64,000 bases of DNA. It comes from a virus. The notes beneath the pieces are model-generated. The model was not told the DNA's origin, made no database searches, and saw nothing but the letters and a program-made list of their open reading frames with translations. The translations under genes and the position numbers were made by a program. The stretch is from IMG/VR virus record IMGVR_UViG_3300044701_003160, positions 124,001 through 188,000 of that record, one strand, 5' to 3'. Below, in pieces: positions 1 to 64,000 of the stretch (position 1 is the stretch's first letter; each line of letters starts with the position of its first letter).

Positions 1-48
1 AGACTCAATTGATCCATTTCTCTTGACTACTTTGGTTCCGTTACTCAT
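1..48 (-). CDS. nrdA: Ribonucleotide reductase alpha subunit, N-terminus only (partial)
   Basis: Only the first 16 codons lie in the window; the gene runs off the left edge. The ATG overlaps the TGA of the primase gene as ATGA, so the two are translationally coupled. The visible peptide contains TKVVKRNGSIES. This resembles the start of an ATP-cone, the allosteric nucleotide-binding domain at the N-terminus of class I ribonucleotide reductase large subunits (typically VVKRDG followed by an acidic residue). T4-like cyanophages often place nrdA next to gene 61, which supports the call. With so little sequence, another ATP-cone protein such as NrdR-like or NrdD is possible. Confidence 0.5.
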   Translation of the reverse strand, partial: MSNGTKVVKRNGSIES

Positions 49-1013
49 ATTTTTTTCCAGGTGGTAAATTTAAGTTTTGCTTCTAATCCAGAATAAGTAT
101 TTAATTCTATCACAGACTGAACGTCTAGTCCAGATAATATCATCTCATTAATATCCTTTTCTTTTATTGCTGAAGGCCAGATAACGACCTTTTCTCCCCT
201 ATCAATAACTCTGGAGATTCTTGAGTGGATTTCTGCATTACGTGGTTCGTTATCGTATATCCAAACAGGATCGCTAATGCCCCACTTAGCAACATCACCA
301 TCTGCACCACATAAAGCAATTGAATTGGAGATAAATGTAGAGTCAAAGGGACCTTCTGTGATGTACACAGTTTGACCTTTTTTGACTTCATCAAGACCAT
401 AGATTTTTGGGGCATCGTCATCAAGCATCACAGTAATATATTTAATCTTGTTTGGACCAAGTGCTCTTCCTTGAAATCCGACTAGAGTATTTTGATAGAA
501 CAAAGGAATAATAATCCTTGGTTCATCTCTTTCCGTACTGTCGAATGTTTTTTTGAGAGAGTTGGTCCACTCCTTAAATTTATTGGCGTAATAGAATTTA
601 TAAGGATTTAAATTTCTATTTTCCAAATATTCTTTTGCATCAAGATTTTCTGATGCTTTTGGTAAATTTAATTTTGGTTTAAATTTTGGAGATTCAAATT
701 TAAATACTGGTTCCCCTACAGCAAAATTCCTTCCAGTATTTCCTTCTTTAAATTTCTCAAAAGTATATTGTTTATGAATCGTAGTATCTATTTGCTTGAG
801 AAAATTATTGAAGGATATATTAATTCCACAATTATGGCACTTAAAATTTGTATTGTTTTTGACTTGATACAAATATCCCCTTGCCTTATTTTTATTACTT
901 TGAGAGTCGCCACAAATTGGACAGCGAAAATTATAAAGATTATTCTTTACCTTCTTAAACTTCTTAAAGCGAGAAGATATCAAATTGATGTACTTTACAT
1001 CAACAAAGTCCAT
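45..1013 (-). CDS. 61: DNA primase, T4 gp61-like
   Basis: DnaG-type primase of 322 residues that makes RNA primers for the lagging strand together with the gp41 helicase. An N-terminal zinc finger is visible at about residues 31-62, with CPICG followed by CHNCG. A Toprim-like region follows (ITEGPFDS, then ALCGADGD), matching the metal-binding acidic residues of the family. The upstream frame could be read from a TTG two codons earlier, but the ATG at 1011-1013 gives the natural start MDFVDVKYIN. A strong sigma70 promoter lies 25-52 bases upstream. The stop overlaps the start of the probable nrdA gene, so primer synthesis and dNTP supply appear to share a transcript. Confidence 0.93.
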   Translation of the reverse strand: MDFVDVKYINLISSRFKKFKKVKNNLYNFRCPICGDSQSNKNKARGYLYQVKNNTNFKCHNCGINISFNNFLKQIDTTIHKQYTFEKFKEGNTGRNFAVGEPVFKFESPKFKPKLNLPKASENLDAKEYLENRNLNPYKFYYANKFKEWTNSLKKTFDSTERDEPRIIIPLFYQNTLVGFQGRALGPNKIKYITVMLDDDAPKIYGLDEVKKGQTVYITEGPFDSTFISNSIALCGADGDVAKWGISDPVWIYDNEPRNAEIHSRISRVIDRGEKVVIWPSAIKEKDINEMILSGLDVQSVIELNTYSGLEAKLKFTTWKKI

Positions 1014-1037
1014 AAACAAACATTAATCTGTTGATCT

Positions 1038-1065
1038 ATTCTACCAGACTACCGCGTTTTGTCAA
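1038..1065 (-). promoter_or_regulatory. Sigma70 promoter for primase-nrdA
   Basis: On the minus strand the sequence reads TTGACA (1060-1065), a 16-base spacer, then TAGAAT (1038-1043). TGG immediately precedes the -10, forming an extended -10. Predicted initiation is about 18 bases before the primase ATG. The match to the host vegetative promoter is strong, and no late-promoter motif is present, which fits early or middle expression. Confidence 0.75.
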
Positions 1066-1144
1066 GACAGAGGGACGTTATTATTCCAGTCCACTTGATG
1101 ACAGAATTTGTTGTTTTTTGTAGTGAGTAAAGCGTAATCTTTTT

Positions 1145-1178
1145 TTGAGTTTTCATTGGCATAAAAGCCAACACTCAA
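1145..1178 (-). terminator. Hairpin after the 137-residue gene, possible terminator
   Basis: A two-tier inverted repeat starts directly after the stop codon of the upstream gene. The outer arms are TTGAGT/ACTCAA and the inner arms TTGGC/GCCAA. On the minus strand it is followed by A-rich rather than U-rich sequence, so intrinsic termination is doubtful; RNA processing or 3'-end protection is an alternative. Confidence 0.35.
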
Positions 1179-1592
1179 TTATTTAGTTTTTTCTACTTGT
1201 ACTTCTGATACGTCCGGAGTTAAGAAATCAACAACAATATGAGATTGTGAAAATGCAAAACTACATACTGCAAAAATACCAACTACAATCCAACGAAATT
1301 TAACAAATTCTTCTAATTTATTCTCTATTTTTTCTATTCTTTCTGATACTACTTCGTGCTGATCTTTATTCTCAAGTCTCAGTTCTTCAATTACCCTACT
1401 AATATAATCGTCAGATTTATGACACTGTTCAATTCTTTCTTCGTGAACTGCAAGCATTTTACTAATATTCTGATTTGTTTTCCCCATTAACTGTATTGCT
1501 TCGTCAATCTTCCTCATCATAATTTCATATGCAGAAAGTCTTTCTTCCAACACAGCAATTTTAGTATCTGCGGATGCATTTGGATTAAACAT
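1179..1592 (-). CDS. Coiled-coil protein with a C-terminal membrane segment
   Basis: Protein of 137 residues, not assigned to a named family. Residues 8-95 form a long charged heptad-rich helix (LEERLSAYEIMMRKIDEAI, then IEKIENKLEEF). One hydrophobic segment follows at about residues 99-115 (WIVVGIFAVCSFAFS), and then a short acidic tail. The architecture recalls XhlA-type haemolysin and holin-associated proteins, which have an N-terminal coiled coil and a C-terminal membrane anchor. A role at the host membrane during lysis is therefore possible but unproven. A tandem late-promoter motif lies about 70 bases upstream and a hairpin follows the stop. Confidence 0.75.
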   Translation of the reverse strand: MFNPNASADTKIAVLEERLSAYEIMMRKIDEAIQLMGKTNQNISKMLAVHEERIEQCHKSDDYISRVIEELRLENKDQHEVVSERIEKIENKLEEFVKFRWIVVGIFAVCSFAFSQSHIVVDFLTPDVSEVQVEKTK

Positions 1593-1657
1593 TTTGGTTA
1601 TAGTTATTGATTTTTTACTACTATTAAACTAATCAATAACCCAAGTAGTATTGGAAT

Positions 1658-1669
1658 TATTTATTTATC
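1658..1669 (-). promoter_or_regulatory. Tandem late promoter motifs
   Basis: Overlapping minus-strand AATAAATA (1658-1665) and GATAAATA (1662-1669) match the NATAAATA late promoter used by gp55. They overlap the stop codon of the 75-residue gene and lie about 70 bases before the start of the coiled-coil membrane protein. Confidence 0.5.
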
Positions 1670-1888
1670 TATTGATTTCACCCATTTCCTATAAGGGGGT
1701 GAAAGTCTTCTAAAATCTACCGTTCCATCCTTCTTCTTCTTTCCCAACAAAGGATCAAACCCTGCGGTAGGCCCTTTAGGGTCAGAGGCACCAGTAAATC
1801 CACCAGTACCTACAACCATTCCCTCTTCTTTCAGATTTCTATAATTACGAAATGCCTCAATAATTTTATCAATCTTCTTCTTTTCCAT
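1661..1888 (-). CDS. Small protein carrying the gp23 N-arm motif
   Basis: Protein of 75 residues: a basic helical N-terminus, a glycine-rich middle and a lysine-rich C-terminus. Residues 28-48 (TGGFTGASDPKGPTAGFDPL plus a final L) align without gaps to residues 67-87 of the major capsid protein gp23 in this window, with 17 of 21 identical. In gp23 that stretch begins seven residues after the probable prohead-protease cleavage site, so it forms the N-arm of the mature subunit. The codons differ at many third positions, so this is not a recent duplication. The gene overlaps the preceding one by 20 bases. A capsid-binding role is an inference. Confidence 0.75.
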   Translation of the reverse strand: MEKKKIDKIIEAFRNYRNLKEEGMVVGTGGFTGASDPKGPTAGFDPLLGKKKKDGTVDFRRLSPPYRKWVKSIDK

Positions 1889-2261
1889 TGTAGATTTTGT
1901 ATAGTTCTTCTAGACAATAAAGATCAACTTGTATATTGTGAATACCAGATTTTGGATACTCAGGAAGTCTGTTGAGAAAAATAACAAAACTTTTCATAGA
2001 AGACCACAATTCCTTTTCAATTTTAAAAAATAACATCGGAGTTGTGGCTTCTCCAAATATATTATAAAGAATAATAAAATGATTTAAAAGAAGGTGAGTT
2101 TTTAATTCACCTGTATTTTTATATCTTTTCAATAATCTTTTAATATACTTAAAATGATTTAAATCCTTATCAAAGTCTTCCTTGGTGACTGCTTGAGGAT
2201 TTTCATAGTGTTTAATAGCAAACAAGAGGAAATTGTCCTCATTCAGTTCATTAAAGATCAT
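1869..2261 (-). CDS. Conserved cyanophage protein (DUF7207-like)
   Basis: Protein of 130 residues, mostly helical, with hydrophobic and aromatic residues in regular spacing. Diagnostic stretches include FLLFAIKHYENPQA near the N-terminus, FKYIKRLLKRYKNTGELK in the middle and HFIILYNIFGEATTPMLFFK. I recall this pattern from T4-like cyanophage genomes, where it is a small uncharacterised family. No catalytic motif, signal peptide or membrane segment is visible. The stop lies inside the next gene (20-base overlap), and the start is 7 bases after the stop of the upstream structural-type gene, so the three genes are probably co-transcribed from the late promoter at 3073. Function unknown. Confidence 0.8.
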   Translation of the reverse strand: MIFNELNEDNFLLFAIKHYENPQAVTKEDFDKDLNHFKYIKRLLKRYKNTGELKTHLLLNHFIILYNIFGEATTPMLFFKIEKELWSSMKSFVIFLNRLPEYPKSGIHNIQVDLYCLEELYKIYNGKEED

Positions 2262-2268
2262 AAGTTAA

Positions 2269-3039
2269 TCAAACACCAGTTGGATAAAGAATCCCATCAG
2301 AACCAGTACTAATTCCAGACATCGCAACAAGAGTTTCTGTCTTCACCCTAAAGTTCCCGTCACAATCGACATATGTAGTAACGCCTACCCAACCAGCGTG
2401 AGCGTATCCACTATATCCAATTGCAACATATTCAGATGAAGTAGAAATTCCATAAACTTGCTTATCATATCCATCAACATATCTCTTAAACGAAAGAGTT
2501 GCACCAGTAGCAATTCCAACAGAAATTGTAGATCCAAGAGAAATTGTTGTAGATCCAATAACAGAAATGGCAATATTACTTGCACCATTTACAAGTAAGT
2601 CACCAACAATCACACCAGATGGAGCAATAACAGGAATAATATCAGTTCCTACTCCAGCATTCGTAGTTGCTGTTCCTGTGACATTAAGAGTTGTAGTGGT
2701 TGGGGCACTATCATTAGCATTACTATATGAACTATCAAGAACTGTATACTTGGGAAGTTCGCTAATATAAAAACTTGTTCCAGAGATTCCAGTTGTGCTT
2801 AATCCCGCAGTGGAATCAATTGTCAATTGTGTTGTACTTGCAATACCAACAATTACAGAATCTCCATAGTAGGTTCCGCCATTACCGCGAATACCAAATC
2901 TAATTACGTTACCAGTTGCAGCTGCACCAACTTGTCCAAAAGTGGTACCGGATCCTGTTACAATCCAATCACTTCCGACAAGATTAAGAGATACTGTGCC
3001 TCCAGATCCTATGTTGTCATTGTTTCCCCAGAGTGCCAT
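2269..3039 (-). CDS. Beta-rich virion structural protein
   Basis: Protein of 256 residues rich in Gly, Ser, Thr, Val and Ile, with almost no charged clusters: the composition of phage tail or capsid-surface beta proteins. It starts MALWGNNDNIGSGG, like a family common in T4-like cyanophages. It continues with repeated short strands (VVGSTTISLGS-like) and ends in a Tyr/Gly-rich domain (YVAIGYSGYAHAGWVG, then a DGNFRVKTETLVAMSG segment). A perfect late promoter TATAAATA lies 34-41 bases upstream of the ATG, so late expression is likely. Which part of the particle it belongs to cannot be told from the sequence. Confidence 0.75.
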   Translation of the reverse strand: MALWGNNDNIGSGGTVSLNLVGSDWIVTGSGTTFGQVGAAATGNVIRFGIRGNGGTYYGDSVIVGIASTTQLTIDSTAGLSTTGISGTSFYISELPKYTVLDSSYSNANDSAPTTTTLNVTGTATTNAGVGTDIIPVIAPSGVIVGDLLVNGASNIAISVIGSTTISLGSTISVGIATGATLSFKRYVDGYDKQVYGISTSSEYVAIGYSGYAHAGWVGVTTYVDCDGNFRVKTETLVAMSGISTGSDGILYPTGV

Positions 3040-3072
3040 TCTTGTTACCTTTACTAATTTGTTTCGTAGAAA

Positions 3073-3080
3073 TATTTATA
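3073..3080 (-). promoter_or_regulatory. Late promoter TATAAATA
   Basis: Exact T4-type late promoter on the minus strand, 34 bases before the ATG of the 256-residue structural gene. It begins within the U-tract of the terminator of the upstream 61-residue gene, so termination and re-initiation share bases. Confidence 0.8.
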
Positions 3081-3110
3081 AAAAATAGAGACCCCAAATT
3101 TGAGGTCTCT
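3075..3110 (-). terminator. Intrinsic terminator after the 61-residue gene
   Basis: The minus strand folds as AGAGACC (3104-3110) and GGTCTCT (3087-3093), extended by partial pairing through the loop. It is followed by ATTTTTTATAAATA. The T-tract runs straight into the next late promoter. Confidence 0.85.
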
Positions 3111-3131
3111 CTATAATTTTGTGAAGTAATA

Positions 3132-3317
3132 TCAAGGAGTTGGATCTTTGGCTCCACCAGCAATTGCCCTAGCACGAACTTGTTCAATAATAAATGAAAC
3201 AAATCCGTTTGCCTTGATCTTTGGATTAGCACCAAGAAACTCTGAAATGACTAGAAGAACGGTGAGAATTGCCGCTTGATTTGCGTTGTAAAAAGCAATA
3301 AGTGCTGCTAAAGACAT
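3132..3317 (-). CDS. Small hydrophobic protein
   Basis: Protein of 61 residues with one hydrophobic helix at about residues 13-29 (NQAAILTVLLVISEFLG), then a basic/amphipathic helix and a short polar tail. The strong ribosome binding site AAGGAGG lies 8 bases before the ATG. Similar short proteins (LIAFYNANQAAILTVLL) recur in T4-like cyanophages and are unassigned. A membrane-associated role such as holin or antiholin is conceivable from size and hydropathy, but no second membrane segment or lysis partner is nearby. A near-consensus late motif CTAAATA (3346-3352) and a downstream terminator make this a possible single-gene late unit. Confidence 0.75.
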   Translation of the reverse strand: MSLAALIAFYNANQAAILTVLLVISEFLGANPKIKANGFVSFIIEQVRARAIAGGAKDPTP

Positions 3318-3353
3318 AATAACCTCCTTATGGTTTATCCTTTCTTATTTAGA

Positions 3354-5645
3354 TCAATCAAACCTTGAACCGACTCTATTTTGTTTTGCTCTCTCAGCAT
3401 TTGCCTTGCGAACAGCAACAATATGTGCTGGGTTTTGTCTCCCAGATCCAGGAGCTCCAGAGACAGGTGGTTTTTCTCCACGAACTTTAGGTGCTTGTCT
3501 GGATCCACCATATTTGAATGGTGCTTTATTTCTTGCAGCAACTTTAGGATCACCACCTTCTACAGATGGACGACCAGTTCTAAAATTCTTTTCAGTCTCT
3601 TTTGCGTATCTAGTTCTCTCATCAACCAATTCACCTTCTGGTTCATATCCAGCAGTAATAGAAGGATCAGTTCCTTTAGGTGCTGATCTGAGTGCCTGAA
3701 GTTTTCTTTGCAGAATTTGAACTTCTTGCTGCCTCATTCTATCTTGTTGTTGTTGGACTTTTTTTTTCTGTTGGTCTGGTTGCTCTGAAGTTTTTGGTTG
3801 CATCTCAAGTGCTTGCTCTGCTACTTTCTTTGCAATTTTAGTTGCAGTAGCATACATCACTTCTTTACCACGACCAGGATATCTTGCCTCAAAGTCCGAT
3901 GAACTCTTCTTCATAGACTTAACAAGTTCCTCTTTCTTTTTAGTTTCAGCAGCAGTTAAAACTTTCTCATCAATCTGAACCTCTTCACTTCTTACACTTG
4001 CAAGAAGATCATCTAACTTACTGGATCTTTTTCTTTTTGCAGGTGGTTTAGCAGTTCCACCACTTACTTTAGTGGTCTTTGCTTTTGCTGCAGGTGCCTT
4101 TGCTTTTGGTTTTGGTTTTGGTTTTGCTGGAGTTGTTGCACTACCTTCCCAAGGATCAGCAGGTTTTTCTGCAGTTTTCTTTTCAGGTCCTTTGTATGAA
4201 CCACTGCTTACTTTTTCTTTTTGTCCTGCACCAGCACCACGATAGGTTGATGCCTTTCTTGTTCCAGTATGTGCTGCACTTGGAGTTTTATCTCCACCTT
4301 CCATTTTACGAGCAACACCTAATGCACCTTTAGCAACCTTTCTTGCTCCAGTTGCTACTGCTTGTTTTGCAGATTTCTTAAGACCAGAGAGTTTCTTTCT
4401 AGCAACACTTAAAAGACCTTCCTTTTTCTTTTCAGTACCACCAGTAGATGTATCGTGCCCAAAAGTAACTTTTGCTTCAGTTAATGCATATTCAATTGCC
4501 TCTTCAATATCATCTTCTTCATAACCTTCTTCCAGAAGTTCATCATATACACTCTCAACAATATAATCTACTTCGTCAATCTCTACCATTTCAAGAAGAG
4601 TTCCACCAAGATTTTCTACGGCTTCACCCATACTTGGATTAATCTTAATCTTGTTCTTTACTTTCTTTTCGGTAATTTCCTTTTCATTCTCTTCCTTATC
4701 AATAAGATCTGCAACTTCAATAAGATCCTGTCTCCAATTTGAGAATCCTTCCTTTACTGTCTTTTTCTTTTTCTTAAACTTACCAGAAACTTCTCCTTCC
4801 TCATACCCTTTTCCATCTCCATCATCATCCCACCATCTCTTCACTTCTTTTGCTTCGTGAGTTGAGATTGCCTTACCAATTGCCTTTCTACGCTTTAGAA
4901 GATACTTATCAGCATTTGTATTCTTCTTACCGTCATTATCAACATCAGCATCTTCATGTCCTACAGGATCAAGTGCTTCTTTAGTGAGATTCTTTTCTCT
5001 CATAGCCTTTGCTTTAGCAAGTAATCTTTCTCTTGCAGCATCTCTTTCTGCTTTAGGAATAGCAGTTACTGCACCAAGTTTTTCTGCTGGTTTGCCGGGA
5101 ACTGAAGACTCGCCAAGTTCTCCAAGTGCTTTTGCTTTACGAATCTTCTTAGGATTCTTTAACTTACCACCAGGATACATATCACTCTCATCATCACGAT
5201 CATAATCAGGATCTACATTTGCACGATGTCTTGCTGCTCTTTCAGGAGATGCTTTGTCTGCATGAATACCTGCTCTACGTCCAGGAGAAATCTTATCCGA
5301 TGCTCTCTTTTCTTTCTGCTTAAGAGCACTACGCTTTTTCTTATAATCTTTGAGAGTCATACCCTCTTCAATTTCAAATTCCGATTCCTCCTCTTTAATT
5401 GGAGTAACATTAACAACTCTTTTCTTTGCTTGCTTACTGTAAAGTCTCTCTGCTTGTACTCTCTTTTTTCTTGCTTTCGCTGCTACTTTAGGATCTCCAC
5501 CACTTAATCCAGCAAGAACACCAGCTCTTTTTCCTGCTTCCTTTGATGCCTTTAGGGCAAGGTCAGCAGAAACTTCATCAAGTTGTTGTGCAGCAACCTG
5601 CTCCAAATAAACCTTGGAAATATCATTCAGAGGATTTATAGACAT
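3354..5645 (-). CDS. Large Lys/Ala-rich modular protein, probably virion-internal
   Basis: Protein of 763 residues, highly charged and low-complexity, with no recognised enzyme domain. Visible modules: the N-terminal GGDPKVAAKARKK returns near the C-terminus as GGDPKVAARNKAP. Two acidic calcium-loop-like segments occur, a dockerin-like DVDNDGKKNTNADKYLLKRR and a DDDGDGKGYEEG. An acidic helical stretch carries YVIESVYDELLEEGYEEDD. A histone H1-like tract (PAKPKPKPKAKAPAAKAK) lies in the middle, and KVLTAAETKKKEELVKSMKK plus RYPGRGKEVMYATATKIAK form a motif recurrent in cyanophage virion proteins. CATAAATA lies 34 bases upstream. DNA compaction or a core/internal role is inferred from composition only. 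Confidence 0.8.
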   Translation of the reverse strand: MSINPLNDISKVYLEQVAAQQLDEVSADLALKASKEAGKRAGVLAGLSGGDPKVAAKARKKRVQAERLYSKQAKKRVVNVTPIKEEESEFEIEEGMTLKDYKKKRSALKQKEKRASDKISPGRRAGIHADKASPERAARHRANVDPDYDRDDESDMYPGGKLKNPKKIRKAKALGELGESSVPGKPAEKLGAVTAIPKAERDAARERLLAKAKAMREKNLTKEALDPVGHEDADVDNDGKKNTNADKYLLKRRKAIGKAISTHEAKEVKRWWDDDGDGKGYEEGEVSGKFKKKKKTVKEGFSNWRQDLIEVADLIDKEENEKEITEKKVKNKIKINPSMGEAVENLGGTLLEMVEIDEVDYIVESVYDELLEEGYEEDDIEEAIEYALTEAKVTFGHDTSTGGTEKKKEGLLSVARKKLSGLKKSAKQAVATGARKVAKGALGVARKMEGGDKTPSAAHTGTRKASTYRGAGAGQKEKVSSGSYKGPEKKTAEKPADPWEGSATTPAKPKPKPKAKAPAAKAKTTKVSGGTAKPPAKRKRSSKLDDLLASVRSEEVQIDEKVLTAAETKKKEELVKSMKKSSSDFEARYPGRGKEVMYATATKIAKKVAEQALEMQPKTSEQPDQQKKKVQQQQDRMRQQEVQILQRKLQALRSAPKGTDPSITAGYEPEGELVDERTRYAKETEKNFRTGRPSVEGGDPKVAARNKAPFKYGGSRQAPKVRGEKPPVSGAPGSGRQNPAHIVAVRKANAERAKQNRVGSRFD

Positions 5646-5646
5646 C

Positions 5647-6945
5647 TTAATAAACGCTTTCTTTTATTTTTCTATACTTATTTATGAAATTGACCCCGTA
5701 TGCCTTACCACCCTTCTGAAGATTTTGACTATTCGTTCCAACTGCACCTGGAGTCTTACTTGCATAATGTTTAAATGCACCTAAAGTCCCCACAAGAGTA
5801 TTTGGATGAGTCTTATCTCTCATAGGACTATCCATTTTAACTTCTGTATATTCAGTCAAATCCTTAATCCAGGACTTAAACATATAACCTTCTTCAGTCA
5901 CGCAGATTAGATAATTAGTTCCTCTACGAACTACTTCACCAACTAATCCAGTATTTAAGTTCTGAACCTCATCACCCATTCTAAAAATTCTACCTCTCAC
6001 ATAATTCTCACGAAGATTACCCATATCATACTTTGGAGCAATCTCCCAGAGATTATAACTTTCTTTCTTTACTTTAGATTTCTTCACACCCATTCCTTGA
6101 CGAACTGAATTGAAGAGTGCTTGAGTTTCTGCATCATTTAATGACTTTGGAGTTCCTCTGCGGAATGATGCAAAGTCATCATCCATTACTGCTTTTCTCA
6201 TTTTAGATGCAGACATTCCACTTACACCTTCTGCATCAGCATCACGAACACCAGCAGAAACAACACGAATTAAATCAAAGGTATAAAGATCACCATTATA
6301 TTTTTGAGCGAGGTTCTCAAACTCTGCTTGACGATCTGAACCAACAACGATATTTACGTTTGAGTATCCTTCTTCGTTTGCATTTACAAGAACATCAAAT
6401 ATTGTTTTCATCTTATAATCATTAATAATGTTCTCCTCAAATTCAGGGAACATCTTTTTCATATACGAAACTTTAAGATCTGGATCTAATGGATTTTTCT
6501 TTGGATCTTGAGATCTTGATGGATAGATTTTAACATCACCACCAGCAGAGATTCTCTTTGCAGACTTCAGAAGTTTTTCGTGTCCGACTGTTGGTGGATT
6601 GAAGCGACCAAATACAACTGTAAGTGGTGGAAGTTCTTGTTCTTGTCCTTGATCTTCAGGTGCTGCTCCAGGTGCTTGAGATGCTGCAGGAGCAGGTGCT
6701 TGTGCTGTTTGAGGTTGTGCTGCAGGAGCTGGTACTGCTTGCCTTGCTGCCCCAGCAGGTTCTTCTGCACCTTTTGCCTGACGACCATCAATATACTTAA
6801 GTTTTCCCTTTTCAGTTCTTGCAACAACTTTACCAGAGCGATCTAACCAACCACCGTGGCCGTCTCCAGTATATCCAAGTTTTTTCGCTTGCATCGCTGC
6901 TTGCGACTCTGTTGCTTCTATTATGAATTTTAAGAAACTCTTCAT
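5647..6945 (-). CDS. Nucleotidyltransferase-domain protein, probable virion protein
   Basis: Protein of 432 residues in three parts. The N-terminus (1-100) starts MKSFLKFIIEA and ends in an Ala/Pro/Gln-rich linker. The middle is a cytidylyltransferase/NMNAT-type Rossmann domain with GRFNPPTVGH (113-122, TxGH in place of HxGH) and MSASKMR (244-250), matching the second nucleotide-binding signature of the superfamily. The C-terminal part has an SH3/KOW-like segment (GDEVQNLNTGLVGEVVRRGT) and ends in INKYRKIKES, as seen in other cyanophage virion-type proteins. It has its own late promoter and ends one base before the next gene starts. The substrate is unknown; NMN, nicotinate mononucleotide or a sugar/lipid phosphate are the family options. 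Confidence 0.8.
   Translation of the reverse strand: MKSFLKFIIEATESQAAMQAKKLGYTGDGHGGWLDRSGKVVARTEKGKLKYIDGRQAKGAEEPAGAARQAVPAPAAQPQTAQAPAPAASQAPGAAPEDQGQEQELPPLTVVFGRFNPPTVGHEKLLKSAKRISAGGDVKIYPSRSQDPKKNPLDPDLKVSYMKKMFPEFEENIINDYKMKTIFDVLVNANEEGYSNVNIVVGSDRQAEFENLAQKYNGDLYTFDLIRVVSAGVRDADAEGVSGMSASKMRKAVMDDDFASFRRGTPKSLNDAETQALFNSVRQGMGVKKSKVKKESYNLWEIAPKYDMGNLRENYVRGRIFRMGDEVQNLNTGLVGEVVRRGTNYLICVTEEGYMFKSWIKDLTEYTEVKMDSPMRDKTHPNTLVGTLGAFKHYASKTPGAVGTNSQNLQKGGKAYGVNFINKYRKIKESVY
5679..5686 (-). promoter_or_regulatory. Late promoter CATAAATA
   Basis: NATAAATA match on the minus strand, 34 bases upstream of the 763-residue gene and inside the last codons of the upstream gene. Confidence 0.65.
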
Positions 6946-6965
6946 ATTGTTTATTCTTATACCTT

Positions 6966-6973
6966 TATTTATT
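6966..6973 (-). promoter_or_regulatory. Late promoter AATAAATA
   Basis: NATAAATA match on the minus strand, 21 bases before the ATG of the nucleotidyltransferase-like gene; it overlaps the stop codon of the upstream gene. Confidence 0.6.
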
Positions 6974-7757
6974 AATTTAAAAGAAACGAAGGATCTTTAT
7001 CTAGATCAAATGGACTTTTTCTCAATCCAGAAATTTTAAGAGCCATCAAAAAGGACCATCTTTCCTGACTAGCAGAATTTGTTTTTATTCTAATTCTTAT
7101 GTTGCTATTTCCAACCATATTAGAAAATCTAGGAACACCAAAATTTTCTACATCTCTTCCCATATAATATAATCCAAATCCCTTTACCTGAATATAATAT
7201 GTATTTTTAGAATTATAATACTGCTCTACTGCTTGTGCTGCAGACTTACCTTCTAATAAAAATTTATCTGGAAAATTTTTAAGATCTAATTTTCTTCCTA
7301 TTTGCCTTTTAGATACATTTGAATATTCATTCCCAAGCATAAATCTTTGGGGAGGATTTTTTTCTGGTTTCCACCAATTATTAGCTTCTCGAATGATATT
7401 AAAATTTTTAGCAATACCTATCATCGTTTGGGCTGCTTCTTTTTGATTACTAGATTTTCTTTCGTCAATATAAAACTTTTTTTGTGTGGTATCAAAATCC
7501 ATATTCAGTTGAGCAAAATCGGCAGATAATTTTTCTTTCAATTCAAATTTTGTTACTTTTGGTGCATTTTTAGGAAGCGTTATTTCCAAATCAGCTTTAG
7601 CGTTGTCTGCTCCGGCAGGATCTCCGCAAGTAAATCCTTTGGATCTTAATTTTTTAATCAAATCTTCTTCATACTGGAATCCAGCATTATTTGCTATCAC
7701 TTTTGGAGATCCGCCATCACCATCTAGTAATGGTTGATCATCTTTTACTTTGGGCAT
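6972..7757 (-). CDS. Putative PD-(D/E)XK-fold nuclease-like protein
   Basis: Protein of 261 residues without a close match I can name. The N-terminal half shows the restriction-endonuclease-fold pattern: an acidic residue in a first helix (FQYEEDLIKKLRSKGF, E30/E31), D56 in GADNAKADLEI, then E72-x-K74 in KFELKEKLSADFAQLNMDF. This is the canonical D...ExK metal site, with a polar residue after the strand. The C-terminal half (YYIQVKGFGLYYMGRD and a basic IRIRIKTNSASQERW) could bind DNA. It has a late promoter and sits between two probable virion genes, so a packaged or late-acting nuclease is plausible. The fold assignment is inferred from motifs only. Confidence 0.65.
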   Translation of the reverse strand: MPKVKDDQPLLDGDGGSPKVIANNAGFQYEEDLIKKLRSKGFTCGDPAGADNAKADLEITLPKNAPKVTKFELKEKLSADFAQLNMDFDTTQKKFYIDERKSSNQKEAAQTMIGIAKNFNIIREANNWWKPEKNPPQRFMLGNEYSNVSKRQIGRKLDLKNFPDKFLLEGKSAAQAVEQYYNSKNTYYIQVKGFGLYYMGRDVENFGVPRFSNMVGNSNIRIRIKTNSASQERWSFLMALKISGLRKSPFDLDKDPSFLLN

Positions 7758-7780
7758 TTTTATTATGTACTTTTTTCAAG

Positions 7781-7788
7781 TATTTATG
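7781..7788 (-). promoter_or_regulatory. Late promoter CATAAATA
   Basis: NATAAATA match on the minus strand, 24 bases upstream of the PD-(D/E)XK-like gene and 8 bases after the terminator of the upstream gene. Confidence 0.65.
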
Positions 7789-7796
7789 AAATAATC

Positions 7797-7829
7797 AATA
7801 AAAACCCCCCCAACAATAAGTTGAGAGGG
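7797..7829 (-). terminator. Intrinsic terminator after the 271-residue gene
   Basis: On the minus strand, CCCTCTCAAC (7820-7829) pairs over 10 positions, including G-U pairs, with GTTGGGGGGG (7805-7814) across a five-base loop. TTTTTATT follows. Confidence 0.8.
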
Positions 7830-7853
7830 TCAGAGAAACTTTCGCTTTATCTA

Positions 7854-8669
7854 TCAGCGAACATTAGCGGCATACCACTTCTCAAAGTCTTCTCTACGCT
7901 TATCTCCTCTTGGGGGCATAGGAGTTCTTTCTCCACGAACAGGAGCAGTCTTTTTGCTCTGCTCTCTTTCATACTTCTCAGGATTGTTGCGAGCCTCTTG
8001 TGCTTCATCTACATATTCTTCTTTTGAGAGAACCTTTCTTGCTGCCTTAACCTTATTTCTTAAAGGTTTTCTAACTCTTTCTCTACTGTCTCTTGATTGT
8101 TGCTTAACGATAGTCTCAAGTCCATCCTCATCATCATCGTCATCATCAATATCACCAAGATGATATCCGTGTCTCTGAGACATTGTACCACCTTTATCCT
8201 TTCTCTTTTCACTATCAGCAGAATGTCCTGATTGCATTGGGCCGTGATCCTTTGATCCCGCTTTATATCCAGGATGTCCCTTACCACCAGTAATTTCTAA
8301 AATAATACCAATTACTTCATCATCAATTTTATTCGCCATTAACCACTCTGCTTCTTCCAGAGTTTCTGCGTATCCTTCTGCTTGGAGAAACTCAAGAACT
8401 ACATCGAAGATTTCTACTTCTTCATGAGCCATTCCAGGAAGATGCTTTCCTTTTGTAAGTTTATCTACATATGCTGCTTGCTGCATAGCGTGAGCAGCAT
8501 ATCCTTTACCTTTTGAAGGAGGAAGACGCTTATCACCTGCTCTTCTTTCTGCTGCTGCTGCCTTTCTCATTTCTGGATCAACACCCTTTACTGCTTCATC
8601 AATCTCTTCTTGAGGAGCATAAACTTCTTGATATGCCTCTACCAAACCTATGATTTCTTTGGGATCCAT
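7854..8669 (-). CDS. Acidic/basic cyanophage virion-type protein
   Basis: Protein of 271 residues. The N-terminus (MDPKEIIGLVEAYQEVYAPQ) resembles the start of other cyanophage structural proteins. A helical, alanine-rich segment follows (EMRKAAAAERRAGDKRLPPS), with a motif GKGYAAHAMQQAAYVDKL. Next comes an acidic helix pair (FLQAEGYAETLEEAEWLMAN), a His/Gly-rich linker, a poly-aspartate run (DIDDDDDDEDG) and a basic C-terminus ending in RREDFEKWYAANVR. No enzyme motif is seen. It is transcribed alone: a perfect late promoter upstream (8691) and a terminator downstream (7797). Late expression and composition suggest a virion or scaffold role, but this is not established. Confidence 0.75.
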   Translation of the reverse strand: MDPKEIIGLVEAYQEVYAPQEEIDEAVKGVDPEMRKAAAAERRAGDKRLPPSKGKGYAAHAMQQAAYVDKLTKGKHLPGMAHEEVEIFDVVLEFLQAEGYAETLEEAEWLMANKIDDEVIGIILEITGGKGHPGYKAGSKDHGPMQSGHSADSEKRKDKGGTMSQRHGYHLGDIDDDDDDEDGLETIVKQQSRDSRERVRKPLRNKVKAARKVLSKEEYVDEAQEARNNPEKYEREQSKKTAPVRGERTPMPPRGDKRREDFEKWYAANVR

Positions 8670-8690
8670 TTTTACAAATACTTTTTTAGT

Positions 8691-8698
8691 TATTTATA
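8691..8698 (-). promoter_or_regulatory. Late promoter TATAAATA
   Basis: Exact late promoter on the minus strand, 22 bases before the 271-residue gene. Its first bases are the end of the upstream terminator's T-tract, and it marks the switch from the replication block to the late block. Confidence 0.8.
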
Positions 8699-8724
8699 AA
8701 AAAACCTCCCGAAGGAGGAGGTTT
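8696..8724 (-). terminator. Intrinsic terminator ending the gp43-uvsX-gp41-mazG unit
   Basis: On the minus strand, AAACCTCC (8717-8724) and GGAGGTTT (8702-8709) pair across a seven-base loop, followed by TTTTATAAATA. It lies four bases after the stop of the 57-residue gene. Confidence 0.88.
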
Positions 8725-8727
8725 CAA

Positions 8728-8901
8728 TCAAACTGCTTTTTCTAGTTCAGTATCAATTTGAGTCATTACCTCACGAAGTCTCACAATTCGCTCTGGAGCA
8801 AACTCTTCACTATATCCAGCAGTAGCACCATCAAGAACTTGAAGAACTTCAAGTGCAGATCTTACATCCAGTTTAAGAGTTACTTTAATTTCTTTAGTCA
8901 C
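8728..8901 (-). CDS. Small protein downstream of mazG (GTG start)
   Basis: A 57-residue protein starting MTKEIKVTLKLD. The GTG start overlaps the TGA stop of mazG as GTGA, which indicates translational coupling. The sequence is acidic and likely an alpha/beta fold: a strand (KVTLKLDV), a helix (SALEVLQVLDGA), then PERIVRLREVMTQIDTEL. The gene ends just before a strong terminator, so it is the last gene of the long replication transcript. No named family is recognised; coupling to mazG suggests a related or regulatory role, which is inference. Confidence 0.75.
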   Translation of the reverse strand: MTKEIKVTLKLDVRSALEVLQVLDGATAGYSEEFAPERIVRLREVMTQIDTELEKAV

Positions 8902-9311
8902 AGATCTCCCTCCACACGATTTTCAGATTTATAAACATCAAATGATCCCTCAGGATAACGAGCACTCAGTTTCTCATAGTTCATTTGCAGAATCTCCTCA
9001 AAGTTAGTATCAAGAGCCATGCAAGCCTGAGCAAGATACCAACAGATATCACCAAGTTCTCTCTTCATATGAAAGACATTATCTGCAGTATAAGGTTTCC
9101 CCTGCAGTATGATTTTCTTTACTACCTCAGTAAACTCTCCTGCTTCGGCACTAATACCGAAAGCAGCAGTAATTAGACGAGGAACATCAGCATCAGCAGT
9201 CGTTTCAAGTTCTGTAATGCGAGAAAGAAGTGCTGCTAGATCACTACTTGCAGGACTTGTAGTTTGACGAACGAATTCAATATATTTGTTTGTATCAATA
9301 ACTTGAGTCAT
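8898..9311 (-). CDS. mazG: MazG-like nucleotide pyrophosphohydrolase
   Basis: Protein of 137 residues when started at ATG 9309-9311, one base after the gp41 stop; longer readings from within gp41 are not supported. The all-alpha NTP pyrophosphohydrolase signature is present: EAGEFTEVVKK supplies the ExxE pair, and ELGDICWYLAQ supplies ExxD, the magnesium-binding residues. Cyanophage MazG proteins hydrolyse nucleoside triphosphates, with dGTP and dCTP preferred in tested cases, and help recycle nucleotides. The C-terminus (YEKLSARYPEGSFDVYKS) is also typical. It follows gp41 in the same transcript and may have an extra promoter inside gp41. Confidence 0.9.
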   Translation of the reverse strand: MTQVIDTNKYIEFVRQTTSPASSDLAALLSRITELETTADADVPRLITAAFGISAEAGEFTEVVKKIILQGKPYTADNVFHMKRELGDICWYLAQACMALDTNFEEILQMNYEKLSARYPEGSFDVYKSENRVEGDL

Positions 9312-9312
9312 A

Positions 9313-10689
9313 TTAGAATTTAAATCCCTCAAATGATTTTCTAGGTTTTCTATCTTCATTATCATACTCTTCTTCTCTTGTATTGTCAAGTATGTCTTGC
9401 TGTGCAGATTGCTCACAATCATAAAGTCGCATCTTTGCACGATCAATACCTACTACAAATCTCTTATAGATTGTTGGGTCATTATATCGGTTCTTAAGTT
9501 GCTTCACAAGAATTTGCCCCAGACCCTCCAACTCTTCAGTACTAATCAAAGCAAACATAAGGTCAGCAGTAGCAGGAAGACCGAATGATTCTGAGGTATC
9601 AGTTAATTCAACATCAGATGAACCAAAACCACTTCTGGTAGTTTGTGTTGCACTTACAATAGGAACATTAAATTCCACAGCAAGACCACGGAGTTCTTCT
9701 GCAATTGACTTGACTAAGGTGTAAGAATTTACATTATTACCACCCTTAAATCGGGAAGAAGCACAGATATTCAAATAATCAACAAAGATGATGTCAGGTT
9801 TAAAGGACTTCTTAAGTGCAAGTTCATTCAATAGAGACTTGAAATGTCCTGAGTGTGCTGATGCAGTGGGATACTCTTTGATGATTAAAGTACCTTGAGT
9901 CTTCTTTGCAAGATTTGTTACCTTATTTTCAAACATCTGCTTTGGAAGATTTACAATGTCCTGAATAGGAACATTTAGAAGGTTTGCATCAATTCTTTCA
10001 GCAATACGTTCTTCTGCCATTTCCAACGTAATGTACAAAACGTTCCGTCCTTGGAGCAAGACGGAGCTAGCCACATGGCACATGAATAGAGACTTCCCGA
10101 CGCCCGTACCAGCAAGAGCGATATTAAGAGTTTTGTTAGGGAGACCACCTTTCGTGATTTTATTAAAGTGTTCGAGATCAAATTCAATTTTATCCTCCTT
10201 TCTGTGATAAGATTCGTAACGTTGTTCATAGTCCTGTAAGTAATCGTGACCAATATGATTATCAAAACTTACTGCAAGTGCATCGGAAAGAATAGAGGGA
10301 ATACTATCCCTATTTTTCTTTTCATCCTTATCATCTGCAATATGAATCGACTCCATCAAGGCAAGATAAATTGCACGATCACGGCACCATTTTTCTGTTG
10401 TGGAAATCAACCAATTAAATTCAACAGGAACATCATCCAAGCAACCTATTAGATGAAGGACTTCTTTAAATGATGTCTCGTTGATATCTTTTCTTTTTTC
10501 TACCTCAATACATAAAACTTCTTTTGTTGCTGGTTGATTATATTCTTGAACGAAAGAAAGTATTTCTTCAAAAACAATTTTTTGATTGGTATCTTCAAAA
10601 TATTCTGATTTTAAAAATGGTATTACTTTGCGGATATATTCCTCATTATATAATAGGTTTCTTAAAATTAGAAACTCAACTTTCTCCAT
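9313..10689 (-). CDS. 41: Replicative DNA helicase, T4 gp41-like
   Basis: DnaB-family hexameric helicase of 458 residues that unwinds DNA at the fork and works with primase gp61. The Walker A motif (GTGVGKS) lies at about residue 193. It is followed by LYITLEMAEERIAERIDANL, the RecA-core region typical of DnaB proteins, and then IIFVDYLNICASSRF, the Walker B strand. The ATG at 10687-10689 (MEKVEFLILRN) is chosen over an upstream TTG; it overlaps the uvsX stop by 14 bases. The acidic C-terminal tail (NTREEEYDNEDRK) could contact other replisome proteins. Confidence 0.95.
   Translation of the reverse strand: MEKVEFLILRNLLYNEEYIRKVIPFLKSEYFEDTNQKIVFEEILSFVQEYNQPATKEVLCIEVEKRKDINETSFKEVLHLIGCLDDVPVEFNWLISTTEKWCRDRAIYLALMESIHIADDKDEKKNRDSIPSILSDALAVSFDNHIGHDYLQDYEQRYESYHRKEDKIEFDLEHFNKITKGGLPNKTLNIALAGTGVGKSLFMCHVASSVLLQGRNVLYITLEMAEERIAERIDANLLNVPIQDIVNLPKQMFENKVTNLAKKTQGTLIIKEYPTASAHSGHFKSLLNELALKKSFKPDIIFVDYLNICASSRFKGGNNVNSYTLVKSIAEELRGLAVEFNVPIVSATQTTRSGFGSSDVELTDTSESFGLPATADLMFALISTEELEGLGQILVKQLKNRYNDPTIYKRFVVGIDRAKMRLYDCEQSAQQDILDNTREEEYDNEDRKPRKSFEGFKF
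9361..9389 (-). promoter_or_regulatory. Possible internal sigma70 promoter for mazG
   Basis: Within the 3' end of gp41 the minus strand carries TTGACA (9384-9389), a 17-base spacer and TATGAT (9361-9366). The predicted start is about 40 bases before mazG. It lies in coding sequence, so a chance match is possible. Confidence 0.4.
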
Positions 10690-11683
10690 AACTAAATTCC
10701 TTACGAGCAATTTGATCCAACTGTTGCATTACTTCTTCAGTAAAGTATTCTTCAGGTTCCTTTAGAATCTGTTTGGCATAAATTTTCTTACCATCAATCT
10801 CATAGCGGCCTGCTACATTCTTCCAGAGTCCACCAATCTCACCAAGTTCCAAAAGACCATAGTAACGATCAAGGCCGCGCTCATCATAATAAAGACGGAC
10901 TTCCACATCTTGATTCTCCTTACTTAAACGTGATTTATGAGTCTTTGCCTTGATAATGTTTCCGATGACTTCTGTTCCGTCTTTTTCTTTTTTCTTGCTG
11001 AGATAGATGATAGTAGAAGCGGCATACTTAAGGCCACTACCACCACCCATTTCCTTTGTAGGAACATATGCACCAATAACATCATAAGTATGATTAGTAA
11101 CTAACATTGGAATTTTTGCCTGACCTAGTTTCAGAGTCAGCATACGGAATGCACCTTTAATCAGTTGAGATTTAGTCATGTCCCGAACTTCTTTGTCGTT
11201 CAGAGCATCATTAATCTCTTTGCTGGTGGAGAGCATTCCCAAAGAGTCTAACACAAACATACAAGGATTGCGTTCTCCTTCAGGTTTTTTCATATAAAGG
11301 TCAACTGCCTTAAGTGCCTTACCACGAAACTCTTCTACTGTTACGACATTGACAACCACCAAACGAGTTGTGTCAACTCCCCTACTTTCCAGAAGGGATT
11401 TTGTGATTGCTGCTTCAGTATCAAAATACAGACAATATCCAGTAGGATTATTATCAAGGAAATTTTTAACGACGGCAAGAGAGAAAAAAGTCTTTCCCGT
11501 AGAACTTTCACCTGCGATTGCAGTAATTTTATTCCCAGATACGCCACCAAATATACTGCCGGATACAAGAGCATTAAAAATGTACGAACCTGTATCCACA
11601 AAAGTTTCAGTTTCATTAATATCTGAAGCAAGTTGGGTGTATTCTCCACCAATTTCTTTTACAATATCTTTCAAAAAATCCAT
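10676..11683 (-). CDS. uvsX: Recombinase UvsX (RecA-like)
   Basis: Strand-exchange protein of 335 residues that coats single-stranded DNA for recombination-dependent replication and repair. Walker A is GESSTGKT near residue 58. Walker B lies in NPCMFVLDSLGML, and the L-loop region contains KEMGGGSGLKYAAS. The C-terminus (QLDQIARKEFSYGES) overlaps gp41. Its mediator UvsY and the helicase UvsW are also in the window. It lies between gp43 and gp41, as in other T4-like cyanophages, 8 bases after the gp43 start region's downstream neighbour ends. Confidence 0.96.
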   Translation of the reverse strand: MDFLKDIVKEIGGEYTQLASDINETETFVDTGSYIFNALVSGSIFGGVSGNKITAIAGESSTGKTFFSLAVVKNFLDNNPTGYCLYFDTEAAITKSLLESRGVDTTRLVVVNVVTVEEFRGKALKAVDLYMKKPEGERNPCMFVLDSLGMLSTSKEINDALNDKEVRDMTKSQLIKGAFRMLTLKLGQAKIPMLVTNHTYDVIGAYVPTKEMGGGSGLKYAASTIIYLSKKKEKDGTEVIGNIIKAKTHKSRLSKENQDVEVRLYYDERGLDRYYGLLELGEIGGLWKNVAGRYEIDGKKIYAKQILKEPEEYFTEEVMQQLDQIARKEFSYGES

Positions 11684-11691
11684 AATACTCC

Positions 11692-14193
11692 TTATGTAAA
11701 AAATGATTCTAAACTAGTCGTTTTTTCTACGCTCCACCCAATTGCATCAAGAATTGATTTGAGTGGCTCTAGAAATGCTTTCTCAAATTGTAGGTCATAG
11801 TCTATGTATTTGTCAAGATTTAACTCCTTTGGAAATTCTTGAATAAAGGAGATAACATTTTCTTGAATTGTATTTGGTTTTTTTAGATAGATGAATTTAA
11901 TTTTTTCACCATTTTGTATGAGAGAATACTTATTTGTAAGGTTTGCATTTTTAATGAGATGATTAAACAAAAGTGCTCCCCGAACGTGAATTGGTGTTCC
12001 CTTTGAGTAAATTGTATTGGATGCTTTATATTTGTTTACGTCAGATGCAGAGCGTGGAAATGAAATCTGTTCTGGCGGGAGTTTCTTAAAATCCTTACGA
12101 GCATTCTCAATAAAGTCAATTACCTCATCTTCAGTCCCACTCATCATTAGTTTAAGAGCATCTTTAATCATCTTGCGGCAAGGAGCAGGAGTTGAAGATT
12201 TGACTGCCTCAATACCCATCATTTTCAGTTTAGGTTCTTCATAACGAACACCTTCACTATCCCAGACATTCAGAATATAACGCTTCTTAGCAGTCCAGAT
12301 TCCACGATCAGCAATATTCTCACGCTTCATCTGCATCTTCTGATCGTATGCATTCACATAGTCAGCCAGTTCTTGGTAGCAACTTTCAATATACTTTTCA
12401 AGTTCCACCTTACAGATCTTATCAAGGAACGAAACAACGCCTTCAGTAGTTTTTTCTCTTCCCTTGTATACAGTTTCAACCAAAGGACCCATATGAAGAT
12501 AAATGGAATCAGTATCAGAAGCAATAACATAATCAACATCCTCAGTTTTAAGAAGTTTATTTAGATAAGAATTCATCTTACTTTCAATCCAACGAATCGC
12601 AACCTGTCCCGAAAGAGTGATTGCCTCAGCATTCTCAAGTTTATAATATCTAAAATACTGATTTCCAATCGCGCCATAAGCAGAGTTCAAAGAAATCTTT
12701 TTTGCCATCTGAATATTATTACATCTAGCAATTTCTTTTTCTAACTCTTTAGACTTTTTCTTCTCATATTGCTTCTTTGCCTCAATCATTTTCTTTTTAA
12801 AAATGACTCGCTCATTATACATTTTATCCATCAGTTCTGGGAGAAATCCACGAACATCTTTACGATACATCGCTCCATTCGCACATACTGCATAATCACT
12901 ATACATTTCAAAAGTAAGATCTTGATTGAGAATTTTGTCTACAGTTACTGTTGGATGTTTTTCATCAATAAGAGTTTCTGGTGAAATATTATATCCCATA
13001 ATCAAGTGTGGATATAGACTGTTTAAGTCAAAATTGACGACATAATCATACTTACCCGGTTTTGGTTCCTTTACATAAGCACCAGCATACTTCTCATTTT
13101 TTTGAGATCTATTTCTGGGAGGAATTACAATATCTCTTTTTTTGAGATAGTTGTAGATAATATTGTCCCACATACGAACTTGATAGAACACGTCAGCATA
13201 ATTAACTTTGGCATCATAGGCCATCGTAAGTGCAAGTTCAATTAGTTTCATCTTGTCTTCCAAGCGGTCAACAAGTTCTACGTCAATAATGTTATATTCA
13301 ATAAACTTCTGCCAACCTTTAGTGTAAAAGTCTTTGAAGGTATCAAACTCGGAGTGGTCTAATTTTTTCTGACCCAGTTCAACCTCAGCAATATAATCAA
13401 GGCGATAAGATTCCTGTGCCTTATAAGTAAACTTCTTATAAAGATCCAAATAATCAAGTTGCGTTACACCACCAACATCAAAAGATGTATGCTTACGGCC
13501 GTTGATGAAAACCTCACCTTCAGTCACAAGTCCCCAAGGAGAAAGACGCTTCATTAACTTTTCACCAAGAACTCGATTGAGTCTTTTGGCAATATAAGGG
13601 ATGTCATAGAGTTGAATGTTCCACCCAGTAATTACATCAGGAACATCAACCATCCAATAATTAATAAAGTTGTTAAGGAGTTCGTATTCAGAAGGACAAT
13701 AATGATATGTTACATCTTTGCGTACATTGTTAAATGGTTTTACTCCCCAGGTAATAATCTTTTTAGTAGTATAATCTTGAATTGAAATAGAAAGAATTTC
13801 TTCAACGCAAGATTCTACATCGGGGAATCCTCCCTCCGATGCAACCTCAATATCTAGAGTTACAAGTTTAATTTTAGAAATATCAAATTTAATCTCATCT
13901 TCTGGATATTTTTCTGAAATGTATTGGTAGATATATCGATCATTTCCATAGATCTCAAACCCATCTACATTTTCATATTTTTTATAGAACTCACGACAAT
14001 CCCTAACAGTCCCTGGTCGAATAGGTTCTACAAATTCGTCAGTTAATGTTCTATACTTAGATTCTTTTTTAGTCTTTACAAAAAGAGTTGGAAAAAATTC
14101 ATCTCTATTTTCAAATCTTTTACCATTCTCAACACCACGAACTAAAAATTGATTACCAATCAACTGAACATTAGTATAGAAGCAATAATTCAT
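11692..14193 (-). CDS. 43: DNA polymerase, family B, T4 gp43-like
   Basis: Replicative polymerase of 833 residues, close to the usual cyanophage length and apparently unsplit. The proofreading exonuclease motif TLDIEVASEGG lies near residue 110 and WNIQLYDIPY near residue 190. Polymerase motif A DLNSLYPHLIMGYN lies near residue 389, motif B KKISLNSAYGAIGN near residue 495 and motif C ASDTDSIY near residue 558. The C-terminal PIP-like tail TTSLESFFT can bind the sliding clamp gp45. The ATG overlaps the stop of the Sm-like gene upstream as ATGA, so the two are coupled. Confidence 0.97.
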   Translation of the reverse strand: MNYCFYTNVQLIGNQFLVRGVENGKRFENRDEFFPTLFVKTKKESKYRTLTDEFVEPIRPGTVRDCREFYKKYENVDGFEIYGNDRYIYQYISEKYPEDEIKFDISKIKLVTLDIEVASEGGFPDVESCVEEILSISIQDYTTKKIITWGVKPFNNVRKDVTYHYCPSEYELLNNFINYWMVDVPDVITGWNIQLYDIPYIAKRLNRVLGEKLMKRLSPWGLVTEGEVFINGRKHTSFDVGGVTQLDYLDLYKKFTYKAQESYRLDYIAEVELGQKKLDHSEFDTFKDFYTKGWQKFIEYNIIDVELVDRLEDKMKLIELALTMAYDAKVNYADVFYQVRMWDNIIYNYLKKRDIVIPPRNRSQKNEKYAGAYVKEPKPGKYDYVVNFDLNSLYPHLIMGYNISPETLIDEKHPTVTVDKILNQDLTFEMYSDYAVCANGAMYRKDVRGFLPELMDKMYNERVIFKKKMIEAKKQYEKKKSKELEKEIARCNNIQMAKKISLNSAYGAIGNQYFRYYKLENAEAITLSGQVAIRWIESKMNSYLNKLLKTEDVDYVIASDTDSIYLHMGPLVETVYKGREKTTEGVVSFLDKICKVELEKYIESCYQELADYVNAYDQKMQMKRENIADRGIWTAKKRYILNVWDSEGVRYEEPKLKMMGIEAVKSSTPAPCRKMIKDALKLMMSGTEDEVIDFIENARKDFKKLPPEQISFPRSASDVNKYKASNTIYSKGTPIHVRGALLFNHLIKNANLTNKYSLIQNGEKIKFIYLKKPNTIQENVISFIQEFPKELNLDKYIDYDLQFEKAFLEPLKSILDAIGWSVEKTTSLESFFT

Positions 14194-14456
14194 TCTTTAA
14201 TCAAGTCCTCATATTTTTCAAGAAGTGTGGGGGTTGGATCTGCAAGAGTAAGAATCTTATCAGAACTCATCATAAACGTATTATCTTTTGTGTATCCACA
14301 AAGAAAGGGTTCTAAAGTATTCATAGTCAATTCTCTTTTTATTGCAAAAGGATTAATTAATTTACAATCAGGTTCTCCAACATCAGCACCAACTTCTTCA
14401 ATCTGACTTATCAGAATCTGGTTGTTCAGTAAGAACAATATTTTGACTATTTTCAT
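14190..14456 (-). CDS. Sm-like (LSm) fold protein A
   Basis: Protein of 88 residues. The first strands (KILFLLNNQILISQIEEV) followed by GEPDCKLINPF match the small beta-barrel pattern also seen in two other genes here (14398-14778 and 28265-28657). All three share a keyed ending: a short strand with an Asp (SSDKILTLADP) and then a helix with Leu/Tyr (LLEKYEDL). The start overlaps the previous gene by 59 bases; the ATG at 14454-14456 is kept because the first strand is needed for the fold. The stop overlaps the gp43 ATG. The role is unknown; RNA or protein binding is suggested only by the fold. Confidence 0.75.
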   Translation of the reverse strand: MKIVKILFLLNNQILISQIEEVGADVGEPDCKLINPFAIKRELTMNTLEPFLCGYTKDNTFMMSSDKILTLADPTPTLLEKYEDLIKE

Positions 14457-14778
14457 TTTCGTTAATACCTAATACTTGAGTTTCATACATTTTTTTAAGT
14501 TCGTCTTTTGGTTCCACGATTGTAACAATCCAATCAGGAATTAATTCAATTGTAGTATCATTCGATAATGAAGGCCAAGAATGTAATGATATACTCACTA
14601 GATTTTCATTATTATTTTCATCAGTATTTTCATCATCAAGAATCTTATAAGAACCATTTATAGAAATACTACAAGGTCTATCTAAAATATAGCAGACCAA
14701 TTTATCCTCATAAAATCCTTCTTTAATATCTGATACTATTTTTTCTCCCGATTTCAGGACAATAAGTTTTACTGTCAT
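14398..14778 (-). CDS. Sm-like (LSm) fold protein B
   Basis: Protein of 126 residues, conserved in T4-like cyanophages. The N-terminus VKLIVLKSGEKIVSDIKEG has the look of an Sm1 strand pair, followed by KLVCYILDRPCSISI, an acidic insert (DDENTDENNNENL) and SLHSWPSLSNDTTIEL. The keyed end is DWIVTIVEPKDELKKMYE. A polar tail follows. It is the first gene of the long gp43-uvsX-gp41-mazG transcript, directly behind a sigma70 promoter. Being translated just before gp43 suggests a link to replication or to its mRNA, which is inference. Confidence 0.8.
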   Translation of the reverse strand: MTVKLIVLKSGEKIVSDIKEGFYEDKLVCYILDRPCSISINGSYKILDDENTDENNNENLVSISLHSWPSLSNDTTIELIPDWIVTIVEPKDELKKMYETQVLGINENENSQNIVLTEQPDSDKSD

Positions 14779-14799
14779 TTTTACTCCATACCTCTTATT

Positions 14800-14827
14800 A
14801 TTATAGCAGAAAAAAAGGAGGAGTCAA
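14800..14827 (-). promoter_or_regulatory. Sigma70 promoter for the Sm-like-gp43-uvsX-gp41 unit
   Basis: On the minus strand, TTGACT (14822-14827), a 16-base spacer, then TATAAT (14800-14805) preceded by TGC (extended -10). The -35 lies in the descending arm of the upstream terminator, and the terminator T-tract is the promoter spacer. Confidence 0.75.
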
Positions 14828-14850
14828 CCTGGATTTTGCCAGGTGCTCCT
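14808..14850 (-). terminator. Intrinsic terminator after hsp20 and the 59-residue gene
   Basis: The minus strand has outer arms AGGAG/CTCCT and inner arms ACCTGG/CCAGGT, followed by CCTTTTTTTC. The hairpin and T-tract overlap the next promoter's -35 and spacer. Confidence 0.85.
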
Positions 14851-14874
14851 CGCGGCGACGATATTCAATTCTAT

Positions 14875-15054
14875 TTATTCCCCACCATCTCCACCACTAC
14901 CATCACCAGAGTCTCCATTACCACCAGCATTTGAGCGACTTCTTACAGGAACTGCTTTTCCTTTTGGAATTCTTTTTGTTTTTCCTCCAGAATAAACAGT
15001 ATGTGGAATTGCATTTTTATATGCAATTGTTTTGAACTCGTCGAAAGATTTCAT
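14875..15054 (-). CDS. Small protein with a Gly/Asp-rich tail
   Basis: A 59-residue protein not in a family I can name. The N-terminus MKSFDEFKTIAYKN resembles the MKSF..F start of several cyanophage proteins, including the nucleotidyltransferase-like protein at 5647-6945. The middle is basic (GGKTKRIPKGKAVPVRSRS), and the tail is almost only Gly, Asp, Ser and Asn (NAGGNGDSGDGSGGDGGE). It lies 12 bases after hsp20 and just before a strong terminator, so it shares the hsp20 transcript. The bipolar basic-then-acidic layout suggests a disordered partner-binding peptide; this is inference. Confidence 0.7.
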   Translation of the reverse strand: MKSFDEFKTIAYKNAIPHTVYSGGKTKRIPKGKAVPVRSRSNAGGNGDSGDGSGGDGGE

Positions 15055-15066
15055 TTTTATTTTTAT

Positions 15067-15501
15067 TTAGAGATAATCTTTTCTCTTATGGTGATCAGGA
15101 ACAATTCTACCAAGAGTAATTGTCAAAAGTCCATCCTCAAATTCAACTGATTTAACTTCAGTATCATCGGAAATAGTCCAAGAACGAGTGAAACTTCTTT
15201 GAGCCAACCCCTTGTGAATATAACTGGATTCAGTTTCTTTATCCTCCTTCTGTCCTTCAATAAATAATTTGCCATCTTGAGTATAGACGTAAACTTCTTT
15301 CTTTTTAAATCCTGCAAGTGCCAATTCAAGTCTAGATTCTACATTACTGACTTGAACTAGATTATATGGAGGATAGTTAGAAGTTGTCTCGTGAAGACTG
15401 AAAATACGATCAAAGTATTCATCCAATCCAATACTATTGCGAGTGATCTTATCCATCAGAGTAGAAAGATCCGCAGCAGTGTACCTTGTGATGTTAGACA
15501 T
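15067..15501 (-). CDS. hsp20: Small heat shock protein, Hsp20 family
   Basis: Protein of 144 residues with the alpha-crystallin domain: NLVQVSNVESRLELALAGFK, KLFIEGQKE, then GLAQRSFTRSWTISDDTEV and FEDGLLTITLGRIVP. The family motif is normally GxLxI/V; here it is DGLLTITL. Such proteins hold unfolding proteins and are a hallmark of T4-like cyanophages, where they are thought to help particle or host-protein folding. The ribosome binding site AAAGGAG precedes the ATG. It has a probable own promoter and shares it with the 59-residue gene. The C-terminal DHHKRKDYL ending is as usual for the phage version. Confidence 0.95.
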   Translation of the reverse strand: MSNITRYTAADLSTLMDKITRNSIGLDEYFDRIFSLHETTSNYPPYNLVQVSNVESRLELALAGFKKKEVYVYTQDGKLFIEGQKEDKETESSYIHKGLAQRSFTRSWTISDDTEVKSVEFEDGLLTITLGRIVPDHHKRKDYL

Positions 15502-15559
15502 TATGGTAGCTCCTTTTAAGCGAGTTTGTGTTTTGTGGACCCTTGCGGCATCCTCAATA

Positions 15560-15587
15560 ATTATATATCAATAGGTATTAAAAAAGG
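15560..15587 (-). promoter_or_regulatory. Probable sigma70 promoter of hsp20
   Basis: Perfect TATAAT at 15560-15565 on the minus strand, about 60 bases before the ATG, with a nearby TGA-TATATA arrangement that could act as an extended -10. The -35 position falls in the terminator T-tract and is poor, so an activator or the extended -10 may be needed. Confidence 0.45.
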
Positions 15588-15602
15588 GAGTGTTGAACTC
15601 CC
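15579..15602 (-). terminator. Intrinsic terminator after regA
   Basis: On the minus strand, GGGAGT and ACTCCC pair across a five-base loop, followed by TTTTTTAATA. It ends the gp45-44-62-regA transcript. Confidence 0.88.
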
Positions 15603-15610
15603 TACTTAAA

Positions 15611-16051
15611 TCATTCGGTTTCTACACCTTTTCCTTTTTTACCAATATTATATTTTTGTTCCAGAATCCAATCTCCTTTGTCCTTATATGCAAGAACTTT
15701 AATTTGATTAAGTGGTGCAATATCAGAAACCGAATCTTCTTTTACAACCGTAATAAGTCCCCAATCTGCAAGCAGACGAGTAATACGATTACGACGCTGA
15801 ACATCGTTTACAGTCAGATTCGCGTGTTTACCATCAAGGGCAAATAGTTCTTTAAAGTGAACAATATAATACCTTCCTTGCTTATGAAGAATATGGCAAG
15901 ATTGGTAGAGTTTTTTCTCTTTTCTTGATGCAACTCCGATACGAGTCAAAGTTTCACGAACTTTCAGAAAGTCATCCGGTTCATTTAGGATAACTTCCAC
16001 CATCATATCGGGGGCCCAATTTACTTGTGGTTCAATTGTTTGAGTAGTCAT
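15611..16051 (-). CDS. regA: Translational repressor RegA
   Basis: Protein of 146 residues homologous to T4 RegA, which binds AU-rich initiator regions of phage early mRNAs and stops their translation. Recognised by VEVILNEPDDFLKVRETLTR near the N-terminus, LYQSCHILHKQGRYYIVHFK in the middle, and NDVQRRNRITRLLADWGL. The C-terminal Lys-rich tail is short. The order gp45-44-62-regA matches T4. The ATG overlaps the stop of gp62 as ATGA. A terminator follows immediately, so it is the last gene of the unit. Its own operon mates are probable targets, by analogy with T4. Confidence 0.95.
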   Translation of the reverse strand: MTTQTIEPQVNWAPDMMVEVILNEPDDFLKVRETLTRIGVASRKEKKLYQSCHILHKQGRYYIVHFKELFALDGKHANLTVNDVQRRNRITRLLADWGLITVVKEDSVSDIAPLNQIKVLAYKDKGDWILEQKYNIGKKGKGVETE

Positions 16052-16434
16052 TTCGTTCCGCCAGTTTCAAGTCGTTGTTTTATAAAGTCAAGTTGCGATT
16101 TATTTAAGATTTTTAAAGCTTGTGATGCTTTTTCATTACTGAATCCATAATACTGTTTTATGCATTCTAAATCTTTGACTTTATCTTTTCGGAGCCAAGG
16201 AGAAAATCTCTTCTTTTTCCTCAGACTATTTAGATAAAATGAATATTGCATATCTTTGTCAAGTTGATGATTCATATTCATTTCGTTTGCAAAAAGAATA
16301 GAATCAATTTGTCCAGATAGACATTTATTAATGATATAAGGTGCATACTCTTTAGCACAACTTGGGTCTTCTTCCATCAAATTTTCTTTGGTGAAATTAA
16401 TAGAGTTCAACCAATCTTTAAGTTCGTAAGTCAT
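16048..16434 (-). CDS. 62: Clamp loader small subunit, T4 gp62-like
   Basis: Protein of 128 residues that completes the gp44/62 clamp loader, which opens the gp45 ring onto DNA. The pattern is MTYELKDWLNSINFTKENLM, then AKEYAPYIINKCLSGQIDSI and MNMNHQLDKDMQYSFYLNSL. KKKRFSPWLRKDK follows, all typical of the cyanophage version, which is shorter than T4's. It overlaps regA and the DruA-like gene at 4-base ATGA junctions, so translation is coupled through three genes. In T4, gene 62 follows 44 directly; here a DUF4338-like gene sits between them. Confidence 0.93.
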   Translation of the reverse strand: MTYELKDWLNSINFTKENLMEEDPSCAKEYAPYIINKCLSGQIDSILFANEMNMNHQLDKDMQYSFYLNSLRKKKRFSPWLRKDKVKDLECIKQYYGFSNEKASQALKILNKSQLDFIKQRLETGGTK

Positions 16435-17546
16435 CGTATAATTTGAATATCGTCATCATCGGTCCAAAGTTCCACTTTAGTTCTAAAGCGATCTTCGGAT
16501 TTAAGTTTTTCATATCGTTTTGTTGCCTTTTTCTTCCACCAAGAAATAATGTTCTCAAGATAAAACTTATCCCAGTTTTGACCTGGACGAAGATTATCTT
16601 CCTCCCCCAAAATTACTTCACGAACATTTTCATATCCATAATCAGAAATATAAAATCTCTTCTTTTGAGTAAGATCAAATGCAGTACCGATTACTTCATT
16701 AAATCTTTTAAGTTTTTCCTGATCTTGAAGTGAATTGCGAATAATTGAAATCATCTTTGTTTGACGCTTCATCTTTTTAGACGATGCTTTATTATCAGTC
16801 AAAGGAATATTGTTATTCAGATATGTAAATCTATCGTGCAATTTGTGAAAGATTTCGTCGTGAAGAAGAGGAAGAAATTTACTCTCAGTCAAACCTTTAT
16901 ATCTCATAAATGGTTTAAGACCATCATATTGCGATGCGTCTGTAGTTGAACCATAAAGAGAAGTAGTTTCAAAGAGAGCAATATCTTTCTCAAAAACTTC
17001 ATTAAGTGTTTCTCTTGCAAAATGAGAACAACACATTAATGCAAGAAGTTTTCCTCCAAGATAATTATACCCAAAAGGTTGTGATGGAACAATTACAAAT
17101 CCCATCGCAGCGTGACGATTAAAAATAGAAAGATCTGGTTGTTTTCCTAACCATAAATTTCTTGGTTTGGAATTAATTACAGGTGAACCAAATCGAATAA
17201 ACCCAAGAACTTTCTTGGTGTTTCGTTCGAAGATAATCCAACGCAATTCTCTTCCAGGAATATTTGACTCATTATTGTGAGAAGAAACCACCTTAAGAAG
17301 AGTATTATAATGATCTTGAGGTAATGCTTGTTGAAATCTATCCCCAACAAACTTAATATCAAAATCCATATCCTCTGGATGAATATCTTCATTAAAAAAT
17401 TCATCGTGCAAAGAAACTATTGAATTACTATTCTTGATAACCTCCTTCTTTACAAAACGCAGATAGTCTTCAATATTTCCCATATGAGAAAAATATTGGA
17501 TGAATTCATCTGCAGCCCATTGGGCGTCTTGCTCTGAAATAATCAT
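16431..17546 (-). CDS. DruA/DUF4338-like protein inside the clamp-loader operon
   Basis: Protein of 371 residues. The central region resembles DUF4338, the domain of DruA from the Druantia anti-phage system. It shows ELRWIIFERNTKKVLGFIRF, then NRHAAMGFVIVPSQPFGYN followed by YLGGKLLALM (the NLAS-type segment), and FETTSLYGSTTDASQYDG in place of the family's LETF...GTxYxA. The C-terminal third is basic and tryptophan-rich (NIISWWKKKATKRYEKLK). It overlaps gp62 downstream by 4 bases and gp44 upstream by 4 bases, so it is translationally coupled to both clamp-loader subunits. I infer a replication-linked role in the phage. The family call is from recalled motifs. Confidence 0.72.
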   Translation of the reverse strand: MIISEQDAQWAADEFIQYFSHMGNIEDYLRFVKKEVIKNSNSIVSLHDEFFNEDIHPEDMDFDIKFVGDRFQQALPQDHYNTLLKVVSSHNNESNIPGRELRWIIFERNTKKVLGFIRFGSPVINSKPRNLWLGKQPDLSIFNRHAAMGFVIVPSQPFGYNYLGGKLLALMCCSHFARETLNEVFEKDIALFETTSLYGSTTDASQYDGLKPFMRYKGLTESKFLPLLHDEIFHKLHDRFTYLNNNIPLTDNKASSKKMKRQTKMISIIRNSLQDQEKLKRFNEVIGTAFDLTQKKRFYISDYGYENVREVILGEEDNLRPGQNWDKFYLENIISWWKKKATKRYEKLKSEDRFRTKVELWTDDDDIQIIR

Positions 17547-18487
17547 TTAAATTCAACTTCACACATAATTTCAGTTAGTGCTGCAAGCAAGTTGATCTCT
17601 TGATCTGCCACAAAACAAATCTGATATTGATACTTTGCAATAATAAGAACAGCAGCGGGAATACTTGCAGGAACTAGTGCATCATAAAGTGCATCATAAA
17701 CTCTCCGAAGAATAACTGAAGAGTCATTATCCAAGTTAGATACGACCCACTTACGGACCTCTGTAAAGTTTTTCTCTTTAAGGTATTTGAGAAGATCGTT
17801 TACAGAGATGTCAGAGAAAGATGCAAGAATGCCCGCATCAATTTTTCCTCCCGTAGAATACCTCTGACATTCGTTGAGGACTCTTCGGAAGTCTGGGAAG
17901 TGTTTTGAGACCAGTTCTGCAACGACTTTTTGATCATACTCGATGCCTTCCGCATCCAGGATGTTTTGTAAACGCTTGAAGAAGGATCCTGCCAACTGCG
18001 CTTTTTGTTTCCCTTTGATTGTGAAGTCGATGACGGCACATCGGGAGTGCAAGGGTTCAATGATTTTGTTTTTGTAGTTGCAGGTGAAGATAAAGCGGCA
18101 GTTGTTATAAAATGCCTCAATATTTGCCCGTAGAAGGAGTTGTACGTCGTTGCCTGTGTTATCAGCCTCGTCGATGATGATGACTTTGTGTTTAGAAGAT
18201 CCCGTAAGTGAGACGGTCGAAGCAAAGTTCTTTGCTTGGTTCCGTACAGTATCCAGGAAACGCCCTTCGTCGGATCCGTTGATGACATAAAAATCTGCCC
18301 CCAGTTCGTTACATAATGCTTTTGCGATTGTAGTTTTACCAATTCCAGGAGGACCTGCAAGAAGAAGATTTGGAATTTCACCCTTCTCCACAAACTCCTT
18401 GAATGTTTTTTTAGTATCATCAGGGAGAATGCAGTCATCAATTACTTTCGGACGGTATTTTTCGCAGAATAAGAATTCACTTGTCAT
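17543..18487 (-). CDS. 44: Clamp loader ATPase subunit, T4 gp44-like
   Basis: RFC-type AAA+ ATPase of 314 residues (ATG at 18485-18487, MTSEFLFCEKYRPK; an upstream TTG is rejected). Walker A GPPGIGKTT lies near residue 44, and Walker B KVIIIDEADNTGN follows with the DEAD-like box. The SRC motif (HSRCAVIDF) is present. It loads gp45 together with gp62. The stop overlaps the DruA-like ATG as ATGA. The upstream region contains the inserted GIY-YIG gene, on the opposite strand, whose start lies 52 bases away. Confidence 0.96.
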   Translation of the reverse strand: MTSEFLFCEKYRPKVIDDCILPDDTKKTFKEFVEKGEIPNLLLAGPPGIGKTTIAKALCNELGADFYVINGSDEGRFLDTVRNQAKNFASTVSLTGSSKHKVIIIDEADNTGNDVQLLLRANIEAFYNNCRFIFTCNYKNKIIEPLHSRCAVIDFTIKGKQKAQLAGSFFKRLQNILDAEGIEYDQKVVAELVSKHFPDFRRVLNECQRYSTGGKIDAGILASFSDISVNDLLKYLKEKNFTEVRKWVVSNLDNDSSVILRRVYDALYDALVPASIPAAVLIIAKYQYQICFVADQEINLLAALTEIMCEVEFK

Positions 18488-18502
18488 AATCAATTTTTAT
18501 AG

Positions 18503-18510
18503 TATAAATA
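18503..18510 (+). promoter_or_regulatory. Late promoter TATAAATA on the plus strand
   Basis: Exact T4 late promoter on the plus strand, 28 bases before the GIY-YIG ATG. It is the only late-promoter motif noticed within the 9-28 kb replication block and the only one on this strand. It implies that the endonuclease is made late, like T4 I-TevI. Confidence 0.7.
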
Positions 18511-18538
18511 GTTCAAGGACGGTAGTTTTCAACCAGTT

Positions 18539-19111
18539 ATGATTATATACAAAATAACCAATATGGTAAATAATGATTTTTACATAGGACAAACAATCAA
18601 ATCAAAAGAAGAAAGATTTCAAAAACATAAGTATGATGCATCGTATGGTTCAAAAACATATTTGCACCGTGCGATGAGAAAGTATGGTTTTGATAACTTT
18701 ACCATAGAAGAAATAGAAAATCAAGTTTTATTGGAAGATTTGGACAAAAGAGAAATATATTGGATAAAAAAACTAAATCCAAAATACAATATGACTGATG
18801 GTGGAGAAGGTTGCAAACCACTAAATTCTCCAAACTTTATAAATGCTATGAAGGAATATCATCAAAGAAAACCAAAAGAAGAATATGCTACTTATGGTAT
18901 GCTTGGAAAAAAGTTTCCAGAGGAAGCAAAAAAGAAAGTTGGAAAGGCAAACTCATATCCAGTTGTTTGTGAAGGAAAGGAGTTTTCTTCTATCAAAGAG
19001 GCAGAAGAATATTATAAAAATTTAGGAACACCAAAATCAGTTAGAAAAAGAATTGATAGTCCAAAACATACCGATTGGTACAGAATTAGACCCAAAAGGA
19101 TTTTTTCATAA
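18539..19111 (+). CDS. GIY-YIG homing endonuclease (SegB-like), opposite strand
   Basis: Protein of 190 residues and the only convincing plus-strand gene. GIY-YIG domain: MIIYKITNMVNNDFYIGQT, the catalytic arginine in KEERFQKHKYD, a glutamate in KREIYWIKKLNP and the final NMTDGGEGC with Asn and Gly. The C-terminal part has a NUMOD1-like DNA-binding helix (YPVVCEGKEFSSIKEAEEYY), matching free-standing Seg enzymes. It has its own late promoter and no obvious ribosome binding site. Its TAA is directly followed, with no gap, by the stop codon of the convergent 76-residue gene. Likely a mobile insertion next to gp44. Confidence 0.9.
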   Translation: MIIYKITNMVNNDFYIGQTIKSKEERFQKHKYDASYGSKTYLHRAMRKYGFDNFTIEEIENQVLLEDLDKREIYWIKKLNPKYNMTDGGEGCKPLNSPNFINAMKEYHQRKPKEEYATYGMLGKKFPEEAKKKVGKANSYPVVCEGKEFSSIKEAEEYYKNLGTPKSVRKRIDSPKHTDWYRIRPKRIFS

Positions 19112-19342
19112 TCACCCCAAGTAAATAACTTTTTCATCAATAAAACTACCATCAAGTTCTGCATCATCAGACATTTCCTTATACCTTCTTTGCGAAATGT
19201 ATTGAGTGAATGATGTACCACTTTTCACAACTATTTCACGGGGGTCTAAATCAGCATCATACTCAAACAAACCACCATCAACAACAACTTCCATATCCAT
19301 TGGAAACTCTTGGAGTTTTTCAATCAGGTCTTTGACTTTCAT
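19112..19342 (-). CDS. Conserved small phage protein
   Basis: Protein of 76 residues with a short helix (MKVKDLIEKLQEFPMDMEVV) and a strand/loop pattern (VVVDGGLFEYDADLDP). This layout is widespread in phages and bacteria as an uncharacterised small alpha/beta protein (xxLIxxLxxxPxDxxVxxD). The C-terminus is acidic (DDAELDGSFIDEKVIYLG). It lies downstream of the gp45 gene and one further gene in the same transcript. Its stop codon abuts that of the convergent GIY-YIG gene, so the two 3' ends meet. Function unknown. Confidence 0.75.
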   Translation of the reverse strand: MKVKDLIEKLQEFPMDMEVVVDGGLFEYDADLDPREIVVKSGTSFTQYISQRRYKEMSDDAELDGSFIDEKVIYLG

Positions 19343-19349
19343 AATTTAA

Positions 19350-19859
19350 TTAAATCCAATCAGGTTTTCTTTGCGGCATACGAAGATAATTATTGCTAAC
19401 CCAAGGTTTGGATGCAATGTACATCTTGTAAGCAGTAAAAGTGTCAATAGTTGTATCCAGTTTAAACTCATCTGGCATAGCACGAACGAAGTTTTCTACC
19501 TTATCAATTTTACCACGAGGGAACAAATAATAGGCATCTACGAGGGTCTTGTAACAGGAATGAACTTTCCCGTATCGAAGAGTATATTCATCACACAGGT
19601 TCATACCGTGCTTTATTAACCAATAAGCATTATGAATACTCTCTGCTGCCCACTTAGTACAGGGATGATTGCGGAATGCACCCTTCTCTGTACTGTATGG
19701 AGTACTGTCTGCCTTAAGGAGGGGTCCATAGTTGTGATACCACTTGGATGCCACGATAGAGAGCATCTGGCAACACTCAAGGGGCATTTTGACTATGTGC
19801 TTATCTGGAAGACATACAGCACTTTCTGCAGGATATTCACTTGTTACAAAGATGTTCAT
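19350..19859 (-). CDS. Conserved phage protein, unknown function
   Basis: Protein of 169 residues of a family common in T4-like phages (MNIFVTSEYPAESAVCLPDKHIVKMPLECCQML in segments). Conserved His, Cys and Trp residues stand out: DKHIVKM, ECCQML, HPCTKWAAES, HNAYWLIKHG and RYGKVHSCY. Such His/Cys-rich conservation suggests a metal site or catalysis, but no enzyme has been assigned as far as I know. The ATG overlaps the gp45 stop as ATGA, so it is coupled to the clamp gene. It is not the pyrimidine dimer glycosylase family I first considered. Confidence 0.8.
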   Translation of the reverse strand: MNIFVTSEYPAESAVCLPDKHIVKMPLECCQMLSIVASKWYHNYGPLLKADSTPYSTEKGAFRNHPCTKWAAESIHNAYWLIKHGMNLCDEYTLRYGKVHSCYKTLVDAYYLFPRGKIDKVENFVRAMPDEFKLDTTIDTFTAYKMYIASKPWVSNNYLRMPQRKPDWI

Positions 19860-20521
19860 CCAAATGTTGAATCGGGTTCTAGAGCCACATAATAGGTCAC
19901 ATCAAATCCAGTATTCTTGAATCGTGACAAAAGTTTAGAAGAGATTACTACCTCATAAGAACCAGGAATAATTTTAAGATTTTCAACCTTGAAATTGAAG
20001 GTAAACACTTCATCAGTCTCACCAACAACTACAGAGAAATCGTTGGAAGTATCATTCTTCTTGTCACGAACAACAAGTTTCACAACACCTGCTTCACCAA
20101 CCACAGACAAGTCAGGCAGTTGATATACTGCAGCAGCCTTAAGCAGTTTATCAAGTTCTTTAGTATCTAGAATGAAGCACACATCCTCACTTGGAAGAGA
20201 GATGGATTTATCTGGAGGAGTAACAATTACATTTGGATCTGCAAAGAAATACTTGGAACGAGACCTACCTTCACGGATTACAACATAATTATCGTTATCA
20301 AAATCAAGTTCTGCATTCTGATGCAAATTAAGTCCATTCAGAAACTGATTAAGGTCATAGATACCAAAGTCCTTAGGGAGTTCTTCATCAATTGTTGCTT
20401 CTGCAAGAATGTTTTTCATCACAGAAATAGTCCTAAGATTATTTCCTTCCTTAAACAGAATGGACTGATTGATAGAAGAAAAGTTCTTCAGAAGAGTGAG
20501 AGTTTTATCAGAGAGTTTCAT
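19856..20521 (-). CDS. 45: Sliding clamp, T4 gp45-like
   Basis: Protein of 221 residues that forms the trimeric ring tethering gp43 to DNA and also activates late transcription together with gp55 and gp33. Seen as MKLSDKTLTLLKNFSSINQS, LPKDFGIYDLNQFLNGLNL and YYVALEPDSTFG at the C-terminus, all as in cyanophage gp45. Length matches the family (T4 is 228). It is behind a sigma70 promoter with the DUF3310 gene. The order here is gp45, two small genes, then gp44. Confidence 0.96.
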   Translation of the reverse strand: MKLSDKTLTLLKNFSSINQSILFKEGNNLRTISVMKNILAEATIDEELPKDFGIYDLNQFLNGLNLHQNAELDFDNDNYVVIREGRSRSKYFFADPNVIVTPPDKSISLPSEDVCFILDTKELDKLLKAAAVYQLPDLSVVGEAGVVKLVVRDKKNDTSNDFSVVVGETDEVFTFNFKVENLKIIPGSYEVVISSKLLSRFKNTGFDVTYYVALEPDSTFG

Positions 20522-20526
20522 AATAA

Positions 20527-20883
20527 TCAGCGAGTAAATTCAGTAATTCCATTATCTTGACGTGTATAATGTCCGTCAAAGTGAAGCAGTAGCATAGCAT
20601 AGTGAATGACTTTCATCAAATCACGCTTATTGCGCCCATCCTTGTCACCATAGCGGCTTCCATATTTAAGAATGTTTGATTGACAGAAACCAACAGCAAG
20701 ATCTTTTGCTGCCATCAAGTCAATAGTTTGAATATCCTTATATTCTTGATTATGTCCGCAGTAGTGACTCCCATAAGTGCTAGTCACATAATCCTCAATA
20801 TCTTTTAGGATTCTATCTTCGTTATATTTCCAAAGATGATTTTTGTTATCAGGCATAGTAATAGTAAAAGTTGAATCAATCAT
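20527..20883 (-). CDS. DUF3310 (SaV-like) protein
   Basis: Protein of 118 residues. The central part YKDIQTIDLMAAKDLAVGFC followed by QSNILKYGSRYGDKDGRNKR and DLMKVIHYAMLLL fits DUF3310. In that family a Tyr-rich start is followed by GxxxKYxxRxGxK and a DLxKxxxY helix; it is often annotated as a nucleotide kinase-like SaV protein. No P-loop is seen, so a kinase activity is not claimed. It is the first gene of the gp45-44-62-regA unit, directly behind a terminator-promoter junction. A role in nucleotide metabolism or replication is inferred from context. Confidence 0.75.
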   Translation of the reverse strand: MIDSTFTITMPDNKNHLWKYNEDRILKDIEDYVTSTYGSHYCGHNQEYKDIQTIDLMAAKDLAVGFCQSNILKYGSRYGDKDGRNKRDLMKVIHYAMLLLHFDGHYTRQDNGITEFTR

Positions 20884-20913
20884 AAAAAGAGGGAAGACAC
20901 TTTTTATCTTCCC
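20883..20913 (-). terminator. Intrinsic terminator after the CobS-like gene
   Basis: On the minus strand, GGGAAGA (20907-20913) pairs with TCTTCCC (20891-20897) across nine bases, followed by TCTTTTTAT. A sigma70 promoter sits just upstream, and its predicted start falls inside the first arm of this hairpin. Confidence 0.85.
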
Positions 20914-20915
20914 AT

Positions 20916-20944
20916 ATTATATCAGAACTGAGGTTGTTCGTCAA
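20916..20944 (-). promoter_or_regulatory. Sigma70 promoter for DUF3310-gp45-44-62-regA
   Basis: On the minus strand, TTGACG (20939-20944), a 17-base spacer, then TATAAT (20916-20921) preceded by TGA (extended -10). It overlaps the 3' end of the CobS-like gene. New transcripts start within the terminator hairpin and so should not form it. Confidence 0.75.
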
Positions 20945-22052
20945 CGTATTCAACAGTCAGTTCAGAGTTTTCCGTTGGCATCACAAAGTCAGCATCCACC
21001 TTGTCATAGAGTTCAAGAAATGCTTGCTTGGTTTCATCATCAAAGCGGTTTACACACACTTGAATTGCCTTTGCCTTATCTTGGAAGATGCTGTAGGCGC
21101 GGATGATATGCACCAGGCGGCGGGTGCTGATGATTTCCTCAATACCACCATCGTAGAAAGTCTTGCGGATAATATCTCCCCAATCAACCAGACGCTTGCA
21201 GAAATCACGGTCTTCCACACCCAGGTCCAGAGCGATGCCCTCAAGGATCTTCTGCTCTACTGCAGGGGCAGGATAGGACTGCTCAAAGGTCACAGGGAAA
21301 CGCTCCAGGAACGCCTCATTGAGCACGTTGGTACCGATGAAGCGGCCATCATCAGAACCCTTACCCTTAGTGTTTGCGGTGGCAATCACATTGAATCCAG
21401 CGGCAGGTTTGACGAAACGACCAATCTTCTTCAAGAAGACACCCTTACCTTCCAGAACGGATTGCAGGCACAGGATCTTGTTAGAAGCAAGGTCGATCTC
21501 GTCAAGCAACAGAATAGCACCACGCTCAAGTGCCTCAATCACAGGACCGTTGTGCCAGGCAGTTTCACCATTCACAAGACGGAAACCGCCAATCAGGTCA
21601 TCTTCATCAGTTTCGATGGTGATGTTGACACGAATCATTTCACGCTTCAGTTGAGAACACGCTTGCTCCACACTGAACGTTTTACCATTACCCGACAAAC
21701 CCGTAATGAACGTAGGGTAAAAGAGACGGGACTGAATAATTTTTTTGATATCGTTAAAATTACCAAACTTGACGAAGGTATCATCTTTTTCGGGAATGAG
21801 GTTTTGGTGATGTTCGGGAAGGACCGAAACATTCTGGAAAGAACGTTCCATTTCTTGAACCTTTTGAGGAGTTACTTCCAAATTCCACTTACCACGACCA
21901 ACTTTGAATTGTTCGAGTCGTTTGGTTACGGTGGGGTATGAAATGTTCTTGGCCGCACAATATCCACGAACATCTGCAGCAATAAATTCTTTACCAAAAG
22001 TGTTTTTAAGATCTTCAAGAATTTGATCGTTGGTCATTTGAATGCGGGACAT
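20922..22052 (-). CDS. cobS: CobS-like MoxR-type AAA+ ATPase
   Basis: Protein of 376 residues. Walker A GLSGNGKTFS lies near residue 118, Walker B ILLLDEIDLASNK near residue 179, and sensor ATANTKGKGSDDG near residue 225, the MoxR/CobS pattern. The N-terminus (AADVRGYCAAKNISYPTVTK) looks like a helix-turn-helix. In cyanophages this gene is annotated cobS, after cobalt chelatase, but a chelatase role is unproven. The VWA gene nearby, 229 bases upstream in the map, is its natural partner, as in MoxR-VWA pairs. The sequence from 21241 to 21360 is 55% GC by direct count (66 of 120), well above its neighbours. Confidence 0.88.
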   Translation of the reverse strand: MSRIQMTNDQILEDLKNTFGKEFIAADVRGYCAAKNISYPTVTKRLEQFKVGRGKWNLEVTPQKVQEMERSFQNVSVLPEHHQNLIPEKDDTFVKFGNFNDIKKIIQSRLFYPTFITGLSGNGKTFSVEQACSQLKREMIRVNITIETDEDDLIGGFRLVNGETAWHNGPVIEALERGAILLLDEIDLASNKILCLQSVLEGKGVFLKKIGRFVKPAAGFNVIATANTKGKGSDDGRFIGTNVLNEAFLERFPVTFEQSYPAPAVEQKILEGIALDLGVEDRDFCKRLVDWGDIIRKTFYDGGIEEIISTRRLVHIIRAYSIFQDKAKAIQVCVNRFDDETKQAFLELYDKVDADFVMPTENSELTVEYVDEQPQF

Positions 22053-22080
22053 GATAAAGTGGTTTGTTTCAACTGAAGTT

Positions 22081-22108
22081 ATTATAAGGCAAAAAGTGGT
22101 CGGTAAAA
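22081..22108 (-). promoter_or_regulatory. Probable sigma70 promoter of the CobS-like gene
   Basis: Perfect TATAAT at 22081-22086 on the minus strand, 29 bases before the ATG. The -35 position (TTTTAC, 22103-22108, 16-base spacer) is weak and overlaps the tail of the preceding terminator-like hairpin. Confidence 0.5.
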
Positions 22109-22136
22109 CCAGTTAGTGGTCAGTTCGCCAACTGGT
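22104..22136 (-). terminator. Hairpin and possible terminator after the 48-residue gene
   Basis: Perfect 7-base inverted repeat ACCAGTT/AACTGGT with a nested CAGTT-GGCG-AACTG, then TTTT. GTGGTC occurs twice nearby. The long outer loop and short T-run make termination possible but weak. Confidence 0.5.
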
Positions 22137-22137
22137 C

Positions 22138-22284
22138 TCATTTCAATTCATAGTCTGGATATTTTTTTCTAATTTCACACCTAAATCTAGCATTAAATGA
22201 TGGAGGATTTAATTCTCTCTTCTGACTTATAATTTTATTCTTATGGTCGATGATTAAAAATTTATCAATATTATCAATTTTCAT
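22138..22284 (-). CDS. Small basic protein overlapping the VWA gene
   Basis: A 48-residue ORF (MKIDNIDKFLIIDHKNKIIS, ending KYPDYELK). The ATG overlaps the TGA of the VWA gene as ATGA, the same coupling used throughout this block, which is the main reason to call it real. It is Lys/Ile-rich with a pI likely above 9. No family is recognised. It is the last gene before the hairpin at 22104-22136 and thus the end of the gp55-47-46-VWA unit. Confidence 0.6.
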   Translation of the reverse strand: MKIDNIDKFLIIDHKNKIISQKRELNPPSFNARFRCEIRKKYPDYELK

Positions 22285-24455
22285 GCTACCAGAGAGATAA
22301 ACTCACCAAGAACTTTCTTATTTAGTTTTTTGGTCTTAAGAGACTTAACAAAAGCAGTTTTAATTTGTGCTTTGGTTGCATCATCAGCAACTTCAAACTC
22401 TGCATCCTGAGAAAGAGCAGAAGAAGACATACCAAAGTATGCATCATAACCAGAGTTAGTAATAGTAAAACTCTTCAGTTTCTTCCAATCATTTTGAATG
22501 ATGTTGTACTGCTTATCACTATAAGAGTGATACATACCAATAAACCGATTTGCATCACGACCAGGAAGAACGCGAATACCAATAAAATTCACAGAAGAAA
22601 ACTTATCTTTTAAGTTTTTGAGAAGAGTATCTGTAAATTCGTGATATCCATATCCAAACTTATACGTAGTTCCCAGTTTCCTATCCCTCAAAAAAGAACG
22701 ATCAGGATTAACGTGTTGAGTTCCAAGACGAATATCAGATTCCCAGGGACGTTTTACTTCATTATGATAAGGAAGATGTCCCGCTTCTCCATCTGTTAGA
22801 ACAATACACTGGACTTTTTGAAGTTTATTTTCTTTTTGAAACTTAGGAAGAATTTGGTGAAGGGAAATAAGTGCCTCATTCAAAGGAGTTCCAGAAAGAC
22901 ACAGGCGACTTGGGTATGTATATGGCGAATGATAAACGTTACCAAAACAAATAGCCAGACGCCAGATATTGAGCATTTGATGTTCCAGTTGCTTACCAGA
23001 AATTTTGCTGGTAAGAAGATTCATTAGAGAAAAACTTTCATCAACCACCATCAAACCACTTTTCCTTTCATAATGAGATGTGCGATCTGCAGCAAAATGC
23101 TTTCCAGTCTCATAATCAAACTCACCACGACGCCATTCATTTGTAAAGGCATAGACTTCAAAAGGAATAGAAACTTTCTTGCAGAACCAAACCAGATTGA
23201 AGAGTTGCTTGCAAGTATCCAAAAGAACATTAGACATAGAACCCGACCAGTCAAGAATAAAGATCAGACCGTGATTTTTACCATCAGGAATTACAGTCAC
23301 CTTCTTAAAGAGGTCTTCATTAAACTTATAGGAATGAAGACGAGCAGTATCAAGAATTCCTGTGCGAGATGTAGTAGCACGAGCATAGGAATCTGCTGCC
23401 TTGCGACACTCAAACTCCTTCACCAGATAATTAACTTCCTTTTGTGCGGAAGACTTAAACTTCCGAAACTCTACATCAACAGACTCAAAGAGTTTTTCAT
23501 CTGGACGATTGTTTTGTTGAAAATTAAAACAAGCATCAATTTCTTTATGAATCTCAGAGTTCTTACCAATTACAGTATCAAGATTTAACTGAGGGAGCTC
23601 AACATAGTTGTTATCGCTCCCAGTATTATTTACAAGTTCGCGGATTTTACTCTCCAAATTATCAACAGTACGAACTTCAGGTTCTTTGGGTTGAGAAGGA
23701 GTCGTGGAAACTTGATCACCTTCAGACTTTGCAGTATCTTCTGTTTCTTGAGGTTGAGAAGAATCTGATTGCCCTTCCTGCTCCTCTTCTCCACTTTCAG
23801 TTTCTACATTCTCACTTGCAGGAGAATTTGAATCACCTTGAGTTTCGTGACTGTCGAAATCAGCAACTTTCTGTTGTTGTTCTTTTTCTTTTTTACAATA
23901 CTTATAAAGTTCCTCTGCAGCAATTAGAGCGTCTGCAAAAGTTTCTGTTGAACCAATCAAATCAATAATTTTCTTTTCCTCTGGTGTAAAATCCAGAATT
24001 ATAAAGTTACCAACCTTAAAGTAAAGATTTGCACGGTCAGCGAGATTGAACTTGGAAATGTTTTCATCTTCCAGTTGAAAGAAATCTTCCTCGTTCAGTT
24101 CTTTATATCCACCAAAGAAAGTCTTGGAGAGGCCAGCATACTTACGCTTCATCAGTTTCTCAACGCGGGCATCTTCCACCACGTTGATGAATTGCTGAGG
24201 AACCTTACAGGTCTCACTCCAATCCTCATCGGGAGTAAAAAGTGCGTGACCGACTTCGTGTCCCACCAGCAGGTCATAAACGATGTTGCTGGCACGTTCC
24301 CAAAGAGGTAGCGTAAGCACACGAGTATGAACGTTAAAGCAAGCAGTCTCTACCTTTTTATGCTCAACTACAAGGTCTTCAGTCGCAAGCAGTCGGGCAA
24401 GGTGAGACTTGATTTCGTGGCGGACGGACATTGATTTCGTTTCGTATGAGGCCAT
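22281..24455 (-). CDS. VWA-domain protein with metallopeptidase-like motif (CobT-like)
   Basis: Protein of 724 residues. Near the N-terminus it has DLLVGHEVGHALFTPD with HEVGH at 66-70, the HExxH zinc-peptidase signature followed by an acidic residue. A long acidic, Gln/Ser-rich disordered linker covers about residues 195-270. A von Willebrand factor A domain follows, with MIDAS motif FILDWSGSMS near residue 398 and VLTDGEAGHLP later. The pairing with the CobS-like AAA+ gene next door gives the MoxR-VWA arrangement, also seen in RavA-ViaA and in cobalt chelatase CobS-CobT. Whether the HEVGH is catalytic is unknown. It is late in the gp55 transcript. Confidence 0.85.
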   Translation of the reverse strand: MASYETKSMSVRHEIKSHLARLLATEDLVVEHKKVETACFNVHTRVLTLPLWERASNIVYDLLVGHEVGHALFTPDEDWSETCKVPQQFINVVEDARVEKLMKRKYAGLSKTFFGGYKELNEEDFFQLEDENISKFNLADRANLYFKVGNFIILDFTPEEKKIIDLIGSTETFADALIAAEELYKYCKKEKEQQQKVADFDSHETQGDSNSPASENVETESGEEEQEGQSDSSQPQETEDTAKSEGDQVSTTPSQPKEPEVRTVDNLESKIRELVNNTGSDNNYVELPQLNLDTVIGKNSEIHKEIDACFNFQQNNRPDEKLFESVDVEFRKFKSSAQKEVNYLVKEFECRKAADSYARATTSRTGILDTARLHSYKFNEDLFKKVTVIPDGKNHGLIFILDWSGSMSNVLLDTCKQLFNLVWFCKKVSIPFEVYAFTNEWRRGEFDYETGKHFAADRTSHYERKSGLMVVDESFSLMNLLTSKISGKQLEHQMLNIWRLAICFGNVYHSPYTYPSRLCLSGTPLNEALISLHQILPKFQKENKLQKVQCIVLTDGEAGHLPYHNEVKRPWESDIRLGTQHVNPDRSFLRDRKLGTTYKFGYGYHEFTDTLLKNLKDKFSSVNFIGIRVLPGRDANRFIGMYHSYSDKQYNIIQNDWKKLKSFTITNSGYDAYFGMSSSALSQDAEFEVADDATKAQIKTAFVKSLKTKKLNKKVLGEFISLVA

Positions 24456-24600
24456 AATACGACGAAAGGTCGCCTTTTGGACGACCCATATGACGCTTCT
24501 TAAATTGGGCTAACCTTGCTTTTGCTTGTCGCAGTGCTTGTGGTTTGAGTTTTCGTTTCTGTTCCTTTTTGGAGTGATGCTTCCAGTTTGGTACTTGCAT
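24379..24600 (-). CDS. Possible small basic protein between gp46 and the VWA gene
   Basis: A 73-residue ORF (MQVPNWKHHSKKEQKRKLKP, LRQAKARLAQFKKRHMGRPK). It fills the 160-base gap between gp46 and the VWA gene and overlaps the latter by 77 bases. The strong Lys/Arg helical composition looks coding, but there is no clear ribosome binding site and no known family. It could be a spurious ORF. Confidence 0.4.
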   Translation of the reverse strand: MQVPNWKHHSKKEQKRKLKPQALRQAKARLAQFKKRHMGRPKGDLSSYYGLIRNEINVRPPRNQVSPCPTACD

Positions 24601-24614
24601 TTTTCTTTGGTGAT

Positions 24615-26327
24615 TCAGACCACCATACGACTAAATCCTTTGACTTTCTCAAAACGTAGGACACTTTCAAATTTGTCCTCAAGTCCAGTCTTATGAGAAA
24701 TTACAAAAACATTAGCATCCTTAATCACATAACGAATAATTTTAAGAAACTCATCGGTCCCAAATCCATCAAGAGAACCATCAAATACTTCATCAAATAA
24801 AATAAGATTAGTATGAACTGAATTTTTAAACTTTGCCACTTCTCTCCAAGCAAAGACCAACGCAAGATTGATTCGTGCCTTTTCTCCTTCACTAAAGGAA
24901 GCATAAGAGAAATCTTCGTGAATTGGAGATTGAACGGTTTCGTTAAATTCTTCATCAAGAGTAAAATTAATGTAGAAGTCCATCATTTGCAAGTAACGAT
25001 TGACTTGCTGATTAATCAAAGGCAAATACTTCTTAATGATTTTAGTCTTTACTCCACCGTCCTTAAGTAAACTATACGAAAAATCGTAATAGTTAATTAA
25101 ATCTTTTTTGGAAGAAAGTTCGTCGTATGTAGTTTTTAAGTTGTTTTTAAATTCCTCTAACTTCTGGTGTTCAGTATTTCGGTTTTCAAGTTGTTCGGTA
25201 ATTGTTTGAATTTCATATTCAAGATCTCGAATCTGTCTTTGGCATCCAGAGATCTTAATATTGTTTTGAGAAATGTCATTCGTAAGTTTTGAGATTTCCT
25301 TGGAAAGAGTGAGGAATTGACGCTCACGGTCTTCTTCTTCTTTAATTGCCTGCTCTAGTTCTTTATAACCAGATTGCAACTCTTTTGCTTTAGATTGAGC
25401 GTCGTTAATTCTATTTATCCTGAAGGTCTCGCCAATCTCTTGAGTGCAGGTAGGACAAACCGTATTTTCGGTAAAGAACTTATGCTCTTTGGTAATGGTA
25501 GATACTTTTTGAGAGATCTTACCTTTTAAGTTTCCAAGTTTTTTGAGTTTATCTGCAGATCCAATATATTCTTCAAGTTGTTTCTGTTTCTCAAAGATAC
25601 TTTCCTCCACAACTCCATTTTCTCTCATAAAAACTTCTACTTCATTATCAAGAGTAGAAATTAGTTGGTTTTTTTTACTGATATTTTCTTTTCCACGATT
25701 TTCAAGTTCTTCAATAAAGTTCTCTTGCATTTTAACTTTATCCACAAGAGATTGCTTCTTGAGATCCAGAACTTTAATTTCGTCCTTTGAGCAGCGTATT
25801 TTTTCTTTAATTACAGTATTCATAGAAGAGAAGATCTTAATATCAAGAAGATCTTCAATTACTTCCCTACGATGGGCTGCAGAAAGTTGCATAAAAGGGA
25901 CAAAAGTACTTGAACCCAGAATTACAATTTGAGTAAAAGATTTATAGTTCATCTTAAGAACACTTTGCTCTAACCACTTCTGCTGATCCAAGGCAGCAGA
26001 AGATTGATCTAGAGCAACATCATTTCTCCAGATCTCAAATAATGCAGGTTTAATTCCTCTTACAACTTTCCATTCAACATTACCAACAGAAAATTCAACT
26101 TCAACTCTACAATCCTTTTCATTTACAGAATTGGTGAGTTGTGGTTTATTGATCTTCCTAAATGGTTTTCCAAACAAAGAAAAAGTAAGAGCATCCAGAA
26201 CAGTACTTTTACCTGCTCCGTTTGTGCCTACGATTAAATTAGTTTTGTTTTTGGTGAAATTAATTTCAGTATATTGTGTTCCAGTACTTAAGAAATTTTT
26301 ATACCGAATTTTTTTAAATAAAATCAT
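24615..26327 (-). CDS. 46: Recombination endonuclease subunit, T4 gp46-like (SbcC/Rad50)
   Basis: ATPase subunit of 570 residues of the gp46/47 nuclease that resects double-strand ends for recombination-dependent replication and host DNA breakdown. Walker A GTNGAGKST lies near residue 34, and the signature and Walker B lie in FSEGEKARINLALVFAWRE and LILFDEVFDGSLD. The two coiled-coil arms flank a zinc hook at CPTCTQEIG near residue 289. The start overlaps the DUF3110 gene stop by 14 bases. Its partner gp47 lies just upstream. Confidence 0.96.
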   Translation of the reverse strand: MILFKKIRYKNFLSTGTQYTEINFTKNKTNLIVGTNGAGKSTVLDALTFSLFGKPFRKINKPQLTNSVNEKDCRVEVEFSVGNVEWKVVRGIKPALFEIWRNDVALDQSSAALDQQKWLEQSVLKMNYKSFTQIVILGSSTFVPFMQLSAAHRREVIEDLLDIKIFSSMNTVIKEKIRCSKDEIKVLDLKKQSLVDKVKMQENFIEELENRGKENISKKNQLISTLDNEVEVFMRENGVVEESIFEKQKQLEEYIGSADKLKKLGNLKGKISQKVSTITKEHKFFTENTVCPTCTQEIGETFRINRINDAQSKAKELQSGYKELEQAIKEEEDRERQFLTLSKEISKLTNDISQNNIKISGCQRQIRDLEYEIQTITEQLENRNTEHQKLEEFKNNLKTTYDELSSKKDLINYYDFSYSLLKDGGVKTKIIKKYLPLINQQVNRYLQMMDFYINFTLDEEFNETVQSPIHEDFSYASFSEGEKARINLALVFAWREVAKFKNSVHTNLILFDEVFDGSLDGFGTDEFLKIIRYVIKDANVFVISHKTGLEDKFESVLRFEKVKGFSRMVV

Positions 26328-26586
26328 AATTTGTGCTTGGAGGAATTACAATATCATCTTCAGTAATAACCACATACTGATACCCATGCATTTCACAGGC
26401 CTTTATCATCACTTCATCTTCAATTTCTATTACGTGCATTTCTGGATAATTATCGTCTTCTAGCATCATAGCATAACGAGTGGCATCATCCTCTTCCTGA
26501 AAGAGATACAAAATGTGATCTCCCTCATCATCTACTACTGAATATGCTCCTTCAGTTTCTCTACCGTTAATTGTTAAGATATACAT
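26314..26586 (-). CDS. DUF3110-like cyanobacterial protein
   Basis: Protein of 90 residues. YSVVDDEGDHILYLFQEEDD followed by ATRYAMMLEDDNYPEMHVIE and KACEMHGYQYVVI is the pattern of DUF3110, a small family mainly of cyanobacteria and their phages: a Phe-x-x-x-x-DA-xx-YA motif and a conserved Cys. This supports a cyanobacterial host. It sits between gp46 and gp47, overlapping both (TAATG with gp47, 14 bases with gp46), so it is made in step with the recombination nuclease. Its function is unknown in any organism. Confidence 0.8.
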   Translation of the reverse strand: MYILTINGRETEGAYSVVDDEGDHILYLFQEEDDATRYAMMLEDDNYPEMHVIEIEDEVMIKACEMHGYQYVVITEDDIVIPPSTNYDFI

Positions 26587-27620
26587 TAGACAAGTTCACA
26601 AGCTTCCTGATAGATTTCTTGCATCATTTTTTGAATGATTGATTTATCAAGATTAATTTCTGCCTCCTCAATATATCTATTCAGTATAGAAATCGTGTCT
26701 TCACTTTCAAATGCTTCAAAATCTTGCGGTTCCTGAATATCGAAGTTTTCAATAACTTTTAATTCTGAAATATTTGACGAATAAAGTTTATCAATAAATT
26801 TTTCAAACTTTTTAGTATCAGTTTTTTTACGAACAACAACCTTTACAATTTTGTTTTCATACTCTCTCGTATCAAATGTTTGATGATCAGTATCCTCATA
26901 ATAGATGTTATAAAACATCTTATAGGGATTATTGATTGGAGTATGCTCTAGAGTTTCCGTATCAAAAATAGTGAAACCACGAGTATCATTTACATCCGTC
27001 CAGTAAATCTCATAAGGATTACCGAGATAGAACACAGTTCCATTATCAGAACGAGTGTGGTAATGACCAGAAAATACCTTTGTGAAGTTTGAAAAAAGAT
27101 TCGCTTCCAGTCCATGATCCATTACAATTGAACGATTTACTCTAAATCCTTGAAGTTCAAGATGTCCCATAGCAACTTTTGCTTTGGTCTTTTTAATCAT
27201 CTTAATAGTTTTTTCTTGATTATCTTGAGTAATCCAAGGAAGAAGAAGAACATTAAGATTTTCAACCTTAATTTCAGTAGGAGAAGAATAAGTTTGAATG
27301 TTTAGATAATCTTTTAATAAAAGTTGTGGGGAATTTGTATTGTTAGTATTTTTATAATAACTATCGTGATTTCCCACAATCATATGAACCTGATATTTGG
27401 AAAGAGGTTCAAATACAACTCTTTTAGCCCACTCTAAACTTTGATAGTCAATTGATTTACGACTATCAAAAGCATCTCCCATATGAATAACTGTTGTAAT
27501 CCCATACTGTTCCAGCGTTGGGAAGAACACGTTTTTATAGAAGAGTTCAAAGTAGTCGTGAAAAAGTTTAGAACCTTTTCTCGCCCCATAATGGGTATCC
27601 GTAAGAATTGCAACTTTCAT
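26586..27620 (-). CDS. 47: Recombination endonuclease subunit, T4 gp47-like (SbcD/Mre11)
   Basis: Metallophosphoesterase subunit of 344 residues. Motifs in order: DTHYGARKG (residue 8), HMGDAFDSRKS (near 46), VGNHDSYYK (near 83), MGHLELQG and SGHYHTRSDNG, supplying the Asp, His and Asn metal ligands of the Mre11 family. It pairs with gp46. The stop overlaps the DUF3110 start (TAATG), and its ATG follows the gp55 stop with no gap. This compact order is expressed from the sigma70 promoter upstream of gp55. Confidence 0.96.
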   Translation of the reverse strand: MKVAILTDTHYGARKGSKLFHDYFELFYKNVFFPTLEQYGITTVIHMGDAFDSRKSIDYQSLEWAKRVVFEPLSKYQVHMIVGNHDSYYKNTNNTNSPQLLLKDYLNIQTYSSPTEIKVENLNVLLLPWITQDNQEKTIKMIKKTKAKVAMGHLELQGFRVNRSIVMDHGLEANLFSNFTKVFSGHYHTRSDNGTVFYLGNPYEIYWTDVNDTRGFTIFDTETLEHTPINNPYKMFYNIYYEDTDHQTFDTREYENKIVKVVVRKKTDTKKFEKFIDKLYSSNISELKVIENFDIQEPQDFEAFESEDTISILNRYIEEAEINLDKSIIQKMMQEIYQEACELV

Positions 27621-28142
27621 TCAGTATCTTGTCTTACTGTAAATTCCGTCTTTAATGGAATTATAGTCGGAATAGTTCCCGCCGTCAATAGTGTTGTCGT
27701 CTGTAAATACTTCAGAATATCCAGAACGCTCAAGAATTTTGTTTTTAATTTCTAACTGACGCTTTTCTCTTTGAATACGACGAAGAAAAGCATAATGAAT
27801 AATTTGGGTGAAGTATGCAAAAGGATTTTGTGACTTCTCTGGATCAAAGTTATGAATATATTGAACTGAGTTTTCAATACCATCAGAAATCATATCTTCC
27901 TTAAACATATAATTTACAAAATTTGGTTTAAAAGAAAGATGATTTGCAATCTTTAAGAAACACTCTCCAATATAACGAGGAATGGGAGGTTTTGTGTCCC
28001 ATCGTGTTGCTCTATCAGCTTTTGTGGGTTCTCTACCAAACTTCTGAATAAAGGTAATTTCTACGTCTTCGCGATACTTGATAAGAGCAGCAAGAAAATC
28101 TTTATTGTTTACGTAGTGCTCTGACCTTTTTCTTTTGGCCAT
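27621..28142 (-). CDS. 55: Late-promoter sigma factor, T4 gp55-like
   Basis: Protein of 173 residues that directs host RNA polymerase to the NATAAATA late promoters found throughout this window. It has YVNNKDFLAALIKYREDV at the N-terminus, a sigma region 2-like helix pair (YMFKEDMISDGIENSVQYIH) and FDPEKSQNPFAYFTQIIHYA followed by FLRRIQREKRQLE. I use the ATG at 28140-28142 (MAKRKRSEHY), as in other cyanophages; a second ATG at 28158-28160 would add six residues. Neither has a clear ribosome binding site. A sigma70 promoter with an extended -10 lies 26-54 bases before the upstream ATG. Confidence 0.92.
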   Translation of the reverse strand: MAKRKRSEHYVNNKDFLAALIKYREDVEITFIQKFGREPTKADRATRWDTKPPIPRYIGECFLKIANHLSFKPNFVNYMFKEDMISDGIENSVQYIHNFDPEKSQNPFAYFTQIIHYAFLRRIQREKRQLEIKNKILERSGYSEVFTDDNTIDGGNYSDYNSIKDGIYSKTRY

Positions 28143-28185
28143 AACTGCTGTTGTTATCATAAGTTTTTATCATTATTATGTAGAT

Positions 28186-28214
28186 ATTATAACACTTCTG
28201 TAAATAGTTGACAA
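28186..28214 (-). promoter_or_regulatory. Sigma70 promoter for the gp55-gp47-gp46-VWA unit
   Basis: On the minus strand, TTGTCA (28209-28214), a 17-base spacer, then TATAAT (28186-28191) preceded by TGT. Its -35 shares bases 28209-28213 with a plus-strand promoter that faces the other way. Confidence 0.75.
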
Positions 28215-28236
28215 GGTATTTCAAACTGTGTATAAT
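28208..28236 (+). promoter_or_regulatory. Perfect consensus sigma70 promoter on the plus strand (antisense)
   Basis: On the plus strand, TTGACA (28208-28213), a 17-base spacer, then TATAAT (28231-28236): all 12 consensus bases with optimal spacing. Transcription would begin near 28243 and run antisense into the third Sm-like gene and uvsW. No plus-strand gene follows. Confidence 0.65.
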
Positions 28237-28264
28237 TACCTTTGTGAGGTTTGATAAATTAACT

Positions 28265-28657
28265 TTAGCTATTTTTATAAAGCTTCTCTAAGATCTCTTT
28301 AGCATCATTCACATTAGAAATATATCCCATTCTTCTATTAAGTTTTGCTTGGTTATCTTTTTCTTTACGTGATTGACGAAGATAAGACTGGTACATCATA
28401 ATCATTTCAATATCAGAAGATTCTGAAAGAGTTAATACGTCATCAATATTAAGTATAAACATATCATCAGTTGTGGTTTTAAGCCAGGGCTCTATTTTAT
28501 ATCCAACTAATCCAGTTCTATTTTTAATTTCAGAAACAACAATTGGATTTGAAATGATTAGCATCGTCTTATCTTCTTCTTCTGACGCAGCTAATTTACA
28601 AAAGATTTCTTCACCGGTTTTTAGTTTGACTGTTGCATAAAAATCATCTTCCATCAT
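28265..28657 (-). CDS. Sm-like (LSm) fold protein C
   Basis: Protein of 130 residues. It shares the small beta-barrel pattern of the two genes at 14190-14778: FYATVKLKTGEEIFCKL, DKTMLIISNPIVVSEI, VGYKIEPWLKTTTDDMFIL, then IDDVLTLSESSDIEMIMMYQ. The C-terminal helix is basic and longer than in the other two (RQSRKEKDNQAKLNRR). The start ATG ATG overlaps the UvsW stop. The gene faces the 3' end of the antisense promoter at 28208. Its place beside the helicase uvsW and late sigma gp55 suggests nucleic-acid-related function, but this is inference. Confidence 0.78.
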   Translation of the reverse strand: MMEDDFYATVKLKTGEEIFCKLAASEEEDKTMLIISNPIVVSEIKNRTGLVGYKIEPWLKTTTDDMFILNIDDVLTLSESSDIEMIMMYQSYLRQSRKEKDNQAKLNRRMGYISNVNDAKEILEKLYKNS

Positions 28658-30120
28658 TTGCTTTTAAGTTGTATTGTAATTATTTCATAATTAAAATTTT
28701 CTTCATTATAGATCTTAATACGTTCTATTAAGTGATTCAAGGTATAATTTTTTCTTGAGTTATAAGTGCAATCATCAGAAATATCATAAAGTACTGCTTT
28801 TGTTTTGTTTTTCCCTTTTCTTAAAACTCTTCCAATTGATTGGAGATTTCTGATTCTTGATTTACTAGGGGAAGCAAAGATAACATTATGTAGATTTCGG
28901 ATGTTAATGCCAGTAGAAAAAGTGCCGTAAGAGGCAACGATGATAGCATTATTTTCTTTTTCAGTAATTTCTCTAACCAATTCTCTTTCTTCAGTATCAA
29001 CACCACCGTGAATAAAAAATACTTTACGATCACCTCGCTTGTTAGTATTTATCTTCTCGTAAAGTATTGCTCCGTGTGTTTCTACACGACTGTAAAGAAC
29101 AAGAGTATTTCCTTTTAAATCTAAAGAAAGATTTGTAATAAATTTATTTCTTTGTTCGTGAGAAATTAAATATTGTATTTCATCCTCATAAGTCTCAAAT
29201 CTTTGGGGAGAATGCTTAAGTACAATACACTGAATATCTAACTGAGAAAGATGTCCTTGCTTCATCAGTTCATCAGTTTTTGTAACTTTATATGATGGGC
29301 CAAATAATCCCTCTAGAACCCACTTGTGTGTTTGAGTTCCATCAAGAGTTCCTGTAAATCCAAAACGATACTTTGCGTGATGAAGTTTGGTCATTATTTC
29401 AACAAGTGACTTGCTCTTAAATAAATGAGCTTCATCACCTATAATCACACTATATTCTTCAAAAAATGAACGTTCCAATTTATATACAGATTGCCAGGTA
29501 GTAATTGTAACTGGATGTTCGTTTGTCTTTTCTCTACCAGAATAAATTCGGTGACAATATGACTCAACATCCCAACCATAATCCTGAAAATCCTTATACA
29601 TCTGCTCTACTAGCGATGTCGTCGGAACAACTAAAAGAATTTTTTGCCCTTTATCTACAAAATATCTTACTATTGAATAAATCATCAGAGATTTGCCTGA
29701 GGCAGTTGGTGATATCAATAGTTTTCGGTTGTGTCGTAAAGCATCATATACTCCCTCAATTTGATATTGACGTGGAGAATGAGAGCATATAGATGCCATA
29801 TAGTCCTTTACACCTTCAAAAGATATACCCTCGTTTATCTCAAAGGGTAATCCATAGAATTTATTTTCTTTAAATTCATATGTGTAATTGTGAAGTTTTA
29901 ATTTATCAACAATCTTATCTAACAATCCAATATAAATTTCTCCAGTATGAGTACTGAGTAGTCTGATTTTTCCATCCCAGTGTCTGCTTCTATACTGGGA
30001 CATAAATTTTGCAGACTCTACTTCAAAAGTAAAGTATGGTTGAAGTTCGTGTAAAATATGTGGTTCGCAGTTTAATTTTAGGTGAACTTCATTTTTCTTT
30101 TCAATTACTACATCACTCAT
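28654..30120 (-). CDS. uvsW: RNA-DNA and DNA-DNA helicase UvsW
   Basis: SF2 helicase of 488 residues that unwinds R-loops and branched DNA, switching replication from origin to recombination mode in T4. Walker A SPTASGKSLM lies near residue 135, DEAH box IGDEAHLFKS near residue 228, motif III FTGTLDGT and motif VI QSIGRVLRKG. The N-terminal domain (residues 1-110) binds DNA in T4. The stop region overlaps the third Sm-like gene. A late motif AATAAATA lies 20 bases upstream, matching the late expression of uvsW in T4. Confidence 0.95.
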   Translation of the reverse strand: MSDVVIEKKNEVHLKLNCEPHILHELQPYFTFEVESAKFMSQYRSRHWDGKIRLLSTHTGEIYIGLLDKIVDKLKLHNYTYEFKENKFYGLPFEINEGISFEGVKDYMASICSHSPRQYQIEGVYDALRHNRKLLISPTASGKSLMIYSIVRYFVDKGQKILLVVPTTSLVEQMYKDFQDYGWDVESYCHRIYSGREKTNEHPVTITTWQSVYKLERSFFEEYSVIIGDEAHLFKSKSLVEIMTKLHHAKYRFGFTGTLDGTQTHKWVLEGLFGPSYKVTKTDELMKQGHLSQLDIQCIVLKHSPQRFETYEDEIQYLISHEQRNKFITNLSLDLKGNTLVLYSRVETHGAILYEKINTNKRGDRKVFFIHGGVDTEERELVREITEKENNAIIVASYGTFSTGINIRNLHNVIFASPSKSRIRNLQSIGRVLRKGKNKTKAVLYDISDDCTYNSRKNYTLNHLIERIKIYNEENFNYEIITIQLKSK

Positions 30121-30140
30121 AACATTATAATTGCTATGAG

Positions 30141-30148
30141 TATTTATT
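30141..30148 (-). promoter_or_regulatory. Late promoter AATAAATA of uvsW
   Basis: NATAAATA match on the minus strand, 20 bases upstream of the uvsW ATG and inside the end of uvsY. Confidence 0.6.
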
Positions 30149-30584
30149 ACCCCAATCCAGATTGAAAACGCATATAATCAATTGAATTTTTAATTTGATA
30201 TGTTCTATTCGAAATCATCTTAAGAATACTATCAACATATAAAATCATAGTGTCATAGTAATCAACCTTTAAAGAGACCTGTGACAATCTTTCATCAGAA
30301 TCCAAGTATCCTTGAAGTGTTTCTTTATCTCTAATTTTTTTGGGAAAGGGATTTTCTATATATGCATCAGGATCTGCTTTTCCTGTAAAATATTCATATC
30401 TTTCGTGCCTTATATTTTTCTTCTGTTGTTCTGCTTTCTTCTTCAGAAGATTAATTGTGTTATATAAGTCAAAATATTTTGCATGAAGAACGGGAATATT
30501 TAAAGATTCTGTGTGAAGATTGTCGATATCTATTTTCGAATCCTTCTCCCACATTTTTTGAATCGTATCTAAATTAATATCCAT
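30147..30584 (-). CDS. uvsY: Recombination mediator UvsY
   Basis: Protein of 145 residues (ATG at 30582-30584, MDINLDTIQKMWEKDSK; an upstream GTG is rejected). It loads UvsX onto gp32-coated single-stranded DNA. LHTESLNIPVLHAKYFDLYN, KKAEQQKKNIRHERYEYFTG and YYDTMILYVDSILKMISNRT match the family. The start overlaps the tail-tube-like gene by 11 bases. The length and helical layout agree with T4 UvsY (137 residues). Confidence 0.94.
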   Translation of the reverse strand: MDINLDTIQKMWEKDSKIDIDNLHTESLNIPVLHAKYFDLYNTINLLKKKAEQQKKNIRHERYEYFTGKADPDAYIENPFPKKIRDKETLQGYLDSDERLSQVSLKVDYYDTMILYVDSILKMISNRTYQIKNSIDYMRFQSGLG

Positions 30585-31131
30585 ATAATGGGTTACCACT
30601 CATATCAACAATATCATAGATAGTATACTTGAAACTTACGTCTGCAGTAAAGTATTGAATATCAGTATCTGTAGCATCAAAAGTCATCGTAGAGAGAGTA
30701 TAAGGAAATAAGTCCTTAAATGATATTTGAAAGTTTGGCAACTGACTACTCGTTAGAACTTGCAGAGTTCCATCAGAATAAATGTTTTGTCTATCTTTCA
30801 GATAATTTCCTCGCACTAAACCATTTTCTTCTAAGTCTGCAAATTGACTTAATTTTTCTGGAAATCCAAGACCTCTTATCCAATTCTGAATTTCCATATA
30901 GTTTTCGAGATCTTCATCTACAAGAAAGCGTAAACTTAAATCTCCAAATTGAATCATATCACCTGGAGTAGGTAACATATTCGTATATGAAGGTTGAATC
31001 GCAACTCCAAGATTTAAATCTGGAATATTTGCCTGATTGCAAAAGAAAGCAACTTTAGGAGTTCTTGTTATAGTAAACTTAAATCCTGTTGGAGATAGAA
31101 AATTTCTATTCTCAATTTGCCCTTTAGTCAT
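30574..31131 (-). CDS. Tail-tube-like (gp19-fold) protein
   Basis: Protein of 185 residues. The pattern FKFTITRTPKVAFFCNQANI, then LSLRFLVDEDLENYMEIQNW and a final YDIVDMSGNP parallels gp19 of this phage (LFEVTI..., FKMLCKSAALP, WTITVINDQD, MEAWMQSIG). That suggests the same tube fold but a diverged, separate protein. Similar proteins occur in T4-like cyanophages beside uvsY and are listed as virion or baseplate proteins. It could be a tube-initiator, or a paralogue in the baseplate hub. It overlaps uvsY. Confidence 0.75.
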   Translation of the reverse strand: MTKGQIENRNFLSPTGFKFTITRTPKVAFFCNQANIPDLNLGVAIQPSYTNMLPTPGDMIQFGDLSLRFLVDEDLENYMEIQNWIRGLGFPEKLSQFADLEENGLVRGNYLKDRQNIYSDGTLQVLTSSQLPNFQISFKDLFPYTLSTMTFDATDTDIQYFTADVSFKYTIYDIVDMSGNPLYGY

Positions 31132-31145
31132 CGTTTTTTAAGTAT

Positions 31146-31484
31146 TTAGGTTGATTTTTCTCTATTATCTTTATAGTGACGAATTCTATGACAATTAGAA
31201 CAAAGCATAATACATTTTTTTGCTTCTTCCATTATAGTATTAATATTTCCATCTAGTCTTGGAGCAATTTCAAAAGACTTTAATGATGGATCTATGTGAT
31301 GAAAATCATAACAACAAACAGGAAAACTATTTTGACAATCGTGACATTTATTGTTGAAATATTCAACTAAATGTTGTTTATGTTTATCTCTGCGTATCAT
31401 TACATTCATTCTATGATTTTCTGCTTTTCTTTTAGTTCTTCCTTCTCCATAATATCCAGATATATTTTTAATTGGTCTAGGCAT
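31146..31484 (-). CDS. HNH endonuclease
   Basis: Protein of 112 residues with the HNH core: a zinc-binding pair NKCHDCQNSF, then CCYDFHHIDPSLKSFE with the catalytic His pair, and CIMLCSNCHRIRHYKDN with the second Cys pair. The basic N-terminus (RTKRKAENHRMNVMIRRDKH) likely binds DNA. A perfect late promoter lies 25 bases upstream, directly after the gp23 terminator. It is likely a free-standing homing enzyme inserted downstream of the major capsid gene, as occurs in many T4-like phages. Confidence 0.88.
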   Translation of the reverse strand: MPRPIKNISGYYGEGRTKRKAENHRMNVMIRRDKHKQHLVEYFNNKCHDCQNSFPVCCYDFHHIDPSLKSFEIAPRLDGNINTIMEEAKKCIMLCSNCHRIRHYKDNREKST

Positions 31485-31508
31485 CGATCACAATATATTC
31501 TTACAATT

Positions 31509-31516
31509 TATTTATA
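31509..31516 (-). promoter_or_regulatory. Late promoter TATAAATA of the HNH gene
   Basis: Exact late promoter on the minus strand, 25 bases before the HNH ATG, fused to the T-tract of the gp23 terminator. Confidence 0.8.
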
Positions 31517-31541
31517 AAAAAAGAGACCCTTTCGGGTCTCT
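31514..31541 (-). terminator. Intrinsic terminator of gp23
   Basis: Perfect 8-base stem AGAGACCC/GGGTCTCT with the tetraloop GAAA on the minus strand, then TTTTTTTATAAATA. It is the strongest terminator seen here, as expected after the most abundant transcript. Confidence 0.92.
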
Positions 31542-31562
31542 GTCGTTTAATGTGGATAATTA

Positions 31563-32984
31563 TCACATTAAATTTTTGACCGCAACTCTTCTGTAATAGC
31601 GGTTGCTATTAACAGTAAGAGCTCCAAGACCTTGAGTGGTTCCTTCTGCGAATGGGTTGGCGACCAGACCATATCTAGTCTTAAAGCCAATCTTGGGCTG
31701 GAAGGAGTTCTCACCAACGGCACGAACCATTTGGAGAGGAACATAAGGACAATAGAAGAGTCCAGCGTCATAAGGTGAAGAACCCTTATAACCAACAACG
31801 TAGTACTGATTACCAGGACCAGCATTACCTGAAGTAAGGTTTGCCGAATATGGGTCAATATAGACGCGGAATTTGCCCATCAGAGTACCAGCAAAGGTGT
31901 TGCCGGTATCATCGACTTGCAGGTTAGCATTGAGTGCAGGGGTGTAATCAAGTACACCAGCCATGGTCAGTGCTGAAGCAACGTCAGCAGAGCAAAGAAC
32001 GATGTTGCCCTTTCCTCTACGAGTTCTTTGAGCGATAGCGTTAGCATCTCTCTCAATTTGGAACAGAAGACCTTTGAACTTCTCAACCGACCAACGACCG
32101 TTGGAGTCAACGTCGAGGTCAAAGATACCAGCGGTAGCAACGTTCTGCGAAGCACCCTTTTCTGCGGTCATATAGATGGTTCTGATGACTTCGCGGTTGA
32201 TTTCAGCAAGAATCTCAGTTGAGAGAATGTTTGCTAATTCCGCTTCAGCATTCAGACCGTGGATTGCCTTGAGGTCTTGAGCGAGTTCTAACGAATACTC
32301 AGCCTTCAGAGCGCGTGACTTTGCAGTAACGGTGACTTTCTCGATTGAGAACGCCATCTGGTTAAATGCATCACCAGCATTACCATCAAGGTTTTCTGCG
32401 TTGCCGGTTGGCATACCACCACCAACGTTATAGTCAGCAGCAGCAGGGTTACCTGAAACAGGATTGAGAACTCCAGGGTTTGAACCTCTTTGAGTTGTAG
32501 TACCAATACCAGCAGCTTCACTGCTAAATCCTGCAGTGACATTAAATCCGGCATCCTGACCTGAGAATGCAGAATCTACTTCGTTGTAGAACGTTTCAGC
32601 GCCACTTTGATTGGTGTAACGTGAACGCATCGCGAAGATGAGTCCAGTAGGACCACTCATTGGTTGAACGCCAGCGAGGTCATAAGCGACCAGGTTAGGC
32701 ATCGAACGTCTAATCAAAGAGATCAGAACGGGATCAAAACCAGCAGTAGGACCACCAGGTGTAGAACCACCGGTGAATCCGCCGGTTCCTGCCGAGTTGG
32801 TTGGTGATTCCATGAGCATACTCATAGAACCATTATCGAAAGCACTTTGCTCTCTTAAGAATTTTTCTTGGTTTTCTAACAGGACAGCGGTTACAGCTCT
32901 ACGATGAGAATCTTTGATTGTATCAAGACCCTGATAGTCGAGAAGGGGTGCCCACTTTTCCTGCAGATGTTCGGAATGAAACAT
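31563..32984 (-). CDS. 23: Major capsid protein, T4 gp23-like
   Basis: HK97-fold capsid protein of 473 residues. The mature chain contains LISLIRRSMPNLVAYDLAGV and QPMSGPTGLIFAMRSRY, hallmarks of gp23. The N-terminal delta domain (residues 1-59) ends in MLME followed by S, matching the LxE cleavage rule of the prohead protease gp21. The mature protein would therefore start at S60, and the N-arm has TGGFTGGSTPGGPTAGFDPV. The same arm motif appears in the small protein at 1661-1888. An AT-rich hairpin lies upstream, and a strong terminator is downstream. Confidence 0.97.
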   Translation of the reverse strand: MFHSEHLQEKWAPLLDYQGLDTIKDSHRRAVTAVLLENQEKFLREQSAFDNGSMSMLMESPTNSAGTGGFTGGSTPGGPTAGFDPVLISLIRRSMPNLVAYDLAGVQPMSGPTGLIFAMRSRYTNQSGAETFYNEVDSAFSGQDAGFNVTAGFSSEAAGIGTTTQRGSNPGVLNPVSGNPAAADYNVGGGMPTGNAENLDGNAGDAFNQMAFSIEKVTVTAKSRALKAEYSLELAQDLKAIHGLNAEAELANILSTEILAEINREVIRTIYMTAEKGASQNVATAGIFDLDVDSNGRWSVEKFKGLLFQIERDANAIAQRTRRGKGNIVLCSADVASALTMAGVLDYTPALNANLQVDDTGNTFAGTLMGKFRVYIDPYSANLTSGNAGPGNQYYVVGYKGSSPYDAGLFYCPYVPLQMVRAVGENSFQPKIGFKTRYGLVANPFAEGTTQGLGALTVNSNRYYRRVAVKNLM

Positions 32985-33025
32985 TTGCGTTTACCTTTTT
33001 ACTAAGTGTTTGTTTTGTTTTGGGT

Positions 33026-33045
33026 TTGAATTATATTAAATTCAA
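33026..33045 (-). promoter_or_regulatory. AT-rich palindrome between gp22 and gp23
   Basis: Perfect inverted repeat TTGAATT-TAATAT-AATTCAA on the minus strand, ending at the gp22 stop. It contains TATAAT (33030-33035) but no convincing -35. A GTAAATA motif (33046-33052) is a weak late-promoter match. It could form an mRNA hairpin in the gp23 leader. Confidence 0.4.
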
Positions 33046-34218
33046 TTATTTACTAAATGCTGAGAGTGTCTTCAGATAAGCAGACATTGACTGTGAGTGT
33101 GACTCATGAGCAACACTTACTCCTTCTGAAAGAGTATCAGATTTAGTTGTTGGAGCAACTACTCTTGAAGGGAAATATGATTCCTTCAAAGTCTCCAGTT
33201 TTTCACGATATTCTTCTTCACTTTCAAACTCAACACTTTCGGCAAGTGAAGCGAGCTTGTCTTTCTGAGTGGCTGCGAGACCATCAGAGACTTGTTCAAA
33301 GATTCCATCAGCAACCGACTCTGCGAGACGCTTGTTAAGGGAAACGTTTTTCTCAATTTGCTCGTTGAGTTTTGTCTCCATTTCATCAAGTTTTTCTACC
33401 ATACTCTCAAGTACATTATATTTTTCTTCAGGGATTGTTACATAATGTTCTTCAAAAAGACTCTTCATTCCATTAAGGAATGATTCGGTCATTTCGGTCT
33501 TAAGACCATTTTCAATAACGAGTGCATTTTCTTGCATCCACTCGTCAGAAACATACTCAAGGTATGCATCTACACGCTCTGCAAGTTCAGTCTTAATTTC
33601 TTCGACTTCTTCTGCAAGAGCAACGGCATATTGCTCTTCAATAGCTTCCTTAATTTCGGAAACTTTAGAGCGAAGAGCCGCTTCAAAGATTGTACGTGCT
33701 TTTTCTTGGAACTCTTCGGAGAGTTCTTCACCTTCTAAGAGAGCATTAACATCTTCATCGATGTTAAACTCTTCCTTTACTTCTTCCTCTTCATCCTCAT
33801 CATCTTCATCATCTTCTTCTTCTTTCTTACCTTTTTTCTTACCGCCTTCTTCCTCTTCCTCTTCTTCGTGCTTCGCTTCTACGATCTCATCTTCAGTTTC
33901 TTCTTCAATTAGATCCTCATCATCCAATTCTTCCTCTTCCTTCATACCCTTCATTGGATCAGCAGCTTTAGCACCTTTATTGACAACATCTCTTACTTGC
34001 TTAAGAGTTGTTCCGGGTGTCTTGAGTTTTGCCGAATCGTCATCGGACTTATAATTCTCTGGTGTTGGTCCACCAAGATCTTCCCAACCTGCTGTTTGTC
34101 CATCAGGAATGTTACCTGATAATTTTGGCATCGCGTCTGCCGCTTTTGCATTTGCATTAACAGCGGTTCTGGATTGCTTTGTGCCTACTTCCATTTCTTG
34201 TAAATCTCCACGAGACAT
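33046..34218 (-). CDS. 22: Prohead core scaffolding protein, T4 gp22-like
   Basis: Protein of 390 residues, almost entirely helical and very acidic, with an Asp/Glu run at about residues 118-150 (EEEEEEGGKKKGKKEEEDDE). That is typical for gp22, the core around which gp23 assembles and which gp21 later digests to peptides. Long coiled-coil segments (LESMVEKLDEMETKLNEQI) follow. The C-terminus (SMSAYLKTLSAFSK) is conserved in cyanophages. Between gp21 and gp23, as in T4. Ribosome binding site GGAG before the ATG; late promoters 35-46 bases upstream. Confidence 0.92.
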   Translation of the reverse strand: MSRGDLQEMEVGTKQSRTAVNANAKAADAMPKLSGNIPDGQTAGWEDLGGPTPENYKSDDDSAKLKTPGTTLKQVRDVVNKGAKAADPMKGMKEEEELDDEDLIEEETEDEIVEAKHEEEEEEEGGKKKGKKEEEDDEDDEDEEEEVKEEFNIDEDVNALLEGEELSEEFQEKARTIFEAALRSKVSEIKEAIEEQYAVALAEEVEEIKTELAERVDAYLEYVSDEWMQENALVIENGLKTEMTESFLNGMKSLFEEHYVTIPEEKYNVLESMVEKLDEMETKLNEQIEKNVSLNKRLAESVADGIFEQVSDGLAATQKDKLASLAESVEFESEEEYREKLETLKESYFPSRVVAPTTKSDTLSEGVSVAHESHSQSMSAYLKTLSAFSK

Positions 34219-34252
34219 TTGAACTCTCCGTTTAACCTTAAGTTATAAACTA

Positions 34253-34264
34253 TATTTATTTATA
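34253..34264 (-). promoter_or_regulatory. Tandem late promoters of gp22-gp23
   Basis: Overlapping minus-strand AATAAATA (34253-34260) and TATAAATA (34257-34264), 35-46 bases before the gp22 ATG. The doubled motif may raise expression of the capsid genes. Confidence 0.75.
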
Positions 34265-34274
34265 AATTAACAAA

Positions 34275-34925
34275 TTACAACGAATTTAAGAACTCATTAA
34301 AGAGGGATAATTTATATTCTTCAAGAACATTTTCATCAACAAGAGTATTAATTCTCTTATAAGTTTTTTCCGCTGCCTTCTCTTTTAAAATACCACCATC
34401 CCAGCACCACTCCTTTCCTTCCATAATTCCCTGAACAAATGCATCAGGTGCAGAAGGATCAGCAACAATATCAGCAGCAGTTGCAAGCATAAAATCTTCA
34501 CCAACTTCGTTGTATCCTTCTTTTGTTGGTTTTACTGATCCAATACCACGAGAAGAAACGCCAAGAGTTACTCCTTCTTTAAGAAGTGACTCTGCAATTT
34601 TTCCCATAGGAGTAGAAAGAATCTGAGCTTTTCCAATAAAATTATTTCCTTCTCGATGAAGTGAAACAATTTTATGAGAAACCCGATCCAGATTTACAGT
34701 AGGTCCATCAGGATGTCCAAGTTCTCCAAGAGCACGACCCTTATTCACATACTGTTCAGTATATCTTTTAACTTCTCTTTCCATTACTGGAAGACGATAT
34801 ACTCTATTATTGCGATTGGGTTGCTCAGTTTGAAGGAAAGGTCCTTGAATATAAAGAGTTTTTTTACCGTTTACAGTTTCGGTAATAACTTCTACTGATT
34901 CAATTTCTTCGGTGATGAGTTTCAT
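34275..34925 (-). CDS. 21: Prohead core protease, T4 gp21-like
   Basis: Serine protease of 216 residues when started at ATG 34923-34925 (MKLITEEIESVEV), one base after the stop of the upstream gene; a longer reading into that gene is rejected. Herpesvirus-assemblin-like catalytic pattern: His in ELGHPDGPTV near residue 68 and Ser in LGVSSRGIGS near residue 121. It matures the prohead by cleaving at LxE/IxE sites. Position between genes 20 and 22 as in T4. Confidence 0.94.
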   Translation of the reverse strand: MKLITEEIESVEVITETVNGKKTLYIQGPFLQTEQPNRNNRVYRLPVMEREVKRYTEQYVNKGRALGELGHPDGPTVNLDRVSHKIVSLHREGNNFIGKAQILSTPMGKIAESLLKEGVTLGVSSRGIGSVKPTKEGYNEVGEDFMLATAADIVADPSAPDAFVQGIMEGKEWCWDGGILKEKAAEKTYKRINTLVDENVLEEYKLSLFNEFLNSL

Positions 34926-34926
34926 T

Positions 34927-35481
34927 TTACGCTTGCCCCGTAATTTGTATTTGTTGGAAGTAAAGTGTTCCTGATGCACCAACACCATAAGCAGAAATTT
35001 TTTGAGATGCTCTCACATCTGCATACGTTGGATTGAATGCTGTTACAATACCGGAGGAATCGTAACCGACAGTCATTCTTGTTTGATAATATCCACCAAC
35101 TCCCGAAGTTGTATTGACTGAAAGAACAGGAGCGTGAGTAATATTATAATATGATTGACCATCTACTGATAATGAAACATAATCGCCCACACCAAAGGGA
35201 ACTTGAGTTCCTTCTGGAACATCAATTATAGTCGTTGTCCCAGTTGTAACACCAACAACTCTATTTGATGCTTTTGTTAGAGCAAGAGTTGCGGATTGGC
35301 CCGAAGGAATAAAATAATCAGTTATAGTCGCTGAAGGTCCAGTTCCGATTGCAACGTGAGCGGAAGCACCAACTGCAATTACTCTCAGAACATTTGATTG
35401 CACTGAAAAAGAGGAAGATGTCGTTGCTGTACCTGCCGAAAATGCAAAGGAGGAACCTAGTCCAACTGGTATATGAGCCAT
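34927..35481 (-). CDS. Head-region structural protein
   Basis: Protein of 184 residues, beta-rich with many Ser, Thr, Gly and Val. It starts MAHIPVGLGSSFAFSAGTAT and has SNVLRVIAVGASAHVAIGTG, a cyanophage family always placed between the portal and the prohead protease. It is not a T4 gene. Composition and its own perfect late promoter (26 bases upstream) suggest a virion or head-decoration role. The stop is followed, one base later, by the gp21 ATG. Confidence 0.8.
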   Translation of the reverse strand: MAHIPVGLGSSFAFSAGTATTSSSFSVQSNVLRVIAVGASAHVAIGTGPSATITDYFIPSGQSATLALTKASNRVVGVTTGTTTIIDVPEGTQVPFGVGDYVSLSVDGQSYYNITHAPVLSVNTTSGVGGYYQTRMTVGYDSSGIVTAFNPTYADVRASQKISAYGVGASGTLYFQQIQITGQA

Positions 35482-35506
35482 TATTTTTTAAAATACACTT
35501 ATTAGT

Positions 35507-35514
35507 TATTTATA
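35507..35514 (-). promoter_or_regulatory. Late promoter TATAAATA
   Basis: Exact late promoter on the minus strand, 26 bases before the 184-residue structural gene. Confidence 0.8.
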
Positions 35515-35537
35515 AATTATGGATTACCTATTACAAA

Positions 35538-35693
35538 TCATTCTTCTTCACCACCACCAAACATAGAGTTTGCTACTTCAGGACGAACTTGGTCAATTTT
35601 TTCTGATGCCTTAGCAAACAAAAGATCTTTGATTTTATCGCTAATCTGAGATGGTGACTCGTCAGTAGCAATCATATCCAGTAAATCATCCAT
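35538..35693 (-). CDS. Small head protein at the T4 67/68 position
   Basis: A 51-residue ORF (MDDLLDMIATDESPSQISDK, ending NSMFGGGEEE). It is helical and acidic, with a Gly/Glu tail. It sits between portal gp20 and protease gp21, where T4 has the prohead core genes 67 and 68, and it has its own perfect late promoter. The length and acidity fit a core component like gp67, but sequence similarity to T4 gp67 is not obvious. Conserved in T4-like cyanophages as far as I recall. Confidence 0.75.
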   Translation of the reverse strand: MDDLLDMIATDESPSQISDKIKDLLFAKASEKIDQVRPEVANSMFGGGEEE

Positions 35694-35721
35694 TATTATA
35701 ATCCAAATTAAGAATCGACAT

Positions 35722-35729
35722 TATTTATA
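35722..35729 (-). promoter_or_regulatory. Late promoter TATAAATA
   Basis: Exact late promoter on the minus strand, overlapping the stop codon of gp20 and 29 bases before the 51-residue gene. Confidence 0.78.
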
Positions 35730-37416
35730 TTTCGCCACCTTTAGGCATTTCTATTGTTTTAGTATCTACTTGAGTTGCTTTTGCATCTGATCTCAAATCT
35801 GGTTCCATTACTGGTTGACCAAGATCCATTCCTGCAGTTTCTGGGGTCAAAGGCATACCTGTTGTCGGATCTACTGGAATACTTGGATCTGGAATAATAC
35901 CATCTTTAATTTCTTTTTCAATTAGCGCATCTTGCTCTAAAATTTCAATATCAGTTTGTCTCAAAATCTTACGTCTTACATAATCTTGAGAAAAATATTT
36001 ACCAATATAAGGTTCAGCAACTTGAACCATATTCAATCTCTCATTTAATAACTCTGCGTCTTTAAGTTCTGCAAAGTGATTATCATATAAGAAATCATAC
36101 TGAATATGCTCATCCATTTGTTGCCAGTCTTCTGGCGTAATGATGTTCTTAAGAATGAGTTGAGTTCTCAACATATCACTAAACATATATGAGAATCTCT
36201 TTCTTAATCTTGAAACAAATTTGCTGAACTTAACTTCATCACGGAGAATCTCTGAAGATCTTCCAAGATTAAAGCCACCTTCTCCATCCATTCTTGATGG
36301 CGGAACATTCAGAGATCGATAGAGTTTTTTCTTAAAGTATTCAATATCTGTAATTTCTCCAAGATTTTGGCCACCTGGAAGAGTCGTAATTTCAGTTCCT
36401 CTGCCACCTTCACGACGAGGTAACCAAAAGTCCTCAAGCATCGACATAAACTTTTTATCATCACGAACCTCACCAGTATTTGCATCATATACTAGTTTGT
36501 TACGATAACGCATCATTACGTCACGAAGATATTGTTCTGCCTTTACTTTTGGAAGATTGCCAACATCAATATAGAAAATACGACGTTCTGGTGCGCGTGA
36601 TAGTCTATAAATTACCAAAGAGTCTTCAATCATACGAAGTTGATTGAGAGACTTAATTGCTTTGTGTAGATATGAAAGCGTTGATCCCTTGTTTCTATCT
36701 ACAAGACCAGAAGTACAATAGGTGACAGAATCCTTGGTCATACGAATTCCAGCATTTGATCCACCCATAGATCCAGGAGCTGGAGTTCCTGTGGGATAGG
36801 TCATTTTTGGTTCATATACAAAATATTCTTCAATCTCAGGAAACTCATAATCCATCGGATTATCGACCATTCGATTTGAAACTCTATACTTATCTCCTTC
36901 TTTTTTCTTTGCTTGACGAACATAACGCATTTTCATAGCGTCTATGTATCTCAGTTCCTGTATTCCTGCTTCTGGATTTTTAAAATCAATTACTTTGTGA
37001 TAATAAAGTCTACCATCAACATACCAATTCCTATAAATTTCGTGAGACTTTTTATCAAAATCTAAAAGTTCTAAAATATGCTTAAATTCTTGTCTAATTT
37101 TCTTCTTAATACCATCACTTGCGTTCAAATTATCCAAATCAATTTGAACTGGACTATCATTTGTATCTGATACAATTGCTTCATTTACAATATCTTCAAT
37201 AGCACTATCACACTCTGGGTGAAGTGCCATTTCACGATATCTTTTAATGAGATCAAATTCAGTTCTGTAAACACCTTCAATATCTACATACGAACCAAAA
37301 AAACCACTACTTAAATAATGATCAACCCCGTCCTCCTTATTGGGAGGAACGGGGGAAACAACACCGGATGATAATGGCTCATTATCTTCAATTGAAAAAC
37401 CAAAAAGTTTCGCCAT
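35725..37416 (-). CDS. 20: Portal vertex protein, T4 gp20-like
   Basis: Portal of 563 residues forming the dodecameric DNA entry channel. Markers: MALHPECDSAIEDIVNEAIV, FDFKKH-type segments, LRYIDAMKMRYVRQ, YLHKAIKSLNQLRMIEDSLV, YRLSRAPERRIFYIDVGNLP and NVPPSRMDGEGGFNLGRSSE, all standard for cyanophage gp20 (a common marker gene). The Pro-rich C-terminus is variable. The AATAAATA motif lies 30 bases upstream. It initiates prohead assembly with gp21-gp23. Confidence 0.97.
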   Translation of the reverse strand: MAKLFGFSIEDNEPLSSGVVSPVPPNKEDGVDHYLSSGFFGSYVDIEGVYRTEFDLIKRYREMALHPECDSAIEDIVNEAIVSDTNDSPVQIDLDNLNASDGIKKKIRQEFKHILELLDFDKKSHEIYRNWYVDGRLYYHKVIDFKNPEAGIQELRYIDAMKMRYVRQAKKKEGDKYRVSNRMVDNPMDYEFPEIEEYFVYEPKMTYPTGTPAPGSMGGSNAGIRMTKDSVTYCTSGLVDRNKGSTLSYLHKAIKSLNQLRMIEDSLVIYRLSRAPERRIFYIDVGNLPKVKAEQYLRDVMMRYRNKLVYDANTGEVRDDKKFMSMLEDFWLPRREGGRGTEITTLPGGQNLGEITDIEYFKKKLYRSLNVPPSRMDGEGGFNLGRSSEILRDEVKFSKFVSRLRKRFSYMFSDMLRTQLILKNIITPEDWQQMDEHIQYDFLYDNHFAELKDAELLNERLNMVQVAEPYIGKYFSQDYVRRKILRQTDIEILEQDALIEKEIKDGIIPDPSIPVDPTTGMPLTPETAGMDLGQPVMEPDLRSDAKATQVDTKTIEMPKGGEI

Positions 37417-37445
37417 AATTTATTTTTTAACTTAGTTCTTTAGTC

Positions 37446-37453
37446 TATTTATT
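37446..37453 (-). promoter_or_regulatory. Late promoter AATAAATA of gp20
   Basis: NATAAATA match on the minus strand, 30 bases before gp20 and overlapping the stop of gp19. Confidence 0.6.
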
Positions 37454-38021
37454 ATGCTTCTTCATTGGTAGGAGTCCAGTACTGAACTTGGAACTCTACG
37501 GTAAATTCTTCAATTGTGTCACTAGTATCATAAGAAAGGTCAATCGCCGCAATATTAGTTGGGAAAATATCATAGAACTTGTAGGTTTGTGCAACTTCAA
37601 GACCAGATCCAACAGGAGAATCAAAACCTACGTTGCTCCTACCTCTCTTAAACTGCTTAACGAAAGCATTAACCATATAGTCATTAGGATCAGTAAAACC
37701 ACTTCCATCAGCATATTGTCCGATGGATTGCATCCAAGCTTCCATTTGATTTCTAATAGCGAAATCTTGATCGTTGATAACCGTGATTGTCCAAGTATCA
37801 AATGTACGATCACCAGCAACTTTGAAAATTCTTCCTCTAAACGGAACGTCAATTGATGCAATATTAGATGCAGGAAGTGCAGCTGATTTACATAACATTT
37901 TAAAGTTATTTGGTAATGCACCAGATCCTGGAATATTTCCGGGAATAGTTACTTCAAATAGATTGGGGCGGGCACCGCCCCCGATGAGTGCTGATTTAAA
38001 ATCCTGAATAGAATGTGCCAT
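37452..38021 (-). CDS. 19: Tail tube protein, T4 gp19-like
   Basis: Protein of 189 residues that polymerises as the inner tail tube. RPNLFEVTIPGNIPGSGALP, FKMLCKSAALPASNIASIDV and FRGRIFKVAGDRTFDTWTIT are typical. A very strong ribosome binding site AAGGAGG precedes the ATG. It follows gp18 directly, without its own late promoter, so sheath and tube are probably on one transcript in the required high amounts. Confidence 0.95.
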   Translation of the reverse strand: MAHSIQDFKSALIGGGARPNLFEVTIPGNIPGSGALPNNFKMLCKSAALPASNIASIDVPFRGRIFKVAGDRTFDTWTITVINDQDFAIRNQMEAWMQSIGQYADGSGFTDPNDYMVNAFVKQFKRGRSNVGFDSPVGSGLEVAQTYKFYDIFPTNIAAIDLSYDTSDTIEEFTVEFQVQYWTPTNEEA

Positions 38022-38055
38022 TTTTTAAGTCCTCCTTGTTGTATTTTGGTTTAAA

Positions 38056-40257
38056 TCAAACAGTACCAGCAACTTCGTCAAAACTTACGCCCGTTCTGGT
38101 AGCAACGAATGTGAGTGTGACATAGTTAATAGACTTGGCAGGCTTCAGGTAAATATCAGCTCTGAATTCATTGTTGTCAATAACATCTGGAGTGTTATTT
38201 GATGCATCACAAACGACTAAGAATCCATAAAGACCGCGTTTTGCCTGAACATCACGGAGGTATGGTTCGACAATATTTCTAAAGTTCGCTCTCGTAATCT
38301 CATCATTCAGTTCAAAAAGTTGTGCTTGAGCACTTCTTTGGAGTGCCTGTTCAACAGTGAGGAATAGACGACGAACGTTAATTCGGTCAAATGCAGATGC
38401 ATATCCAAGAGCGGTTTTATCGCCAAAGAGAAGAATTCCAATTCCAGGTTGATTAACGATTGCGTTAATTCTCTGTGGATAAAGTTGATCTCTTTGTGCT
38501 TTATTTGGGTTATATGCAAGTTTGATTGCATTATTCAGAATGCCTCTCTGCTGACCTGCGGGAGAGAACCAAGGATAGGCAACAACAGAAGTTCTAACCA
38601 TCAATCCAGCAACATCTGGGTTGCAAGGAAGATAACGGAATTTATTGTTAAACCTATCATAGGTGTACTTATATCCTGCATCAAAAACTGCATAAGATGA
38701 TGATGCTAATGGAGAGAAGAATTCTAATATATTATCAGTTTGAGTATCAGAATTAGTAATATCTACAACATCTGCACGATGAGGTGAAATTACTGCAACA
38801 CAATCCTTTCTTCCATTAGCAATAGAAATTAAGTGATTTGCTTTTGCTTGGGATTCAAATTTGTTACCTAAACCGGGACCCATAATTAAGTAATCAACTT
38901 CAATTTCATCTTTATTTGAGAATAAATTATACGCAGTAAAGAGATCTCCAAGAGTTGCAGTCATACCACCGACCGCGCCATCATAATCTTTACCGCCAGA
39001 TAAATTATAAGTTACATTTCCAAGAGCACTATATGTCTTATCTTGAGCATCTTTATTCCAAAGACCCTCAGAATTTGTATATTCAACAAATCCAGTAGAA
39101 AATCCAGTAGCAACAACTGGTTCATTTGCATTTAATTCATCAGAAGGATTATCTCCAACATAAACATAATTTGAATATACTGCAAGATAATTTTTCCACC
39201 AAATTTTTTGTGGAGAATTTACTGCTGAAATTGCATCAGTTGCTTTAGATAGTCCAATATGCTTTTCAAGAAGATTTCCTTGAATTCCAGTAACTGTTCC
39301 AGTATCGTCAACAATAACTACGTGAATTTCATCACTCTGTCCGTTTCTATTAACAGCATATTGTGAAGTTCCTGGTTTTGGTGCGATTGAATTCCAATAA
39401 ATTGTAGTATTCGTTAGTGTTAAAGTTTGCTGATCATACCAGTCGCGAATTGGATTGGTTCCAGTATTAACTGTTGCAGTATCAACAAAATCTCCACTAC
39501 TATCAATCAAAGTAACTACTAAATTACCAGTTCCAGTTGATGTTCTAAATGATCTCAACTGTGATTTTTGTGCATAAGTTATTTCAGTTTCGACATTTGA
39601 AGTTGAAACAATCGAATGAATTTTAACGTCAAGAGTACTTGCACCAATTCCAGTAACAATTCCTTTTAGGTATCCATTAAATACTGAAGTTGTTCCAATT
39701 CCAGCTGCGGGTACGTTGGTGAGTGTTGTTGTAATACCCATACCAACTGTTACATTTGCAGTAACTGCGGCACCTACATTAATAATTTGATCTGCTTTGT
39801 CGTCAATTACACAAACCTTTAAGTTGTTTGCCCAAGAGCCTGGGTTCTTTGCGGCAAAGATATAGTTTGCAATATCATCTGCATAGTTTGCCTCATAATC
39901 ATCAAAATTCTTGATTTTGAGTGAGGTGTCTCCTGCAGTAGAAACTCCTGCAGAATTACGAATAGCATTTGCAGATCTTAGATTGTCGCCATCTACTCTA
40001 GCTACCTTAAGAACACCACCATATGAAAGAAATGAAGATGCACTCATCCAGTATTCATATTGTGAATCTGAAGAGATTGGTTTTCCAAAAACATTAAGTA
40101 ATTCGTTTTCTGTAGTAATATCAATTGCTTCATCAACTGGACCAATTGCAAAAGGACCTGCAATAGCTCCAATGTTATCTAAAACATTATCAGCTCTTCC
40201 TACTGTTAGATCAACCTCTCTGACGAGTACGCCTGGAGATAATTGAGGAGTCGCCAT
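38056..40257 (-). CDS. 18: Tail sheath protein, T4 gp18-like
   Basis: Contractile sheath subunit of 733 residues, with the N-terminal MATPQLSPGVLVREVDLTVG and C-terminal FDRINVRRLFLTVEQALQRS, then FNIVEPYLRDVQ-type and TFVATRTGVSFDEV. These ends carry the strand-exchange arms and the conserved core. The middle (200-480) is variable, as in all sheath proteins. AATAAATA lies 34 bases upstream, and GGAG precedes the ATG. Order 17-18-19-20 as in T4. Confidence 0.96.
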   Translation of the reverse strand: MATPQLSPGVLVREVDLTVGRADNVLDNIGAIAGPFAIGPVDEAIDITTENELLNVFGKPISSDSQYEYWMSASSFLSYGGVLKVARVDGDNLRSANAIRNSAGVSTAGDTSLKIKNFDDYEANYADDIANYIFAAKNPGSWANNLKVCVIDDKADQIINVGAAVTANVTVGMGITTTLTNVPAAGIGTTSVFNGYLKGIVTGIGASTLDVKIHSIVSTSNVETEITYAQKSQLRSFRTSTGTGNLVVTLIDSSGDFVDTATVNTGTNPIRDWYDQQTLTLTNTTIYWNSIAPKPGTSQYAVNRNGQSDEIHVVIVDDTGTVTGIQGNLLEKHIGLSKATDAISAVNSPQKIWWKNYLAVYSNYVYVGDNPSDELNANEPVVATGFSTGFVEYTNSEGLWNKDAQDKTYSALGNVTYNLSGGKDYDGAVGGMTATLGDLFTAYNLFSNKDEIEVDYLIMGPGLGNKFESQAKANHLISIANGRKDCVAVISPHRADVVDITNSDTQTDNILEFFSPLASSSYAVFDAGYKYTYDRFNNKFRYLPCNPDVAGLMVRTSVVAYPWFSPAGQQRGILNNAIKLAYNPNKAQRDQLYPQRINAIVNQPGIGILLFGDKTALGYASAFDRINVRRLFLTVEQALQRSAQAQLFELNDEITRANFRNIVEPYLRDVQAKRGLYGFLVVCDASNNTPDVIDNNEFRADIYLKPAKSINYVTLTFVATRTGVSFDEVAGTV

Positions 40258-40290
40258 TTTTTTCTCCGTAATCTCAGTTTAACTAAAAAT

Positions 40291-40298
40291 TATTTATT
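40291..40298 (-). promoter_or_regulatory. Late promoter AATAAATA of gp18
   Basis: NATAAATA match on the minus strand, 34 bases before the gp18 ATG, in the gap after the zinc-finger gene. Confidence 0.6.
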
Positions 40299-40337
40299 AA
40301 AACGACACTTTACGTAGGGGAAATAAGACGCGAATAT

Positions 40338-40568
40338 CTACCAATCAGGATATTCCCATTTTATATTATGCAATTGTCTTTTTTTGGACTCAATAACCCT
40401 CTTTACAGTACATTCTTTACATTCATAAGAAAAAGAAGATGCAACAGGCCCTCTATCTTTGCGTGTTCTATAAAATCCATCTATTAAATTTTTTACCTCA
40501 CAACAAACTCTACATTCTCTATCAGTAAGCAACAAATGACCTAATTTGATTTGCTTATCTAAATCCAT
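40338..40568 (-). CDS. Small zinc-finger protein after terminase
   Basis: A 76-residue protein (ATG 40566-40568, sharing one base with the gp17 stop, TGATG). It has two Cys pairs in the arrangement RECRVCCEVKNLIDGFYRTR and SYECKECTVKRVIES. This resembles the N-terminal zinc ribbon of HNH/endonuclease VII-type proteins, but no catalytic His/Asn cluster follows. It may be the remnant of a homing endonuclease or a small DNA-binding regulator. Co-translation with gp17 is clear from the overlap. Confidence 0.7.
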   Translation of the reverse strand: MDLDKQIKLGHLLLTDRECRVCCEVKNLIDGFYRTRKDRGPVASSFSYECKECTVKRVIESKKRQLHNIKWEYPDW

Positions 40569-42214
40569 CACATATATTCCCACATATATGCGCGATCTCC
40601 GTATTCATCTAGGTGCCATCTATCACCATCCTGATCAACAAAACTATCTTCATCTAAACCATCAGAAACAAATCCAAATGGTGACATATCTTGTTCGATT
40701 TGATTCCTCTGCTCTTCATATAATCTCTTTCTTACATCTTGATCAGTAAGTTCTTTAAAATAATCTTGTGCTACTAACCAAGCATAAATTACAAGGCACA
40801 TCGCTAAGTCATCATTACATCCTTCTTCTGCTTCAAATGAATTGTGTTTTTGAATAAAGGTTGTAAGCTCACTAATAATCTCATAATCATTTAAATATAA
40901 CTTGTCTTCTTCGATCATCGTTTTGAGATTCAGACATCCAACTTTCTTCACTGTTTTGGACATCTTAACTCCCAACTGAGTCTTCTTTCCAGAAAACCCT
41001 TGTCCAACAATTTGACCTGCTCTTCCTCTCATAGAGCACATAAGAAGGTTATTATATTCTAAGTCATACTGTAGGATTGAAGCCACCTGGTCTCCAACAT
41101 CATTAACTTCACATAAAATGTAAGCATCATTATAACTTTTTGCTATATCGTAAATAATACTTGGAAATAGCATAGGTTTTATTTCATTATTTCGATACTT
41201 AGCGACTACCTTATGTGGGAATTGTGTGATATCTACCACAGCAAACGCAGAGTAATCGCTTCCTACGCCTCTAGCAACGTCTACAGTAATCAAATAGTCG
41301 TGCTCTTCTACAGGATCCACATAAACGTCTAAACCTGCACTACGGGTCTTAGGGTGGTCATATACGAGGGTTCTGAGTTTGCTTGGAGAGATTAAAGTAT
41401 CAACTGATCCTAAGAACTCACATTCAAACTCAACCTTAAATTGAGAGTCTGAAGTGTTTGCAATTGTTTGCTTTTTCCACTCTTCATCTCTTCCAGGAAC
41501 TTCACTCCAATGAACATCAGTAAATACATATTCATTTTTACCTTTCTCAGCATCGTGCCACATTCGGTAGAAATGGTTCATACCGTGTGGAGTAGAAACT
41601 ATAATAACTTTAGTATTTTTACCTGAAGTAATTGTAGGATAAACTGAAGCAAAGAAAGAATCTGCAATATGGTTTGGAACGAAAGCAAATTCGTCCAGAA
41701 ATAAGATATTGAATGACATACCACGAACAGCAGAAGCAGAAGTAGAAGCAGCCAAGATTTTACTTCCATTTTCCAATTCAAGAGATCCTTTATTCCAAGA
41801 TATGATACCTTGTTGCATCCACTTAGGAAGATTTTCATAAGCAGTTTGAAGTCTATCTAAAAGTTCTCTTGCAGTCGCCGCTTTGTTTGCAAGAATACCA
41901 ATATTTACATTATCATTAAAGACTGCATAGTGAAGTAGAAAAGATACTACAGTAGTACTTTTTCCAGTTTGCCGAGGCATTTTGCAGATATTAAATCTGT
42001 GATTATGGAAATTTTTAATTAATTTTTCTTGAAAGTGATATGGTTTAAATGTCTGCAAACCGTGGTCAAGAGTCACAATTTTTACATAATTGTTTGCAAA
42101 ATAAACAGGATCCTCCTGACATTTAACAAACTCAAGAATTTGTTCTTGAGTAAATTCAATAGCAGTATTTGCCTTCTTTAATAAAGGATTACCAAGATAA
42201 ACATCATTTGACAT
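40568..42214 (-). CDS. 17: Terminase large subunit, T4 gp17-like
   Basis: DNA packaging motor of 548 residues. ATPase domain: Walker A MPRQTGKSTT near residue 77, Walker B ILFLDEFAFV near residue 167 and coupling motif VSTPHGMNHF. Nuclease domain: ITVDVARGVGSDYSAF near residue 306, with the acidic pair, and a late GCNDDLAMCLVI. It cuts concatemers and translocates DNA through gp20. The gene is unbroken. Its promoter is probably that of the upstream genes. Confidence 0.97.
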   Translation of the reverse strand: MSNDVYLGNPLLKKANTAIEFTQEQILEFVKCQEDPVYFANNYVKIVTLDHGLQTFKPYHFQEKLIKNFHNHRFNICKMPRQTGKSTTVVSFLLHYAVFNDNVNIGILANKAATARELLDRLQTAYENLPKWMQQGIISWNKGSLELENGSKILAASTSASAVRGMSFNILFLDEFAFVPNHIADSFFASVYPTITSGKNTKVIIVSTPHGMNHFYRMWHDAEKGKNEYVFTDVHWSEVPGRDEEWKKQTIANTSDSQFKVEFECEFLGSVDTLISPSKLRTLVYDHPKTRSAGLDVYVDPVEEHDYLITVDVARGVGSDYSAFAVVDITQFPHKVVAKYRNNEIKPMLFPSIIYDIAKSYNDAYILCEVNDVGDQVASILQYDLEYNNLLMCSMRGRAGQIVGQGFSGKKTQLGVKMSKTVKKVGCLNLKTMIEEDKLYLNDYEIISELTTFIQKHNSFEAEEGCNDDLAMCLVIYAWLVAQDYFKELTDQDVRKRLYEEQRNQIEQDMSPFGFVSDGLDEDSFVDQDGDRWHLDEYGDRAYMWEYM

Positions 42215-42229
42215 AATAAAACCTATTTG

Positions 42230-44173
42230 TTAATTACAATTCCAACGACGGAGTGCTTTGTTGATATTGCTATCAGGATCTCTTGCAGTCTTTGCGGAAG
42301 TAAGTTTAGATTTCATTCCAGACATACGACTACAAAAAGACTTACGACGAGATGCTCTTTTTCCCGTTGGATTTTTTTCAGTTACTGCAGTTTGAAGTTT
42401 TGATCCAGGATTTTCTCTACGATATGCCTTAACTGCTTCTGGACTTAATCCATCAGTTCTATCCTTTCGATTAACTGATTGCCAATCTTCTTCAATCTCA
42501 ACTTCTTCTCCCATCGGTTTTACATAATTTTTATTTGATCCTGGTTTCGCCGCACTTCCACCTTGAGGACCAAATGCTTGAATTAATGGTTGTCCCGGTT
42601 GAAGATCTGAAACCGAATGATAGACTACATTACACCCAGGATAAACTTTTTGAAGTTCATCATTAATTTCTTTGCGAGTAGGAAGTTTTACCTGAGGGAA
42701 AAATATTTTGAGTGAATAGTATTTCCCTCTCCAAGAAAGAGTAACTGCAATGATATTGCCAGTTTGTGCTTGGAGTCTTGTTGCTTCATCTACTTGAGAT
42801 TTAAATCCCTTAATTGGTTCGGGTTTAATCAAATCAACAACCTCAGCAAAAGTATTTCCATCTAAGTCTTCAATAGTTACATCTTCTTTTTTTACACATC
42901 TATTGTATTTTTTACCAAAAAGTTTTTGAGTACCTTTCTTTTCATATCCAGGCCAACATTTCATCTCATCCATAATTTTATCAACCAATTTTTGTTCTTC
43001 CATCTCACCACTTGCCACATAATCTGCAGCAGTGTCGATATAATCTGCTGCTTTAGTGATCTTTGACTGAACCCAAGCTTCTAAATCACCTTCACCTTTA
43101 CCAACCTTTTTCTCCAATCTTTTAAGTGCATTATGAATAGTTTTTAATTCTGATCTTGCCATAGAATATTCTTCATCTTTCACAGAAACTTTATCCCACG
43201 CCTTTTCTCCGTATGAACATTGTGATTTTGTTTCTCTTTTATCACATAATGGACAATACCTTTCTTCTTCTTGCATAGTTGCCTCTGATTTAGTTCCCCA
43301 GTTATCTGCGCCAACTTTACGACATTTAACAAGTGCTCCAGATGCATATGCACTCGGCCAAACATCATATCGAGACTTTACTTTGTGATAACAAGCATCT
43401 TTTTTGCCACTACCTTTGCCAGGTTTGTCTTTGACTTCTTGTAGGTCCATTTCTTCAGTTCTTACGTTAGTTGGTTTTGCTCCACCAGTTTTTTGTGGTT
43501 GATTTGGGTCTTGAATATTTTTTCTACGTCTTGCCGATTCTTCTTCATCTTTTGAAAGTGCTCTTTTCATTTTAGAACTCCCACATTTTGGAGTAGAAGT
43601 TTGACCTTCTTGACGAGCACACGGTTTTCCTGCCCACTTTCCACCAAGTTGAACCCATCCACTTTTACCATCAGAAGATTTAGATTTGCCAAACCAATCA
43701 CGAAGACCTTCATCGCCAGATTTAGTTTCTTCTTTTAAATTATCAATCCAATCATCAGGAGTTTTACCATTTTTATCTACAAAAGCATTGTGTAATTGTT
43801 TTGCAGTCATATCATTTTTTTTCATAATATTGCGCATTAATTTATCGACAGAATCATAAGAAGTATCTTTTAATTTTTTTAATCGATCCTCAAGTTCTGC
43901 AACTGCAGTATCTTCACATCCACAATGTTCTTTTACATCTTTGAATTTTTTATGATGCTTTTTGGCATCTGCTTCCATTTTTTTCAAACGAGTATAATAA
44001 TCTGGAATTTCATCAAGATGTTGAAGAGCAATATTCATTGCTAGCTCATGATCTTTAGTATGTTCGTGCTCAATAGGTTCTCCCATATCAAGTTGCCTTT
44101 GTATGAAAGAAACTTCTAGACGATGCTTCTTTGCAATTTGTTCAACAGTTTTATGGGACTTAAATTTATTCAT
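42230..44173 (-). CDS. Mosaic protein with DUF5661, DUF5872 and DUF6321-like modules
   Basis: Protein of 647 residues, basic and modular. The N-terminus has HTKDHELAMNIALQHLDEIP followed by DYYTRLKKME, matching DUF5661. KSGWVQLGGKWAGKPCARQE near residue 170, then CGSSKMKRALSKDEEESARR, is DUF6321-like. KKDACYHKVKSRYDVWPSAY followed by ASGALVKCRKVG is DUF5872. The C-terminus SFCSRMSGMKSKLTSAKTAR plus NKALRRWNCN is DUF6321 again. These modules occur in cyanophages and giant viruses. It sits between the two terminase genes and has its own late motif. Probably a virion-internal or DNA-associated protein. Confidence 0.8.
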   Translation of the reverse strand: MNKFKSHKTVEQIAKKHRLEVSFIQRQLDMGEPIEHEHTKDHELAMNIALQHLDEIPDYYTRLKKMEADAKKHHKKFKDVKEHCGCEDTAVAELEDRLKKLKDTSYDSVDKLMRNIMKKNDMTAKQLHNAFVDKNGKTPDDWIDNLKEETKSGDEGLRDWFGKSKSSDGKSGWVQLGGKWAGKPCARQEGQTSTPKCGSSKMKRALSKDEEESARRRKNIQDPNQPQKTGGAKPTNVRTEEMDLQEVKDKPGKGSGKKDACYHKVKSRYDVWPSAYASGALVKCRKVGADNWGTKSEATMQEEERYCPLCDKRETKSQCSYGEKAWDKVSVKDEEYSMARSELKTIHNALKRLEKKVGKGEGDLEAWVQSKITKAADYIDTAADYVASGEMEEQKLVDKIMDEMKCWPGYEKKGTQKLFGKKYNRCVKKEDVTIEDLDGNTFAEVVDLIKPEPIKGFKSQVDEATRLQAQTGNIIAVTLSWRGKYYSLKIFFPQVKLPTRKEINDELQKVYPGCNVVYHSVSDLQPGQPLIQAFGPQGGSAAKPGSNKNYVKPMGEEVEIEEDWQSVNRKDRTDGLSPEAVKAYRRENPGSKLQTAVTEKNPTGKRASRRKSFCSRMSGMKSKLTSAKTARDPDSNINKALRRWNCN

Positions 44174-44194
44174 TAGTTAAATGAACCCTTTATG

Positions 44195-44202
44195 TATTTA
44201 TT
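44195..44202 (-). promoter_or_regulatory. Late promoter AATAAATA
   Basis: NATAAATA match on the minus strand, 22 bases before the mosaic protein gene, overlapping the gp16 stop. Confidence 0.6.
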
Positions 44203-44626
44203 GTTCAGATTGATTCTGCGATTGTTGCTTTAACAGTTTTGCCAATTCTGTAGTAGAACCAACAAAGAGTGCATTATTTACTGTTGTGGGTCCCTTTGGA
44301 CTATCCTCTTCAACATCTTTTTTGATCTTATGTAATGCCATAAGTTTTTCTGCAATTTCACTTGTATTCTTAATTAATTGTCCTGCAACTTCGTAAGCAC
44401 GAGGCATTTCACTTTCTTGTGCCAATTCAAGAATTCCATTAATCGCTTCCTGTCCCTTTTCTACAAGAGAATATAAATTTCCTCTTGCATAATCATAATC
44501 TTTTTTAATATCATCAGCATCTGAAGCATATTTTTCTATCTTTTCAGAAACCTTTTCTGCTTCAACAGGAACTATTTCTCCCTCCACATTAAAAGTTTCG
44601 TTTAACTTATCGAACTTTTTAGTCAT
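44198..44626 (-). CDS. 16: Terminase small subunit, T4 gp16-like
   Basis: Protein of 142 residues starting MTKKFDKLNETFNVEGEIVP (an ATG two codons earlier is less well placed). Helical, with YDYARGNLYSLVEKGQEAIN and ARAYEVAGQLIKNT-type stretches, conserved in cyanophage gp16, which recognises DNA and stimulates gp17. In T4, 16 and 17 overlap; here the 647-residue mosaic gene separates them. Confidence 0.9.
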   Translation of the reverse strand: MTKKFDKLNETFNVEGEIVPVEAEKVSEKIEKYASDADDIKKDYDYARGNLYSLVEKGQEAINGILELAQESEMPRAYEVAGQLIKNTSEIAEKLMALHKIKKDVEEDSPKGPTTVNNALFVGSTTELAKLLKQQSQNQSEQ

Positions 44627-44638
44627 TTTCATATCTTA

Positions 44639-45640
44639 TCAAAATACAGTTCCATTAAATCCAAAATCATCTCCATCTTCAATTAGAGCACTATCTGCAG
44701 AAGTGATTGATTTTACTTCAGCACCTGATAAATGAGCAGTAATTGTTGTATTATCTTTTCCTCTTTCCACAGTAAGAATATTTCCTGACTTTGAAGTTAC
44801 GTAAATTTCTTCACCTTCCAAATCAAGGTAACTATTAATTGCAATAGAACTTGCATCATTCACTTCTATTAAGGTAGTATCAGTTGTAATATCTTTTGAT
44901 ATATTTGTAATAACTATACCAGTATAATTTTGAATTGCTCTTGGTTCGACTGAATATACAATCTCTCGCGTTGGAGTTGAAGTAGGATCTCCAGCAATAT
45001 AACTGACAGTGGCTTTTTTGATAATATCTTTGGTTGCAGAAGAAACTGGACCAAATAGGTATGTTTTTGCAGTAAATCTTAAGGTGTAAATTAAAACTCT
45101 TCTAGTAGTAAAATCTCCCTCATAATCATCCTGCATAGTAATATTTTCTAAAATTACAGGAATATCTCTTTTTTCATTAATTGTTTCAACTAAATCAACA
45201 GTCATAGTGTATGCTGGTTGAAAATATGGTAGGATTTGTTCTACAATTTGAAGAGCATCGTCGTTCAATTTTGACATAATACTCAACTCAAATTGCATAT
45301 TATATGGGACTGGTAGATATGCTTTTTTTGTTTCTGTACCGTCTTCTACAGACTTTGCAGTAAAGGTTTGAGTTGTTGTTGATTTTCTTGATGCATCATA
45401 AGTTAATCCTGTAAATTCAAATGACATTCTTGGCAATGTAATTTGAATCGGTTTACTTAAATTTGGCGATTGATTTAATCTTGCAAGAAATTTCTGAGTT
45501 GGACCATATGCAAGAGGAACTTTAATTGCACTAACAACTTGCTCAGCATTGTTTACGTGCTTGATCGTAATATCATTAAATAGTGAACCAAATGAAATTA
45601 CAGTTTTCCTTAAAATTTCGTGATAAAAGTACTCAAACAT
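44639..45640 (-). CDS. 15: Tail sheath stabiliser/completion protein, T4 gp15-like
   Basis: Protein of 333 residues. The first two thirds (FYHEILRKTVISFGSLFNDI, RLNQSPNLSKPIQITLPRMS, QFELSIMSKLNDDALQIVEQ) match gp15, which caps the tail and contacts the neck. T4 gp15 is 272 residues; the extra C-terminal ~80 residues include SYLDLEGEEIYVTSKSGN and VERGKDNTTITAHLSGAEVK, a module repeated in other virion proteins here. CATAAATA lies 23 bases upstream. Confidence 0.94.
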   Translation of the reverse strand: MFEYFYHEILRKTVISFGSLFNDITIKHVNNAEQVVSAIKVPLAYGPTQKFLARLNQSPNLSKPIQITLPRMSFEFTGLTYDASRKSTTTQTFTAKSVEDGTETKKAYLPVPYNMQFELSIMSKLNDDALQIVEQILPYFQPAYTMTVDLVETINEKRDIPVILENITMQDDYEGDFTTRRVLIYTLRFTAKTYLFGPVSSATKDIIKKATVSYIAGDPTSTPTREIVYSVEPRAIQNYTGIVITNISKDITTDTTLIEVNDASSIAINSYLDLEGEEIYVTSKSGNILTVERGKDNTTITAHLSGAEVKSITSADSALIEDGDDFGFNGTVF

Positions 45641-45662
45641 ATGATTGACTCAGGTTAAATAG

Positions 45663-45670
45663 TATTTATG
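45663..45670 (-). promoter_or_regulatory. Late promoter CATAAATA of gp15
   Basis: NATAAATA match on the minus strand, 23 bases before the gp15 ATG and just after the gp14 stop. Confidence 0.62.
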
Positions 45671-45672
45671 TT

Positions 45673-47091
45673 TTATGGCATTCCAAATGGATTTGTTTCA
45701 TCAAAATCAATAATATCGTCTGCTTCTTCCTCAATCTCATCATTCGCCGCATATCCATCTCTGCTGAGAGAAGGGACAACATTAGATGAACGTAAATAAT
45801 GAGACGCACTCGATGCAGAACCAACAATACTTTCTCCAGAAATAAAATTACCGCTCAATTGGGAGACTTGAAGAACTTTTGTAGTTGAGTTCCAAGATTT
45901 AACTCTTGCAGTTACACCGCTTTGTGATCCGGTCACCAATTCGTTAAAAATAAAGTTTCCGACAGAAGTTAAGAGAGGATTTCCAATTGTAATTGTTGGT
46001 TCTGCAGTATATCCAAGTCCTGCATTTGTAATGTAAATTGCCGTGATTGATCCTGCAGTAGATACAACTGCAGTTGCTGCAGCAGATATTGTTGATATTC
46101 CTGCAAAAGTAATATTTGGTGGATTTATATATCCTGAACCAGAATTTGTAATAGTGATTATTCCTACAATTCCATCTCCAATAGTAGCAGTTGCGGCCGC
46201 ACCACTACCACCACCTCCAATAAATCTTACTCCTGGAGTTGTAGTATATCCGTATCCGGCATTAGTAAGTAAAACTCTCTGAACTGACTTTGCTTGTGGA
46301 TTTATATTATCATTACATACAACAACCCCACCGATCATTTCTGCAACTGCGGTTGCTGTTTTACCTCCAAAAGGAGCGGATGAAATACCGACAGTAGGAG
46401 TACTGGTATATCCTCCGCCACGATTTGTAATTGTGATAAATCTTATTCCACCGTTTACAATTGAAGCGGTTGCTGTCGCAGTAATTCCAACACCTGCCAT
46501 TGTAAGGTTTACAAGATTTCCAACAGGTGTTTTTTCTGGATCGGTTGAGTTATCTCCTGATATTAATTCATCAATTTCATTAATACTTGTATCAATAAGT
46601 TCGTCTTCATATCTAAAGAGTTCGCATCTTAACTGATAAGTGTAACTGCCTTGAAGTTGATAGAATGGCTTTTCATGCTCTACATATTTAATTTCAAATA
46701 AACGCCTACCCAAAGGAAAATAAATTAGATCTCCTTCTTTTGGTCTTGATGACAGTTTAATATTTGATTGATTTTGAATCAGGGGTGAAATATAATTTTT
46801 AAATCTTTCCCTTGAAATAATTAATGTAATTTCATTAAGTGCTTGAATACCAAACTTTGACAGGATTGTTGGATTATCTCCATATCCATCAAAACTATCA
46901 ACATATGCCTCAATAGGATATGCGTTATTGAATTCTGACTCAATAACTTCTCTTATGACTGTTTTCTCTGTGATATATTGTCTAGGAAGATAATGAACCT
47001 CAACACCATACATTCTCAACTGTTCGTTGATTAGGTCTTGAATAAGACCTTGCTCTGTTTTAGATCCTTGAAGAAAAAATGGATTGAGCAT
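45673..47091 (-). CDS. 14: Neck protein, T4 gp14-like, with GYT repeats
   Basis: Protein of 472 residues against 256 for T4 gp14. The N-terminal 190 residues (FFLQGSKTEQGLIQDLINEQ, YLPRQYITEKTVIREVIESE) are the gp14 fold that joins head and tail. From about residue 200 it has four copies of a G-x-G-Y-x-x-x-P-x-V repeat, for example GGGYTSTPTVGISSAPFGGK and GYGYTTTPGVRFIGGGG. The acidic C-terminus is gp14 again. The insertion is probably surface-exposed. Confidence 0.93.
   Translation of the reverse strand: MLNPFFLQGSKTEQGLIQDLINEQLRMYGVEVHYLPRQYITEKTVIREVIESEFNNAYPIEAYVDSFDGYGDNPTILSKFGIQALNEITLIISRERFKNYISPLIQNQSNIKLSSRPKEGDLIYFPLGRRLFEIKYVEHEKPFYQLQGSYTYQLRCELFRYEDELIDTSINEIDELISGDNSTDPEKTPVGNLVNLTMAGVGITATATASIVNGGIRFITITNRGGGYTSTPTVGISSAPFGGKTATAVAEMIGGVVVCNDNINPQAKSVQRVLLTNAGYGYTTTPGVRFIGGGGSGAAATATIGDGIVGIITITNSGSGYINPPNITFAGISTISAAATAVVSTAGSITAIYITNAGLGYTAEPTITIGNPLLTSVGNFIFNELVTGSQSGVTARVKSWNSTTKVLQVSQLSGNFISGESIVGSASSASHYLRSSNVVPSLSRDGYAANDEIEEEADDIIDFDETNPFGMP
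45975..46440 (-). repeat. Four GYT repeats in gp14
   Basis: Protein repeats centred on GGGYTSTPTV, GYGYTTTPGV, GSGYINPPNI and GLGYTAEPTI, each followed by a short Ala-rich strand such as GKTATAVAEM or GAAATATIGDG. They match repeats in the gp8, DUF4815-type and large partial proteins. Confidence 0.85.
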
Positions 47092-47096
47092 AATTT

Positions 47097-47945
47097 TTAT
47101 CCGATCATATCATAAGGAGGAAGTTCATAAGTATTGGACATTTTTTCCATCAATATATCAATTTCTCTTTGTGCATCATCATACATTTGTCTTCCATTTA
47201 ATTCAACGCCACCAGGAAGTTTAACTCCCGTAAATTTCATCATATTTTGCCCCCACTGCTTTTTGATAAGAGAAGTTAGGTATGGTTTAATAAATGAATC
47301 ATTCCATACTCGGGAATAATCATTTGGGTCGAGGGTTGAATAACAATCAATTACAAAATATTGACTTGTTGTTACTGATCCCCAATCAATATCTAGATAT
47401 AATCTATCCTGCCTCTTATTAAATCTAATCTGCTTTTGGGTGTTTAAAAGAAAATCAAGATCCTCCAAATAAGTCTTAACCATCGCATAACTTAAGAGTT
47501 CTGTTGTTCCCCAATAGTAAATATCATTTAAAAATAACTGATATTTTACACTAAACATATTATGTGTAATAGTGTTGGCACCATCAAAAGTAAAGATTTT
47601 ATTTACACCAATAACATTTGGTGGAACTTGCAAATAATTGCTATTTTCTTCATAAGTAAAAGTTGTTGCAGTCCCTACAATATTAGTTGTAACCGTTGTC
47701 GATGCAATTCCAACAGCAGGAGAAGAACCTCCTCTAGCTCTTCCCCTATCAATATCTGCTTGAGTTACCTTATACTTATAAAAAGTTGGATATACTCCAT
47801 CAAAATGTCTTTCTTGAAAAAACTGAATAGCATCATCTACTAAATCTTCAATCTGTTCATCTGCAACATTAATTTCCAAAACTGGAGCTCCCAGTTTTCT
47901 CTTGCAATAATCAATAAGTTCTTGTCGAGTGGATGGTTGTGCCAT
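47097..47945 (-). CDS. 13: Neck protein, T4 gp13-like
   Basis: Protein of 282 residues (STRQELIDYCKRKLGAPVLE, DLVDDAIQFFQERHFDGVYP, LDPNDYSRVWNDSFIKPYLT and KKQWGQNMMKFTGVKLPGGV). Together with gp14 it seals the filled head and docks the tail. Length is near T4's 309. The ATG overlaps the upstream small gene as TAATG, so expression is coupled. Confidence 0.95.
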   Translation of the reverse strand: MAQPSTRQELIDYCKRKLGAPVLEINVADEQIEDLVDDAIQFFQERHFDGVYPTFYKYKVTQADIDRGRARGGSSPAVGIASTTVTTNIVGTATTFTYEENSNYLQVPPNVIGVNKIFTFDGANTITHNMFSVKYQLFLNDIYYWGTTELLSYAMVKTYLEDLDFLLNTQKQIRFNKRQDRLYLDIDWGSVTTSQYFVIDCYSTLDPNDYSRVWNDSFIKPYLTSLIKKQWGQNMMKFTGVKLPGGVELNGRQMYDDAQREIDILMEKMSNTYELPPYDMIG

Positions 47946-48115
47946 TAGATTCTAAGACTTGCAACGACTTCTTGTTGACTAAGATATAATTTAATATGAG
48001 ATTTTGCAAGAGTTCTCAAAATTTCAATATCATCTATACTATCTATATCTCTTGAAAGTTTTTCATATTCAAACATTTTAGTCATACTCTCAAGATGAAT
48101 TTGATTAGGATCCAT
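47945..48115 (-). CDS. Small conserved protein before gp13
   Basis: A 56-residue helical ORF (MDPNQIHLESMTKMFEYEKL, DSIDDIEILRTLAKSHIKLY). It overlaps the 74-residue gene by 11 bases at its start and gp13 by one base at its stop (TAATG). Similar small proteins are conserved before gp13 in T4-like cyanophages. No domain recognised. The tight overlap on both sides supports a real gene of the neck or baseplate group. Confidence 0.75.
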   Translation of the reverse strand: MDPNQIHLESMTKMFEYEKLSRDIDSIDDIEILRTLAKSHIKLYLSQQEVVASLRI

Positions 48116-48329
48116 TTGCTAAGTTCCTCAATAAGGTTTTAATTTCATTCAAATCATTTTTGATTTCACTCACATCAGTCTCAAGATTTTTAATTCTTTG
48201 CGTTTCATTGTATATTCTTTTATAGTTTTCTGTATATTGTTTATATCCATCTACATCAAAATTAACTATGCCGTTTGAATTCATATCTCTTGCTAGATGA
48301 TTTTTATCTTTAACTTTTATGTAATCCAT
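48105..48329 (-). CDS. Small coiled-coil protein
   Basis: Protein of 74 residues. The N-terminus (MDYIKVKDKNHLARDMNSNG) is polar with a conserved look in cyanophages; the C-terminal half is a heptad coiled coil (IKNLETDVSEIKNDLNEIKT). It lies two bases after the stop of the very large DUF4815 protein and overlaps the next gene. It may be a small trimerisation or assembly factor for fibres, by analogy with the coiled-coil products near gp13 in T4, but this is speculative. Confidence 0.75.
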   Translation of the reverse strand: MDYIKVKDKNHLARDMNSNGIVNFDVDGYKQYTENYKRIYNETQRIKNLETDVSEIKNDLNEIKTLLRNLANGS

Positions 48330-48331
48330 AA

Positions 48332-51300
48332 TTAAACTCTGGGTCTGATGGTTGCGATTGCTCTTAATTGACTAATAGTTGGCGGAGTTGCCTGATTGGT
48401 TCCTGCCATTACAATCTTAATAGCAAAAGCGTTGAAATCGGGTAAATCATCTACAGAATATTCATAATCTAAGAAACCGGTATCTGATGAAATCTGAACA
48501 AAACTATCAGATGATCCATCATTTAAAGAAGGATCTATAACTCTTTTAATTCCCTGTCCATCTATTTGATAATTTGAATAACCTGGGAACAATTCAAAAT
48601 TTTGTGATAACTTGGGAGAATCATCTCTAAAGAGTTGATAAAGAACTCTAATATCATTAGTTTCATTGCGATTTGCTGATAATAAAACTTTAATGGAATT
48701 TGCAGGAATTTTAAGTCTTACCGGTTTTGAAAGATAAATTGTTGCATGTTTGTCATCATATAAACTCCTTATAGTATCATCATTTGCATAATTGGAATTT
48801 TCATTTACTCCATATGGACTATTGATAAGATTAGATGTTAAAATTGCATTAACTTGAATGTCATCTATAACTGGAGAAATTCTAGAATCTTCAGTAGTCA
48901 ATAAAAATTCCATACTAAATGATTTATTTCCGGGAGATTCTGTAATATATCTTTCTTCATTAACATCAGAACAAATAATTCTGGGAGTATCAAAATAATA
49001 AGTATCATTTAAAGAAATTGTTGTAAATCCATCATCAACGAACGATTTTTCATTACCATTAATACTTGTTCCAGTAAAGGTTCTAATCTTACAAGAAATA
49101 TTTGTTTTTGCTGGAATAATATATGCAACATTTGGTGTAATCGCTTCAAATTGAATATTATTTGTCAATATTGTTCCACTGTTTCCAGTCTGGATTGTTT
49201 CTTTAAAGTAAAGATCATTTGTACGATCAGAACCAATTCCAGCATTATCTGACATATCAATTTTTATAAAATATGAATTAAGTTCAATTGGGTGAAGACC
49301 TGTGACATCAGCAAAGTTATGAACTTTATTAATTCTTCTCAAAGAAACACCGTTAAATTCATACTTATAAACTGGAACTGAAATACCTGCAACGCCGATT
49401 CCATAAGGTTGCGATTTAGTTCCATCAATTCCTCTGGTAACATCAATCAATGAATTCCCAGAAATTCCAGTATATGAAATAACCTCCTCACCAATAATAG
49501 CATATCCTGGATTGATTGCATTTACTTCAATTCCCTCAAAAATTTCAAATCCTAAAGATGACTCTAGAGGTATAGTAGTTTGTCCTGATGTGATTGAAGA
49601 TGTTGTTGAGGAATTTACTTCAGACTGCAAAGGTCTAAATGAACTAATTCTTAAAAGATTTTCAGTGGAATGCATTCCGTGATTCATATGCAAAATCTTC
49701 ATATGTAAACCATCATAATATGGATCTGGTGTAATTGTGTTTATAGTAACTCCAGCACCTGTTACTATTGTTGTTCCTGCCCCAGTCCTATAACTAATAG
49801 TTGTGAGGCCAACATTAAATTCTCCTTGAACATTATCAATGATAAATGCATTTCTTGACGCAATATTTTCAACAGTCAATTTCCCACCAAATCCAACATT
49901 TTGTCCCATTCCAGTTTCGGGAATCAGTAGAGAATCGCCAACTTGATATCCAAAACCACCATCAGTAATTGTAACAGTAGCAATTCCTATTACGTTTCCG
50001 GTAGAAGTGGTTACAGTAGTAACACCAATTGTTGCCTTTGCTCCAATGCCCGTTCCAGTTTCAGTTTCTAGAGAAATATTTGTAAATGTTCCTGCAGTAT
50101 AACCAAATCCGGGATTTGCTATAGAAATTCCCAATCCAACACCAGATGTAATACTTCCAGCAATACCTATTAATTTTCCAGTTGCTGATCCTTGGACTAA
50201 GGTTACTCCAGGAACAACATTAGTAGTGTCATATCCTGTTGAACCTAAACCAACGATAATTTTTTTTGAAAGTGGTAAGACTTGATTTTCTCCTGTTACC
50301 GTTAATTTTTCATTTCCTAAGTCAAGTTTTGGATTAAAGTATCTTACTGCACCTTCATTAGCAATAAAGTCTGCTCTATAAAGTCTATACTTCAAGTCTT
50401 CTAATTGTGCTGGAGACCAAGTTGAACTGTTTTGTGATTTGAACAGACTTCCTAAAGTTGGTTGAACCGAAACTATCACTCCGGTTCCATTATCTGGAGA
50501 ATCTCCTGGCAATAAAGACTTTTTACCTAATTCTGCAATAAAAACTCTATATTGTGGACTTCCTGAGAAAAGAACAACGGCAAATTGTGATGTTTGTTGA
50601 CTTCCTATAGGAGATTGTCTGACTTCTAATTGTTGCGGCCCTGGCAAATAAACGGGAGAAGAGAATATGAATTTAGTTGCAACTGTTCCATCGTTTGATA
50701 CATTAACTTGATCTGGAGTTAGAGTAACTTCAGAAAATGGAACAACAACATTGCTTGGGACTCCAGCGATCAAAGGTCTAATTTGTAAAGATACTGGAAG
50801 ACTATCATCTTTAGTTTGAAAAAATATTTCAACGGAGGTTAAAAATATTCCAGTACTTTCAGTAACAAAGAAAGATTGTGCTAGAGGATCTTTATATTCC
50901 CAAACCGCAACCTGATTTGGTTTTGCAGTTACTGTTTGAGTTGAATCAAATGTAGTTGTATTTGTAGTTGTATTTGTAGTTGTTTTAGTAGTTACATTGT
51001 AACTACTTAAAATCGTTATAGTTCTAGTAGTTAGAATATTAGTTTGTTCTACTTTATAAGTTCCTCTAGACGCAAATTCTGCCTCAGCTGAACTTTCATT
51101 AACTCTTGTATTTGAAATAAACTCTTTATAAATGTTTCCGGCATTTTGTAATGTTGATGTGTCAATTAAAGTAAAGGTATTTTGTCCATTAATCCACTTT
51201 GGATTACTTGGAATATTTGGATTTGGAATATATATAGATCCTAATAATCTTCCAGAATTATCAGAAATTAATCTAATATTGGTAATTTTAGCAACTGCAC

Positions 51301-54300
51301 CAGACTTTTTACCAATTAAGGTCATATTTGGTGCTATCATTCCAAAAAATTGAGTTTCAGTAATACGTCCAAGAGATCTTGTATCTACATTTAAGAATGT
51401 AGAAGATTCTGTATAGGTTTCTGATATTAGTTGTTGTGTATATGGATTAAACTTAAAAACATCTAAAACTGGTTTCAGATTAGGATTTATTGGTAATACT
51501 TGACCAGTTGTAAAATCTACGATTGGAATTGGATTCACTACAAATCCTGGGTTTGAACCATCTGAAGGTCCAGATTTGTGGTTTGGTTTGCACAATTTAA
51601 ATGTTATTCTTTGTGCAGTAAAATGTGGATCAGTTTGTACGGTTTCGCCAATTTCAAACTTACCAGAAATCATTTCAATTTCTAATAGTTTTGGAATTAT
51701 ATAATTAGACATATCAATACCTTCAAAGAAAGGATAAAAACGAGTTAATGGTCTTAATCCTTTCGAATCAAATTCAATATTTCTACTTCTTAAATATTTT
51801 ATTTCCTCATCATAATGAGAAATGCTAGAAGTTTTTGTGTCGGAAGTTATAATTTGGGGTGGAACTACAATAGTTTTAATATTTGTAGTTGATGCTGTAG
51901 TAGTAGTAGTATTTGATCCTGTGATATTAGTTTCAGTACTAGTTCCACCAATATTAAACCTAAGAAGTGCTTCATAGTTGCCATTATTAGTTTCAATTGC
52001 AGTTATATATTGGTTTGCAACATCAGGTGGAACAAGTTGCCTAATTAAATCTTTATCTGCTTGATTTACTCTAGATTTTACTAAATTAAAGTAAATAAAA
52101 TTGTTTCCAATTACAGTTCCATCTCCAGATGCACTACTTCCAAATTTAACGACATCTCTTCCTGCTATATCTTTAATATCTTTTAAAATAACTCTTGCAT
52201 TAGCAATCCAATCAAATCCAGGAATTCCAGTCTGAATTACTGTTGGTTGGTTGTAAACACTTTTATTTTTAGTAACATTATTTACTACTGTGAAATTTTG
52301 GTCTTCTCTCTTTACGTTATTTTTAATTTCATTATAACTTGTAGTTTGTACTTTTTTTTCTTCCAACCAGGTATCAATTGGTGGGTTTAATTCTACAATT
52401 CCCTGCCAATATCTTACCAAAAATGGAGTTATACTTTCAGTTTTAGTTGCATAAGGTTGTTCAAAATATTGTCTTTCCACATAATCTAATGTAATCAAAT
52501 CTCCAGTTTTTCTGATATTTGGTGATCCCAAATCAGTAACATAACTTTGATCATCATTTGGGCTAAACGTTTCACCAATTCCTCTGATTATTTCAGACCC
52601 TAATTGCAAATCTATTGATGTTGTGTAATGCGTTGGTCTTAATGTATTAGTACTAGTGTCAATAGAGGATTTGAATATTGGATTTGATAATTGATGATAT
52701 TCGTGACTGCTAAAGTTATCGACAAAAAATCCACACTTAAATCTATCTAAACCTGTTTCTGCGTCCTTTATATTGAAATTTTCAGTTTTACTTTCTAACA
52801 TTGAAAGTGTAGTAAATTTTTCAACTCTTTCAATCCTGTCTTCAAGTAAAGAAATGTCGGACATTCGATATCTCTTATGTTTAGACATATCTACAGAAAC
52901 ATTTTTTACATCATAAACATATGGTGGAATAAGGATAGTTGCAATATCTAAAGAATTTGCTTTGAGTGCTGGCGGAAATGGAGATTCTGAAGGATTTCCT
53001 TGGACAACTTCAAAAGTACCATCATTATTTACAAAAACTCTGTCAATTCTACCAACATAGTATGAATATGATAGAATTAAATTTTCTCCTGGACATAGAG
53101 TATATTCTGAGTATTGACCATCAGAAGCAAAATTTCTTGCAGAAAATTCAAATGGAGACAGTGAGGAAGGTGTATAAGAGGCAACTCTAGGTCTTATATC
53201 AATATAATCAGTTAGTCTTGAATTTTCGTATAAACTTACATCATGTTTAAAATTAGCAGGATTATAACTATTTGCCGTAATAAATTCTCCAGTGTCTGAA
53301 GAATCGATTGTATAATTTTGAAATATAATCTTTATCTTTCTAGATGGTGGTTGAATATCGCCCTTTCTTATTATTCTAGAATAATCATAAAAAGTATCTC
53401 TTTGTCCATTATCAAATATAAAGTTTTGCGTGATATTGCTATCACCTAGTGTTTTTTCTGAAATGATTGCCTCTTCTGTTGATTGACTACCAACTACCAA
53501 TTCTCCAACTGAAAATTGTGTTGTATTTAGATAAACATAATCCAGATAATTAACACCGATTTTTCCAATTATAATTGCTACAGCACCAGAAGTTTTTCCT
53601 TCAATTTGCTCTCCTATCACAAAATTTTGATTATTATTTGCATTTCCAGAAATTCTTAATGATGGTACAGAAGGTTCTAAACTATTAGTTGACTCATAAA
53701 TGGCAAGAACTCTAACTACATCCGGAACATTTAAACTTATAATTTTATCTTGAACTCTAGTCCCATAGACATTATTATAAGTAAGTCCATCATTTAGAGT
53801 CGTAGTTCCTATTCCGGAATTAGTAAGAGATGAGTTTGATACAACTAAAGAAGAAACTTTATTAAACTTTTTAATCTTAGAACTTGGATTTATATTTCTT
53901 ACAGTAGCTATAACAATTGCATTTGTACCACTTTCTTTTGATAATCCATAAAAAGTTAATTCTTTTCCGCCATTAGGATCAATATTAAATTGATCTTGTC
54001 TTAGTGGTTCTATTGTGCCATCGGAATAAGTAATTACAAATCTGTCCTCATCAAAAGAATCGAAGAAAATATCTTTATCGCTAGGATCAATATTAATTGT
54101 TATTGAATTGTTACTAAAACTATTAACATTATATGAACGTCTTTGAATTATTTCATTTCCAATAAAATTGACTTCAGATACATTATTATGATTAAGTCGT
54201 GTTAATAGTGAAGAATTTCTAGATTCCGTTTCTAGTTCAATTTTTATGATATTTGAGACTTCAAAAGATCCAGAAGGTAATATTCCATTGCAAATACCAC

Positions 54301-56209
54301 TAACAGTAGTAATACCTGTAATAGTAAATGAAGTTCCAGCCAATCCTACAGATGTTACTTTATTATAAATTGGATCTCCGGTAAAAGTTGTACTGGCGTA
54401 AGAAATTATATCTCCAGATTTTACTAGATTTATGAAATTGTTTCCTAAACCCGCAGATACAACTCCATTATTAATTCTAAATGTAGTTCCTGGTTTAGAA
54501 ATATAGGAGGCTCTAGATAGAACTACATCAGCATTGAAAGTATTAATTCCTACTTTAGAATAAATGGATTTTATGTCGGATAAAGAATAATCTGTTACTG
54601 AGTTAATTAATCTACCATTATCAATACCATTGATAATAATATACTCATTTTCTAAGAAGTTGCCAGATGTCTCATATAGTGTTAACTCAGTATCATTTGC
54701 AGATATTGACTCTTTAAGATAACCTGTAGCTCTACTTTTCCTACCCTCAATAAAACAAGGAGTTGAAAGACCAGAACCACCAAAAGAAGTCGTTAAACCT
54801 ATTTTTATATATGTTTGAATATCAAATAATCTCAAATTAATTCTACTTTTATCATCTAAATATCCAGTTTCCGGAACACAATCATATATTCTTGCAAGAC
54901 CTATCGTAGATCCTGCAGCTACTGAAGAAGATTCTTCAATACGAGAATCCATCAAACTTACGGTAGTATTGGTCCCTAGTCCAATCGAAGGAAATCCGTA
55001 AATATTATTTACAGTAAATGAAGTTCCTGCATTGAAAGGAATAACTTGGTTTGATATGGATTCCGTTGTTCTTGGTTTAGGTACATCTATGAGTGTAGGA
55101 GAAATAGTTTCTACATCATATCCTCTTACATATGCTTTGCCTGGCCCAATTTGATACACCATCAAATCTTCTTCTGGTGTATTTCCTTGTACTGTTTCTT
55201 GTTCTTTAAAATATATTCCTTCGCTTAAAACTCTATCATTTAAACTATCTCTAACAAATAAACTAAATGGACGAACAAAATAATCTCCCGACTCATCGTA
55301 AGTTCTTCTTGCTAATTCATCTCTAATTAAACTATATTGAGAATTGGCGTTAAAAAATTGAGGTATTCCATCCCTCACTCTTAAAATTTCTATAAAATTA
55401 TCTACCTGTGTATCATTTATATCTTTTTTAGATAATTCTAGTCTTATTCTAAATCTATCAGCTCCAGGAGCTGCATAATTAGAAAATCCCTGTGCATTGT
55501 CAAATAGACTATCATCCTCGTCTGAAGTTACAATTTCTTCAATAATATCAAAACCAACTCTATATGATGGTTTGATAGAATATTGATCTAAAAGAATTCT
55601 TTGCTCATCTACTCTAGCAAATACTCCTCTTACAAAATAAATTCCCTGTGTGGCTAAAACGCTAGATCCTTCAGAAGTTGCATTTGTTGTTATTGTATTA
55701 CATACACCTTGCCCAACTTGAATTGTAAAATTACCATAAGTAAGAGGAGTTTCTAAAGTTAAAGTCTCTCCACTTTGAAAAATTTTGTTTGTAAAATTTT
55801 CTCCTCCACTTGTAATATATTTTAAATAAAGAGTGTAATTTCCTCGATCAGAATCTGTGTTTTTTAAAAGATAAATTACCTCTGCTATAACTCCACTTAT
55901 AGAACCTCTTAATTTCTTTCCTAAAAGTTCATCAAAGTATAAAGAGATTGGAGATCCATTGAAAGAATCCTCAATTTCTACTGCATATAATGGGTTTTCA
56001 TATCTCAAATCTCCCGGAATTACAACAGATCCTTCTTTAAAAATATGCTTTCCATATTGTTCGACTTGATTTTGGAGAATTGACTGTAAAGTAGTTAATT
56101 CTCTTGCTTGAATTGGATAACCTGGTTTAAATAAGACTTTATAATAGTCTTTATTAGAATCAAAATCATCAAAATATGGAGAGACGTTGAGGTTAGTTTC
56201 CTGTGGCAT
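48332..56209 (-). CDS. Giant DUF4815 baseplate/fibre protein
   Basis: Protein of 2625 residues. The N-terminus YFDDFDSNKDYYKVLFKPGY followed by PIQARELTTLQSILQNQVEQ and YGKHIFKEGSVVIPG is the DUF4815 domain found in baseplate proteins of marine T4-like phages. The central part contains ISNQVIPFNAGTSFTVNN, many beta-rich repeats and a DIKDIAGRDVVKFGSSA segment. Towards the C-terminus (about 2030-2100) are GYT repeats (GFGYTAGTFTNI, GFGYQVGDSLLI), and at about 2200 a module ending VTRGIDGTKS. It occupies the T4 gp9-gp12 region. A host-binding or baseplate-connector role is likely. Confidence 0.88.
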   Translation of the reverse strand: MPQETNLNVSPYFDDFDSNKDYYKVLFKPGYPIQARELTTLQSILQNQVEQYGKHIFKEGSVVIPGDLRYENPLYAVEIEDSFNGSPISLYFDELLGKKLRGSISGVIAEVIYLLKNTDSDRGNYTLYLKYITSGGENFTNKIFQSGETLTLETPLTYGNFTIQVGQGVCNTITTNATSEGSSVLATQGIYFVRGVFARVDEQRILLDQYSIKPSYRVGFDIIEEIVTSDEDDSLFDNAQGFSNYAAPGADRFRIRLELSKKDINDTQVDNFIEILRVRDGIPQFFNANSQYSLIRDELARRTYDESGDYFVRPFSLFVRDSLNDRVLSEGIYFKEQETVQGNTPEEDLMVYQIGPGKAYVRGYDVETISPTLIDVPKPRTTESISNQVIPFNAGTSFTVNNIYGFPSIGLGTNTTVSLMDSRIEESSSVAAGSTIGLARIYDCVPETGYLDDKSRINLRLFDIQTYIKIGLTTSFGGSGLSTPCFIEGRKSRATGYLKESISANDTELTLYETSGNFLENEYIIINGIDNGRLINSVTDYSLSDIKSIYSKVGINTFNADVVLSRASYISKPGTTFRINNGVVSAGLGNNFINLVKSGDIISYASTTFTGDPIYNKVTSVGLAGTSFTITGITTVSGICNGILPSGSFEVSNIIKIELETESRNSSLLTRLNHNNVSEVNFIGNEIIQRRSYNVNSFSNNSITINIDPSDKDIFFDSFDEDRFVITYSDGTIEPLRQDQFNIDPNGGKELTFYGLSKESGTNAIVIATVRNINPSSKIKKFNKVSSLVVSNSSLTNSGIGTTTLNDGLTYNNVYGTRVQDKIISLNVPDVVRVLAIYESTNSLEPSVPSLRISGNANNNQNFVIGEQIEGKTSGAVAIIIGKIGVNYLDYVYLNTTQFSVGELVVGSQSTEEAIISEKTLGDSNITQNFIFDNGQRDTFYDYSRIIRKGDIQPPSRKIKIIFQNYTIDSSDTGEFITANSYNPANFKHDVSLYENSRLTDYIDIRPRVASYTPSSLSPFEFSARNFASDGQYSEYTLCPGENLILSYSYYVGRIDRVFVNNDGTFEVVQGNPSESPFPPALKANSLDIATILIPPYVYDVKNVSVDMSKHKRYRMSDISLLEDRIERVEKFTTLSMLESKTENFNIKDAETGLDRFKCGFFVDNFSSHEYHQLSNPIFKSSIDTSTNTLRPTHYTTSIDLQLGSEIIRGIGETFSPNDDQSYVTDLGSPNIRKTGDLITLDYVERQYFEQPYATKTESITPFLVRYWQGIVELNPPIDTWLEEKKVQTTSYNEIKNNVKREDQNFTVVNNVTKNKSVYNQPTVIQTGIPGFDWIANARVILKDIKDIAGRDVVKFGSSASGDGTVIGNNFIYFNLVKSRVNQADKDLIRQLVPPDVANQYITAIETNNGNYEALLRFNIGGTSTETNITGSNTTTTTASTTNIKTIVVPPQIITSDTKTSSISHYDEEIKYLRSRNIEFDSKGLRPLTRFYPFFEGIDMSNYIIPKLLEIEMISGKFEIGETVQTDPHFTAQRITFKLCKPNHKSGPSDGSNPGFVVNPIPIVDFTTGQVLPINPNLKPVLDVFKFNPYTQQLISETYTESSTFLNVDTRSLGRITETQFFGMIAPNMTLIGKKSGAVAKITNIRLISDNSGRLLGSIYIPNPNIPSNPKWINGQNTFTLIDTSTLQNAGNIYKEFISNTRVNESSAEAEFASRGTYKVEQTNILTTRTITILSSYNVTTKTTTNTTTNTTTFDSTQTVTAKPNQVAVWEYKDPLAQSFFVTESTGIFLTSVEIFFQTKDDSLPVSLQIRPLIAGVPSNVVVPFSEVTLTPDQVNVSNDGTVATKFIFSSPVYLPGPQQLEVRQSPIGSQQTSQFAVVLFSGSPQYRVFIAELGKKSLLPGDSPDNGTGVIVSVQPTLGSLFKSQNSSTWSPAQLEDLKYRLYRADFIANEGAVRYFNPKLDLGNEKLTVTGENQVLPLSKKIIVGLGSTGYDTTNVVPGVTLVQGSATGKLIGIAGSITSGVGLGISIANPGFGYTAGTFTNISLETETGTGIGAKATIGVTTVTTSTGNVIGIATVTITDGGFGYQVGDSLLIPETGMGQNVGFGGKLTVENIASRNAFIIDNVQGEFNVGLTTISYRTGAGTTIVTGAGVTINTITPDPYYDGLHMKILHMNHGMHSTENLLRISSFRPLQSEVNSSTTSSITSGQTTIPLESSLGFEIFEGIEVNAINPGYAIIGEEVISYTGISGNSLIDVTRGIDGTKSQPYGIGVAGISVPVYKYEFNGVSLRRINKVHNFADVTGLHPIELNSYFIKIDMSDNAGIGSDRTNDLYFKETIQTGNSGTILTNNIQFEAITPNVAYIIPAKTNISCKIRTFTGTSINGNEKSFVDDGFTTISLNDTYYFDTPRIICSDVNEERYITESPGNKSFSMEFLLTTEDSRISPVIDDIQVNAILTSNLINSPYGVNENSNYANDDTIRSLYDDKHATIYLSKPVRLKIPANSIKVLLSANRNETNDIRVLYQLFRDDSPKLSQNFELFPGYSNYQIDGQGIKRVIDPSLNDGSSDSFVQISSDTGFLDYEYSVDDLPDFNAFAIKIVMAGTNQATPPTISQLRAIATIRPRV

Positions 56210-56215
56210 AATTCT

Positions 56216-57772
56216 TTAAAATTGCAAAATAACTTTAATATCTTCTTTTTGGTTTGATGATCTAGTAATAGAGGATCTATTGTCAACATAGGTAATATTT
56301 CCAGAATATTTTTTTACTTCTGGATTTGCTAAACCATTAATAAAAGATTGTCCAAGATTATATGTCCTACTATTTAGTGTAGTAGAGATACCTGTAAAAT
56401 TAGTATCTATTCCTAAAGTAATACTGCCACCAATAATATCAATGGATCCTCCACTTGTTGGTGAGGATGTAAACCTATTTAAATTAATTCCATATGTTGG
56501 TGATGAATTTTGCGATCCATCAGTATTAAATCCAGCAAGACTCTTATCTTGCCAGTATTTTAAAACACCAGTATTTTGATCGTATGAAACGACTCTACCG
56601 ACCGATGTAGTTCCTGTACTGATTGTCTGTGTGATTCTGGAGTTTGCGATAAATGTTGCACTACTATATCCAACTCCAGTCAATTTTAATGCATAAACGG
56701 CACTCGCCTTATCTAGATCTAATAATGAACTTGAGTCATACGCTTGAGGATTTTCTATAATCCCAACTCTAGCAATTTTATTTCCAGTAATAAAATCTGG
56801 ATTTTCAATATCATTTTCTATTCTTGAAAAAATAAGAACGTTATATGCTCCCAGTTCTCTATAGACATCTGCCCCGTGGCCACCTTTTGGTGGAATGATG
56901 ACATTAAATGTTGGCGCTTCTATGCCAGTAGGAACATTACCTCCGACCAAATCGACTGTTCCATAAGTATATCCAGAACCACCGATAGAAACTGTAATAG
57001 ATTCAACTTTAGAATCATTATTAACAATTATTGTTGCCTTTGCCCCAGTACCATCACCTTTAATTGGTACATTTGTATAAGTTCTGTTTGCCGTCCCTAA
57101 CCCAACTCCGCGATTTGTAATCGTAATAATTTTAAGTTGATTATTTGGTGCAACTGCATTATTTCTAATTGAAGCAAAATCAGATGAGGTATCCCAATTT
57201 CTTGGAACAGGTATGAAATTAACAGTGTCAAATTTTATAATTTCGCTTGGTTTAATAGTGTAAAGGTATTTCCAAATATATCCATCTCCACTATCTCCTG
57301 CTGCCTTTGGTTCAAGATCTGTAAAAGTTGGTTCATCTAATGAAGGCCTTCCACTTGGATTTTCTGGATCCGTTCCATTTTGAAGGCAAATATAGACTCT
57401 AAAATCACTATTAATTACAAAATAGTTTGATGAATATAAACTTGTTGCTCCTGATGGTTTTGATGTATTTGTTCTACTAATATCGTGCCGATACATATCA
57501 TAAGTTGTTCCAGAAGACCAAGTATTTTTTTTAACAACTTGGTTTACATCACTTGCTTTGATTTTTTTCAGAGCAATCATAGTATCCCAATAATCATTCT
57601 CTTGTTCAAAACTGTCTTTGGGTGAAGGTGGATTATTATCCCAACTTGTAGCATAATCTGTTGCATTTGGTAACCCAACAAAAGAATAATAAGAATTACT
57701 AGAAGAAGTTGCTGTCGAAACAAAATTCTTCGCGTTTAAAATTCTTAATTGATCAGTTATAATTGCAGACAT
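56216..57772 (-). CDS. 8: Baseplate wedge protein, T4 gp8-like
   Basis: Protein of 518 residues against 334 in T4. The core matches gp8: NNPPSPKDSFEQENDYWDTM, IALKKIKASDVNQVVKKNTW, TTYDMYRHDISRTNTSKPSG, YICLQNGTDPENPSGRPSLD and GDGYIWKYLYTIKPSEI. It links gp7 and gp10 in the wedge in T4. Extra GYT-type segments (GGSGYTYGTVDLV) enlarge it. Ends six bases before the giant DUF4815 gene starts. A late motif lies 17 bases upstream. Confidence 0.9.
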   Translation of the reverse strand: MSAIITDQLRILNAKNFVSTATSSSNSYYSFVGLPNATDYATSWDNNPPSPKDSFEQENDYWDTMIALKKIKASDVNQVVKKNTWSSGTTYDMYRHDISRTNTSKPSGATSLYSSNYFVINSDFRVYICLQNGTDPENPSGRPSLDEPTFTDLEPKAAGDSGDGYIWKYLYTIKPSEIIKFDTVNFIPVPRNWDTSSDFASIRNNAVAPNNQLKIITITNRGVGLGTANRTYTNVPIKGDGTGAKATIIVNNDSKVESITVSIGGSGYTYGTVDLVGGNVPTGIEAPTFNVIIPPKGGHGADVYRELGAYNVLIFSRIENDIENPDFITGNKIARVGIIENPQAYDSSSLLDLDKASAVYALKLTGVGYSSATFIANSRITQTISTGTTSVGRVVSYDQNTGVLKYWQDKSLAGFNTDGSQNSSPTYGINLNRFTSSPTSGGSIDIIGGSITLGIDTNFTGISTTLNSRTYNLGQSFINGLANPEVKKYSGNITYVDNRSSITRSSNQKEDIKVILQF

Positions 57773-57788
57773 TTTAGCGTTTTTTATC

Positions 57789-57796
57789 TATTTATG
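57789..57796 (-). promoter_or_regulatory. Late promoter CATAAATA of gp8
   Basis: NATAAATA match on the minus strand, 17 bases before the gp8 ATG and overlapping the stop region of the large upstream gene. Confidence 0.6.
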
Positions 57797-60700
57797 TATT
57801 ATAATTTGAGTATTTTAGTCTGTTAAATCTTTGTATTGTAGGAGATGATGAAATTCCACCAATATTTGCATATGTTGTAAATTGGTGTGGATCCTTACGT
57901 GTTGGAACAGAAATTCTTCCCCAACTATATTCACCATAAAAACCACTAAATCCTAAACCACTTAATCCATTATAACCAGAAACACTTACAGTTACTTGTG
58001 CAACATATGTAATTCCAACTCCAGCAACTGCAGTCTGTGCAATTGAAACTGCAGAAACTTGATAGATATTATCAATGAAAGTAGTACCTACTCCAACGAC
58101 TGCACCTGAAGAATTTTGAGATGTAAGTCCATTACCAACATTTGATTTATTAACAACAAAATAATATCCAGTTTGAATTCCACTAATACCAGTTGTTGCA
58201 ATTCCAACTTTTACAGTTTTTCCGTCTCTCAAAGGAGAATTTTGTGGAATATAGAAATCGAATACTATGCCAGTAGATGCAACACCAACAGAAGTTGTTT
58301 TGATTCCAGTAATAACACCAAAGTCTCCGCTATAAGAAATATTATCTATAACCTCATAGTTTGGTTGAGGTGGCTCAATTAAAACTACAGGTGGATTTGA
58401 AGTTGTATAACCAGTTCCAGCATTTGATATTGAAATAGAAGAAACAGTTCCGCCAACTGAGATTGTAGATAATGCTAGTGCCGTCACACCTAAACCAATT
58501 TTAAGTTGAATATTCTCATAAGATTCTGTATTTAAAGTTGTTGTTGAAATTCCAATAGTACCAGTTCCAATAAAGGTTACCGTTGTCCCGACAGAAACTA
58601 TATTACTGGGCTCAAATATTTCGTATCCAACAACGATATTTGAAGTATTGATTCCAGTAATTAAATTGGTATTAATGCCAATATTCCCAATAGTTGAAAT
58701 AATATAATCAATTGGTTTTTGTATTGAAACAATTGGCGACGTTGTATAACCCACTCCACCATCAGAAATTATAATTGAGGAAATAGTTCCAGAAGTTGAA
58801 ACAACAACTGTCGCGGCCGCTGCAATCAAATTATCTTGAGACACGATTGAAATTTTATTCTGTGGTTTTTCTGTTATTCCATTGTGAGTATATTCTTTTT
58901 CACTATCAAAAAATGTTTTAACGCTCTCTACAAAAATTGCAGTTGATGCAATCCCCACATTTTGAATAATATTTGAAACTGGTTGGATATATGGTTCATA
59001 AATTACTCTATCTTTTCCAACAGATTGTCCATTTACAACTAGATCTTCAGTCTGTTTGCACCAAGTTAATGGTCTTAATAGATCTTCCTCTTGTGATATT
59101 CCTGGACCAGAATAAAGATTTGTATTAATAACATCAGTAGAAACAATATCTGTTACTAATCGATCATCTTGTTTTAATAGAATATTATCACTATTAAGAT
59201 CGACTGTATCTCCAACCTTAATAGTTTCCAAAATATCAACTGTTAAAGTATCCACGTCACCAGTTCCTCTGTAGAAAAGTATTTTTGATTTATCACCTGC
59301 TTTTGGTGCTTCTGTAAATCTTATTATACTTCCGCCTGCGAAAATGTATCCCCTACCAGGAACTTGTAAGACATCATTTATAAAGACTAATAAAGTTGCT
59401 TGCACATCAATATTAGATCCTTTTTTAGACCTAATTGTAGTTTGATTGCCATCAATAAGAATTGGGAATCTAGTTCTTTGGCCATCAAATAAAGAATCTA
59501 GAGGATCAATAACTTGAAGAGATCCTATCGACCAAGCACTAAATTGATCAGATTGAATTTGATCAATAATAATTTGAAATTCTGAAAAACTTACTGAAGA
59601 ATTTGTTTGAATTCCAGATGTTCCTCCAATAGAGACTGTTAAAATTTCTTGAGGTTTATATCCATATCCAAGATTTTTTATCTCAAATGAAATTACGCTA
59701 GATCCTTGACCAACGACAATATCTACATAAGCACCAGTTCCAAGTCCTGATGATGATTGTGAACTATAAACTAATGGGAGGTTTGAATAAGATAATGGAT
59801 AATCAAATACAACAATTGGTGGATTTGATGTAGTATATCCAATTCCTGGATTTGTAATTGCAATACTTACAATACTTCCATTACTCACTGCGGCAGTACC
59901 AATAAATTCAATGTTAGAATTTACTAAATCTTCTGTTTTAATTCCAACATTAATAATATTTTGAATTCCAGACCTATATCCAGAACCACTATTGCCTATA
60001 CTAATAGATTGAATTGTACCCGCAGAAGATACGATAGCGGTTCCTCCTGCAGCAACAAGAGGTTGATATCCAAATCCTTGAGTAGATCCAACCGAAAGAA
60101 TAACACCTCCTCTAGGAACACTTGCAGCATTTACATCATACTTTGTGAACTGTGAAGATCCGGTAAATGTAATACTGGTTATTCCTGCATTTTCTACTAA
60201 ATCATAATCCCCTGCAGTAAAACCAGATGAAACTGGGCCTTGGAAAATACTATTAATCAATACAATTGCATTATCAGTAGATATTCCAGTTACATTTGTT
60301 CCATTTGACTTCAATGTAAATGATTTTTGCGATCCATTAAAGTTGTTAGAAATATCATCAAAAATATAATTATTGGAATAAGATTCATTAGTAGTATCAG
60401 AAACTCCAGATCTTAAAAATACTCTTCCACTAAAGGAAGATCCAGTAGCAATTCCAACATAATCCGTTTCATCTGGTCTATTTGATGGGTTTGTAAAAGG
60501 AACTTTTCCAAAAGGCGCGGCCGAAAAATAAAGTATATTATCGACAATATTATAATTTCCTAAAATTTTAGTAACCAAATTAGATAAAGTATGCGATGAT
60601 ATTTTTGTTCCTAACCAAGGTCTAATAACTGATATTGAATTTGTACTTCCGACACCTACAGCAGAAACTTTCATAATTTCACTATTAATCTTAATTAAAT

Positions 60701-63700
60701 CTCCACTATAAATTGAACTTATACCAGAAACGTAAACTTCAGAGTCAAAAATTGTAATATTTTTTGATAATGTAGTTGTAACTGCTGTAGATGTAACCGG
60801 AGATTGAATTAAGTTATCAATTCCTATAATAACCTTTTTATTTTGGTTTTTAGAGGTGAATATATGTGAATTTCCTATTCCAATCGAAGTTAGATCTAAA
60901 ACATTTGGGATAGTCTTAAGTGCATCAGTAGCAGAAGATGCAACTTTAATATCAAGATCATTAATTTTCACCACATATAGTGATGAAGGTAGTTTATCTG
61001 TTGTTCCAATTCCCGGAATAGAAGTTGTTGCTATACCTATAGATTGAGTTGTACCTTCTCCAGGAGAAGAGTATACAATTTCTTCTCCAGTAACATAATA
61101 ATTATTTTGAATTGTAATTATATTTTGATCTATTTTTACTACATTTGGGTTACTTGCATCAAAATATCTTTGGAAAATTGGTAAGTTTTTATGTGTAAGA
61201 TTAAATTCTTTTTTAATGTCATTATCTGTACCAGTATAACTACCGTAATCATAATTAAGATAACCATTTGTTAGAGATATTTCCGCAGAATCAGGACTTA
61301 ATCCAAGATCAACTTTAAATACTTTGACGTTTGTGTCTATATTTTCGATAGGTGTAAAGTAAATATTTGTAGTTGAACCTAAAATTCCTGCAGTTATAAT
61401 ACCAAGAGAAGAATTGGTTTGTATTATTCCAAACTCTGTAGTATAGCAAGTAGAATCACTTGAAACCGTTAAAAATTCACAGACTTGATATTCTAGATTA
61501 GTTTTGTCCTCAATACTAATAATTGAATATGAACAATCATAATCTACATTTGAATATGATGCAATTATATTTGAAGTTGGCGATCCTGATGATGCAATAT
61601 CAATTGATGAAGAACTTAAGGAACTACCTTCAATTATTTCAGTACCAATTCCGGAGGCAATTGTATTTCCTAAAGAAACATTAAATGTGTTAACAACATA
61701 ATCGACAGTTGTGGATTCATTTGGTATTAAATCAATCAAAACATTTGAACCTGAAACATAAGCATTATAAGTTCCAATTCCGGATGATGATATTTGAGTG
61801 GGAACGTCTGTAGAAAGTTGCCCATAATCTAGAAAATACACATCCGTTCCATTATGAATATAAGTAATCTCATCATATTCAAAATAAGAAGAGTCAGTTG
61901 CTCCTATTTGCACAAGAACTTTCGCAGATCTATAAGTAGATGCTATTCCTACAATATTTGTTGCAGAAGAAGTTGCTGTGGGAATGTTTGTGGTATTGGT
62001 ATTGAGATTAACGGAGTCTCCTAAACTTAGAGATCCAATTCCACTACTGATATTATTTAATGAAAATGAAAATAGTTGTACATGGTAATTATTACTTTTT
62101 GATTTTATTGGATAATATAATAAATTTCCCTCTGTTCCAAAAACATTAAAATCAAAAAATCCAAGATTATCGGAAGCACTTATATTTCCATATTGATTTA
62201 AAAATCCAACAGAATCATTATGAACTAACGATACCAAACTTAGTTCACATTTTCTGTAATCTCCTTTATCTCTAACAAATGTAATATATTTTTTAGATCT
62301 AAAATCTTCTAAGATAAAGGAATCAACTATACTAAACACAGTTGGTCTTGGATTACTGTTAAATTGAGTTGAGATGTCATCTATCATCAATACTCTATTT
62401 CCAACAGATTCAATATAGTCCTGAATAATAGAAGAATTGAATCTTATCTCATTTGATTTTATTTCTCCATCTATATTAATATTGTTTTCGGATGCAAGAT
62501 CAAAGTCATAAACACAATTTAAACTCACAAATGAAGATAAGTCAGAAATTCCTGTAAAATCTCCTCCATTTTGATCAGTAGTAATTCCAGTATTTGATTG
62601 TTTAGATTCAATAAGCAAATTACCAAATTTTTTAAATCCAACAGTATGATTTAAAGCACTTACAGGGCCATCCCAAACATTTAAATCTTTTGATGTTTTT
62701 AATGCATATGAAAAATACTGGTAATAATCACTATCATGAACTCTCTGAAAATTATTATTTAAAAATCCAGTTTCACGATTCCAACCTTTTCTAATTTGAG
62801 AGTAAGAATCAATCTCATAATCAGATTCAAATTTAATTATTTCTTCAATTATTCCAACTGATCCTGAAGTTTTTCCTCTAATTGTTTGATTTATTTCAAA
62901 ATCATTTATAGAAGAAACTTTAAGATATCGATTATCAGAGTCCCAATTTTCTACAATACCATTTGCAGAGGAAGAGTAGACCGTTTCTCCTTCATAAAAA
63001 ATATTTTTCTTGAGAACAGGATTGAAAATTGGAAAATCAGATTCTGGAATTATTTTACCGGAAGAATTTGAACTATTAAATGTTCCAGGAATTTCGTTGA
63101 CATTTAAATTGGAAAGAAGGCTATAAGTAACAATTCCATTTACTCCTCCTATATTTGGATCAACTGCAGTTATTGTAAATAAAGAGTAGTCATAATTTGA
63201 AGAATTATATCCCCTTCCTGTAGATGCAACACCTACACTTATACCTTCAACTAAAACTTTACTACCAATTTCAAAAGGAAAATCTTCAGGATCACTAAAA
63301 CTTGCACCTAATGTTACTGTTACGTCTTTTGATGAATTATTAAATGATATGTTTTTAATTTTAATTCCATTTGAGTTATTTGTTGGAATAATTTTTGGAG
63401 TGACGTTACTAAGTTCTGTTGTATTTTTTTGAATTGTAACATTCAATTCTCCAAAGGAATACGTCAAATTAACATCGGAAATAACCTTATTTGTTAAACC
63501 ATCAATCACAACAAGTGTTGGTGGTGTATTATAATTTCTTCCAAAAGAAGTAATTCCAATATAATCAAATGAGGATAGTGAATTTAAAACTAAAATATCT
63601 GGATATTTTGCTGTAGGTCTAACACTATAATCTGCAGAATATTCGAATCCAATATCTTGTATTTCTGCGGATGTAACTTTTCCAATTGAATTTGTAATGG

Positions 63701-64000
63701 GAAGAAGAACAGCATTGGATCCAAAATCGGATAAAACTGAAGTGATTCCTGGTAATGTATTATATCCCTTTCCTTTGTCTGTGACTAAAATTTCATGAAT
63801 CTGGCCCATAACCCCAGAAGCGTCTGTGTAATATTCTAGACGACTTGAATTTGCATCCAACAATTCAAATTGAGGTTTTTCTAAAACATTAAATTCAAAA
63901 TAATTTGAAGAGATGCCAATAATAGTATGCTTTCCATTATAGTCACTCTCAACTATTGATATTTTATTTGCAGAAATTACTTCATCATCAATAATAATAT
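57792..64000 (-). CDS. Very large virion protein at the T4 gp7 position (partial, 5' end outside)
   Basis: The frame stays open to the window edge, so at least 2068 residues are present and the start lies outside. The apparent start near 63863 is a TTG inside the frame, and codons upstream of it (ending EKPQFELLDANSS) continue to the edge. It contains about nine GYT repeats, typical cyanophage segments (WNRETGFLNNNFQRVHDSDY, SALNHTVGFKKFGNLLIES, VFINDVLQVPGRGYIFAGGS) and a C-terminus YGEYSWGRISVPTRKDPHQF. It precedes gp8, where T4 has the wedge protein gp7 (1032 residues). Baseplate structural role inferred from position. Confidence 0.85.
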   Translation of the reverse strand, partial: IIIDDEVISANKISIVESDYNGKHTIIGISSNYFEFNVLEKPQFELLDANSSRLEYYTDASGVMGQIHEILVTDKGKGYNTLPGITSVLSDFGSNAVLLPITNSIGKVTSAEIQDIGFEYSADYSVRPTAKYPDILVLNSLSSFDYIGITSFGRNYNTPPTLVVIDGLTNKVISDVNLTYSFGELNVTIQKNTTELSNVTPKIIPTNNSNGIKIKNISFNNSSKDVTVTLGASFSDPEDFPFEIGSKVLVEGISVGVASTGRGYNSSNYDYSLFTITAVDPNIGGVNGIVTYSLLSNLNVNEIPGTFNSSNSSGKIIPESDFPIFNPVLKKNIFYEGETVYSSSANGIVENWDSDNRYLKVSSINDFEINQTIRGKTSGSVGIIEEIIKFESDYEIDSYSQIRKGWNRETGFLNNNFQRVHDSDYYQYFSYALKTSKDLNVWDGPVSALNHTVGFKKFGNLLIESKQSNTGITTDQNGGDFTGISDLSSFVSLNCVYDFDLASENNINIDGEIKSNEIRFNSSIIQDYIESVGNRVLMIDDISTQFNSNPRPTVFSIVDSFILEDFRSKKYITFVRDKGDYRKCELSLVSLVHNDSVGFLNQYGNISASDNLGFFDFNVFGTEGNLLYYPIKSKSNNYHVQLFSFSLNNISSGIGSLSLGDSVNLNTNTTNIPTATSSATNIVGIASTYRSAKVLVQIGATDSSYFEYDEITYIHNGTDVYFLDYGQLSTDVPTQISSSGIGTYNAYVSGSNVLIDLIPNESTTVDYVVNTFNVSLGNTIASGIGTEIIEGSSLSSSSIDIASSGSPTSNIIASYSNVDYDCSYSIISIEDKTNLEYQVCEFLTVSSDSTCYTTEFGIIQTNSSLGIITAGILGSTTNIYFTPIENIDTNVKVFKVDLGLSPDSAEISLTNGYLNYDYGSYTGTDNDIKKEFNLTHKNLPIFQRYFDASNPNVVKIDQNIITIQNNYYVTGEEIVYSSPGEGTTQSIGIATTSIPGIGTTDKLPSSLYVVKINDLDIKVASSATDALKTIPNVLDLTSIGIGNSHIFTSKNQNKKVIIGIDNLIQSPVTSTAVTTTLSKNITIFDSEVYVSGISSIYSGDLIKINSEIMKVSAVGVGSTNSISVIRPWLGTKISSHTLSNLVTKILGNYNIVDNILYFSAAPFGKVPFTNPSNRPDETDYVGIATGSSFSGRVFLRSGVSDTTNESYSNNYIFDDISNNFNGSQKSFTLKSNGTNVTGISTDNAIVLINSIFQGPVSSGFTAGDYDLVENAGITSITFTGSSQFTKYDVNAASVPRGGVILSVGSTQGFGYQPLVAAGGTAIVSSAGTIQSISIGNSGSGYRSGIQNIINVGIKTEDLVNSNIEFIGTAAVSNGSIVSIAITNPGIGYTTSNPPIVVFDYPLSYSNLPLVYSSQSSSGLGTGAYVDIVVGQGSSVISFEIKNLGYGYKPQEILTVSIGGTSGIQTNSSVSFSEFQIIIDQIQSDQFSAWSIGSLQVIDPLDSLFDGQRTRFPILIDGNQTTIRSKKGSNIDVQATLLVFINDVLQVPGRGYIFAGGSIIRFTEAPKAGDKSKILFYRGTGDVDTLTVDILETIKVGDTVDLNSDNILLKQDDRLVTDIVSTDVINTNLYSGPGISQEEDLLRPLTWCKQTEDLVVNGQSVGKDRVIYEPYIQPVSNIIQNVGIASTAIFVESVKTFFDSEKEYTHNGITEKPQNKISIVSQDNLIAAAATVVVSTSGTISSIIISDGGVGYTTSPIVSIQKPIDYIISTIGNIGINTNLITGINTSNIVVGYEIFEPSNIVSVGTTVTFIGTGTIGISTTTLNTESYENIQLKIGLGVTALALSTISVGGTVSSISISNAGTGYTTSNPPVVLIEPPQPNYEVIDNISYSGDFGVITGIKTTSVGVASTGIVFDFYIPQNSPLRDGKTVKVGIATTGISGIQTGYYFVVNKSNVGNGLTSQNSSGAVVGVGTTFIDNIYQVSAVSIAQTAVAGVGITYVAQVTVSVSGYNGLSGLGFSGFYGEYSWGRISVPTRKDPHQFTTYANIGGISSSPTIQRFNRLKYSNYNT
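58370..60085 (-). repeat. GYT repeats in the large partial virion protein
   Basis: Copies visible from right to left: GFGYQPLVAAGG, GSGYRSGIQN, GIGYTTSNPPIVVFDYP, GYGYKPQEILTVSIGG, GVGYTTSPIVSIQKP and GTGYTTSNPPVVLIEPP. Most are preceded by a strand of the SISIxN type. More degenerate copies occur near 63190, 63520 and 63750. Confidence 0.8.

Follow-up and report, generated by a model that had tools for sequence, protein, structure and literature searches.

In T4-like phages, the promoter of the late sigma factor gene gp55 has a back-to-back neighbor, a sigma70-type promoter that serves no gene and reads antisense into the genes upstream. It is probably genuine and regulated, i.e., a regulatory device rather than noise, and we rate it as real because of its conservation across relatives and not because of the single perfect match from which it was recognized. 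We analyzed a window of 64,000 nucleotides, the whole stretch of DNA from position 124001 to 188000 of a 219,018-bp virus record, which belongs to a T4-like cyanophage and carries on its minus strand, in order, uvsY, uvsW, an Sm-like gene, gp55, gp47, a DUF3110 gene, and gp46. The features that concern us lie between uvsW and gp55:

27621–28160, minus strand: gp55, late sigma factor (phrog_234, E = 2.6e-63; Pfam Sigma70_r2)
28186–28194, minus strand: extended −10 of the gp55 promoter, TGTTATAAT, with the TG at 28194–28193 and the hexamer at 28191–28186 (TGn in 141/148 relatives that share the −35)
28208–28213, plus strand: −35 of the antisense promoter, TTGACA, a consensus match (TTGACA in 265/275 distinct relatives)
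28209–28214, minus strand: −35 of the gp55 promoter, TTGTCA, of which 28209–28213 are common to the antisense −35 (sharing in 148/268 relatives)
28231–28236, plus strand: −10 of the antisense promoter, TATAAT (TANAAT in relatives, with position 3 free; spacer of 17 in 253/275)
28237–28252, plus strand: inverted repeat TACCTTTGTGAGGTTT, right after the antisense −10, with arms at 28238–28242 and 28246–28250 and the loop TGT
28265–28657, minus strand: Sm-like gene (Pfam PF16243, phrog_471), antisense to the plus-strand promoter
28654–30120, minus strand: uvsW helicase gene, farther downstream on the antisense side

Conservation of the antisense promoter at the uvsW/55 junction

On the plus strand of the window, the antisense promoter reads TTGACA-17-TATAAT (28208–28236) and matches the sigma70 consensus at 12 of 12 positions, with a spacing inside the usual 16–18. 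The gp55 promoter on the minus strand reads TTGTCA-17-TATAAT (28214–28186; 11/12) and adds the TG of an extended −10. The two −35 hexamers overlap by five bases (28209–28213), the −10s lie at 28186–28191 and 28231–28236, and the predicted starts are ~64 bp apart; a bidirectional promoter with a shared, symmetric −10 and starts within ~25 bp was not found at the junction. In all of this we recover the arrangement given in a preliminary description of this DNA, which had proposed two divergent sigma70 promoters, one of them a perfect antisense one, with a five-base −35 overlap, the minus-strand promoter reading gp55 and the plus-strand promoter running into the Sm-like gene and uvsW.

The same description had given the antisense promoter no gene of its own, and we likewise found no convincing plus-strand open reading frame (ORF) behind it in the window. 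Among distant relatives, no conserved ORF downstream of the promoter was common to the loci L334–L344; Sinorhizobium phage phiM19 has one, and its neighbor L333 a different one. With no conserved ORF, a hidden divergent gene was rejected. The ORF of phiM19 is an annotated one of 50 amino acids (L091 1649–1801, minus strand) that is absent in L334 and L335, and it is probably not a conserved gene, as L333 has a different ORF in that place. Transfer RNA or intron features were not found.

Taken alone, a perfect promoter within 64 kb of AT-rich DNA counts as weak evidence, since promoter-like sites of at least 9/12 are not enriched in the window (66, compared to 58.7 ± 7.8 in shuffles) and base composition leads one to expect ~0.15 perfect 12/12 sites with spacers of 16–18 per 64 kb, counting both strands. 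It is the comparative data that carry the case. Exact TTGACA-N16-18-TANAAT has 11 occurrences on the coding strand of the entire 219,018-bp genome, and the antisense promoter is the only one on the noncoding strand. A further site, TTGACG-17-TATAAT, lies inside the 3′ end of gp55 and points toward gp47 (27660–27688, minus strand, in the window; ~124197, plus strand, in Syn9); it may be an internal promoter, or merely the codons of a conserved protein motif.

For the comparison, we drew on 80 close gp55 loci from IMG/VR, 12 named isolates, and scans with divergent gp55 proteins, and scored 275 distinct regions between the Sm-like gene and gp55 at a cut-off of 10/12. The antisense promoter reached at least 10/12 in 272 of these 275 distinct gp55-upstream regions of T4-like phages, whereas the same cut-off was reached by 11/275 first-order Markov shuffles and by 0/275 on the antisense strand inside gp55. 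Conservation in related phages was one of the checks that the preliminary description had set for its reading, and both promoters are conserved by a wide margin. All 80 of the closest loci have TTGACA as the antisense −35 and TANAAT as the −10. Position 3 of the −10 is free to vary and changes 64 times over the gp55 tree; the remaining positions mostly stay the same. At the expected place after the −10, the predicted start is G or T in nearly all relatives. The promoter is also present in 12/12 isolates, which span many genera: S-SM2, P-TIM68, S-SKS1, P-SSM2, P-HM2, Syn1, S-SSM4, S-RIM2, Syn30, S-CRM01, Syn9, and phiM19. By our reading of its sequence, ME01 has a weaker version, TTAACA-18-TACACT. 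In each of 12 distant loci (L333–L344, which include several near duplicates), both hexamers are perfect and the spacer is 16 nt long. Only L200, L176, and L180 fell below 10/12, and the intergenic regions of L200 and L180 are short.

Some distant relatives that retain the antisense promoter are missing the Sm-like gene. As L339 lacks this gene and has uvsW directly upstream, the promoter tracks the uvsW/55 junction rather than the Sm-like gene. In T4, gene 55 and uvsW are not neighbors, and a search of the 1 kb upstream of gene 55 found nothing comparable to the antisense promoter with its repeat.

Overlap with the gp55 promoter

The two −35 elements start within 20 bp of each other in 261 of 268 scorable regions, and this geometry leaves no room for two polymerases at once. 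The −35 is shared in 148 of these regions, and the other 120 have a separate gp55 −35. The antisense promoter is still present in all 120; sharing is lineage-specific and not the essential feature. The mutual exclusion of polymerases through a shared −35, as originally proposed, thus stands as far as the geometry goes, but its dependence on sharing does not. In S-CRM01, the two promoters are ~170 bp apart; direct occlusion is therefore not universal, and control of gp55 in this phage would have to rest on interference instead.

Where the −35 is shared, its center base fits the antisense consensus (TTGACA) in 148/148 regions, and gp55 is left with TTGTCA. In counts that ignore relatedness, the gp55 −35 carries its consensus A at this disputed base in 101 of 120 nonsharing regions as opposed to 0 of 148 sharing ones, and an extended −10 accompanies gp55 in 141/148 sharing compared to 81/120 other regions. 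Parsimony on the gp55 tree gives 21 changes of the sharing state, with 6 independent contrasts on well-supported branches. Once relatedness was corrected for by paired tests on these 6 contrasts, which are too few, sharing was not significantly associated with either the gp55 −35 base or the extended −10. The sequences suggest a trade-off between the two promoters whose direction is clear and whose statistical independence is not.

The inverted repeat and its copies elsewhere in many genomes

An inverted repeat at the start of the antisense promoter and matching copies of it in the same genome had no place in the preliminary description. The predicted start at 28243–28244 (7–8 nt after the −10) lies inside the repeat, which extends from about −6 to +8 of the promoter and thereby places a dyad symmetry near the start, as in an operator. 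Across relatives, the repeat consists of 4–5 inverted bp around a short loop that usually contains TGT, and its position is fixed at 0–1 nt after the −10. The arms vary and their pairing is kept: AACCT/AGGTT, AACTC/GAGTT, AACTG/CAGTT, AACCG/CGGTT, and AACTT/AAGTT, as well as CAGGA/TCCTG in phiM19 and AGGC/GCCT and AGGG/CCCT in distant loci. Full examples of such double changes are AACTG-TGTAG-CAGTT, AACCG-TGTGG-CGGTT, AACTT-TGTCA-AAGTT, CAGGA-ATG-TCCTG, and AGGC-TTAT-GCCT.

Among 180 distinct 20-mers, perfect five-base-pair stems make up 19.4%, compared to 5.9 ± 1.5% after exchanging halves, and an unbiased column-pair analysis placed the stem pair d3-d12 (CG with GC) among its top three. In the same 20-mers, at least five pairs without mismatch were found in 61% when G.T was allowed on the antisense strand, compared to 20% when A.C was allowed there (i.e., G.T on the sense strand); a control that exchanged halves between sequences gave 46 ± 2.6%. 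By eye, the repeat also seemed to pair with the antisense −35 region (ACAAGGT with ACCTTTGT), but the unbiased column-pair analysis did not single this second pairing out.

Tolerance of G.T on one strand only is easier to reconcile with a single-stranded hairpin than with a plain operator in double-stranded DNA. An RNA hairpin in the sense mRNA is disfavored, as G.T is tolerated on the antisense and not the sense strand, and one in the antisense transcript is unlikely, as transcription is expected to start downstream of the 5′ arm. With the predicted start inside the repeat, part of the hairpin would be missing from the transcript, which leaves two forms for the repeat, an operator in double-stranded DNA or a structure formed by the displaced strand.

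The genome of the window holds a second copy, TTGACA-17-TATAAT-TACCTTTGTGGAGGTT, on the coding strand at C1:5596 (L357 5596, minus strand) and 53 nt before an ORF of 160 amino acids. This ORF has a weak match to phrog_12251, and a 151-amino acid ORF ahead of it has an HELWH motif and the look of a metallopeptidase. Copies that carry their own genome's repeat were found at this site in the window's genome (G000 C1:5596), in Syn9 at 52769 (before gp88), in S-SSM4 at 26765, in phiM19 at 158968, and in others. Among the 22 records searched, 20 have the promoter with its repeat and many hold one or two more besides that at the antisense promoter, so that the same site recurs at several promoters per genome in many genomes, as expected for an operator; the repeat class of Syn9 has two members only. 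For P-SSM2 and P-HM2, there was no second copy within 3 mismatches of the phage's own repeat. The genes behind the other copies differ and are mostly small: phrog_718 in several phages, cpeT in S-RIM2, other small ORFs, and in S-SKS1 a gene annotated as NAD synthetase and a helicase.

In a test on 11 genomes, with pairs compiled by hand, repeats matched within a genome with a score of 148 compared to 70.8 ± 13.3 in permutations (p ~0.0002), whereas the spacers of the same promoters showed no within-genome match (p = 0.06 with and 0.76 without phiM19 and Syn1). That the repeats match and the spacers do not argues against a simple recent duplication and in favor of one factor per genome. The antisense promoter and its copies would then probably form a set of two or three per genome under the control of one phage-encoded trans-acting factor, whose genome specificity we infer from the matching repeats. 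A prediction for Syn30 held: its phrog_718 promoter reads TTGACT...TATAAT followed by AACCTTGTAAGGGTT and had been missed earlier owing to the imperfect −35. P-HM2 has phrog_718 and lacks the repeat there.

The phrog_718 protein, 67 amino acids long and with a label that names no function, lies behind a repeat-bearing promoter in Syn9 (gp88), S-RIM2 (47231–47434), S-SSM4 (26824–27027), and Syn30 (12687–12884); its gene may be one of the early genes, or the protein may itself be the regulator. Another family, phrog_385, is labeled a transcriptional regulator and was present in 15/15 genomes searched (e.g., Syn9 175642–175866). Its sequence shows no sign of DNA binding, and the label may be wrong. 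The only Pfam match falls well short of the cut-off, and a comparison with solved structures gave no convincing relative, so it was dropped as a candidate regulator.

Possible modes of action

Our best explanation, which we advance tentatively, is that the antisense promoter (P-anti), back to back with the gp55 promoter, holds gp55 off until a trans factor acts. Early in infection, P-anti would capture host RNA polymerase, and with overlapping footprints a polymerase at P-anti would exclude another from the gp55 promoter, while polymerases departing from P-anti would oppose read-through from uvsY-uvsW. Binding of a phage factor to the repeat would silence P-anti and free gp55, upon which late transcription could begin. 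Promoter sequence, conservation, repeat, and matching within genomes are observed, whereas the effect of P-anti on gp55 and its timing are a hypothesis. A larger claim, which we regard as doubtful, would see in the locus an ancient cis-acting control over the late switch in phages of several host groups, in which a gene-less antisense promoter belongs, through its start-site dyad, to a tiny phage-specific regulon and a candidate phage regulator turns it off (or on) to time gp55.

Alternatively, the transcript itself might matter, as a cis-antisense RNA complementary to uvsW and the 3′ end of the Sm-like gene. Such an RNA would reduce the expression of these genes or stop read-through into gp55, with occlusion being incidental. 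The promoter is always oriented antisense to the upstream gene, and T4-like cyanophages offer a precedent in CfrI of S-PM2, an antisense RNA at psbA that has been shown experimentally (PMC2984593). CfrI differs in that it lies at psbA and a homing endonuclease, measures ~225 nt, and is known from expression (PMC2984593); here, antisense transcription at the uvsW/55 locus is predicted from promoter sequence, with far wider conservation. We found no mark of function in the body of the RNA: there was no excess of synonymous conservation in the Sm-like gene beside the antisense start, no convincing terminator after the promoter in the window, no unusual stability in folding (z-score +1.06), and no gathering-level Rfam match in the window (the best weak match reaching 20.1 bits against 48). 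A small RNA or known RNA family was rejected, as Rfam match, fold, and constraint are all missing, and the preliminary description's functional antisense RNA over uvsW finds no support as a sequence-specific RNA. What is conserved is the promoter and its start; lack of constraint, family, fold, and terminator in the RNA body leads us to favor a mechanism in which the promoter itself acts. An RNA that is perfectly complementary to its target requires no sequence constraint, and the missing synonymous constraint is thus compatible with a cis-antisense RNA. The target varies, however, as phages without the Sm-like gene have uvsW itself in this place, terminator and structural signals were not found, and an RNA alone does not explain the repeat and its matching copies. 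We consider this account unlikely.

The repeat might also act without any trans factor, by slowing escape so that a polymerase parked at P-anti keeps the gp55 promoter blocked, either for good or until conditions are different. Escape is often the limiting step at promoters of perfect consensus, and both the strand-specific tolerance of G.T and the fixed position of the repeat 0–1 nt after the −10 fit such a start-region structure, but it does not predict that repeat letters match within a genome, which leaves it quite unlikely. An R-loop replication origin as at T4, where the transcript stays hybridized and primes replication while the repeat folds on the displaced strand and shields the 5′ end of the RNA, could account for a consensus promoter without a gene, for a hairpin preference confined to the nontemplate strand, and for the purine-rich start of the transcript. 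Moreover, uvsW, whose T4 homolog unwinds R-loops, adjoins the promoter. We nevertheless deem an origin improbable, given that the other copies precede protein genes like ordinary promoters and that GC skew does not change sign at the site, a weak negative. T4 R-loop origins such as ori(uvsY) rely on a promoter transcript near uvsY/uvsW, and the likeness to them is a promoter near these genes in a T4-like phage; P-anti differs in position and orientation. That P-anti is a left-over of a lost divergent gene, or bidirectional noise from the near-palindromic −35, CTTGTCAAG, would agree with the annotated ORF downstream in phiM19. This ORF was not found in L334 or L335, and near-universal conservation over hundreds of phages, even where the −35 is not shared, excludes noise or a relic; we find the idea scarcely credible.

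Seen against known switches, the preferred reading of P-anti as a regulated block on gp55 resembles those of lambda (PR/PRM) and of the P2 and 186 types, in which promoters are mutually exclusive and a repressor site covers a start. The likeness lies in an excluding promoter pair and a putative operator over a start; here, in contrast, the repressor is putative, the phage is lytic and the gene shut out is that of its late sigma factor, and the opposing promoter makes no protein. In Syn9, host-like sigma70 promoters reportedly drive middle genes and a novel element serves early genes (Doron et al. 2016, ISME J). This early-gene element could overlap with the antisense repeat, although a repeat class of two members in Syn9 is smaller than a general early-gene element needs. 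Bidirectional promoters on Salmonella plasmids are said to have symmetry in the −10 region and both starts close together. At uvsW/55, overlap is confined to the −35s, ~64 bp separate the predicted starts, and of the two promoters the antisense one is better and more conserved. What the cases have in common is one DNA stretch with two divergent promoters, one of them antisense or gene-less; bidirectional sigma70 promoters are known in bacteria (PMC10268837). A search of openly licensed papers gave no description of the antisense promoter at uvsW/55.

T4-like cyanophages lack MotA, Asi, Alt, and Mod, and their early genes are believed to be transcribed by the unmodified polymerase of the host (PMC2984593). 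Because these T4 regulators are lacking, the timing of late transcription in this group is poorly known (PMC2984593). A nearly universal, gene-less promoter opposing that of the late sigma factor, with a dyad that recurs at one or two other promoters in many of the genomes, offers a testable entry point, as it predicts an antisense transcript, a regulator, and few targets, and it would be a rare case of an antisense promoter under strong purifying selection across hundreds of viral lineages.
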